43,022 nucleotides of DNA. Source: Corynebacterium sp. Lineage in GTDB: Bacteria > Actinomycetota > Actinomycetes > Mycobacteriales > Mycobacteriaceae. The stretch spans positions 1 to 43,022 of the forward strand of contig JAUMZY010000017.1 of NCBI GenBank assembly GCA_030527885.1, given 5' to 3'. This document shows, one piece after another, positions 1 through 43,022 of the stretch (position 1 is the stretch's first letter; each line of letters starts with the position of its first letter). Both the position numbers and the translations under genes were made by a program. Under the pieces are notes generated by a model. It saw only the letters and a list, made by a program, of their open reading frames with translations. It ran no database searches and had not been told where the DNA came from.

Positions 1-1
1 T

Positions 2-973
2 CGCAAACTCTCGATACGGTATTCGGAATTACAACCCATAATGAAGGTCAACACTGCCTTGGTACAGGCACGCACCGACCTCGAAGACGCCAAAGAAATG
101 GCCTACGAGGACTCGGATTTTGCTGCTGAGGTCACTCGGCTGGAAACTGAGGTGGTGGAGCTGGAGGAAAAACTCGCCGACTTACTCGCCCCCCGCGACC
201 CCCACGATAGCGACGACATCGTGATGGAAATCAAGGCGGGCGCCGGCGGGGAAGAAGCCGCACTCTTTGCCGGCGAACTGGTACGCATGTACCAACGCTA
301 CGCTGACAAAAACGGCTTCAGCACGGAAGTCCTCGACTTATCCGAATCCGACCTCGGAGGCGTCAAGGACATGACCTTGTCCATTCGGTCGAAGCAGCCC
401 TCCCGCGACGGCGCCTGGAGCGTCTTCAAATTCGAAGGCGGCGTCCACCGCGTCCAACGAGTGCCCGTCACCGAATCCCAAGGCCGCATCCAAACCTCCG
501 CAGCCGGCGTACTGGTCTACCCCGAACCCGACGAAGTCACAGCCGTCGAAATCGACGACAAAGACCTCCGCGTCGACGTCTACCGCTCCTCCGGCAAAGG
601 CGGCCAAGGCGTGAACACCACGGACTCCGCGGTCCGGATTACCCATCTCCCAACAGGTATTGTGGTTACCTGCCAAAAGGAACGATCCCAAATCCAAAAC
701 AAAGCCCGCGCCCTCCAAGTGCTAGCCGCCCGCCTCCAAGCTTTAGCCGAAGAACAAGCCGAAGCCGAAGCAGCCCAAGGCCGCGCCGCCCAAATCCGCA
801 CCCTCGACCGGTCCGAACGCATCCGCACCTATAACTGGCCAGAAAACCGCATCTCCGACCACCGCATCGGATTCAAGGCCAACAACCTTGACTCCGTCCT
901 CAACGGCGACATGGAAGACCTATTCACCGCCCTCCGAGCAGCCGAACGCGCTGCCCGGCTGGAAGCAGAATAA
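2..973 (+). CDS. prfA: Peptide chain release factor 1, 5' end missing
   Basis: RF1 recognises UAA and UAG stop codons in the ribosomal A site and triggers peptide release. The reading frame is open to the first base of the window, and the residues before the first ATG (RYSELQPI around bases 20-40) already match the RF1 family. The ATG at 41 is therefore internal, and the true start lies upstream of the window. The stop-codon-reading tripeptide is PVT within [15 protein letters not shown], the form I associate with actinobacteria (PAT in E. coli). The catalytic GGQ sits in [10 protein letters not shown], the Gln being the substrate of PrmC, whose gene follows directly. About 35-40 N-terminal residues are missing relative to the usual ~358-aa length. 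The second half is strikingly C-rich on the coding strand. Confidence 0.96.
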
Positions 974-1822
974 GTGCGCGACCTACTGGCAAACGCAACG
1001 GCCACACTAGCCCACGCTGGTGTGGCCTCCCCACGCCACGACGCCCACGCGCTTGCCGCCCACCTCCTCAACGTCGAACCACTCCAACTCCCATTCCTCA
1101 ACCTCACAGACCTACCCGACCAGCACGCTTTTCGACGCTCCTACGCCGAACTCATCGCGCGCCGGGCGGCCCGGGAACCCTTGCAGCATATTGTGGGCAC
1201 CGCTGCGTTTGGGCCGTTGATGTTGCGGGTGGGGCCGGGGGTTTTCATTCCCCGGCCGGAAACCGAATGGTTGGCTGACTGGGTGGTCACTGCCCTGGCG
1301 GGAACACCGCAGCCAATCGTGGTGGATTTGTGCGCTGGTTCGGGGGCGATCGCTGGGTTCATCGCCCAGGCTCGTCCGGATGCCACCGTGTACGCGGTGG
1401 AGTTATCCCCGGCAGCCTTGGAGTACACCCATGCGAATGTGGATCCGCTGGGAGTAAAGGTTGTTGCTGGTGACGCCACCGATCTGGGGGTGTTGCCGCA
1501 GGTGCAGGGGCAGGTTCATGCTGTGGTCACTAATCCGCCTTATGTGCCGCAATCCGATGAGCTGCAACCCGAAGTGTATGCGGACCCCGACATGGCGGTT
1601 TTCGCTGGTGCGGATGGGTTGGATCTCATCCCTGGGCTGCTGCCGGTGGCGCAGCGGTTGCTGCGGCCTGGGGGGATTTTTGCCTGTGAACACGATGATT
1701 CGCATGCGGTGGGCGTCGAAAAGCTGCTGCATGTTGCGGGATTTCGGGAGGTCAGAGGGCATCGTGATTTGACGGGGCGGCCGCGGTTTAGCACGGCGTG
1801 GACCGAATTAACCACAACCTGA
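974..1822 (+). CDS. prmC: Peptide chain release factor N5-glutamine methyltransferase PrmC/HemK
   Basis: PrmC methylates the Gln of the GGQ motif in release factors using S-adenosylmethionine. The GTG start abuts the prfA stop codon, so the two genes are almost certainly translationally coupled. The 282-aa protein has the helical N-terminal domain, the linker FIPRPETE (91-98), a SAM-binding loop DLCAGSG (118-124) and the diagnostic NPPY motif (187-190) that clamps the glutamine. Length is normal. Base composition changes abruptly within the gene: the first ~170 bases are very C-rich on the coding strand, the rest G-rich (see findings). Two copies of the 11-base repeated word lie inside it, at 1127 and, inverted, at 1714. 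Confidence 0.96.
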   Translation: MRDLLANATATLAHAGVASPRHDAHALAAHLLNVEPLQLPFLNLTDLPDQHAFRRSYAELIARRAAREPLQHIVGTAAFGPLMLRVGPGVFIPRPETEWLADWVVTALAGTPQPIVVDLCAGSGAIAGFIAQARPDATVYAVELSPAALEYTHANVDPLGVKVVAGDATDLGVLPQVQGQVHAVVTNPPYVPQSDELQPEVYADPDMAVFAGADGLDLIPGLLPVAQRLLRPGGIFACEHDDSHAVGVEKLLHVAGFREVRGHRDLTGRPRFSTAWTELTTT

Positions 1823-1880
1823 TAACAAGCTGTTAGTCTTAAGTATCGTTACCCCACGTTGATAAGGAAAATGAGCTACT

Positions 1881-2534
1881 GTGAGCAGGATTTATAACTG
1901 CACCTCAACCGGCGAAACCCGCGCTTTGGGTATCAGAGCCGCCGTAAACGTCGTGAAATCTGGTCGCCTCGTGGTGCTACCAACCGATACTCTCTACGGG
2001 TTGGGCTGCGACGCCTTCGATAACGATGCCGTCGCCCGACTGCTGGCCACCAAAAACCGGGGGCCGGACATGCCCGTGCCGGTGCTGGTGGGCAGCTGGG
2101 ACACCGCCCGCGGCCTCGTGCATTCCTACAACGACCAACTGCGCACGCTCATCGAAGCATTCTGGCCGGGTGGTCTGTCCATTGTGGTGCCGCAAGCACC
2201 ATCATTGGCCTGGAATCTGGGGGATACTCGCGGTACTGTCATGCTGCGCATGCCGCTGGACTCCGTTGCTATCGAACTGTTGCGCGAAACCGGACCCATG
2301 GCGGTGTCCAGCGCGAACATTTCTGGGCAACCCCCAGCGACAACCGCCGAAATGGCGCAGGAACAATTAGGCGACGAGGTCAACGTGTACCTCGACGGCG
2401 GGGAATCCACCGTGGGAGTAGCCTCCTCCATTCTTGATGTTTCTGGTCATCAGCCGCGCTTATTGCGGGAAGGTGCGATCTCTACCGAACGCATCGCCGA
2501 AGTATTAGGCCTAGAGCCGGAGAGTCTGCGCTAA
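1881..2534 (+). CDS. ywlC: L-threonylcarbamoyladenylate synthase (Sua5/YwlC/YrdC family)
   Basis: This family makes threonylcarbamoyl-AMP from threonine, bicarbonate and ATP, the first step of t6A37 modification of ANN-decoding tRNAs. The 217-aa protein shows the early family block PTDTLYGLGCDA and the mid-protein block VSSANISGQPPATT; the closing segment VASSILDVSGHQPRLLREGAI is also typical. It has only the YrdC core, without the long C-terminal Sua5 domain. The GTG at 1881 is chosen because AAGGAAA at 1864-1870 gives a normal spacing of about 10 bases; an ATG at 1871 is out of frame and stops quickly. It follows prmC after 58 bases and abuts the next gene, suggesting one operon. Confidence 0.93.
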   Translation: MSRIYNCTSTGETRALGIRAAVNVVKSGRLVVLPTDTLYGLGCDAFDNDAVARLLATKNRGPDMPVPVLVGSWDTARGLVHSYNDQLRTLIEAFWPGGLSIVVPQAPSLAWNLGDTRGTVMLRMPLDSVAIELLRETGPMAVSSANISGQPPATTAEMAQEQLGDEVNVYLDGGESTVGVASSILDVSGHQPRLLREGAISTERIAEVLGLEPESLR

Positions 2535-3725
2535 ATGGGTGCGGGCGTCGCCGGTGTACCGCTACGGGAATTAGGCCTCGTGCTGCTCGTAGCACTATCG
2601 CTTGCATATCTCACCACGGGAATTGTCCGCTACTTCATGGTGCGGTCAAATTGGATGACCGAAATTCGGGAGCGCGACGTGCACACCATGCCCAAACCAC
2701 GCATGGGCGGCGTCGCCATGTTCACCGGCTTCGTCGGTGCCGTCTTCCTGGCCGACCAATTACCCGCCTTGACCCGCGGTTTTCAACCTATCACCCCAGA
2801 AATGAATGCGGTGTTGTGGGGTGGCGTCATCATTGTCATCCTGGGCGCCATTGATGACCTGTGGGAATTGGACGCGCTGACCAAAATCATCGGCCAATTC
2901 TTAGCGGCCCTCATCATGAGCATGCTCGGCCTGAACTGGACCCTGCTGTACGTCCCCTTCGGCGACGGCACCACCGTTCTCCTGGACCAATTCTGGTCGG
3001 TGGTATTAACAGTGCTGTTCACCGTCACGCTGATCAATTCCATCAACTTCGTCGACGGGTTGGATGGCCTGGCGGCCGGGTTGGGAATGATCGCCGGCGG
3101 CTCCATCTTGCTGTTTTCCCTCACCATTTTGCATGACCAAGGCGGCATGGTTTCCGCCTACCCACCAGCAATTATTGCCGCCGCTTTGGTGGGCATGTGC
3201 GCTGGTTTCCTGCCGCATAATTTTGAGCCCTCCCGGATTTTCATGGGGGATTCTGGTGCCATGCTGATCGGGTACTTACTGGCCGCCGCCTCTACCTCAG
3301 CTAGTGGAAAAATCAACATGGGGCTGTACGGCGCGGTGGACATGGTGGCGTTGCTGTCGCCGATCATCGTGGTGTTGGCGGCGGTGTTCATTCCACTGTT
3401 GGACCTGGTCATGGCGGTGGTGCGGCGGCTGAGCAAAGGGCAATCGCCGTTCAGTGCCGATAAGAAGCACCTGCATCACCGCCTGCTTACGCTGGGGCAT
3501 TCGCACCGAAATGTGGTGTTATTGCTGTACTCCTGGGTGTTCGTGGTGGCCGTGGGGGCGGTGGCGTTTTCCATGGTGCCGCCGCTGTGGGCCACTGGGG
3601 GAATGGTGGTGGCGCTGATCATCGCCACCATTGCTACCCGCGAGCCGGTGAAGCGGGCGCGGGCGCAGCGGTCCGAGCGGCCCAAACGGGTGATTAGCCA
3701 TCGCCGAGGTAGCGGGCTGGGGTGA
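2535..3725 (+). CDS. wecA: Polyprenyl-phosphate GlcNAc-1-phosphate transferase, WecA/MraY family
   Basis: This multi-spanning membrane enzyme transfers a sugar-1-phosphate, probably GlcNAc-1-P, from its UDP form to decaprenyl phosphate. In mycolate-making actinobacteria this starts the linker between arabinogalactan and peptidoglycan. The 396-aa protein has about ten hydrophobic segments and the family motifs in order: KPRMGGVAM (54-62), the magnesium-binding pair DD (107-108), NFVDGLDG (171-178), FMGDSGAM and the His-rich HLHHR loop. The C-terminus ends in a basic tail, as in the actinobacterial homologues. The ATG directly follows the stop of the preceding gene. GlcNAc as substrate is inferred from family and organism, not read from the sequence. 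Confidence 0.9.
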   Translation: MGAGVAGVPLRELGLVLLVALSLAYLTTGIVRYFMVRSNWMTEIRERDVHTMPKPRMGGVAMFTGFVGAVFLADQLPALTRGFQPITPEMNAVLWGGVIIVILGAIDDLWELDALTKIIGQFLAALIMSMLGLNWTLLYVPFGDGTTVLLDQFWSVVLTVLFTVTLINSINFVDGLDGLAAGLGMIAGGSILLFSLTILHDQGGMVSAYPPAIIAAALVGMCAGFLPHNFEPSRIFMGDSGAMLIGYLLAAASTSASGKINMGLYGAVDMVALLSPIIVVLAAVFIPLLDLVMAVVRRLSKGQSPFSADKKHLHHRLLTLGHSHRNVVLLLYSWVFVVAVGAVAFSMVPPLWATGGMVVALIIATIATREPVKRARAQRSERPKRVISHRRGSGLG

Positions 3726-3806
3726 TGCGGTGTGGTGGCTCGGTGCGGCGATGCGTTGGAGCGACTCGTTGCGGATTGGTTGCAGCGGGGGAGTGGCGGT
3801 TGTGCA

Positions 3807-3848
3807 GCAGTGTTTATGTTGGTGCGTGGATTGTTTCATAAACACTGC
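3807..3848. other. Perfect 12-bp inverted repeat before the atpI-like gene
   Basis: Arms GCAGTGTTTATG (3807-3818) and CATAAACACTGC (3837-3848) are perfectly complementary with an 18-base spacer. No run of T follows on either strand, so a standard intrinsic terminator is unlikely. The right arm ends about 24 bases before the likely start codon of the next gene. It could be an operator, a leader hairpin or a U-less terminator of the wecA operon. What is certain is the symmetry, not the role. Confidence 0.6.
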
Positions 3849-3871
3849 GCCATTAGGTAGGATTGCCCTTT

Positions 3872-4327
3872 GTGACTACCAAAAATGATGATGAGCAGCA
3901 GCAAGCGACTCGCAAACCGGCGTCGGAATACGACGATCCCCGTCGCCCACTTGTTCGAGCATTACGCTTGGGCTCATACGGGTTGCTGGGGGTAACCCTG
4001 ATCTCCCTCATGGCATGGGGCGGCTTCAAAGGCCTACCCGGCATCTGGGGTGTACTGCTCGGCGCAGCCATCGGCGGGGGCTTCATGCTGGCCACAGTCA
4101 TTAGCGTGCTCATGACCTCATCCACCAGCCCGACCGTCACCGGGGCCGTGGTGCTGGGTGGCTGGCTAGTCAAGCTTGTGGTCTTGCTTTTGGTGTTGAT
4201 GCTCATTCGGGACATGACATTTTATTCCTCCGTGGCGCTATTTGTCACGATGCTTTTAAGTCTGATCGTGGTGTTGGTGACAGAGGCCTACGGCGTGATC
4301 ACGTCACGTGTGACATATCTGAACTAA
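3872..4327 (+). CDS. atpI: AtpI-like small membrane protein (ATP synthase protein I family)
   Basis: The product is about 151 aa with a charged, disordered N-terminus and four hydrophobic segments, two of them separated by a Gly-rich turn (GVLLGAAIGGG). AtpI-family proteins precede Fo genes in many bacteria and are linked to assembly of the c-ring; that role here is inferred from size, topology and position 0.7 kb upstream of atpB. Start choice: AGGTAGGA at 3855-3862 is nine bases before GTG 3872, whereas the TTG at 3863 touches it, so GTG is preferred. Sequence similarity within this family is weak, so the name is less certain than for the neighbours. A perfect inverted repeat lies just upstream. 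Confidence 0.78.
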   Translation: MTTKNDDEQQQATRKPASEYDDPRRPLVRALRLGSYGLLGVTLISLMAWGGFKGLPGIWGVLLGAAIGGGFMLATVISVLMTSSTSPTVTGAVVLGGWLVKLVVLLLVLMLIRDMTFYSSVALFVTMLLSLIVVLVTEAYGVITSRVTYLN

Positions 4328-4335
4328 ATTGCATT

Positions 4336-4346
4336 GCTTTTCGACG
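4336..4346 (+). repeat. Intergenic copy of the GCTTTTCGACG word
   Basis: Exact copy located nine bases after the atpI-like stop codon. Its presence outside coding sequence shows that the word is not simply a result of codon choice. Confidence 0.7.
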
Positions 4347-4472
4347 CTTCCCGCTGCCTGTGGTCTGTTTGCGGTCGGCCAGCGCATCCCGCGCTGGTAG
4401 CAGCTTGGATATGACTAAGTTGCAGAAGTGACAACTTTAAGTCGGTAAATTTTCTATTCGGATGCTCCGCTA

Positions 4473-4494
4473 ACCCCTTAAAGGGGTAGTTTTG
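4473..4494 (+). terminator. Weak hairpin followed by T-run
   Basis: ACCCC at 4473-4477 pairs with GGGGT at 4483-4487 around a 5-base loop, followed after AG by TTTT. The stem is only five pairs (seven if the loop shrinks to one base), so termination of the atpI transcript here is possible but unproven. Confidence 0.35.
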
Positions 4495-4667
4495 TATTGG
4501 AGTGGGGTTGGGGGTATGCCGCCTCACGCCCAAGATATATCACAATTTAGTAACGTAATTCCCTGGTGGGGTTACTCGGTTGTTATGTGGTGGGGTGTGC
4601 TGACCGCGCTGTTAAAAGCGGTAAAGCTGCATCGGGGGAGTGTGACAATATTTCCACTATTCCGCGA

Positions 4668-4700
4668 AAACGGGGGTAAATATTACCCCCGTTTACTTTT
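4668..4700 (+). terminator. Perfect 12-bp hairpin in the atp leader, terminator or attenuator candidate
   Basis: AAACGGGGGTAA (4668-4679) and TTACCCCCGTTT (4683-4694) form a perfect stem with a three-base loop, followed by ACTTTT. The stem is strong and the T-run short. It lies about 300 bases before atpB and upstream of the best promoter-like element, so it may end a short upstream transcript, or may act on atp expression if transcription starts further up. Confidence 0.5.
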
Positions 4701-4802
4701 GTGGTACAGCTCATAATTTAAAGTTCGTGCCTGTTCACTGGGGGGTGAGAAACGCGGGGGTAATTCTGAACTGTCAATATGTGGGAAAACTTGGGTTTAT
4801 GC

Positions 4803-4814
4803 TGCTATTCTAAT
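4803..4814 (+). promoter_or_regulatory. Extended minus-10 candidate for the atp operon
   Basis: TG-C-TATTCT at 4803-4811 fits an extended minus-10 element, but no good minus-35 is seen at the right distance. It is the best candidate I can find between the 4668 hairpin and atpB, and would give a leader of roughly 170 bases. The main support is position. Confidence 0.3.
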
Positions 4815-4989
4815 CGGTGGGTTAATGAGGAATATCTGCTTCCTATCAAGGGATGTTCCATGCACAATCCCCTGTGGCCGCCATGCTGATGTGCGACGGA
4901 GTCCGTGGTGGTTACAGCGAGTTTATAGACATCCATCGCACCGCAAGAATCTATGCGGAATTCTTGCGGCCCGAACACGGGAGAGAACG

Positions 4990-5811
4990 CTGAGCGTTAC
5001 AACATTATCCTTGGAGGGGGAATTCCATAGCCCCTCAATGGAGGAAGAGTTTTTCCCGGGTGAATCGGCCAACGAATTTATTTGGGTAGACCACCTCACT
5101 GGTGGGTGGTTCAACCTGGATCGAATAATGTTGGTCCGTTTGGTGATGGCTGCGATTCTGATCATTTTCTTCGTAGTGGCAATGCGCAAACCAAAGTTGG
5201 TTCCAACTGGTATGCAAAACGTCGCGGAGATCATGCTCGATTTTGTCCGAATTCATATTGCAGAAGAAATCCTTGGTAAGAAAGAAGGCCGCCGGTTCTT
5301 TGCCGTGCTGGTTCCCATTTTCTTCCTGGTGCTCTTCCTCAATGCCTCTTCGGTCATTCCATTCCTAAACATTTCCTCCAATGCGCGTGCTGGCATGCCA
5401 TTTATCTTGGCAATGTTTGGGTATATCGCTTTCATCTATGCAGGTGCAAAACGTTACGGCTTCTTCAAATACATGAGGAGCTCCGTGGTTGTTCCTAATC
5501 TGCCATGGCCACTACATATTTTGGTCGTGCCGTTGGAATTCTTCTCCACATTCATTTTGCGCCCCGTTACGCTGACTGTTCGTTTGTTGTCCAATATGTT
5601 GGTTGGACACATCATCTTGGTATTGCTGTTTGGCGCCACCAACTTCTTCTTCTGGCAAATGAATGTTTGGACTGCGCTGTCGGCACTAACCCTGGTGACA
5701 GGCATTGCCTTCACACTCTTTGAGTGCTTGGTGATCTTCCTCCAGGCGTATATCTTTACCTTGCTGGTAGCCGTATATATCGAATTATCGCTACATGCGG
5801 ACGAGCACTAA
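4990..5811 (+). CDS. atpB: F1Fo ATP synthase subunit a
   Basis: Subunit a is the membrane stator that carries protons to the c-ring. The protein has the family's hydrophobic helices and the essential-arginine block RPVTLTVRLLSNMLVGH, and ends in the conserved IFTLLVAVYIELSLH. The start is unusual. The conserved N-terminus (EGEFHSPSMEEEFFPGE) begins before the first in-frame ATG of the core (5038). Upstream in-frame candidates are TTG 5011, with no ribosome binding site, and CTG 4990, with GGGAGAG at 4979-4985 four bases away. I place the start at CTG 4990; TTG 5011 fits the usual family start nearly as well. A longer frame from ATG 4825 adds a Cys- and Arg-rich segment unlike subunit a and is rejected. 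Confidence 0.93.
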   Translation: MSVTTLSLEGEFHSPSMEEEFFPGESANEFIWVDHLTGGWFNLDRIMLVRLVMAAILIIFFVVAMRKPKLVPTGMQNVAEIMLDFVRIHIAEEILGKKEGRRFFAVLVPIFFLVLFLNASSVIPFLNISSNARAGMPFILAMFGYIAFIYAGAKRYGFFKYMRSSVVVPNLPWPLHILVVPLEFFSTFILRPVTLTVRLLSNMLVGHIILVLLFGATNFFFWQMNVWTALSALTLVTGIAFTLFECLVIFLQAYIFTLLVAVYIELSLHADEH

Positions 5812-5833
5812 CCTCACAACTCACACATTCACC

Positions 5834-5852
5834 GCCCACAACAAAGGTGGGC
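5834..5852 (+). other. Intercistronic hairpin between atpB and atpE
   Basis: GCCCAC (5834-5839) pairs with GTGGGC (5847-5852) around a 7-base loop, 24 bases before the atpE start codon. No T-run follows. Subunit c is needed in many more copies than subunit a, so a processing or stability element at this position is reasonable, but that is inference. Confidence 0.4.
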
Positions 5853-5858
5853 ATTTAG

Positions 5859-6122
<264 letters not shown>

Positions 6123-6152
6123 TGCTAACCACCATACGAAAGTAAAATATTC

Positions 6153-6722
6153 ATGACGAATATCATCATTTATCTGGCCGAGGGCAGCAGCCACGGGGCA
6201 ATCAACCCCCTGCTGCCTAAGAACTATGATATTAGTTGGTCGATCGTCGTACTCATCGTTGTTGGACTGATGTTCTGGAAGCTGGTGCTACCAAAATTCC
6301 ATGAAGTCTTGGAGCAGCGCGAAGAACTCATCAAGGGTGGCATTGAAAGCGCCGAAAAGGCCCAGGATGAAGCCAAAGCAGCACTAGAAAAGTACAACAA
6401 AAAGCTTGCTGATGCGCGTACTGAAGCCGCAGAAATCCGAGAAGCCGCCCAAGAAAAGGGCAAGCAGATCGAGGCTGAATACAAGGCAAAAGCAACTGAA
6501 GAGAGTGCGCGCATCGTCGAAAACGGCGAGAAGCAACTGTTGGTCCAGCGTGAGCTGGTGGTGGCAGAACTACGTCGTGAGATGGGGCAGCATGCCATTG
6601 ATTTGGCTGAAGCCCTCGTGGGCGAACAGCTATCAGCAGATGTGAAACGTTCCGGCACAATTGATCGTTTCCTAGGCGAACTTGATTCTGCCTCTGGAAC
6701 CCAATCATCAGCAGGAAAGTAG
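6153..6722 (+). CDS. atpF: F1Fo ATP synthase subunit b
   Basis: Subunit b is the peripheral stalk that links subunit a to F1. The 189-aa protein has a single membrane helix around residues 28-46 ([19 protein letters not shown]) followed by a long, charged coiled coil rich in Ala, Glu and Lys, ending in a short Ser-rich tail. It is a free subunit, with no fusion to delta as found in mycobacterial operons. It overlaps nothing and atpH starts six bases after its stop. Confidence 0.95.
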
Positions 6723-6728
6723 GCACAC

Positions 6729-7547
6729 ATGCACGCAGCAAGCCGCGAAGCACTGGCATACGTCTCGGAATACTTCGATGTCACATCGCAGAAACAAGAC
6801 AACCCAGTTGCCGTAGCCGCCCAAACGGGTGCCGAGCTGTTCGATGTGGTGGAGGTGCTCGATGCAGATCGAACCCTGCGAATCACCGTGGCGGAAGCCT
6901 CCCTCCCAGCCGAACAACGCTCAGGAATTGTCTCTGCTGTATTTGCCGGAAAAGTGTCCCAGTACACCTTGGAGTTGCTCATCACGGTGACTCGCCAGGT
7001 GTGGTCCACCCCCCGGGAATTACGCACCGGTTTGGTCCTGCTGGGACGTCGAGCACTCTTGCGTGCCGCTGAGCATCAAGGTCAACTCATCCAAGTAGAA
7101 GAAGAACTCTTCCGCTTGTCGCGGTTATTACTGTCCGAAACGCAGTTGACTTTGCTTCTCGACGAGCGCAGTGCGGATCGCGTCGCAAAGCGAGATCTGC
7201 TAGCAAAAGTGCTGTATGGCAAGGTGACCGCAGTGACGGAAGCCCTAGCATTGCAAGCCATTGGCCGCCCAGAACACAATGCCATCGACGATATCAATGC
7301 GATATCCGAATTTGCCGCACAACTCCGCGGCAGCGATGTAGCGTTCGTGCTCACAGCTTATCCGTTGACGGATGCGCAACGCCAGGCACTGACCACAAAG
7401 CTAGAGGGCATTTACGCTCGCCCCATCAGTCTGCACACCGAGGTTGATCCCAGCCTCATTGGTGGTGCAATTATTCGAGTCGGCGATGAAGTAATTGACG
7501 GCAGCACCTCGGGTAAACTCGAACGGCTGCGCGCCCAACTCGTGTAA
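6729..7547 (+). CDS. atpH: F1Fo ATP synthase subunit delta, long actinobacterial form
   Basis: Delta sits on top of F1 and joins it to the peripheral stalk. At 272 aa it is about 90 residues longer than E. coli delta; the extra part is N-terminal. The C-terminal block DPSLIGGAIIRVGDEVIDGS and LERLRAQL is the delta/OSCP signature. Long delta subunits with separate b subunits are what I expect in corynebacteria. ATG 6729 follows the atpF stop by six bases. The variant word GCTTCTCGACG lies at 7154. Confidence 0.95.
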   Translation: MHAASREALAYVSEYFDVTSQKQDNPVAVAAQTGAELFDVVEVLDADRTLRITVAEASLPAEQRSGIVSAVFAGKVSQYTLELLITVTRQVWSTPRELRTGLVLLGRRALLRAAEHQGQLIQVEEELFRLSRLLLSETQLTLLLDERSADRVAKRDLLAKVLYGKVTAVTEALALQAIGRPEHNAIDDINAISEFAAQLRGSDVAFVLTAYPLTDAQRQALTTKLEGIYARPISLHTEVDPSLIGGAIIRVGDEVIDGSTSGKLERLRAQLV

Positions 7548-7607
7548 CAACACGAATAATAGTAAACAAAGAAATTGTTGGAAGAAACTACCGAGAGCAG
7601 GAAGAAC

Positions 7608-9236
7608 ATGGCGGAGCTTACGATCTCCTCCGACGAGATCCGTAGCGCGATTGCGAACTACACCTCGAGCTACTCCGCGGAGGCCTCCCGTGAGGAGGTC
7701 GGCGTGGTCCTTTCCACTGCTGATGGCATTGCCCAGGTCTCTGGCCTCCCATCAGTAATGGCAAACGAACTACTTGAGTTCCCAGGTGGGGTTATTGGCG
7801 TCGCACAAAACCTCGACACTGACCGCGTTGGTGTCGTGATCTTGGGTAACTACGAAACCCTCAAAGAGGGCGACGAGGTCAAACGAACTGGAGAAGTTCT
7901 CTCCATTCCGGTCGGCGATAAATTCCTCGGCCGAGTTATTAACCCATTAGGTCAACCTATTGACGGCCTGGGTGCCATCGAAGCGGAAGAAGACCGGGTG
8001 CTAGAACTCCAAGCACCATCAGTATTGCAGCGGCAACCCGTGGGTGAACCAATGCAAACCGGCATCAAAGCCATTGATGCCATGACCCCCATTGGCCGGG
8101 GTCAGCGACAGCTGATCATTGGTGACCGTAAAACCGGTAAAACTGCAGTGTGTATTGACACCATTTTGAACCAAAAAGCCAACTGGGAAAGTGGCGATAA
8201 ATCCAAGCAGGTCCGCTGCATCTACGTTGCCATTGGTCAAAAGGGTTCCACCGTTGCCGCAGTGCGCAAAACCCTTGAAGACCACGGCGCATTGGAATAC
8301 ACCACCATCGTGGCCGCACCAGCGTCTGATTCCGCTGGCTTCAAGTGGCTGGCACCGTTCGCCGGCGCCGCCCTGGGTCAGCACTGGATGTACCAGGGCT
8401 ACCACGTGCTGGTGATCTACGATGATCTGACCAAGCAAGCCGAAGCTTACCGTGCAATTTCGCTGCTGCTGCGTCGTCCCCCAGGACGTGAAGCATACCC
8501 CGGCGACGTCTTCTACCTGCACTCCCGATTGCTGGAACGTGCCGCTAAGCTTTCCGACGATATGGGTGGCGGTTCCATGACCGCCTTGCCGATCATCGAA
8601 ACCAAAGCTAATGACGTCTCCGCCTTCATCCCGACCAACGTGATTTCCATTACGGATGGTCAGGTCTTCCTGGAATCTGACCTATTTAATCAGGGCGTGC
8701 GCCCCGCCATTAACGTCGGTGTGTCCGTCTCTCGTGTGGGTGGTGCTGCACAGACCAAGGGTATGAAGAAGGTATCTGGTTCCCTGCGTCTGGACCTGGC
8801 TGCCTACCGTGACTTGGAAGCATTCGCCACTTTTGCCTCTGACCTGGATCCAGCCTCTAAGGCTCAACTGGATCGTGGTGCCCGGCTAGTGGAGCTGCTC
8901 AAGCAGGCTGAAAACTCCCCGCAAACCGTGGAACACCAAATCATTTCCATCTGGTTGGCTGGTGAAGGCCATTTCGATAACGTCCCTGTGGTTGATATCC
9001 GTCGCTTCGAATTTGAACTGCAAGATCACCTGCATTCGGTAGCACCGGAAGTATTCGAGCAGATCAAGGGCGGCCAAGCACTGTCGGAGGAATCGCAGAA
9101 CACTTTGGTAGAAAAGACCGAAGAATTCAAGCGGGCCTTCCAAACCACCGATGGCACTCCAGTTGTCCACGATTTGGATGTGGAAGCGCTGTCGGAAGAC
9201 GAGATCAAGAAGCAAACCCTGACGGTTAAGAAGTAA
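7608..9236 (+). CDS. atpA: F1Fo ATP synthase subunit alpha
   Basis: Alpha is the non-catalytic nucleotide-binding subunit of F1. The 543-aa protein has the P-loop GDRKTGKT, the family block [17 protein letters not shown] and the beta-barrel, nucleotide and helical domains in order, with a C-terminal extension typical of actinobacteria. ATG 7608 is chosen because it gives [11 protein letters not shown], the usual N-terminus, and has AGGAAG just upstream; an upstream TTG at 7575 would add 11 residues from what is clearly the leader. Confidence 0.97.
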
Positions 9237-9292
9237 AAGCATGGCTTTTATGTTCAAGACCCATCAACAACACGGAAGGAGGCGGGTGATTC

Positions 9293-10276
9293 ATGGCTAG
9301 TTTACGCGAGCTACGCAGCCGGATTCGTTCGGTTAATTCCACCAAGAAAATCACCAAGGCACAAGAGCTCATTGCGACTTCCCGCATTACCAAGGCCCAG
9401 GCCAAGGTGGAAGCAGCAGATCCTTATGCCACCGAAATCCATAATGTGATGGAACGTCTGGCCTCAGCAAGCTCTCTTGATCACCCCATGTTACGGGAAC
9501 GGGAAAATGCTAAGCGGGCGGCGGTGCTGGTGATCTCCAGCGACCGAGGCATGTGTGGTGGCTATAACTACAACGTTTTTAAAAAAGCAGCGGAGTTAGA
9601 AAAAAACCTGGAAGACCACGGCTACGAAGTTGTGCGCTATGTTACTGGCAATAAAGGTGTGGGTTACTACAACTTCCGGGGTGGAGAATACGTTGGTTCC
9701 TGGACCGGCTTCTCTCAAGACCCATCATGGAAAGACACCCATGATGTGCGCCGCCATATCATCGACGGCTTCTTAGCCAGCAGCGATGGCACCGCAAGGT
9801 ATCGGCCTGGCTTGGTTGGCCCGGAGGGGCAACCAGTGCAGGGCTTCGACTCGGTGCACGTCGTGTACACCGAATTCGAATCCATGCTGACCCAAACCGC
9901 CGTGGCGCACCAACTTCTGCCCATTGAACCGGTGATTGAAGTAGAAGAATTCCCCAAGGGGGAGGACTTCCTTGATAGCTCCAGCACGTCCCAAGCAGAA
10001 GCTGATTATGAATTCGAACCAGATGCTGACACATTGGTTGCATCCCTGCTGCCTAAGTATGTGTCCCGAAGCTTGTTCGCCATGTTCTTGGAAGCAGCAG
10101 CATCGGAATCAGCATCCCGTCGAAATGCAATGAAGTCTGCTACTGATAACGCCACGGAATTGGTCAAAGACCTCTCCCGGGTGGCCAACCAGGCACGTCA
10201 GGCCCAGATTACCCAGGAAATCACAGAGATTGTCGGTGGCGCGGGCGCGCTCGCCGAAAGCGGAGAAAGTGACTAG
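9293..10276 (+). CDS. atpG: F1Fo ATP synthase subunit gamma
   Basis: Gamma is the central rotor shaft. The 327-aa protein begins with MASLRELRSRIRSVNSTKKITKA, the classic N-terminal coil, and ends with the C-terminal coil containing RRNAMKSATDNA and RQAQITQEITEIVGGA. The middle contains the actinobacterial insertion with acidic stretches around residues 215-240. A strong GGAGG ribosome binding site precedes ATG 9293. The stop codon is three bases before atpD, implying coupled translation. Confidence 0.97.
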   Translation: MASLRELRSRIRSVNSTKKITKAQELIATSRITKAQAKVEAADPYATEIHNVMERLASASSLDHPMLRERENAKRAAVLVISSDRGMCGGYNYNVFKKAAELEKNLEDHGYEVVRYVTGNKGVGYYNFRGGEYVGSWTGFSQDPSWKDTHDVRRHIIDGFLASSDGTARYRPGLVGPEGQPVQGFDSVHVVYTEFESMLTQTAVAHQLLPIEPVIEVEEFPKGEDFLDSSSTSQAEADYEFEPDADTLVASLLPKYVSRSLFAMFLEAAASESASRRNAMKSATDNATELVKDLSRVANQARQAQITQEITEIVGGAGALAESGESD

Positions 10277-11725
<1,449 letters not shown>

Positions 11726-11738
11726 GGGAGATACACAA

Positions 11739-12110
11739 ATGGCTAGCCTTACTGTGGAATTGGTTTCGGTTGAACGCCTGATGTGGTCAGGTGAGGCCAG
11801 CATTGTGGTCGCCCAAACCACCGAAGGTGAAATTGGTGTGCTGCCAGGCCATGAACCTGTACTTGCCGAACTCGGCGCCAGTGGCACCGTGGTTATTCGC
11901 CCTATTGAGGGTGATGCCTTGGTTGCTGCTGTGCAGGGTGGCTTCCTGTCTGTTTCTAAAGAAAAAGTCACGATCCTAGCCGAATACGCAGTGTGGGCGC
12001 ATGAGGTTGATATTTCCAAGGCGCAAGCACTGGTTGATGCTGAAGGCGGAACCCAAAAGGCGTGGGGTGAAGCAGAATTGCTTGCCGTGCGTCGGAGTGA
12101 ACGAGTCTAA
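11739..12110 (+). CDS. atpC: F1Fo ATP synthase subunit epsilon
   Basis: Epsilon couples the central stalk to the c-ring and can inhibit ATP hydrolysis. The 123-aa protein has the N-terminal beta-sandwich ([36 protein letters not shown]) and a short C-terminal helical part. GGGGAGA precedes ATG 11739. It is the last gene of the operon and is followed by a strong terminator. Confidence 0.96.
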
Positions 12111-12130
12111 AACTACTCGCATCACATAAG

Positions 12131-12179
12131 ACCCCTCTCGGGTCTGGGAGTTTTATCCCCAAACCCGGGAGGGGTTTTG
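12131..12179 (+). terminator. Intrinsic terminator of the atp operon
   Basis: ACCCCTCTCGGGT (12131-12143) pairs with ACCCGGGAGGGGT (12163-12175) with one mismatch, followed by TTTT. It lies about 20 bases after the atpC stop codon. Confidence 0.88.
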
Positions 12180-12257
12180 CTGCACCATTGTCGTGATGGG
12201 GGCAATCTTTCGTCTGATATAAGAATGATAACGAGATGGTAAATTTTTTGAATTTTA

Positions 12258-12287
12258 TTCTAGGGGGTAGAATGCTGAACTACCCCA
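12258..12287 (+). other. Two mutually exclusive hairpins before the DUF2550 gene
   Basis: ATTCTA/TAGAAT (12258-12263 with 12269-12274) and GGGGTAG/CTACCCC (12265-12271 with 12281-12287) share the middle segment and cannot both form. The element lies about 80 bases before ATG 12366. No T-run follows either hairpin. Confidence 0.4.
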
Positions 12288-12365
12288 TTCCCTGTGTTTT
12301 AGATAAGAGCAATGGTGGGGGCTTGCAGCATTATTGAAACTTGTAAGAAGTTGTGAGGTAAGGCA

Positions 12366-12824
12366 ATGTACTACATAATTGTGACTATTATAGTGGCGTT
12401 GTGTCTTGTCTTGGTGTTCTTAGGTGCGTATCGATTTTTTACCCTCCGCTCCAATGGAATTAACGTGACTCTGCGCCGACTACCCGCTGTAGGAAACCAC
12501 GGGTGGCGCACCGGACTGCTCCGTTACGATTCCAATAACGAACTCAAGTTCTATCAGCTTCGATCGCTGAGTCCCTTCCCGGACGTCGTTTTTCACCGGT
12601 TTGACCTCACGCTTAATGGGCAGCGAGATTTCACCGAGGCCGAAGCCTCCTTCTTATTTGATGGTACGCCCATCATCAAGTTTCATCACAAGGGCAAAGA
12701 TTATGAAGCCCAAATGTCTAAGCACGCCACCATGGCTTTTGTGTCCTGGGTGGAGTCGGCACCGGACTCCCGGTTGGATAAGATGAGTCCTAGTGAAATG
12801 CGCCATTACCTGCGCCATACCTGA
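12366..12824 (+). CDS. DUF2550 family membrane-anchored protein
   Basis: The 152-aa protein has one N-terminal membrane helix (about residues 2-25) followed by a soluble domain with GWRTGLLRYDSNNELKFYQLRSLSPFPD and RQDF-like features that I recognise as DUF2550. This family is actinobacterial and normally sits between atpC and nucS, as here. Function is not known to me. The start is supported by GAGGTAAGG just upstream. Paired hairpins precede it. Confidence 0.85.
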   Translation: MYYIIVTIIVALCLVLVFLGAYRFFTLRSNGINVTLRRLPAVGNHGWRTGLLRYDSNNELKFYQLRSLSPFPDVVFHRFDLTLNGQRDFTEAEASFLFDGTPIIKFHHKGKDYEAQMSKHATMAFVSWVESAPDSRLDKMSPSEMRHYLRHT

Positions 12825-12876
12825 AAAGTAATAAAAATTACGTTGCGAGCCTTGCCCTTCACCCTTAAGTTTCGAC

Positions 12877-12882
12877 TAATCT
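12877..12882 (+). promoter_or_regulatory. Minus-10 element for a leaderless nucS transcript
   Basis: TAATCT at 12877-12882 is eight bases before ATG 12891, and no ribosome binding site precedes the start. That spacing would put transcription initiation at or next to the A of the ATG, as in many actinobacterial leaderless mRNAs. TTGCCC at 12852-12857 is a possible minus-35 with a long 19-base spacer. Confidence 0.42.
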
Positions 12883-12890
12883 AAGTCACC

Positions 12891-13571
12891 ATGCGCCTAG
12901 TTATTGCCCGTTGTTCTGTCGATTATATCGGCCGCTTGGAAGCTCATTTACCATCAGCGGATCGACTTTTATTGGTTAAAGCCGATGGTTCGGTATCCAT
13001 TCATGCAGATGACCGCGCATATAAACCCCTCAATTGGATGACCCCACCGTGTACCTTAACAGAAACTGTGGATGAAGATTCCGACAACGCCGCCCACTGG
13101 GTCGTGGAAAATAAAAAAGGTGAACAATTACGTATCACCCTTGAAGTGGTGCATTCCGATCTCTCGTACCGGCTTGGCGACGACCCCGGCCTAGTGAAAG
13201 ATGGGGTGGAAGCCCACCTGCAAGAACTGCTGGCAGAGCACATAGAAACTCTTGGCGAGAACTATCGCCTTGTTCGGCGGGAGTACCCCACTGCCATCGG
13301 ACCCGTTGATATCCTCTGCAAGGATGCCGAAGGCACCAGCGTGGCCGTAGAGGTGAAACGCCGCGGCGGCATCGACGGGGTGGAACAACTCACCCGTTAC
13401 CTAGAATTGCTCAATCGGGACACCGTGTTAGCACCCGTCACAGGAATTTTTGCAGCACAAGAGATTAAACCCCAGGCACGCACCTTGGCAGAGGATCGGG
13501 GTATACGCTGCGTCGTGCTTGATTATGATGCGTTGCGCGGCATTGAATCCAATGAACTACGGCTTTTCTAA
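12891..13571 (+). CDS. nucS: Mismatch-specific endonuclease NucS/EndoMS
   Basis: NucS cuts both strands at mismatches and replaces MutS/MutL repair in most actinobacteria. The 226-aa protein has the N-terminal DNA-binding domain and a C-terminal RecB-like nuclease domain with the active-site series D (in GPVDILCKD), ExK (VEVKRR) and the QLTRYLE helix, all intact. It ends in LRLF, which resembles the C-terminal sliding-clamp-binding peptide described for corynebacterial EndoMS. No ribosome binding site is visible; a minus-10-like TAATCT sits eight bases before the ATG, pointing to a leaderless mRNA. Confidence 0.95.
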
Positions 13572-13579
13572 GAACAACC

Positions 13580-13867
13580 ATGGGCCGCAAAAACCGTCGC
13601 AGTAATATCACCCCAACCCGGCAATTACCACCTGATGGGGCGGCTTTCTACGGCATGCGGGAAGTGGATGGGCCGAGCTGGAGCAATGGGGAACGCTATT
13701 TAGTGCGCCAAATGGGGGCACACGCTGCAGTGAAGTTTTATGTTTGCCCGGGGTGCAATCAGAATATTCCCCCAGGCATTGCGCACATCGTAGCGTGGCC
13801 TAGAGATTATGGCCACGGTGCAGAGGATCGCCGCCACTGGCACAAGGCGTGCTGGGAGCGTCGATAA
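13580..13867 (+). CDS. Small conserved Cys/His protein downstream of nucS
   Basis: The 95-aa product begins with a basic stretch (MGRKNRRSN) and has CPGC (residues about 57-60) followed some 30 residues later by HWHKAC, an arrangement suited to binding one zinc ion and resembling a reduced HNH or zinc-ribbon fold. I recall homologues in this position in other corynebacteria and mycobacteria, but no established function. It begins eight bases after nucS and is likely co-transcribed, so a link to DNA repair is conceivable but only by position. Confidence 0.8.
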   Translation: MGRKNRRSNITPTRQLPPDGAAFYGMREVDGPSWSNGERYLVRQMGAHAAVKFYVCPGCNQNIPPGIAHIVAWPRDYGHGAEDRRHWHKACWERR

Positions 13868-13881
13868 GCAAGGCGGTCGAG

Positions 13882-14340
13882 CTATGCGACGGGCTGGGTC
13901 AGCTCCAGCAGCACCCCGCCGGCGTCTTTGGGATGCACGAAGTTGATCTGGGCGCCGCCGGTGCCTACTTTCGGGGCGGGGTAGAGTAGCCGCACACCTT
14001 GGTCGGTCAAGTGTTTGCTCAGCGCCTTAATATCAGAGGTGCGCAGGCACATTTGTTGCAGACCGGGGCCTTTTTTATCCAGGAATTTTGCAATGGTGGA
14101 TTCCTCATTCAAGGGGGCAAGCAGCTGAATCATGCCGTCGGTTTCCTTGAGGTTCTTCGGCCCAATCATGGCTTCCACCACGCCTTGTTCCTCGTTGGCT
14201 TCCTGGTGGTGGTTGACCCATCCGAAGGCACTGCGGTAGAACTCTATCGCGGCATCCAGGTCGGGGACGGCGATGCCCACATGATCCAGGCAGATAACCA
14301 GCTCGTGAGGAATATCAATGCTAGAAATATCGTTACTCAT
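13882..14340 (-). CDS. mce: Methylmalonyl-CoA epimerase (VOC family)
   Basis: This enzyme interconverts the R and S forms of methylmalonyl-CoA in propionate metabolism. The 152-aa protein has the two-repeat VOC fold: metal ligand H20 in LDHVGIAVPDLDAA, MIQLLAPLNEEST in the middle, QQMCLRTSDI at the second repeat and HPKDAGGVLLEL with the closing glutamate. It points against the preceding gene, leaving 14 bases between the two stops, and diverges from the thiamine-binding-like gene. Other VOC enzymes are hard to exclude from sequence alone, but the length and motifs fit the epimerase well. Confidence 0.88.
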   Translation of the reverse strand: MSNDISSIDIPHELVICLDHVGIAVPDLDAAIEFYRSAFGWVNHHQEANEEQGVVEAMIGPKNLKETDGMIQLLAPLNEESTIAKFLDKKGPGLQQMCLRTSDIKALSKHLTDQGVRLLYPAPKVGTGGAQINFVHPKDAGGVLLELTQPVA

Positions 14341-14463
14341 ACTTTTATGGTATTCCTACCGGCCGGCCTGTGTGGTGAAAACCGTGTTATAGGCTTCACA
14401 TTCGCCTTCACTAACTGCCGTAGTTCTTCCCGCTATAGCTTCCCACAACATAGGATGGGCATC

Positions 14464-14775
14464 ATGATTGTTGCATTCTCTGTTGCCCCCACCGAAGTCC
14501 CCAATGCCCAAGCCGAAATGAGCGAAGCCGTAGCCGCAGCCATCAAAGTGGTGCGGGATTCGGGATTGCCCAACGAAACCAACGCCATGTTTACCCTGAT
14601 TGAAGGAGAGTGGGATGAGGTCATGGCAGTAGTCAAAGCCGCTACCGAGGCTGTGCTTGCGGTGTCACCACGGGTGGGGTTGGTGCTCAAAGCGGACATT
14701 CGGCCTGGTTACACCGATCAATTGCTGTCAAAAGTAGAAGCCGTGGAGCGGCATTTAGCAGATCCCGCAACGTAG
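14464..14775 (+). CDS. Thiamine-binding-like protein (DUF77/MTH1187/YkoF-like)
   Basis: This is a small ferredoxin-like-fold protein of about 103 aa, beginning MIVAFSVAPTEVPN and ending in the helix LLSKVEAVERHL. The family is known to form tetramers and some members bind thiamine; whether this one does is not shown by the sequence. Start choice: AGGA at 14452-14455 is eight bases before ATG 14464, whereas ATG 14455 overlaps it. A very long open frame extending upstream to 13999 is the antisense of the epimerase gene and is not coding. Confidence 0.82.
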   Translation: MIVAFSVAPTEVPNAQAEMSEAVAAAIKVVRDSGLPNETNAMFTLIEGEWDEVMAVVKAATEAVLAVSPRVGLVLKADIRPGYTDQLLSKVEAVERHLADPAT

Positions 14776-14878
14776 CATAGGTGAGTGTCGTTGAGAATGC
14801 GTACGAGGCTATTTCGCGGTAAACTGCTCCTTTAGTGTTGGTCTTCAGAAAGAAGCGGAAGCGAGGTTGACAAGTAGC

Positions 14879-15781
14879 GTGACTACTCCTAACACTCCCA
14901 ATCGGTTTGTTGCCGGCGCCATTGATCTTGGGGAGGTGAAAGCCCGGGCTGAAGCTCGCGCTCAGGCTCAATCCACAGCCGCCAGCGGTACCATTGCCCC
15001 GGTGGTGACCCTGAGCATGGCCAATGTGGAAGAGGAGCTGGTGAAACGCTCCGCGCAGGTGCCAGTGGTGGTTCTGATTGGCTCGGAACGTAGCCCTGAA
15101 TCGCAGCAGTTGCGGGCTGATTTTACGGAGCTCGCCCAGGCGGCCAATCTCAGCTTCATTTTCGCTTATGCCGATGCGGACCAAACCCCCGATATTGCCC
15201 ATATGTTCGGTGTGCAGGGGCTGCCCACCGTCGCCGCCATTGCGGCGGGGCAACCCATTGCGAACTTCAGCGGCGGCCAACCCAAAGAGGCTTTGCAGCA
15301 ATGGGTGGCGGCTGTTGTGCAGGCAGTCGCTGGCCAGCTCACGGGCATCTCCAGCGCTGACGAACCTGCCACGGATCCCCGCTTCCAACCTGCCGAGGAT
15401 GCCCTTAACGCGGGGGATTTCGCCGCTGCCATTGCCGTGTATGACAGCATTTTGACCCAAGAACCAAAGAACGCCGAGGCCCTGGCGGCGCGGGATAACG
15501 CTCGGTTATTGGCAAGGTTGCAGGAAGCCGAGGGGGATGATCCCATTGCGGCTGCAGCGGCGCAACCCACCGATGTGCCAGCTGCCTTCGCTGCCGCTGA
15601 TGCTGAGATTGCTGCAGGGGCGGCGGAGGCGGCATTTGATCGACTCTTAAGACTCATGGACACTGTGCCGGCACAGAAGGCAGAGATTCAGGAGCGACTC
15701 TTAGAGCTCTTTGCGCTTTTCGACGCCACCAACCCCTGGGTGCTTGCAGCCCGGGGCAAGCTGGCCAACGCCTTGTTCTAA
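14879..15781 (+). CDS. Thioredoxin-like/TPR protein of the CnoX/YbbN type, no CXXC
   Basis: The roughly 300-aa protein has a disordered N-terminus, a thioredoxin fold (about residues 45-155; VVLIGSERSPESQQ, QGLPTVAAIAAGQPI) and C-terminal helical repeats (FQPAEDALNAGDFAAAIAVYDSIL). The redox CXXC is replaced by SERS, so it cannot be a thiol-disulfide oxidoreductase. CnoX-type proteins act as chaperones that hold oxidised clients for DnaK or GroEL; that role is inferred from architecture. GTG 14879 is preferred over TTG 14867 because GCGAGG ends directly before the TTG. The 11-base word occurs near its 3' end at 15715. Confidence 0.88.
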   Translation: MTTPNTPNRFVAGAIDLGEVKARAEARAQAQSTAASGTIAPVVTLSMANVEEELVKRSAQVPVVVLIGSERSPESQQLRADFTELAQAANLSFIFAYADADQTPDIAHMFGVQGLPTVAAIAAGQPIANFSGGQPKEALQQWVAAVVQAVAGQLTGISSADEPATDPRFQPAEDALNAGDFAAAIAVYDSILTQEPKNAEALAARDNARLLARLQEAEGDDPIAAAAAQPTDVPAAFAAADAEIAAGAAEAAFDRLLRLMDTVPAQKAEIQERLLELFALFDATNPWVLAARGKLANALF

Positions 15782-15853
15782 CCACCAAGGCCTCATTGTT
15801 ACGCTAGTGTCAGCTGTAGCTTCAAACTTCATAACCTGAATTGTTGGTTTTCC

Positions 15854-17476
15854 ATGAATAAAACTTCTACCGCCCTCATTGCCGTATTAGTCCTGTCCGC
15901 TCTTGGGCTCAGTGCTTGTTCCACCACGGCAAAATCACAGGAGCAACATAGTTGTTATATTCGCGCCAATGCCGAAGAAACCGGCGAACCTCTCCTGCCA
16001 GGCACCAGCGAAAGTGGCAACAACCTGCGGGTTATGAAAATGCTGTACTCCGGACTGGTGTACATCGATAAGGACAATAAACTCCAAAACGACTTAGCCA
16101 AAGAAATCAAACAGGTTAAATCCACGCTGTACCAAGTCATCTTGAAACCCAACCTGGAGTTTTCTGACGGATCCCCCATTACGGCGGAAAGCTTCGTGGA
16201 TGCATGGAACTATCAGGTATCTGAAGAAGATCCGAATTCTTCCATGTTCAGCCCTATTGCCGGCTTTATGGACGACAAAGAGAACAGCACCCCGCTCAGC
16301 GGCCTGAAGATTCTCAACCCCACCACATTCACCATTGAGTTGAGCACCCCGCTGTCAGATTTCCTCATGCGACTGTCACACCCGACGTTCAGCCCCCTGC
16401 CTAAGGCTGCGTTCACCGCACCGGAAGGCATTAAAGCTTACGCCAAGCACCCCATAAGCTCCGGGCCGTACGTTTTGGAATCGTGGGTGGCAAACCAATC
16501 CATGCGTTTAGCCAAGAACCCCAAGTACCAGGGGCCTAGAGCTGCGGCGAATGATGGAGTGGATTTCATCATGTACACCCGCGGCATCAAACCATATGAG
16601 GATCTTTTGTCCGGCAAGCTCGACGTCACGGACACGTTCTCCCCGACGGGCTACCAAAACTACAGGACGGACCTGCCCGGTCGTTATATTGCGCGCCCTA
16701 GTTCATCGCTCATTGAGCTCAGCATACATGCGGAAACTCCCCACTTTGAGGGGGAAGAAGGGGTGATGCGGCGCCAAGCATTGTCCATGGCAATTGACCG
16801 TAAATACCTCGGCGAAAAGGTTTTAGGTGGCGCCTACGTGCCCGCTACAGGTTTCGTGCCAGCAGAAATCCCCGGTGGGGAAGTGGCTGCCAAAGACCGG
16901 GAGACGCTTACTTACAATCCAAAGAAGGCAAAAGAACTATGGCAGCAGGCGGATAGCATTTACGGCGCCTTCAAAGGCCCGGTGCCCGTGCATTTCTCCT
17001 TCGACATTTCCGATAACCACAAATGGGGTCCCGCGGTTGCCGAACAATTGCGCAAAAATCTCGGATTGGATTCCGTGCCTGTCTCCGGGGCGGATTTTGT
17101 CCGTTTCCGCTACGACTTCCAGCACGTGCGCTTCGACGGTATGTATCGTACTGGCTGGCAGGCTGATTATCCGTCTTTGCGCAGCTACTTGGAAACCAAC
17201 TACGCCACCAACGGTGCATCCAACGACACGAAGTACTCTAACAACAAAGTAGACGAACTATTCGAACAGGCTGATGCCGCGAAAACCCCAGCCGAGGCCA
17301 CCAAGTATTATCAACAGGCCCAGACGCTGCTGCTGGAGCAGCTGCCGGCCATCCCGCTGCTCTCCCCGGTGGAAACCGTGGGCTGGAACGCCAATGTCTC
17401 TCACGTCGATATTGATTTCGACACGTACCCAAATTATTCGATGATCATGAAGAACGGCCCCGGCTGCCAACCTTAA
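15854..17476 (+). CDS. Peptide/nickel-type ABC transporter substrate-binding lipoprotein
   Basis: A family 5 solute-binding protein of 540 aa, with a signal peptide and lipobox LSAC (cleavage before Cys22), so it would be anchored outside the membrane. The body follows OppA/DppA: LYSGLVYIDKDNKL, LEFSDGSPITAESFVDAWNY and the C-terminal block SNNKVDELFEQADAA. No permease or ATPase gene of the oligopeptide type is adjacent; the nearest ABC ATPase (22.2 kb) lies beyond glgB and glgE and is of another class. The partner transporter must therefore be elsewhere, or the protein acts alone. No clear ribosome binding site precedes the ATG. Confidence 0.9.
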   Translation: MNKTSTALIAVLVLSALGLSACSTTAKSQEQHSCYIRANAEETGEPLLPGTSESGNNLRVMKMLYSGLVYIDKDNKLQNDLAKEIKQVKSTLYQVILKPNLEFSDGSPITAESFVDAWNYQVSEEDPNSSMFSPIAGFMDDKENSTPLSGLKILNPTTFTIELSTPLSDFLMRLSHPTFSPLPKAAFTAPEGIKAYAKHPISSGPYVLESWVANQSMRLAKNPKYQGPRAAANDGVDFIMYTRGIKPYEDLLSGKLDVTDTFSPTGYQNYRTDLPGRYIARPSSSLIELSIHAETPHFEGEEGVMRRQALSMAIDRKYLGEKVLGGAYVPATGFVPAEIPGGEVAAKDRETLTYNPKKAKELWQQADSIYGAFKGPVPVHFSFDISDNHKWGPAVAEQLRKNLGLDSVPVSGADFVRFRYDFQHVRFDGMYRTGWQADYPSLRSYLETNYATNGASNDTKYSNNKVDELFEQADAAKTPAEATKYYQQAQTLLLEQLPAIPLLSPVETVGWNANVSHVDIDFDTYPNYSMIMKNGPGCQP

Positions 17477-17478
17477 TC

Positions 17479-17560
17479 GCTTGTCGACGCACTCCGTGGC
17501 GAGTAAAATTGAGTCCCTTAAAAGCCCTTGGGAAGCCGCACTAATAGACGTCGACAAGTA
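17479..17560. repeat. Inverted copies of a GCTTGTCGACG word
   Basis: GCTTGTCGACG (17479-17489) and its near-perfect inverse CGTCGACAAGT (17550-17560) flank the 60 bases between the SBP stop codon and the glgB terminator. Both are variants of the 11-base word found across the window. They could form a long-range stem or be two sites for a DNA-binding protein. Confidence 0.5.
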
Positions 17561-17563
17561 AGC

Positions 17564-17592
17564 AAAAAGCCCTCCGCTGTGGCGGAGGGCTC
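17564..17592 (-). terminator. Intrinsic terminator of glgB
   Basis: AGCCCTCCGC (17569-17578) and GCGGAGGGCT (17583-17592) form a perfect 10-bp stem with a TGTG loop. On the minus strand it is followed by TTTTT, and it lies 11 bases after the glgB stop codon. Confidence 0.9.
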
Positions 17593-17603
17593 AAGCATCG
17601 GGT

Positions 17604-19820
17604 TTAGTTATTTTCCCACCGGTAGAACTGCGCACTCATTGCCGGAATGTGCAACGTGATGGAATGATCATAACCATCCCAACCCGTATCCCACGCAGCA
17701 ACCTCCTGCTCCAAGGGATTATCCGCACCCTGATACACACCAGCATCCGTATTAAGCACCTGCTTCCAGAAACCAGACTCTGGAACCCCCAGCTTATAAT
17801 TCGGCTGCGACGTGCCACTCAAATTGAACACGCACAATAGTTTCTGACCTTCGGAACCATAACGCACAAACGACAAAATATTATGCTCTGCATCATCCGA
17901 CTTGGTCCAACTGAACCCATCGGACGTATTATCCTGTGTATACAGTGCCGGCGTCTGGCAATATAGCCCATTCAAATCCTGCACCAGCTGAGAAATCCCC
18001 TCATGGAATTCACCTTCCCAACCCACAAGATCATCCCAGTCAATGGAACGGTTCTCACTCCACTCCAACACCTGGCCGAACTCCTGACCCTGGAATAGCA
18101 ACTTCTTACCGGGGTGCGCATACATGTACGCAAAGAGTGTGCGCAGCCCAGCAGCCTTATTCCACGAATCACCCGGCATCCGATGCCACAGTGACCCCTT
18201 GCCATGCACCACCTCATCGTGGCTGAACGGCAAAATATAATGCTCAGAATAGGCATACACCATAGAGAACGTAATCTCATTATGGTGATACGAACGGTGC
18301 ACTGGATCCTTGGAGAAATACTCCAACGTGTCATTCATCCAACCCATATTCCACTTCAGGTTAAAGCCCAACCCATTGAAATCTGTCGGTGCGGTCACAC
18401 CTGGCCACGACGTAGACTCCTCTGCAATGGTCAACACACTCTGATGGTATTTATGCACCGTCGCATTCATCTCCTGCAAGAACCGCACCGCATCCAGGTT
18501 CTCCCGGCCGCCGAACTCATTGGGCAACCATTCGCCTTCTTCCCGCGAATAATCTAGGTACAACATGGATGCCACCGCATCCACCCGCAACCCATCCACA
18601 TGGAATTCCTCTAACCAATACAAAGCATTGGCAACCAGGAAATTTCGCACCTCGTTCCGACCGAAATCAAACACATAGGTGCCCCAATCCTTTTGCTCAC
18701 CCCGGCGCCAATCCGGATGCTCATACAACGCATGCCCATCGAATCGGCCCAACGCAAAATCATCCTTCGGGAAGTGGGCCGGCACCCAGTCAATGATCAC
18801 GCCGATGCCTTCTGTGTGGAATGCCTCAATGAGTTGCCGCAATTCATCTGGGCTACCCCACCGGGCTGACGGCGCATAATAGCTCGTTACTTGGTAGCCC
18901 CACGAGCCGCCGAATGGGTGTTCAGCTACGGGTAGGAATTCCACATGCGTGTAACCCATGTCTTTCACATAAGCCACCAATTCGGTGGCCAATTCCTTGT
19001 ATCCCAAATCGGCCCGCCATGACCCCAAATGCACTTCATAAACGCTCATGGGTTGAGTGGTGTGATCCATTTCGGCACGTTTCGCCATCCAGTCCTGATC
19101 ACGCCACTCGTAGTTGGATTCTGTCACTATGGAGCCGGTGCGTGGTGGTTCCTCGGTGCGGCGCGCCATAGGGTCGGCTTTGTCCAGCCGCCAGCCTTCT
19201 TGCGTGTGGACGGCGAACTTGTACACTTCCCCAACGCCAATGTTAGGAACGAAGATTTCCCAAATGCCAGAGTCACCCAAGCTGCGCATGGGGAACTGGT
19301 TGGGGTTCCATCCGCAGAAATCACCGATGACTGCCACACCAGCGGCATTGGGGGCCCACACGGCAAAGCTTGTACCATGCACCGGGCCGAAGTTATCGGT
19401 TTCCACTTCCCTTATATGAGAGCCGAGAATATCCCACAGGCGTTCATGCCGACCTTCCCGAATGAGGTGGATGTCCAATTCACCCAAGGTGGGCCAGAAG
19501 CTGTAGGCGTCGAACGTTTCTGTGACGATGTCATTATTCCAGGTGATGCGTAACTTATGACCACTGCCAGTATTGTCACCGGTGAGAACTGTGCCGAAAA
19601 TATCGTCACCCAGCGGTTCCAGTTCCACCGGATTCGCGCCAGGTGGTAATAGCTCTACTTTCTTGGCGTTGAGTTGGCGAGTACGGAAGATCGCGCCACC
19701 CTCCTCCAGGGGGTGCCACCCATAAATGGAATGCGGATCGTAGTGGCGGCATTGCGTCAACAGCGTCCGGTTGTGGTCGTTGATGTATAAGGGATGGGTT
19801 GGATCAGTAGGAGATGCCAT
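17604..19820 (-). CDS. glgB: 1,4-alpha-glucan branching enzyme GlgB
   Basis: GlgB introduces alpha-1,6 branches into glycogen-type glucan. The 738-aa protein has two N-terminal beta domains (CBM48 around residues 140-235) and a GH13 barrel with the nucleophile Asp in DGLRVDAV (409-416), the acid/base region TIAEEST (464-470) and SHDEVVHG (Asp535). The C-terminal domain is complete. It lies 167 bases downstream of glgE on the same strand, and the pair form the polymerising and branching steps of the GlgE pathway. A strong terminator follows. Confidence 0.96.
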   Translation of the reverse strand: MASPTDPTHPLYINDHNRTLLTQCRHYDPHSIYGWHPLEEGGAIFRTRQLNAKKVELLPPGANPVELEPLGDDIFGTVLTGDNTGSGHKLRITWNNDIVTETFDAYSFWPTLGELDIHLIREGRHERLWDILGSHIREVETDNFGPVHGTSFAVWAPNAAGVAVIGDFCGWNPNQFPMRSLGDSGIWEIFVPNIGVGEVYKFAVHTQEGWRLDKADPMARRTEEPPRTGSIVTESNYEWRDQDWMAKRAEMDHTTQPMSVYEVHLGSWRADLGYKELATELVAYVKDMGYTHVEFLPVAEHPFGGSWGYQVTSYYAPSARWGSPDELRQLIEAFHTEGIGVIIDWVPAHFPKDDFALGRFDGHALYEHPDWRRGEQKDWGTYVFDFGRNEVRNFLVANALYWLEEFHVDGLRVDAVASMLYLDYSREEGEWLPNEFGGRENLDAVRFLQEMNATVHKYHQSVLTIAEESTSWPGVTAPTDFNGLGFNLKWNMGWMNDTLEYFSKDPVHRSYHHNEITFSMVYAYSEHYILPFSHDEVVHGKGSLWHRMPGDSWNKAAGLRTLFAYMYAHPGKKLLFQGQEFGQVLEWSENRSIDWDDLVGWEGEFHEGISQLVQDLNGLYCQTPALYTQDNTSDGFSWTKSDDAEHNILSFVRYGSEGQKLLCVFNLSGTSQPNYKLGVPESGFWKQVLNTDAGVYQGADNPLEQEVAAWDTGWDGYDHSITLHIPAMSAQFYRWENN

Positions 19821-19987
19821 GGGTTCTCTTTTCGATATTTAGATGTTGCGGATGGTTGTCGGGGGTGTCTGTGGGGCGAGCAAGGAATATATGCCTCCAC
19901 TCTATGCGACCCATGCGTGCTAACACAGCATATGCGGTGTCGACGCAAGCCTAACAAGGAAGCGTCGACAGCCAAGCAAACTCGCTT

Positions 19988-22024
19988 TTAGGAGTGATAA
20001 TCGTCGGCACCACGCTCCCGAATCTTAGCCAACGCCGCACCTTTGACCTTCGGCAATTGCAGAATGTGCGCCACATCGCCCCACGGGCTCAACCGCACAA
20101 ACGTTCGCGCCGACCAGGGGAAGTCACGCCCAGTCACCAAATCATGCGCTACAAAAGTCGCATCCTGCGGCTGACCAATCTGCGCCATATCCAACTCCAA
20201 CACGGCTTCTTCATCACCGTGTGGATTGATGTTGACAATCACCAGCACCGCATCACCCGTCACCGGATCCACCTTGCTGTACGCCACAATGTTGTCATTG
20301 GGCACGTTGTGGAAATGAATCTGCCGCAACTGCTGCAACGCTGGTCGTTCCCGCCGAATCTTATTCAACGTGGCAATGTAGGGCTCCAAAGAATCCCCAT
20401 TGGCCAATGCTGTATCAAAGTCCCGGTGCCGCAGCTGGTACTTCTCCGAATCTAGGTATTCCTCCGAGCCTGGTGCCACGGCTTGGCCTTCGTACAGTTC
20501 GTAGCCGGAGTACACGCCCCACAGGGGTGAGAGGGTGGCGGCGAGTGCCGCACGGATGGCGAACGCAGCCCGTCCACCGTATTGCAGGGAGGCGTGCAAA
20601 ATGTCGGGGGTGTTGACGAAGAGGTTTGGCCGACACACGTCACTCATGGCCGCAATTTCTTGGCCGAATTGGGTGAGGTCGTATTTGGAGGTCTTCCACG
20701 TGAAGTAGGTGTAGGACTGGGAGAAGCCTACTTTGGCCAGGCCGTAGAGGCGCGCTGGGCGGGTGAAGGCTTCGGCGAGGAAGATGATTTCTGGGTTGGT
20801 TTCATGCACTTTTGAGATGAGCCAGTGCCAGAAGTTTGCTGGTTTGGTGTGGGGGTTGTCGACGCGGAAGGTGGTCACGCCGACGCCGATCCAGTGCATG
20901 ACCACATCGTAGATTTCGTTGTAGATGCCTTCGGGGTCGTTGTCGAAATTCAGGGGGTAGATGTCCTGGTATTTCTTGGGTGGGTTTTCGGCGTAGGCGA
21001 TGGTGCCGTCTGGTAGAGAGGTGAAAAATTCTCGGTGTTCGACGGCCCAGGGGTGGTCCGGTGCGGCTTGGAGGGCTAGATCGATGGCTACTTCCAGGCT
21101 GAGGTTTTGGGCGTAGTGGAGGAGGGTTTTGAAGTCGTCCAGGGTGCCGAGGTCGGGGTGTACGGCTTTGTGGCCGCCTTCGGCGGAGCCGATGGCCCAG
21201 GGGGAACCAACATCATCGGGGTCGGGGATGAGGGTGTTGTTTTTGCCTTTGCGGTTGACTTCCCCGATGGGGTGGATGGGTGGGAAGTACACCGTGTCGA
21301 AGCCCATTTTTGCCACCCGGTTGAGGGCTTTGACGGTGGTTTCGAAGGTGCCGTGGATGGGGTTGCCGTCGGCGTCGACCCCGCCGGTGGAGCGGGGGAA
21401 GAGCTCATACCAGGAGTTGACGAGGGCGGCGCGGCGTTCCACGGTGACGGTGTGGGTGTCGCCGGTGGTGAGGAGTTCCCGCAGGGGGTGTTCCGCGAGG
21501 ATGTCCAGGGCCGTTGCAGAAAGTGCCGGTGCGACGCGGGTGCGGAGTTTTTCTTTCTTGCTGCGCAATTCTTTGGCTACTGCTTGGAGTGCTTTGCGCT
21601 GGGATTTGTCGGTGACGCCCTTGGCGGCTTTGTCGAACAGTTGTGCGCCATGTTCTAGGTCGTTGGCGAGTTCTTCTTCGGATTGGCCGGCTTCGATTTT
21701 TTTGGTGATGGCGTGCCGCCAGGTGCGCATGGGGTCGCTCCAGGCATCAACATGGAATGTCCAGGTGCCGGCAACATCGGGCACGAAGAATGCGTGAACG
21801 AGGTCTTCGTTCAGCTCATCTTGGTGCATGGTGATGTGGAGTGGTGCGGCGGCAATTCGGGAATCTTTGGGCCCGGTGATGGTGAGGGTGGCGGAAATGG
21901 CATCGTGGCCTTCCCGCCAGACTTGTGCGCTGACCGGCACAAGTTCGCCAACTACTGCTTTCGATGGGTAAGCACCAGAAGAGATTTGCGGGCGGACATC
22001 TTCAATAGCGAGTCTTCCAGTCAC
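19988..22024 (-). CDS. glgE: Alpha-1,4-glucan:maltose-1-phosphate maltosyltransferase GlgE
   Basis: GlgE extends alpha-1,4-glucans using maltose-1-phosphate and is characteristic of mycobacteria, corynebacteria and streptomycetes. The 678-aa protein has the N-terminal dimerisation domains, the nucleophile Asp389 in FRVDNPHTKP and acid/base Glu418 in FLAEAFTRP. The start is GTG at 22024, with AAAGGAAG about 11 bases upstream. Composition changes within the gene: the first three quarters of the coding strand are C-rich, the last quarter is not (switch near 20,500). No treS or pep2 gene lies nearby, so the source of maltose-1-phosphate is encoded elsewhere. Confidence 0.95.
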   Translation of the reverse strand: MTGRLAIEDVRPQISSGAYPSKAVVGELVPVSAQVWREGHDAISATLTITGPKDSRIAAAPLHITMHQDELNEDLVHAFFVPDVAGTWTFHVDAWSDPMRTWRHAITKKIEAGQSEEELANDLEHGAQLFDKAAKGVTDKSQRKALQAVAKELRSKKEKLRTRVAPALSATALDILAEHPLRELLTTGDTHTVTVERRAALVNSWYELFPRSTGGVDADGNPIHGTFETTVKALNRVAKMGFDTVYFPPIHPIGEVNRKGKNNTLIPDPDDVGSPWAIGSAEGGHKAVHPDLGTLDDFKTLLHYAQNLSLEVAIDLALQAAPDHPWAVEHREFFTSLPDGTIAYAENPPKKYQDIYPLNFDNDPEGIYNEIYDVVMHWIGVGVTTFRVDNPHTKPANFWHWLISKVHETNPEIIFLAEAFTRPARLYGLAKVGFSQSYTYFTWKTSKYDLTQFGQEIAAMSDVCRPNLFVNTPDILHASLQYGGRAAFAIRAALAATLSPLWGVYSGYELYEGQAVAPGSEEYLDSEKYQLRHRDFDTALANGDSLEPYIATLNKIRRERPALQQLRQIHFHNVPNDNIVAYSKVDPVTGDAVLVIVNINPHGDEEAVLELDMAQIGQPQDATFVAHDLVTGRDFPWSARTFVRLSPWGDVAHILQLPKVKGAALAKIRERGADDYHS

Positions 22025-22257
22025 AATACAGACGCTTCCTTTACTACCGATATGGGGAATATTTTTTACACACTATGTACTTGTGTTGCATTCAAAACTG
22101 TTAAATCCAGTATGCCTGTTGCTGCGACCCTACGGAATGTGTTTCCATTCACGTCCAGACTACTGTGGGGGAACCAACAGGGGGTATAAAGTTTCTCCAC
22201 GCCCTTACTAGCGTAGTTAACTTGTGTCAGTTCCACAGCAGAAAGGACATTTAAGAC

Positions 22258-23121
22258 ATGATGGAAGCTATGAATAATCTGTCACCCGCCTCCGAGCCCG
22301 CAACCAACCCAGCATCCCCAACCCCGGATCCAGATGCGTTGGTTCAGTTCCATGATGTTTCCTTCCTGCGCAATCGGCGCGCCCTGCTGTCGCATGTCAC
22401 ATGGAAGGTGGAGATGGATGAACGCTGGGTCATCATTGGGCCCAATGGGGCGGGAAAGACCACGTTAATGCGGTTGGCGGCGGCGGAGGAATTTCCATCA
22501 TCCGGGGTGATTTGGCTCCTCGGGGAGCAGATCGGCCGCACGGATATGCGGGATTTGCGCGCCATGATTGGCATGTCCTCAGCAGCGTTGGCCAGCCGCA
22601 TTCCGGAGGATGAAAAAGTCAGCGACTTGGTGGTGTCGGCCGGCTACGCCATTTTGGGGCGGTGGCGGGAAGAATACAATGAGGATGATGCGCAGCGCAC
22701 GATTGATGTGCTCACGCAGGTGGGGGCAGCACATTTGGCTGAACGCAGCTGGGGCACCCTCAGCGAGGGGGAGCGCAAGCGGGTGCTCATTGCGCGTTCG
22801 CTCATGGCCAACCCGGAACTGTTGCTTCTCGACGAGCCCAGCGCCGGCATGGACCTAGGCGGCAGGGAGGATCTGGTGAGTTACCTCGGCCAACTGGCCC
22901 TGGATCCCGACGCCCCCGCCATCGTCATGGTGACGCATCACGTGGAAGAAATCCCCTATGGCTTTACTCACGCCCTGCTGTTGGATCAAGGTGGGGTAGT
23001 GGCCCAAGGGTTGATCAATGAGGTTTTGACCAGCGAAAACTTGAGCAAAACTTTCCAGCAGCCCATTCGGGTGGATCAGCTGGACGGCCGGTTCTTTGCC
23101 CGCCGCATCCAGGGGGAATAA
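22258..23121 (+). CDS. Orphan ABC transporter ATP-binding protein
   Basis: A single ATPase domain in 287 aa, with Walker A GPNGAGKT (61-68), signature LSEGERKR, Walker B LLLLDEP followed by SAGMD, and the switch histidine in VMVTHH. The N-terminal 28 residues are Pro-, Ala- and Ser-rich. The sequence most resembles the YlmA/ModF group of stand-alone ATPases, but no permease or binding protein is adjacent and the substrate is unknown. AAAGGA lies upstream; ATGs at 22258, 22261 and 22270 are alternatives. It is transcribed divergently from glgE. Confidence 0.88.
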   Translation: MMEAMNNLSPASEPATNPASPTPDPDALVQFHDVSFLRNRRALLSHVTWKVEMDERWVIIGPNGAGKTTLMRLAAAEEFPSSGVIWLLGEQIGRTDMRDLRAMIGMSSAALASRIPEDEKVSDLVVSAGYAILGRWREEYNEDDAQRTIDVLTQVGAAHLAERSWGTLSEGERKRVLIARSLMANPELLLLDEPSAGMDLGGREDLVSYLGQLALDPDAPAIVMVTHHVEEIPYGFTHALLLDQGGVVAQGLINEVLTSENLSKTFQQPIRVDQLDGRFFARRIQGE

Positions 23122-23191
23122 GTTTTCCCGCCGGCACTAATTGCGCTTAGGTATGCTGATGAAAGCACGATTGAGAGGTAATAACACACAA

Positions 23192-24046
23192 GTGGCACGA
23201 TTTGTTGAGGGGCACCGTGGCGTCAAACTTGCCGTCACTGTTCTGCTCGTTCGGGATGGCGTCCACTGCCTGGAGGTGTACGTCCAGGAGCGGGTGTCCT
23301 CAATGCCGACTTTCCCCAAAGCCACCGTTTTCCCTGGTGGCGGTATTGACCCCCGGGATTTCGCCATAGCTCAACCGCAAACCGGTAAACCGGATGAACC
23401 ACTCGTGTTTGAACCAAACGATCATGAATCCTTCGACTCCGACCCCACCTGGTACGGCCCGCGGCTTAGTGTGTGGGCGGACCGGTTGAAAACCGATAGG
23501 TTTCGTGCCCGGGCGCTGATCATGGGGGCTTGCCGGGAGCTTTTCGAGGAGTCCGGCACGTTGCTTGCCTCCCACGCGGACGGGCGGTCGGTGACGGATG
23601 CCACCCCGTACCATAATGAGCGGTTGGCGTTGGAGTCGCATCACTTGTCGTTTTCCCAGATGCTGCTGCAAAATAATTTGGTTGCCCGCACGGATTTACT
23701 GGCGCCTTGTTCCCGGTGGATCAGCCCCGAAACAGACAAACACCAGTTCGATTTGTATTCGTTTGTGGCGTTGCCGCCCTACGGGCAAGAACCCGACGGT
23801 CGCACCAGCGAAGCCGCCTCCACCGGCTGGTTTACCCCCTCCATCGTGCTCGACGGGTGGCGCGCTGGCCTCATCCGCCTGGTCATCCCCACCTGGGCAC
23901 ACATGCTGATGCTCAGCGAACACAAAACCGTGAAATCCCTGCTGTACTCCCTGAAAAACCCCAGCATGGAACCAGTAGTCGGCGACCCCAGCAGCGACCC
24001 CCGCTACCGCGAGTTCTACAACTTCACCCCACCGAAACGGTTCTAA
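23192..24046 (+). CDS. NUDIX hydrolase with split Nudix box
   Basis: NUDIX enzymes hydrolyse nucleoside diphosphates linked to another group. The protein is about 284 aa. The Nudix signature is split: FPGGGID comes first, then an insertion of about 60 residues, then ACRELFEESG with the metal-binding glutamates. This arrangement resembles the NUDT7/NUDT19-like group, some of which act on CoA derivatives, but the substrate cannot be read here. The start is uncertain: GTG 23192 with GAGAGG eleven bases upstream gives the N-terminus ARFVEGHRGVKLAV, which fits the family; ATG 23153 or 23159 would add about 11-13 residues. It nearly abuts the next gene. Confidence 0.85.
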   Translation: MARFVEGHRGVKLAVTVLLVRDGVHCLEVYVQERVSSMPTFPKATVFPGGGIDPRDFAIAQPQTGKPDEPLVFEPNDHESFDSDPTWYGPRLSVWADRLKTDRFRARALIMGACRELFEESGTLLASHADGRSVTDATPYHNERLALESHHLSFSQMLLQNNLVARTDLLAPCSRWISPETDKHQFDLYSFVALPPYGQEPDGRTSEAASTGWFTPSIVLDGWRAGLIRLVIPTWAHMLMLSEHKTVKSLLYSLKNPSMEPVVGDPSSDPRYREFYNFTPPKRF

Positions 24047-24047
24047 C

Positions 24048-25223
24048 GTGAGCTTCAGCATGCCTGAGGTGGCGTACCTGCGCGCCCACCACACCGACAT
24101 CACCACCCACCTGGCAACCCTCGACCTCACACCCCGCACCACCATCACCGACGCCCAATACTTACGAACCCACTTCGGCGACTACGGGCGGGCCGTCATG
24201 GAACTAGGCCGCGCCCGCCATACCACCCGCACCAAACTCCCACCAGACTGGCTGATGTGCCACGAATCCGCCCAACAAGCCACCCCCATGCCCGTGGCTG
24301 ACATACGGGCTGCCCGCATCCGCCGCCTGTTTGGCCCCACCGCAGTAGCCCACGACGTCACCTGCTCCATCGGCACCGAAGGACACGCCATCCACGCCGC
24401 AGGCCTGACCTACATCGGCAGCGACATTGACCCCGCCCGCGTCGCCATGGCCCGCCATAACCTAGGGCCCCAACCTGCCCTCTACGCCGCCGATGCACTC
24501 CGCCCAGCCACCACCCACCCCGCCGATGTCATCATCGCCGACCCCGCCCGTCGACAAGCAGGCCGCCGCATCACCAACCCCGAACACCTGCTACCCCCAT
24601 TGTCTCAGCTCACCACCACCTACCCCCACACACCCATGGCCATCAAATGCGCCCCCGGCCTCGACTTCCACGACTGGGACGGCCTCGTCAGCCTCGTCAG
24701 CGTCGATGGCGGCGTCAAAGAAGCCTGCCTCTACAGCCCCACACTCGCCGACAACCAACGGCGCGAAGCCGTCATCATCCGCACCGGCCAACCCACCCGC
24801 GTGATCACCGACCAAGGACCCGACGACATCCCCGAAGGACCACCCGGCACATACATTATCGACCCCGACGGCGCCATCGTCCGCGCCGGGCTGGTACGCC
24901 ACTACGGATATAACGAAAACCTCTGGATGCTTGATCATCGCATCGCCTACCTCACCGGCGCGGCCATCCCCGCCGGCACCAGCGGCTTCCGCTACCGTGA
25001 AACCGTACCGCTGAAAAAATTGAAATCAGCACTGCACGCACACGATTGCGCGGCGGTGGAAATCCTCGTGCGTGGCGTCGATATTGACCCCGATCAATTA
25101 CGCAAAAAACTGCGCCTAACAGGCGCCCAACCCCTAACCATTGTGTGCACCAGAATTGGACGTTCCGGGGTGGCATTGATCTGCGGGCCGAGGGAATCCG
25201 CCCCACAACCTAGCAAAGATTGA
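24048..25223 (+). CDS. Class I SAM-dependent methyltransferase with THUMP-like domain
   Basis: The 391-aa protein has a methyltransferase core (DVTCSIGTEGHAI, SDIDPARVAMARHN and an acidic loop DVIIADPARR) and a C-terminal THUMP-like region beginning around RYRETVPLKKLKSAL. Members of this actinobacterial family are annotated as RNA methyltransferase-like, but I know no demonstrated substrate. GTG 24048 starts one base after the stop of the NUDIX gene, so the two are likely co-translated. Third codon positions are overwhelmingly C, unlike genes a few kilobases away. Confidence 0.85.
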   Translation: MSFSMPEVAYLRAHHTDITTHLATLDLTPRTTITDAQYLRTHFGDYGRAVMELGRARHTTRTKLPPDWLMCHESAQQATPMPVADIRAARIRRLFGPTAVAHDVTCSIGTEGHAIHAAGLTYIGSDIDPARVAMARHNLGPQPALYAADALRPATTHPADVIIADPARRQAGRRITNPEHLLPPLSQLTTTYPHTPMAIKCAPGLDFHDWDGLVSLVSVDGGVKEACLYSPTLADNQRREAVIIRTGQPTRVITDQGPDDIPEGPPGTYIIDPDGAIVRAGLVRHYGYNENLWMLDHRIAYLTGAAIPAGTSGFRYRETVPLKKLKSALHAHDCAAVEILVRGVDIDPDQLRKKLRLTGAQPLTIVCTRIGRSGVALICGPRESAPQPSKD

Positions 25224-25344
25224 GCCTCACATGACTAAAATTCCGAAGAAATGCGCATTATGCCCAGGGTTAGTGGTAGGTTAGTGCTGGTTCTTGGCAA
25301 ACCCTTGCCAACCAACAACGCTAATCAAGACTGTGGATATTCTT

Positions 25345-25364
25345 TACCATTATTTATAATGGTA
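25345..25364 (+). promoter_or_regulatory. etfB promoter overlapped by a perfect inverted repeat
   Basis: TATAAT at 25355-25360 is a consensus minus-10 element. It lies inside an inverted repeat whose arms TACCATTA (25345-25352) and TAATGGTA (25357-25364) are exact. A repressor bound there would block RNA polymerase. The minus-35 region near 25332 is poor, which fits a regulated or activator-dependent promoter. The start codon of etfB is 27 bases downstream of the minus-10 element. Confidence 0.55.
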
Positions 25365-25386
25365 GGGGGCAATGAAAGGTGAGTGA

Positions 25387-26187
25387 ATGCCCATGCCGGC
25401 AATTGTGGTGCTGGTGAAAAACGTGCCAGATACCTGGTCAACCAAAAGCCTAACAGCAGACTTCACCCTCGACCGGGAATCAGCAGATAACGTCATTGAT
25501 GAAATCAATGAATTTGCCGTAGAACAAGCCCTCCGACTCCGGGACGACAACCCCGACCTCGGCCTAACCGTCGTCGCCCTCTGCGCCGGCCCCACCGGCT
25601 CCGAAGAAGCACTGCGCAAAGCACTCGCCATGGGCGCCAATGAAGCAGTCCTTCTTATCGACGACGCCCTGGCCGGCTCCGATGTCCTCGGCACCGCCTG
25701 GGCACTCACCAACGCCATCAACCAAATCTCCGACGTGGCCCTCATCCTCTCCGGGGTGGCATCCTCCGACTCCGGCACCGGCGCCCTCACAGGCGTCCTC
25801 GCGGAATACCGCAACCAACCCGCCCTCACCGCCTGCAACTCCGTCAGCCTCGACAACGGCGTAGTCAAAGCCGTCCGCGAAACCGCCGACGGCCACTACG
25901 ACATCGAAGCCCCCCTGCCCGCCATCGTCTCCATCACGGACAAAGCAGACAAACCCCGATTCCCCAACTTCAAGGGCATCATGGCGGCCAAAAAAGCAGA
26001 AATCCGGGTACTCGAACTAGCCAGCATCGGCATCGACCCGCAACAAGTCGGCCTCGGCTACGCCTCCACCGCCGTCACCGCCGCAACCACCCGGCCACCC
26101 CGCACCCAAGGCGAAATCATTCGGGAAGACGCACCCACCGCAGCCGCCCGAATCGTCGACTTCCTCGCCGCCGAGAAACTCATTTAA
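25387..26187 (+). CDS. etfB: Electron transfer flavoprotein beta subunit
   Basis: EtfB pairs with EtfA to carry electrons from acyl-CoA and similar dehydrogenases to the quinone pool, binding AMP or FAD in the beta subunit. The 266-aa protein has the family features IVVLVKNVPDTW, the region EQALRLRDDNPDLGLTVVALC and LPAIVSITDKADKPRFPNFKGIMAAKKAEI. AAAGG at 25374-25378 is about eight bases before ATG 25387; ATG 25393 is an alternative. A consensus minus-10 overlapped by an inverted repeat lies upstream, suggesting regulated expression of etfBA. Confidence 0.95.
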   Translation: MPMPAIVVLVKNVPDTWSTKSLTADFTLDRESADNVIDEINEFAVEQALRLRDDNPDLGLTVVALCAGPTGSEEALRKALAMGANEAVLLIDDALAGSDVLGTAWALTNAINQISDVALILSGVASSDSGTGALTGVLAEYRNQPALTACNSVSLDNGVVKAVRETADGHYDIEAPLPAIVSITDKADKPRFPNFKGIMAAKKAEIRVLELASIGIDPQQVGLGYASTAVTAATTRPPRTQGEIIREDAPTAAARIVDFLAAEKLI

Positions 26188-26226
26188 CCCACCGATCAGA
26201 AGTAGGATTCAAGGAGAAAAACCATA

Positions 26227-27186
26227 ATGTCCACCGCATATATTCTGGTCGAATACACCGGCGACCAAGTACTACCCGCCACCGCGGAACTCATCACCGC
26301 AGCCAAAGTCTTCGGCACAGTCACCGCCGTCGTCGTCGGCGCCCCCGGCACCCACGAACCCCTCACCCCCCAACTAGCCGCCCTCGGCGCTGACGCCATC
26401 GTCGCCGCCACCGGCGACGACCTCGACGCGCGATTCGTCATCCCCGCCACCGACGCCCTCTCCATGCTGGCCGCCAGTGCACCCGCCCCCATCCTCATCA
26501 GCGGCGGCGTCACCGGCAACGAAATAGCCGGCCGCCTCGCAGCCCGCCTCGCCTCCGGCGTCCTCTGCGACGTCGTCCAAGTCAACGCCGACCGCACCGC
26601 CACCATGAGCATCTTCGGCGACTCCATCCAGGTCAGCAGCGCCGTCGGCGGCGCCAGCCCCATCTACGCCCTCCGGCCCGGCGCAGTGGAACTCCCCGAC
26701 GCCCCCACCCCCGGGACAGGCACCGTCACCAGCTTCGCCCTGCCCGCCGCCTCCGTGAAAGACGCCACCGTCACGAACTTCGTGCCTGCAGTCAAGGGCG
26801 ACCGCCCAGAACTCGCCAGCGCCAAAGTCGTGGTCGCCGGCGGCCGCGGCGTGGAATCGGAAGAAAACTTCCACACCGAAGTAGAAGCCCTGGCAGACGC
26901 CCTCGGCGGCGCCGTCGGCGTCACCCGCGACGTCGTCGACCTCGGCTGGTACGCCGCCCCCTACCAAGTCGGCCAAACCGGCGTGACCGTCAGCCCCGAC
27001 GTGTACATCGGCCTGGGCGTATCCGGCGCCATCCAGCACGTATCCGGCATGCAAACCGCCAATAAAATCATCGTCGTCAACAACGACGAAGACGCCCCCT
27101 TCTTCCAAATCGCCGACCTCGGCGTCGTGGGCGACCTGCACGAAATCGTGCCGCTGGTCCTGGCGGAAATCGCCAACCGGAAATAA
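26227..27186 (+). CDS. etfA: Electron transfer flavoprotein alpha subunit
   Basis: EtfA binds the redox-active FAD. The 319-aa protein has the C-terminal FAD signature YIGLGVSGAIQHVSGMQ and INxD-like VVVNNDEDAPFFQIADLGVVGD, complete. It is preceded by AAGGAG and lies 39 bases after etfB in the same operon. Codon third positions are dominated by C. No dedicated dehydrogenase or ETF-quinone oxidoreductase gene is adjacent. Confidence 0.96.
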   Translation: MSTAYILVEYTGDQVLPATAELITAAKVFGTVTAVVVGAPGTHEPLTPQLAALGADAIVAATGDDLDARFVIPATDALSMLAASAPAPILISGGVTGNEIAGRLAARLASGVLCDVVQVNADRTATMSIFGDSIQVSSAVGGASPIYALRPGAVELPDAPTPGTGTVTSFALPAASVKDATVTNFVPAVKGDRPELASAKVVVAGGRGVESEENFHTEVEALADALGGAVGVTRDVVDLGWYAAPYQVGQTGVTVSPDVYIGLGVSGAIQHVSGMQTANKIIVVNNDEDAPFFQIADLGVVGDLHEIVPLVLAEIANRK

Positions 27187-27240
27187 CCACTGGCTTGGCC
27201 TGGCTGGTGCCTGCCCCGCAATGGTTCTAGATTAGGTAGC

Positions 27241-28371
27241 ATGCGCTATTTCGATCATGCTGCCACCACCTTCATGCGGCCCTGCGCCCGGGAAGCCTGG
27301 CTGAACGCCAGCACCCTCCTCAACCCAGCCGGCCAATACCAACTGGGTCGGAAAGCCCGCAGCGTCCTCGAAGACGCCCGGGAAACCGTCGCAACCCTCC
27401 TGGGCTGCGAACCCATCGAAGTCATCTTCACCGCCTCCGGCACAGAATCCGACAACATTGCCCTGGTTGGCCTGTGGCAGGCGCGCCGGGCGGCGCATAA
27501 CCGGGTGGTCACCACGACGATTGAGCATTCCGCCGTGTATGAAACCGCCCAATACCTCAAAAGTCAAGGCGCACACCTTGATATTTTGCCGGTGACGGGG
27601 GAGGGGATCGTCCACGACCCCGACAATTTCTTAGGCGAACCCGCCGCCGTGGTGTCCTGCATGTGGGCCAACAACGAAACCGGCGCCATCCAACCCATCC
27701 CAGAGATCGTGGCGAAAGCCCAAGCCACCGGTAGCCCCGTGCACGTTGATGCGGTGCAGGCGGTGGGGAAACTACCGATCAACTTTCACGAGTCCGGCAT
27801 CACCACCCTGGCGGCGTCCGGGCATAAATTCGGCGGCCCGCGCGGCGTTGGTATTCTGCTGGCCCGCCGCTCCCCGGCGCCCGAACCGTTGTTCCATGGC
27901 GGTGGGCAGGAACGCGGTTTGCGCTCCGGCACCGTGGACGTCGCCGGCGCCGCCGGGCTGGCGGCCGCATTGCAGGAGGCGCACGCAGACATGGAAGCGG
28001 AGATGGCGCGCGTCGCAAAGCTGAAAACCCAACTTATTAGCGCCGTCACCGCCAACATTCCCGGCGCCGTCATCAACACGCCCACCCAGTCGCTGCCCAC
28101 GCACCTCAACGTCAGCTTCCCCGGTGCGGAAGGCGATAGCCTCATCATGCTTCTCGACGCCGCCGGCATCGCCGCATCCACAGGTTCTGCCTGCGCGAAC
28201 GGCGTCAATCGGGCCTCCCGCATCCTCCTAGCTCAGAGGGTGGCGGAGAAGCTAGCTCGTGGTACTTTGCGGCTCACCATGGGGTACACCACCACGCAGG
28301 AAGACGTGGATCATGTGATCCAGCACCTGGCCAAAGCCGTGGACATGGCGCAACGCGCAGGTATGGCCTGA
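27241..28371 (+). CDS. Cysteine desulfurase, NifS/IscS family
   Basis: A PLP enzyme that releases sulfur from cysteine as an enzyme-bound persulfide. The 376-aa protein has the start DHAATT, HVDAVQ with Asp170, the PLP lysine K196 in ASGHKFGGP and the catalytic Cys318 in ASTGSACANG. The short loop around the cysteine is of the NifS/IscS type. The downstream sulfur-using gene mnmA (tRNA 2-thiolation) lies 2.9 kb away, separated by two reverse-strand genes; in relatives the two are nearer, as I recall. TAGATT seven bases before the ATG could give a leaderless mRNA, though a weak AGG is also there. Confidence 0.93.
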   Translation: MRYFDHAATTFMRPCAREAWLNASTLLNPAGQYQLGRKARSVLEDARETVATLLGCEPIEVIFTASGTESDNIALVGLWQARRAAHNRVVTTTIEHSAVYETAQYLKSQGAHLDILPVTGEGIVHDPDNFLGEPAAVVSCMWANNETGAIQPIPEIVAKAQATGSPVHVDAVQAVGKLPINFHESGITTLAASGHKFGGPRGVGILLARRSPAPEPLFHGGGQERGLRSGTVDVAGAAGLAAALQEAHADMEAEMARVAKLKTQLISAVTANIPGAVINTPTQSLPTHLNVSFPGAEGDSLIMLLDAAGIAASTGSACANGVNRASRILLAQRVAEKLARGTLRLTMGYTTTQEDVDHVIQHLAKAVDMAQRAGMA

Positions 28372-28375
28372 CCAT

Positions 28376-28409
28376 GTAAAAACCACCCAGGGGATGAACC
28401 TGGGTGGTT
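28376..28409 (-). terminator. Terminator between the convergent desulfurase and esterase genes
   Basis: AACCACCCAGG (28381-28391) and CCTGGGTGGTT (28399-28409) form a perfect 11-bp stem with a 7-base loop. The T-run (TTTTT then AC) is on the minus strand, so it primarily ends the esterase transcript; the stem may also slow transcription from the plus strand. Confidence 0.82.
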
Positions 28410-28423
28410 ACTGCACAGACCGC

Positions 28424-29764
28424 TTACTTCTTGGGGTCTGGGTAGTTGGACTTATCCGGCACGGAAGCCAATTCGCTTTCCAAGCCAAGACCCTTGGCGT
28501 AGGTTGGCCACGACTCGCGCATATCATCCAACCAGTAGAACCAGGTGTGCACACCGGTGTTACGGAACTTGTATTCCGCCGGGATGCCCAAACCATTCAA
28601 CTTCGCCCGCAGGTCATGCGTACACGCATTGGTAGCACCCTCAATCAGGCCGCCTTGGATCACAATGTCCGAAGACGTAACCAACGCATCCGCACTGGGG
28701 TTGCCATCTTTACGCAACCCACCGAACGTTTCATTCTGCGACATCAAACCGGAAGCATTCGACACGTAAATAGCAGAACCGCGCAGGCCCTCGGCCTTCA
28801 ACAACGCATCATGCGCAGTATTGTAACTACCACCCATGGGGCCAAAGACCTGGCTGGGGGAGATGCCTTCCCGCTGCAACGTCAACTGGGTGAACATGTA
28901 CGGAATCGGCCGGGACGTGGAAGCACAACCTGAGTACGAACCCACAGCGTTATAGAAACCAGGATTCCGGGCCGCCAACAACAGCGACGACGTCGCCGAC
29001 ATGGACAACCCAGCGATACCCCGCTTGCCGTTGCTGCCAAGCACCTGCTCAATGGGGCCGGGCAGCTCCTTGGTTAGGAACGTCTCCCAGTTCTGCGGGC
29101 CATCAATGTAGGAATCACCCTTGGCGCCCTTCTTGTCATACCAGTCAATGTAATACGTGAAAGCACCACGCATGGGCACCACCACATTCACATTCCGATC
29201 CAAGTAGAACCGCACCGCAGAATTAAACGTCATCCAGTTGGTGGACTGCTCGCCACCACCAGCACCATTAAGCAGGTACATGGTGGGCCGATTCGCATCC
29301 TTCGCCCGAATAATCCCCAGCGGAATCCGCGCATTATTCATCGACGGTGAATTAGCACTCATCGCCACAACCCGGGGCCGACCCTGGGAATCCTTATAAC
29401 TCGAATACTGATCCAACGCTCCCAACCAGGCGGAATCCGTAAACTTCTTCTCATTAGCAATCCACGTGGGATTCTGATCAATCTGCGATTTCTCCCCCGT
29501 AAAATTAGCCCCCGGCGTTGCATTAGCATCACCCTGCGACGAGGCACTCCCTGAACCAGCCGAACCGGTAGATCCTGCAGAAGCATCTTCCTGCGCCGCC
29601 GCGCTAGCTGACGGCTGCGCCGACGCACCGGCAGCAGCACTCGGCGAAGCTGAAGCGGATGCCTGCGCTGCCGCACTAGTCTCCTGTGCCGATACCACTG
29701 GAACACTAACAACAGGCAACGTTAATACCGTGCACAATGCAACGCATGATGCCAGATTCCGCAT
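28424..29764 (-). CDS. Secreted mycolyltransferase-like esterase
   Basis: This is an alpha/beta hydrolase of the corynomycolyltransferase (antigen 85-like) group, which transfers mycolates between trehalose and the cell envelope. The 446-aa precursor has a signal peptide (to about residue 26), an Ala/Ser/Gly-rich linker of about 65 residues (27-92), then the catalytic domain with nucleophile Ser254 in GLSMS and His406 in TGVHTWFYW. ATG 29764 is chosen because GGAAAGGA lies just before it; a frame extending 22 residues further upstream has a Cys-rich, implausible start. It could be a mycolate or trehalose-ester esterase rather than a transferase; the sequence does not decide this. Confidence 0.88.
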   Translation of the reverse strand: MRNLASCVALCTVLTLPVVSVPVVSAQETSAAAQASASASPSAAAGASAQPSASAAAQEDASAGSTGSAGSGSASSQGDANATPGANFTGEKSQIDQNPTWIANEKKFTDSAWLGALDQYSSYKDSQGRPRVVAMSANSPSMNNARIPLGIIRAKDANRPTMYLLNGAGGGEQSTNWMTFNSAVRFYLDRNVNVVVPMRGAFTYYIDWYDKKGAKGDSYIDGPQNWETFLTKELPGPIEQVLGSNGKRGIAGLSMSATSSLLLAARNPGFYNAVGSYSGCASTSRPIPYMFTQLTLQREGISPSQVFGPMGGSYNTAHDALLKAEGLRGSAIYVSNASGLMSQNETFGGLRKDGNPSADALVTSSDIVIQGGLIEGATNACTHDLRAKLNGLGIPAEYKFRNTGVHTWFYWLDDMRESWPTYAKGLGLESELASVPDKSNYPDPKK

Positions 29765-30104
29765 AAAAATCCTTTCCAAGGCAAATATTTGCAGGCATTG
29801 CCATATACAAACGCATATAAGACAAAACACCCGAATATCAAAGCGAAGTTAATCAGTCAAAACATTACCAAAGCATGAGTGAAACTACTGGCATCACTCA
29901 GGTCTTATTCGAAACCGGGTGTAGTCTACCCAACCTGGGCGGCGATTTTCATTCCCGCCACCATACCCCCGGTACGTCAGAAACCTGAGCGCAATCCTGC
30001 TGCGCCAGTTAACCAATCAACACACATGGTCGATAACTCCGCACCGATCTTTACTTATTTTTCCACCCAGCCTATCGCTCACCCCCAGCTGCGCATTACA
30101 ACAA
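29765..30104. other. Non-coding region between esterase and spermidine-synthase-like genes
   Basis: These 340 bases hold no supported gene. Features seen: a perfect 12-bp palindrome GCAAATATTTGC at 29781-29792, 16 bases upstream of the esterase start; TATATG-type AT-rich elements around 29800-29815 that could be the esterase promoter on the minus strand; and a 7-bp inverted repeat TGAGTGA/TCACTCA at 29876-29900, without a T-run, possibly the end of the upstream transcript. A 36-codon frame from ATG 29875 has no ribosome binding site. Confidence 0.5.
29781..29792. promoter_or_regulatory. Perfect palindrome upstream of the esterase gene
   Basis: GCAAATATTTGC is self-complementary over 12 bases and lies in the leader of the esterase gene. 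It is a plausible operator; no matching site is seen elsewhere in the window. Confidence 0.35.
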
Positions 30105-31100
30105 CTACCCCCGTTCGTCGAAAAGCACCCGACCCTCAACCGCCATAAACCCCCGCACCCACTCATCATCCTCATACCGCGCCGGCACCGCCCCCGCCAA
30201 CAAACGCTTCGTCAACTGCGCCGCCGCCGCATCACCCGCCACCGGCAGCGGCCCATCCGAACCCAACAGCACAATATTGCCGTACCGCCGCCCCTTCAAC
30301 ATCGGCGGATCTGCGATCACTCCTACCTGAGTAAACACCTCTGCCATCGACCGCAACTCCGACCGGGTGCCTCGTAAATCCGCATGATCCCCGCAATTGG
30401 CCACATATAACCCACCCGGCGCCAACCCATGATGCACTGCCCGCAAAAATTCCACCGTCGTCACCGAATACGGTGTTACTGCCCCGGCAAACACATCCCG
30501 AATTACCACATCCCGGCTCGCCGCACTGAAACCATCAGCCACCGCGCGGGCATCACCCACCCGAATCTTCAACCGGGGTGCCCGCGGCACATCAAACCAT
30601 TCCCGCACCAGCCGGGCCAACTCCGCATCCAACTCCACCACCGTCTGCCGCGCCTTCGGATACACCTGCGCAAAATACCGCGCCAACGAACACGCCCCAC
30701 CGCCCAAATGCGTCATCCGCAACTTAGTGGCATCCAACCGGGAATTAATAATCACATCACAACCAGCGGCAATCCACCGCATATACTCATACTCCAGCTG
30801 CAACGGATCTGGTGCTATGTGGCTCGACGGCACCCCATTGACAAACACCTCCCAGCCGCCGGCAACGAACGGATCCGGCCGCAACTCCACCTCACCCGTC
30901 GACGTGGGATACACCCCAGCAACCGGACCCGTTGCGTGCCGGCCCCCAGCTGCCTGGCAGGACCCACCAGCGTGCCCAGCCCCGGCCGTGGGAATAGATT
31001 TCGCACGCTTGCTGTTCTTAGAAGAAGAACTTCTGGACGTGCCAGAAGTTGACTGGGAAACACCATCCCCAGTAGGTTTAGTTCGCCGTTTTCTACCCAT
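30105..31100 (-). CDS. Spermidine-synthase-fold methyltransferase-like protein
   Basis: The product is about 331 aa, with a long basic, Ser- and Lys-rich N-terminus (residues 1-60) and then a Rossmann domain related to spermidine synthases: MTHLGGGACSLARYFAQVYP, VVELDAELARLVREWF, VGDARAVADGF and VIRDVFAGAVTP. The polyamine-binding residues of true SpeE enzymes are not evident to me, so aminopropyl transfer should not be assumed. ATG 31100 is preferred to the upstream GTG-initiated frame because TAATAT lies eight bases before it, as for a leaderless mRNA. The 11-base repeated word encodes LFDE at its C-terminus (30116). Confidence 0.8.
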   Translation of the reverse strand: MGRKRRTKPTGDGVSQSTSGTSRSSSSKNSKRAKSIPTAGAGHAGGSCQAAGGRHATGPVAGVYPTSTGEVELRPDPFVAGGWEVFVNGVPSSHIAPDPLQLEYEYMRWIAAGCDVIINSRLDATKLRMTHLGGGACSLARYFAQVYPKARQTVVELDAELARLVREWFDVPRAPRLKIRVGDARAVADGFSAASRDVVIRDVFAGAVTPYSVTTVEFLRAVHHGLAPGGLYVANCGDHADLRGTRSELRSMAEVFTQVGVIADPPMLKGRRYGNIVLLGSDGPLPVAGDAAAAQLTKRLLAGAVPARYEDDEWVRGFMAVEGRVLFDERG

Positions 31101-31108
31101 ACACAAAT

Positions 31109-31114
31109 ATATTA
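31109..31114 (-). promoter_or_regulatory. Minus-10 element for a leaderless transcript
   Basis: TAATAT (minus strand, 31114 to 31109) is eight bases before ATG 31100, and no ribosome binding site is seen. This matches the usual spacing of leaderless actinobacterial starts. Confidence 0.4.
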
Positions 31115-31236
31115 CGATGCAGATCTGCGACATTATTAGTGGCATCACCATTAGCATCCCCGTTGCACCTGCACCAACCACCACAAACCTGATAGGTTAA
31201 ACACCCACAAACCCCCACAGAAAGGTACCATCACCC

Positions 31237-32337
31237 ATGCGAGTCCTGGCAGCAATGAGCGGCGGCGTTGATTCGGCGGTAGCCGCAGCCCGCGCCGTCC
31301 AAGCCGGGCACGAAGTCATCGGCGTCCACCTAGCACTCAGCCAAGACCCCCAAGCCGTCCGCGAATCCTCCCGCGGCTGTTGCTCCCTCGAAGACTCCGC
31401 CGACGCGCGCCGGGTCTGCGACAAGCTGGGCATCCCGTTCTACGTGTGGGACTTCTCCGACCGGTTCAAGGCCGAGGTCATTGATGATTTCGTGGACTCC
31501 TACGCCCGCGGTGAAACCCCCAACCCCTGCCTACGCTGCAACGAAAAAATCAAGTTCGCAGCCTTGCTGGAGCGTGGTATCGCACTGGGGTTCGACGCGG
31601 TGGTGACGGGCCACTACGCCCGCCTGACCCAACCCGCCGACGGCGGCGACGGCTACCTGCGGCGCGGCGTTGATCCCAACAAGGACCAGTCCTACGTGTT
31701 GGGAGTGCTTGGGGAACACGAAATCGCGCACTGCATGTTCCCGGTGGGGGACACCGTCAAGCCAAAGATCCGGGAAGAAGCAGCCGCAATGGGCTTCTCC
31801 GTGGCGAAGAAGACAGATTCCTATGATATTTGCTTCATCCCGGACGGCAACACGCAGGCCTTCCTCGGCAAGCGCATCGGGCTGCGCCCCGGCATGATCG
31901 TGGACACCGACGGCAATGAACTGCGGGAACACGACGGGGCCTGGAACTACACCATTGGGCAGCGCAAGGGGCTGGACATCAAGCAGCCGGCGGCTGACGG
32001 TAAGCCCCGCTACGTCACCGACATCAACGCCCAAACCGGCACGGTGACGGTGGGCTCCCGCACCGACCTGGCGGTACGCATTATTGAAGCCGACCGGTTG
32101 AAGTATCTACACCCCGCCATGGCCGGCAGCTTCGACGCGGACGTGCAGGTGCGCGCCCACGGATCCGTGGTGCGCTGCCATGTCACCGTCAACCGCGACA
32201 TTGATTACATGCGCCTGGAACTCAAGCAACCCCTGTCCGGGGTGGCCCGTGGCCAAGCCGCCGTGATCTACCTACCCGACCCCGATGGCGACATTGTGCT
32301 CGGCTCCGGCACCATCTGCGGCACGGCCACCAGCTAA
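31237..32337 (+). CDS. mnmA: tRNA-specific 2-thiouridylase MnmA
   Basis: MnmA adds sulfur to U34 of Lys, Glu and Gln tRNAs. The 366-aa protein has the PP-loop SGGVDS (8-13), the catalytic cysteine Cys98 in NPCLRCN and the second cysteine in SYDICFIP, and the family block [16 protein letters not shown] lies upstream of ATG 31237. It is divergent from the spermidine-synthase-like gene. The next gene overlaps its stop codon by one base (TAATG), indicating coupled translation. Confidence 0.96.
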
Positions 32338-33332
32338 TGGTTGCGTTTAACCTAGGGGTGCTTCCCGGCACCAACCTGCCGGAAGCCGCCGACATCATCA
32401 TGGGCGAAACCGGCGACGTGCGGGCCATCCCCCGGCTACCCGCGCGCGGCGCCGGCTCCGATTCCGTCGGCGCCACCTGCCTACTACTCCCAGACGCCCC
32501 GGTGGAAGCTGGCCCGCGCGGATGGCGGCTCACCACCCGGCCGCAACTCATCACCCGCCGCCTCTGGGACCAGCGCGAACGCGACATCGACACCCTCGAA
32601 GCCACCTGGGGCACCACCGGATTCACAGTGCAACTATCCGTCCTCGGACCCTGGAGCCTCGCCACCGGCGTAGAACTCGCCAACGGTCACCGAGCCATCA
32701 CCGACCCCGGTGCCCTCCGCGACCTCACCGACATACTCACACACGGAATACTCGAACAAATCACACGACTACGCCGTCGCTTCTATGGGTCTGTTCACGT
32801 GCAACTTAACGAGCCCGATGTGGCGGCATTGGCTGCGGGTAGCATCCCCGGCACCAGCGACTTCGACGTAATCCGCCCCATCCCCCGCAAAGAACTAGGG
32901 GAGCGCCTTCACGGAGTCTTCACCGCCCTACCCGAGTGCCGCCGCTACTTGGGGCAAATCGGCACCCGCCCGCTTTTCGACGTGGCCCGCATCGCATCAC
33001 CCGACGCCATCATCGTCACTCAATCCGCCATCACCGGCAGCGAACTACTAGACGAATGTGCCGCTACGGTTGACACCGGCATGGGGCTGGCACTCGGCTG
33101 CGTGCAACTAGGCGATCACGTGGACGACGACCTCACCCAACCCCGCGCCCACGCCACTAAAATCGCACAGCTTTTCGACGAACTCAGCCTCGACCGCACC
33201 CTCATCCCCACGCACGTCGACATCACCAACGCCCACGAGTTCCACCAAGGCGACCTCGTGGATGTAGGCCGGGCCCTGGCGTGCGCCCGCGTGACCAGCG
33301 AAATCCTGCGCCGAGACGTTGGGGATTTATAG
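32337..33332 (+). CDS. MetE/UROD-like barrel protein of unknown function
   Basis: The 331-aa product belongs to the actinobacterial family annotated as methionine-synthase-like, related to the C-terminal barrel of cobalamin-independent MetE. It lacks the zinc-binding His-x-Cys pattern that I would expect in a functional MetE, so methyl transfer to homocysteine is doubtful. It overlaps mnmA by one base and is probably translated with it. Two copies of the 11-base word encode LFDV and LFDE here (32972 and 33170). It converges on the exonuclease gene with only four bases between stops. Confidence 0.75.
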   Translation: MVAFNLGVLPGTNLPEAADIIMGETGDVRAIPRLPARGAGSDSVGATCLLLPDAPVEAGPRGWRLTTRPQLITRRLWDQRERDIDTLEATWGTTGFTVQLSVLGPWSLATGVELANGHRAITDPGALRDLTDILTHGILEQITRLRRRFYGSVHVQLNEPDVAALAAGSIPGTSDFDVIRPIPRKELGERLHGVFTALPECRRYLGQIGTRPLFDVARIASPDAIIVTQSAITGSELLDECAATVDTGMGLALGCVQLGDHVDDDLTQPRAHATKIAQLFDELSLDRTLIPTHVDITNAHEFHQGDLVDVGRALACARVTSEILRRDVGDL

Positions 33333-33336
33333 ATTC

Positions 33337-34050
33337 TTATGAGGTGTGGGCGCTTTGCAGCGGCCAGGAAACATTCACATCACTGGCATCCCGCCCTTTG
33401 CCCTCCAAATACTTTTTAAAATGACTCTGCGACCGGAAATACCCGACTGCCTGAAACTCCATCAACTGTTCCAAATTCTGCTTGGTGATCTGCGAAGCAA
33501 ACCGCTTCTTCGCCTGCACCCACGCGATACGGGCAGCCGCCAACGCATCACTCGTAGCCTCATGCGCATTCTCCAATTTGACGTGATACTCCTCGCACAG
33601 ATCCGTGAGGGTGCGCTTGCCCTTGCGGTACGGATCCAGGAGCTTATCCATAACAAAGGGGTCATACACCGGGCCGGTGACCAAAAACTCCGGCTCCAAA
33701 GAATGCAACACCGTGAGGTCATAAGCAGCGTTATACACAATCACGGTGTAACCATCCGCCCAGGCCTTATTAATAGTGGCGATGGTATCCGCCAAAACAT
33801 CAGCATGCGGGCGGCCGTTTTCCCGAGCGTATTCCGTGGTAATGCCATGCACCTTGGTGGCAGCCTCGGGGATTTCTACACCCGGGTCCGCCAGTAATTC
33901 CTGCGGGTGGGCGCCACCGGAATCAATATGCACCAAGGCAGACGTGACGATGCGGGCTTCAAACGGGTTGGCTGAGGTGGTCTCTAAATCGAAGCTTAAA
34001 ACCTTGAGGGGGTTGAAAGGTTGGGTAAAAACTTCCGCAGGAATATTCAT
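33337..34050 (-). CDS. DnaQ-like 3'-5' exonuclease (DEDDh)
   Basis: A 237-aa nuclease of the DNA polymerase III epsilon fold. The first motif is FDLETT (D21, E23), the second is in YNAAYDLTVL and the third, HEATSDALAA, has the His and Asp of the DEDDh type. The C-terminal 50 residues are a small extra domain. It stands alone, so proofreading within Pol III versus a repair role cannot be decided. AAGGTGG lies seven bases before its ATG. It is the last core gene before the AT-richer accessory block. Confidence 0.88.
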   Translation of the reverse strand: MNIPAEVFTQPFNPLKVLSFDLETTSANPFEARIVTSALVHIDSGGAHPQELLADPGVEIPEAATKVHGITTEYARENGRPHADVLADTIATINKAWADGYTVIVYNAAYDLTVLHSLEPEFLVTGPVYDPFVMDKLLDPYRKGKRTLTDLCEEYHVKLENAHEATSDALAAARIAWVQAKKRFASQITKQNLEQLMEFQAVGYFRSQSHFKKYLEGKGRDASDVNVSWPLQSAHTS

Positions 34051-34174
34051 AACTAACCACCTTAAAGCACTGGGTGGACATGGGGGTTATTGGTGTGGGG
34101 GCGTCTTTGTACACAAACGCCATGCTGGTTGCTATTTGTACTGACTTGGCATCTAATCCCAAACAGTGTAACCC

Positions 34175-34207
34175 TTGTAAAACCTGCTAAGCTACATAAT
34201 CTAGCAG
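34175..34207 (+). promoter_or_regulatory. Promoter candidate with dyad for the accessory operon
   Basis: TTGTAA (34175-34180) and TAATCT (34197-34202) are separated by 16 bases and point toward the methyltransferase gene. An inverted repeat CTGCTA (34184-34189) / TAGCAG (34202-34207) surrounds the minus-10 region. No regulator gene is seen in the operon. Confidence 0.42.
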
Positions 34208-34254
34208 TGCATTAGCGTGCTTTATTAGGCCTAAACACAGGAGGTTTCCCAGAG

Positions 34255-36971
34255 GTGGCACGGTTAAACCTAAAAGCAGTGGAAGCTCGTGTCTCACCAC
34301 TAGGAAACCGCGAAAACTATGACCGAGAGTTCATCTATGAGCTACTCACTGCCTATGGGCGATCAAAAAGTAGCATCACGCGGCTCCGATCCGGTTCTCT
34401 CAACGTCGCTGCCGATCCTGAACATGAAGTTGCCCAGAAAAACGTGGTGTACTTCCGCGAGGTATCCCAAGACTCTAACATCCTGGAGGCACTGGAAAAT
34501 CTACGCACTGCCGCGCATCTAGTTCGTTTTAATCCCCGTTTTGTCATTGTCACCGACTACGTGGAACTGGTGGCATGGGACATGAAAACGAGAGAAAACC
34601 TCTTCATTCCCATCCGCGATATTGCGAAACACTTCACCTCTTCCTGCCCTGGGCTGGGATGGAAAAAGCACAATACGTTGCCGAGGCCCATGCAGATGTT
34701 AAAGCTGCTGAGCGAATGGGCAAGCTTTTCGACGAACTATTGCAAGCTAACCATGCCATCATGGATGACCCCACCCAGCGGCACGGACTCAACGTATTCT
34801 TTACCCGCCTACTTTTCTGCTTCTTCGCCGAGGACACCGGCATTTTTATCACCAATCAATTTACCAACGCGGTAGGATCTCACACCCAGGAAGATGGCTC
34901 CGATGTCCAAGAATTCCTCACCGACCTCTTCGATGCACTCGACACGTTAAAGCCTGAAGAAAAACCAGCACACCTTTCTGCCTTCCCTTACGTGAACGGC
35001 CGGCTTTTCAGCAAAGACAACACACTCACAGTGCCGGCATTTACAAAACACGCACGCAAGCTTCTGATTAATCTGGGCACACTCGATTGGCAAGAAATCA
35101 ACCCCGATATTTTCGGGTCCATGTTCCAAGCCATTGTTACCCCAGGTAAACGCTCAGATCTAGGTCAGCACTACACATCAGTGCCGAACATCCTGAAAAC
35201 CATCGAACCACTCTTTTTGGATGGGCTGAAGAAAGAACTTGATGCCAGCTTCGACAACCCCAAAAAGCTAGAGAAGCTCCTCGATCGGATTGCCGCCATT
35301 TCAATCTTTGATGCGGCGTGCGGCAGCGGTAACTTCCTCATCATCGCCTATAAAGAACTACGCCGGCTGGAACATGCCATCCTGGAACGCTTGATCGAAC
35401 TAGATCCTAAGCGTGCCGCACTTTTTAGCATCTCGCGCATCAACATTGAGAACTTCTATGGCATTGAGATTGACGACTTCGCCGTGGAAGTAGCAATCCT
35501 GTCACTGTGGATTGCTAAACACCAAATGAACCGAGAGTTTAAAGATAAATTCGGCGTGGACATCCCCTTGATCCCACTGAAAGAAACAGGCCGCATCAGA
35601 GTGGGGAATGCTGCTTGGGTGGATTGGAATCAGGTGTGCCCGAATGATGGCACCTCGGAGATTTATTTGATTGGAAATCCGCCGTACGTGGGTTCAAGCA
35701 TGCAAAGTAAAGAACAAAAGGCTGACTTTGATCTGGTTTTTGGTAACCGGCCGTTTTCAAAAAAGCTAGATTATATTGCCCTGTGGTTTGTTAAAGGTTC
35801 TGATTATATTCGGGGTACACATGCACAACTGGCTTTTGTGAGCACAAATTCCGTTGCTCAGGGTGACCATGTGGGATTGATGTTTCCCACAGTTCTTGCA
35901 GGTGGTATTGAAATTGGTTTCGCCTATACCTCATTTAAATGGGAGAATAACGCGAAACGAAATGCTGGGGTCACAGTCGTTGTTATTGGTTTGCGTAATC
36001 TCTCCGCAAAGCCCAAGTACCTTTTCCAAGATGATCTGTGCATAGAAGTCAAGAATATTAACGCCTACTTGGCAGATGCCAGGGATGTCATTGTAACGTC
36101 TCGAAAAAAAAGTCTTTCTCCTAACTTAAAACAAATGCTTAAGGGGAGTCAGGCAACGGATGGTGGGGCATTGATTCTCGAAGCCCCAGAGGCAGAAACA
36201 TTAAAATCTGAAGCTCCTGAAGCAGCTCGATTCCTCAAATCTTTCATGGGGGCAGAGGATTACATTAAAGGTAAAGAACGCTATTGTTTATGGGTTACAG
36301 ATGCGGAAAGGCCTGCCGCAGAGACCATACCTCAGCTGAGTCAGCGTTTTCAAAGAGTTGAGGCAATGCGTTTAGCCAGCAAAAAGAAAGCCACCCAGCT
36401 ACAAGCTGCTAATTCACATAAATTTACAGAACCACGTTATAAACCTACAGATGCGATCATTGTTCCCAGTGTTTCTTCTGAGCGGCGTGAGTACATTCCC
36501 ATAGGTTATGTGGGGCCTGGGACAGTCATATCAAATCTTGCTTTCACTGTATACGATGCTGAGCCTTGGCTTTTTGCTGTCCTGACGTCAAAAATGCACA
36601 TGGCTTGGGTGCGTTCTGTCGGTGGCAAATTGGGGACTGGTTATCGCTATTCCAACACCCTTGTATATAACACCTTCGTGTTCCCTCATATCAGCGCCCC
36701 CATGAAGGAAAAACTGACTCAGGCAGCACTGCGGATTCTAGACGTCCGTGAGTACCACTGTGAATTCACCCTGGCTGAGCTGTACGATCCCGATAAAATG
36801 CCAGACAATTTGCGCGAAGCCCACCATGCAGTAGATGTGTTGGTTGATTCGCTTTACTCTCAACGCTCTTTCGAAACCGATGAGGAACGCCTTTCCGTGC
36901 TTTTCGATCTTTACCAGAAAATGATGACCGAGGAAGCCGCAAACAAGCCTGCAAAAAGGAGAAGGAAATAA
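34255..36971 (+). pseudogene. MmeI-like N6-adenine DNA methyltransferase, frameshifted near 34639
   Basis: Restored, the protein is about 905 aa. GTG 34255 has AGGAGG ten bases upstream. The N-terminal part (to about residue 128) runs to IRDIAKHFT; the frame then changes and continues FLPWAGMEKAQY, so one base appears lost around 34639-34641. Beyond it come the MmeI-type helical region (LNVFFTRLLFCFFAEDTGIF), SAM motif I DAACGSGNF (about 353) and NPPY (about 475), typical of N6-adenine methylation, then a variable target-recognition region that is the most AT-rich part. The PD-ExK nuclease of true MmeI enzymes is not visible at the N-terminus. The frame is open otherwise, so the break is recent or a sequence error. 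A separate translation from ATG 34575 would lack the first 128 residues. Confidence 0.85.
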
Positions 36972-36974
36972 GCC

Positions 36975-38960
36975 ATGAGCGCGCATGTTGAAAATTTCAT
37001 GAACATTGTTGATGTGAAATACGCCCAGGCCGGTACATCAGTGAATACCGATGAACTAGGAATGCGTGAAATGCAGCGGCGCGTTTATGAACAGCGCACT
37101 GCACAGTACCTACTGGTAAAAGCGCCACCGGCATCAGGAAAATCACGTGCCCTCATGTTTGTCGGCCTGGATAAACTCTTTAACCAGGGACGCAAGAAAG
37201 TCATCGTTGCAGTGCCTGAGCGTTCCATCGGGGCTTCGTTCAGTTCCACGAATCTTACCTCCCATGGATTTTTTGCTGACTGGAAGGTAACGGAAAAGAA
37301 TAACCTTTGTACTCCGGGCTCCTCCACATCCAAAGTTGATGCATTTGTTTCTTTCCTCGAAAGCACTGATCCCATATTGGTGTGCACCCATGCGACACTA
37401 CGGTTTGCGTTTGAGAAACTTGCACCTGATTCTTTCAACGGCACAGTGCTGGCCATTGATGAATTCCACCATGTTTCAGCTGATCTAGATTCCAGCCGTT
37501 TAGGTGGGCTCTTGCGTGATGTTATGGTTGGTTCCGATGCGCACATCGTGGCCATGACTGGATCCTATTTCCGGGGTGATAGTGTGCCTGTGCTCTTGCC
37601 AGAGGACGAAGCTAAATTCACCCCGGTTACTTTCAACTACTACGACCAGCTCAATGGTTACCAATACCTTAAAGCGCTCGGTATCGGCCATCACTTTTAC
37701 CAAGGGCGCTACACTGATGCCATTCATGAGGTATTGGATTTAGATAAAAAGACTATCATCCATATCCTTAGCGTTAATTCTGGTGAATCCACCAAAGACA
37801 AATTGGAAGAAGTAGGGCATATCCTCGACGCCATAGGTACGGTGGTAGGCACAGAAGACCATACCGGGATCATTAAAGTGCAACGTCATGACACCAGAAA
37901 AATCATTCGGGTGGCTGACTTGGTTGATGATACGGATTACAAAGTACGAGCAAAGACCTTGCACTACTTAACATCAGTGGCGTCTAAAGAAAAAGACGCT
38001 GTTGACATCATCATTGCTCTGGGGATGGCTAAAGAAGGATTCGACTGGCCGTTTGCTGAACACGCCTTGACAGTTGGCTACCGCGCTTCATTAACGGAGA
38101 TTATTCAAATCATTGGGCGGGTTACCCGTGATTCGGAAGGCAAGACCCGTGCCCAGTTCACCAACTTGATCGCCGAACCTGATGCCGAACAAGATGAAGT
38201 AACAGTTTCGGTGAACAACATGCTCAAAGCAATTACCGCTTCACTGCTCATGGAGCAGGTGTTGGCCCCAAACTTCAAGTTCAAAACCAAACATGGTAAT
38301 GACGATCATGCTGAACCAGGCACCTTGAAAGTTAAGGGGTTTAAAGAGCCATCAACCTCGCGGGTGCGGCAGATTGTTGACACTGATTTGAATGACTTGA
38401 AGGCAAACATCTTGCAAGATGATTTCTTTGCTAGAGCTGCTGCTGGTGGCATTGAGCCTGAAGCCACCAACAAGGTGCTTATCCCCAAGATCATTCGGGA
38501 ACGCTACCCAGATCTGAGTGAGACGGAAGTTGAAGAAGTACGTCAGCACGTCGTGGTGGACTCTGTGATTAAAAATGGTGAGGTTAAGGAAGTCGGTGAC
38601 AAACGCTTTATCAAGTTGGCAGAGAAGTTTGTCAATATTGATGAGATCAATATCAACTTGATCGACACAATCAACCCCTTCCAGCGGGCTTTTGAAGTGC
38701 TTTCAAAGTCGGTAACCTCCAATGTGCTGCGTCTTATTTCTGACACAATTGCGGCTACTCGCATTGATATCACCTTTGAAGAAGCCGAGGCCTTATTTCC
38801 AAAGATTCAAAAATGGGCAAAAGTCAACGACAGAAAACCAGATAGGCAGTCTGCCGACCCGGTTGAGAAACATTACGCAGAAGCTCTTTTAGTCATAAAG
38901 AAGAATATTTTAGTCTTGCAGAAGAAAAAACAGGAACGAGATAAGCAGCAGGAAGGCTAA
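36975..38960 (+). CDS. Superfamily 2 DEAD/DEAH-type helicase of a defence operon
   Basis: The 661-aa protein has an intact SF2 motor: Walker A PPASGKS (51-57), Walker B DEFH (162-165), motif III MTG (194-196) and motif VI QIIGRVTR (378-385). The remaining 270 residues are helical, with a Lys-rich end, and have no domain I recognise. It starts three bases after the methyltransferase stop and ends three bases before the nuclease gene, so it is the middle gene of one operon. It probably moves along or remodels DNA to activate the nuclease, by analogy with Type I and III restriction; that is inference. It is the only one of the three genes without a frameshift. Confidence 0.88.
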   Translation: MSAHVENFMNIVDVKYAQAGTSVNTDELGMREMQRRVYEQRTAQYLLVKAPPASGKSRALMFVGLDKLFNQGRKKVIVAVPERSIGASFSSTNLTSHGFFADWKVTEKNNLCTPGSSTSKVDAFVSFLESTDPILVCTHATLRFAFEKLAPDSFNGTVLAIDEFHHVSADLDSSRLGGLLRDVMVGSDAHIVAMTGSYFRGDSVPVLLPEDEAKFTPVTFNYYDQLNGYQYLKALGIGHHFYQGRYTDAIHEVLDLDKKTIIHILSVNSGESTKDKLEEVGHILDAIGTVVGTEDHTGIIKVQRHDTRKIIRVADLVDDTDYKVRAKTLHYLTSVASKEKDAVDIIIALGMAKEGFDWPFAEHALTVGYRASLTEIIQIIGRVTRDSEGKTRAQFTNLIAEPDAEQDEVTVSVNNMLKAITASLLMEQVLAPNFKFKTKHGNDDHAEPGTLKVKGFKEPSTSRVRQIVDTDLNDLKANILQDDFFARAAAGGIEPEATNKVLIPKIIRERYPDLSETEVEEVRQHVVVDSVIKNGEVKEVGDKRFIKLAEKFVNIDEININLIDTINPFQRAFEVLSKSVTSNVLRLISDTIAATRIDITFEEAEALFPKIQKWAKVNDRKPDRQSADPVEKHYAEALLVIKKNILVLQKKKQERDKQQEG

Positions 38961-38963
38961 CCC

Positions 38964-40150
38964 ATGAGCCATGAGCATGACTCTGTAGAAGAAGCACTCG
39001 CCAAACTGATTGAGAGTGACACCGATGGCTTGCTGGACATACCGGAAAAACCCAAACCGGTGACTTCCAGCGATCGGTTGGAGCGTGGTTTTTTAGAAAT
39101 CGTGGAATTCTATCGGCAGCATGAACGCATTCCCAGTGCTGACACACGGGAGATTTTTGAACGCAAACTGGGTGCCCGCCTTGAGGGATTTCTTGCTAGT
39201 GAAGCCAGGGCGCAGGCTGTTGCCCATTTAGATGAGTTCCAGTTGCTGCAACCACAAGCTGCGCCAACCACTCTCGAAGAGATACTCGATAGCGATATTC
39301 TTGACCTTTCGGATGATGATGCGGATATTTTCAACATCTCAACTTTGCCCAAGGTGAAACCCAACATTGATGATGACGTAGCGAAACGGGAAAAGGCGAA
39401 GGACTTCCATAAATTCGAAGATCTGTTCAAAGCTAAACATGCAGAGCTTGCTGCTGGAGATATGATCCTTGAGCCGTTTGGGGGAGTGTCAACCATTGAG
39501 GCAGGCCGGTTTTACGTTCTGGGGGTGTCATGCTGTTCGTTGCTGAGGTTGGTGATACCGAGTTCAAGCATGTGGGAGGCAGGGAACGGCCGAAAGAGCG
39601 GTTGCGTGTCATCTTTGAAAACGGTACAGAGTCCGCCATGTACCGAACCTCACTGGCTAATCGGCTGGGGGAGCAAAATGGTAGGTCAGTTGTTCGAGCC
39701 GACCACACTTTCGATATCACGGAAATCGGTGACGCTGACGTAAAGGCAGGGCATATCTATGTGCTGCGCTCGCTAAGCCAGAACCCGGACATTGCGAATA
39801 TCCCCAACCTGCACAAAATTGGTTTCTCCACCACACCAGTAAAAAAACGTATTGCTGGGGCAACAACGGATCCGACGTACCTCATGGCGCCGGTCGAAAT
39901 TGTGAATGACTACGAGGTCTACAACCTCCGCCCATCAGTGTTGGAAAAATTACTGCACCACGTTTTTGCAGAAGTGCGCCTTGACCTCACTCAGATTGAT
40001 GCTAAAGGTAACCAGTACAACCCATCTGAATGGTTCGTTGTGCCTGCTGCTGTGATTGACCAGGCCATTAAGATGATTATCAGCGGTGACATCACTGACT
40101 TCATTTATGATAAAACCACGCAGCAGCTTGTGTGGTCCAAGACTACCTAA
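38964..40150 (+). pseudogene. GIY-YIG nuclease (T5orf172/Mug113-like), frameshifted at a G run
   Basis: Restored, the product is about 395 aa. The N-terminal region (residues 1-185) is acidic and helical, without a known domain. The C-terminal domain is GIY-YIG-like: HIYVLRS in the first strand, KIGFST in the second, KKRIAG with the catalytic Arg, and EKLLHHVF with the metal-binding Glu. The frame breaks at five consecutive G (39521-39525): reading FYVLG, one more G would give GGVMLFVAEVG and continue in frame. Without it, translation continues in the wrong frame to 39743 and lacks the nuclease. A downstream start at ATG 39530 could in principle make the C-terminal 206 residues. Proposed role: the cutting subunit of the adjacent modification system. 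Confidence 0.82.
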
Positions 40151-42271
<2,121 letters not shown>

Positions 42272-42280
42272 CCTTCTAGT

Positions 42281-42323
42281 TGGGGATATTTCCCCAGATC
42301 ATGGTCGTATTTTACGGCCATGA
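42281..42323. other. Two hairpins after ligA
   Basis: TGGGGA/TCCCCA (42281-42286 with 42291-42296) is followed by CATGGTCG/CGGCCATG (from about 42300 to 42323, with one G-U pair). No T-run follows. They could end the ligA transcript without a U tract, which is common in actinobacteria. Confidence 0.42.
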
Positions 42324-42360
42324 GCAATCATGTCCGCCCATTCTTGTACCCTAATAAGCT

Positions 42361-43022
42361 ATGAACCAACACCACCAAGTCCTTCTTGCAGAAGAACAAT
42401 ACGCTACCGAACTTGCTTTCCTCGCCGCCTACGATCAAGGCCCTAAACCACCAGGCTGGTTGCTTACCCCCCGCGCCATCGTCAGCTTCGTGTGCGGTGA
42501 GGCCGGATTGCGGTTGAAGAAGGACACCCAAAAGGAATTTCCCGATTTGCCTGCCCGCATGGACATCACCGCCAAGTTTATCGGTGACCGTGCGCTCGTA
42601 GAACGCTGTGTGGTTACTTTGGCAGGTAGTCGCGCCCTCATGTTGGTTGGTGAACCTGGTACTGCAAAATCCATGCTGTCGGAACTACTTGCCGCAGCCA
42701 TCTGTGGTTCCAGTGAGCTCACTGTCCAGGGCAGCGCTGGCACCACCGAAGACCAGCTGCGTTACGGCTGGAACTATGCCATGTTGCTGGCCCATGGCCC
42801 CAGCACTGAAGCTCTCGTGCCGTCCCCTGTGCTGCAGGCCATGAGCACCGGCAAAGTCGCACGCATTGAAGAAATCACCCGCTGCCAACCCGAAATCCAA
42901 GATGCCTTGGTTCCCATCCTGTCAGAACGCCGCATGGCTATTCCGGAACTAGGGGAGCACTCCGAAGCCGCTAGAGAAGGCTTCTGCGTGATCGCCACCG
43001 CTAACCTACGGGATAAAGGTGT
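42361..43022 (+). CDS. MoxR-like AAA ATPase, 3' end missing
   Basis: The frame is open from ATG 42361 to the end of the window (220 codons). It has a helical N-terminus, then Walker A GEPGTAKS (97-104), a degenerate Walker B RIEEI where DE is expected, and the sensor 1 region IATANLRD. MoxR AAA proteins usually work with a von Willebrand A-domain partner, and this subgroup often sits in clusters with such genes; whether that is so here lies beyond the window. The second acidic residue of Walker B is present (EE), so ATP hydrolysis is not excluded. Confidence 0.85.
   Translation, partial: MNQHHQVLLAEEQYATELAFLAAYDQGPKPPGWLLTPRAIVSFVCGEAGLRLKKDTQKEFPDLPARMDITAKFIGDRALVERCVVTLAGSRALMLVGEPGTAKSMLSELLAAAICGSSELTVQGSAGTTEDQLRYGWNYAMLLAHGPSTEALVPSPVLQAMSTGKVARIEEITRCQPEIQDALVPILSERRMAIPELGEHSEAAREGFCVIATANLRDKG

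Follow-up and report, generated by a model that had tools for sequence, protein, structure and literature searches.

The closest described relative of the locus analyzed here is the dnmA(yeeA)-yeeB-yeeC cluster, which passages of two articles report from B. subtilis and other bacteria (PMC7261158, 2020; PMC9973331, 2023). As these passages present it, DnmA is an MmeI-like m6A methyltransferase that carries no nuclease motif, and its gene is followed by genes for a helicase and then a T5orf172/GIY-YIG protein, a synteny that is conserved in other bacteria. DnmA methylates GACGAG (m6A), a specificity demonstrated for the B. subtilis methyltransferase only. The neighbors of dnmA were noticed by Morgan et al. 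2009, according to an excerpt of PMC9973331, and an excerpt of PMC7261158 relates an earlier proposal that the cluster forms a type I-like system.

The same portions of these articles state that, under the conditions used, the B. subtilis cluster failed to protect against three phages and left plasmid transformation unrestricted, and that the authors regard it as a relic (PMC9973331; PMC7261158). B. subtilis without dnmA is said there to grow normally (PMC7261158). In V. crassostreae, deletions of dnmA and yeeB made the host more sensitive to some phage subclades and left others unaffected (Piel et al., as related in a passage of PMC9973331), and Bacillus phages are described in the same source as showing no avoidance of the DnmA motif. 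The literature searched, with bioRxiv and most subscription journals outside its scope, yielded no study that solves the mechanism and no biochemistry of the helicase or the nuclease.

Here we describe a 43,022-nucleotide stretch of Corynebacterium DNA (the window) with an operon of three genes, for a methyltransferase (M), a helicase (H), and a GIY-YIG nuclease (N). By published gene content and order, this operon is a member of the dnmA-yeeB-yeeC family: an MmeI-like methyltransferase minus its N-terminal nuclease motif is directly followed by an SF2 helicase and then by a protein with a C-terminal T5orf172/GIY-YIG domain, and both loci are low in GC and probably mobile. They differ in host and location, and in that M and N of the window are frame-split. 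The suggestion of the initial annotation that exactly this set is undescribed is shown to be wrong by the passages cited above, and a new type of system was rejected because the set is already published in them. A plasmid relative of the helicase family (NC_019327, found via the helicase of locus L099) is annotated 'YeeB'.

Operon Layout and Insertion in the Window

Table 1. Coordinates of the operon genes and of the genes at its borders, in positions of the window
Feature	Positions	Strand	Remarks
M gene, first ORF	34255..34875	+	GTG start; nuclease-dead MmeI_N domain; PF20464 48.7 bits
M gene, second ORF, other frame	34575..36971	+	MmeI_N end, spacer, methyltransferase domain (GNPPYVG), target-recognition domain (TRD), C domain
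H gene	36975..38960	+	SF2 DEAD-type helicase, 661 aa, single open frame
N gene, first ORF	38964..39743	+	GIY-YIG nuclease N-terminal part; matches residues 13-198 of intact relative
N gene, second ORF, other frame	39530..40150	+	T5orf172/GIY-YIG domain; PF13455 48.5, PF10544 45.3 bits
Left border: dnaQ-like 3'-5' exonuclease, flanking host gene	33337..34050	-	NF005927, 308 bits
Right border: ligA, flanking host gene	40199..42271	+	

ORF coordinates and Pfam matches confirm the order that had been proposed for the three genes, with gaps of three bases between the M stop at 36971 and the H start at 36975, and between the H stop at 38960 and the N start at 38964. M and N had both been taken as whole genes, which they are not: each is split over two overlapping ORFs, and the first ORF of M leaves the frame near 34.65 kb. 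The second M ORF matches PF20473 (327 bits) and PF20466 (256 bits), and the helicase carries the motifs APPASGKS, IDEFHH, and QIIGRVTRDS. A Pfam scan of the first N ORF gave nothing above the cut-off, while the residues that are invariant in the family (G, Y, K-x-G, R, E, and H) have counterparts in the second; the Pfam matches of this third gene (T5orf172/MUG113) identify it as GIY-YIG.

The operon is an AT-rich insert of about 6 kb between a dnaQ-like exonuclease gene and ligA. In all 10 same-genus genomes examined around ligA (among 12 relatives with a ligA match), the exonuclease gene adjoins ligA, with match ends about 45 to 1570 bp apart compared with a separation of about 6.2 kb in the window, and neither M (queried with its second ORF) nor H matched at any of these ten junctions, which bears out the insertion as first suggested. 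The block has a GC content of about 0.45-0.51 against flanks of 0.57-0.66 upstream and 0.54-0.62 downstream; its description as AT-richer therefore holds against its neighbors but not against the whole window, in which two further parts (4.5-6.5 kb and 11.5-13 kb, GC near 0.48-0.50) are equally AT-rich. A search for terminal repeats was negative: 33900-34400 contained none, and the repeats over 33950-40350 were short, imperfect, and scattered. An insert flanked by obvious repeats was therefore rejected. Among the other window genes, 7 of 10 scanned had an NCBIfam match, including atpA, glgB, and mnmA.

Only H is open throughout in the window. With M and N both spread over two reading frames, this copy is probably decayed. 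An alternative that concerns the window only is that the organism carries three intact genes and thus a working member, the frame breaks being assembly errors. Such a reading would suit a source genome that is 53% complete in 25 contigs, as well as the fully open helicase frame and the conserved, putatively catalytic part of N. However, the roughly 6-kb insert contains two frame breaks, whereas four genes that flank it (mnmA, the next gene downstream of mnmA, the exonuclease gene, and ligA) align unbroken to the relative L105, and the frame-crossing stretches hold no run of more than five identical bases, as judged by eye. Furthermore, methyltransferase motif I reads FDAACGSG in the window, with Ala in place of the Pro of DPACG found in all 66 relatives in which the motif was recognized (66 of 89 M sequences; the 23 that gave no match include 5'-cut M pieces of the first loci of the genus). 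On balance, decay is the simplest explanation for the split genes, and assembly errors are the less likely one.

Distribution and Conservation of the Trio

A scan of genome contigs found at least 587 database stretches that encode relatives of the helicase, and the best 80 of these, ranked by helicase similarity and hence a non-random sample, were retained for comparison. These best 80 have helicases of 61-78% identity and come from many phyla, with one archaeal MAG among them. M accompanies the helicase in 72 of the 80 loci, N in 78, and both partners in 70, and the prospect raised at the outset that the genes might not be conserved together is not borne out. All 10 incomplete loci run off a contig end: the helicase lies less than 2 kb from the contig start in the eight without M, and in the two without a full N match the contig ends at most 0.7 kb from H, with the start of N visible. 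Gene order is likewise kept among the best 80 relatives, with the exception of L100, in which M lies downstream of N.

The family is also carried by plasmids. Helicase matches were obtained for 264 plasmid records, in 153 of them over at least 80% of the query, and the E. coli plasmid pEC96-32kb (L183) holds the trio as annotated full-length genes; among 50,697 phage records there were two partial matches. Within the genus, 23 of 151 genomes matched the helicase. Three of these (G025, G119, and G121) were rejected as relatives, their weak matches (19-22 bits) being to other helicases, and therefore 20 of 151 genomes, that of the window included, carry the family. All three proteins are 100% identical between locus L184 (genome G018) and the C. 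hylobatis locus L026. The putative catalytic residues of N are invariant over 37 sequences. The trio is thus common and its helicase highly conserved; what casts doubt on the activity of the trio is that the published laboratory strain showed no restriction in the passages cited above.

A Methyltransferase Without Its Nuclease Residues

All five MmeI domain models of Pfam (MmeI_N, hel, Mtase, TRD, and C) match M, and its second ORF aligns to MmeI (PDB 5HR4) with 570 bits over residues 39-792. In MmeI, D70, E80, and K82 are presumably the catalytic residues of the PD-ExK nuclease. These positions correspond to E, K, and T in a family profile of 19 sequences and, transferred through the family alignment, to E, R, and V in the window. 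No PD-ExK nuclease was thus found within the M chain, in agreement with the original remark that this MmeI-like methyltransferase has no visible nuclease motif, and an active single-chain type IIL enzyme was rejected because the ExK residues are missing. Assignment to a known restriction type, the outcome that the initial annotation had set against its own proposal, came about only in part: the best PADLOC model for the second ORF of M is 'Type IIG restriction enzyme-methyltransferase' (935 bits), but this name is unfit for a protein whose nuclease residues are missing. M also matches the DrmMI model (120 bits) and, weakly, that of PglX (24 bits).

Broken Copies Suggest Dependence on M

There are 19 same-genus copies besides that of the window, and 17 of them were examined at the locus level, leaving out the remnants in G013 and G122, which are partial helicase matches. 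All three genes are open in 13 of these 17 copies, and the window copy and six others are broken or remnants. Transposase genes lie inside M in two copies, of the Mutator family in L189 and of the rve type in L192, with H and N open in both. In L199, M is partial and an rve-type transposase gene lies inside H; in L200, H is partial and M gave no match.

Since L189 and L192 keep H and N open beside a transposase-broken M, the cutter seems to be harmless on its own, although this evidence consists of two copies only. In a plain type II pair, loss of the methyltransferase before the nuclease would be harmful, and the two copies therefore fit a cutter that depends on M. The normal growth of B. subtilis without dnmA would also fit such dependence if H and N are active at all, an argument that is weakened because that cluster is called a relic in the same portions of the B. 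subtilis articles.

Target Recognition Diverges Independently of the Helicase

Pairwise identity averages 0.56 in the methyltransferase domain and 0.40 in the TRD (63 sequences); the helicase averages 0.68 (95 sequences and that of the window) and the nuclease 0.44 (94 sequences), figures that come from differing sequence sets with approximate domain borders. When the 60 complete sets are compared pair by pair, the TRD shows lower conservation than the methyltransferase domain in all but two of 1770 pairs (1768), and helicase and nuclease identities covary over the same 1770 pairs (rho 0.86; 0.74 within the genus), pairwise identities being non-independent data points. Compared with the helicase, the TRD gave a rho of -0.10 in 19 actinobacterial sets (Mantel p 0.76) and a weak tie in 41 other sets (rho 0.23, Mantel p 0.012), whereas the other M domains gave 0.51-0.80 and 0.60-0.78, respectively. 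Within the genus (78 pairs from 13 intact copies), the corresponding values are -0.01 for the TRD and 0.68-0.82 for the other domains.

That TRD divergence is independent of both helicase and nuclease suggests that it is the methyltransferase which lends specificity. A cutter that recognizes no target itself would be expected to allow such changes in the TRD without matching change in motor or cutter. Sliding windows place the beginning of the loose zone in the C-terminal half of the methyltransferase domain, and the zone is thus wider than the TRD. In the two larger sets, it is the dead N-domain of M that follows the helicase most closely (partial 0.59 and 0.49), and within the genus the spacer, not the N-domain, does so (0.82 vs 0.69), which gives a hint only that the N-domain might dock on the helicase.

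Additional Genes Between M and H

The interval between M and H exceeds 300 bp in 28 of the 72 loci with M among the best 80 of at least 587, one of these (L070) being the tail of a broken M, and is 100 bp or less in 43; the gap between H and N reaches at most 271 bp in the best 80 loci. Nearly all of the ORFs picked mechanically from this slot (53 of 54) lie on the operon strand, in a set that leaves out the interval ORFs of L017 and L070, which are tails of broken M genes, and retains that of L031, which has no Pfam match and may be spurious. Pfam matches were obtained for 12 of 19 slot ORFs scanned (AlbA_2, RhuM, Fic, Bro-N, AAA_13, AAA_15, KAP NTPase, M78 peptidase, and Abi_C). All 10 slot ORFs scanned with PADLOC had a match, three of them weak or partial and seven strong, the latter to PDC-S05, PDC-S06 plus PrrC (66 bits), PDC-S13, PDC-M59A, SoFic, AbiJ, and Old. 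Matches of slot ORFs to PDC models involve some circularity, because these models were found by embedding in defense systems (a passage of PMC12988326). A Sulfurovum slot gene (L079, 2787-4964) encodes a Walker motif, a CPFC hook, and R-x3-E-x34-SH near its end, a spacing just outside the x36-52 given for RloC in an excerpt of PMC2610378.

Relatives of slot genes were found in 8 of 20 type I HsdR regions compared with 0 of 18 control regions in the same genomes, where the type I regions are 20 of 27 HsdR places above the cut-off (two cut short by contig ends), the eight matches include a weak one in L160 (E 3.5e-6) and a distant one in L155 (about 8 kb from hsdR), and the controls were placed at round coordinates in 8 of the genomes and were unmatched for defense islands (18 of 20 chosen existed). 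The embedding of defense genes inside type I systems is known (a passage of PMC12255303), and, for the dnmA family, a portion of PMC9973331 remarks on uncharacterized neighbors. The slot suggests where to seek further defense genes and a coupling of restriction to suicide responses. That it often holds other genes (RhuM, Fic, AlbA-type, and RloC-like) is possibly new, and Payne et al. 2024, a preprint about embedded defenses and reportedly the source of the PDC models, may already cover it.

Proposed Mechanism and Alternative Explanations

We propose, with a probability of roughly 0.65, that the intact relatives are type I-like, ATP-driven restriction enzymes in which M reads, H moves, and N cuts. 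M would read an asymmetric site via its TRD and mark one adenine on one strand. At an unmarked site, M would engage H, which would move on the DNA with ATP, carrying or delivering N, and N, which itself would have at most a slight preference for sequence, would then cut. The domain of M that corresponds to the MmeI nuclease, at the N-terminus and with its active site missing, may act as a docking surface. By analogy with type III enzymes, we predict that cutting would need two unmethylated sites, since an enzyme that marks a single strand would leave one of the two daughter duplexes unmodified once replication has passed. Complex formation, translocation, and cutting are steps that we infer, and comparison of sequences contributes the domain content, the missing nuclease motif, the conservation of the trio, the divergence of the TRD, and the open H and N beside a broken M. 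Reading by M and dependence of the cutter on M are proposed because of the freely varying TRDs and the open H and N beside transposase-broken M, which together point to a dependent, non-specific cutter that can be tested in intact copies, such as that of a soil Pseudarthrobacter (L033). The suggestion of the initial annotation that a separate GIY-YIG protein has taken over the cut, the helicase standing between it and the methyltransferase, likewise finds support in data from across the family. We also count in favor of the model the matches of slot genes to PADLOC defense models and their relatives in type I regions, together with the phage sensitivity of the V. crassostreae deletions (as related in PMC9973331), and against it the lack of phage or plasmid restriction that portions of PMC9973331 and PMC7261158 report for B. 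subtilis and the V. crassostreae phage subclades left unaffected.

Two other explanations for the family must be weighed. M might be an orphan epigenetic methyltransferase whose selected function is gene regulation by m6A, with H and N as leftovers; the B. subtilis authors themselves conclude as much for their own strain, and their articles, in the passages cited, report altered expression of some genes and neither phage protection nor a barrier to transformation, and the seven broken or remnant copies in the genus, that of the window included, would agree with it. Leftovers, however, would hardly be expected to include the most conserved protein of the three (0.68 for H vs 0.56 for the methyltransferase domain, in differing sequence sets) or a nuclease with invariant putative catalytic residues, and M, H, and N are all open in 13 of the 19 further copies from the genus. 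Moreover, a methyltransferase with a regulatory role should retain its target, but the part of M that is least conserved and varies freely is the TRD, and we regard this explanation as improbable. A still less probable one is a non-cleaving defense resembling BREX or DISARM, in which M would mark self, and H and N would block phage replication without site-directed cutting of unmarked DNA. The matches of M to DrmMI and PglX point that way, as does the lack of motif avoidance among Bacillus phages in the portion of PMC9973331 cited above. Against it, M resembles MmeI much more strongly (570 bits), the putative catalytic residues are retained in N, and no PglZ/BrxC or DrmA/B-like gene was found in the operon or in 11 other window genes scanned, three of which had no NCBIfam match.

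The family might be viewed as a 'split MmeI' class of restriction enzyme, and we consider it an even bet that a nuclease-dead type IIL-like methyltransferase has become the interchangeable reading head of a conserved helicase and GIY-YIG engine, and that the M-H junction is a docking bay for second-line defense genes, including an RloC-like anticodon nuclease that may guard the restriction complex as PrrC guards EcoprrI. The features most worth following in the family are the free target domains, the broken M beside open H and N, and the slot genes.

Comparison with Known Restriction Systems

The likeness to BREX and DISARM is confined to the methyltransferase, with none of the partners PglZ, BrxC, DrmA, and DrmB among the scanned window genes. 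LlaBIII (4XQK), which we take to be a type ISP enzyme, is the best PDB sequence match of the helicase, at only E = 0.02, and is one long chain (1578 aa in 4XQK), in contrast to the three proteins of the operon. ORF and profile scans found no HsdS or HsdR in the operon, which is thus not a type I system; the nuclease of type I enzymes is a domain of HsdR, whereas that of the operon is GIY-YIG, with motor and nuclease in separate chains. What the operon probably shares with type I systems is the division of labor, and slot genes have relatives in type I regions. MmeI (type IIL, PDB 5HR4) is close to M by all five domain models and by the 570-bit alignment, and differs from the family in that M is without the ExK active site and the helicase and GIY-YIG nuclease are separate proteins. 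Such a distribution of methyltransferase, helicase, and nuclease over separate proteins is also that of the CglI/NgoAVII-type ATP-dependent restriction enzymes.

Sequence motifs of the methyltransferase and nuclease

Motif I of the window methyltransferase reads FDAACGSGNFL, whereas DPACG is present in 66 of the 66 relatives scored, which are those among 89 methyltransferases from the loci in which this motif was recognised. The deviation is possibly a further sign of decay. Two short acidic stretches resembling (I/L)xxDxxGLL recur in the N-terminal half of the GIY-YIG proteins (alignment A2), and these are candidate partner-binding motifs, for example for the helicase.

Neighbourhoods of related trios

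Coordinates of features in the window and in related loci
Feature	Location	Coordinates
Methyltransferase motif I	window	35307-35339
RloC/PrrC-like AAA_13 gene	L079	2787-4964
Trio with exceptional gene order	L100	1156-7016
Trio and type I hsdR	L074; G168:C1	about 644-659 kb

One locus runs helicase, nuclease, methyltransferase, in contrast to the methyltransferase-first order. The E. coli plasmid pEC96-32kb (L183) bears the trio with toxin-antitoxin and IS91-family genes close by, and matches to the helicase occur on plasmids of Klebsiella and Enterobacter as well. Elsewhere, the trio and a type I hsdR gene of the same genome are separated by roughly 9 kb, and this neighbourhood is likely a defence island. 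Between methyltransferase and helicase, the trio of a Sulfurovum assembly carries a gene for an AAA_13 protein that resembles RloC/PrrC and has a CPFC hook; its placement is reminiscent of the linkage of PrrC to a type I system.
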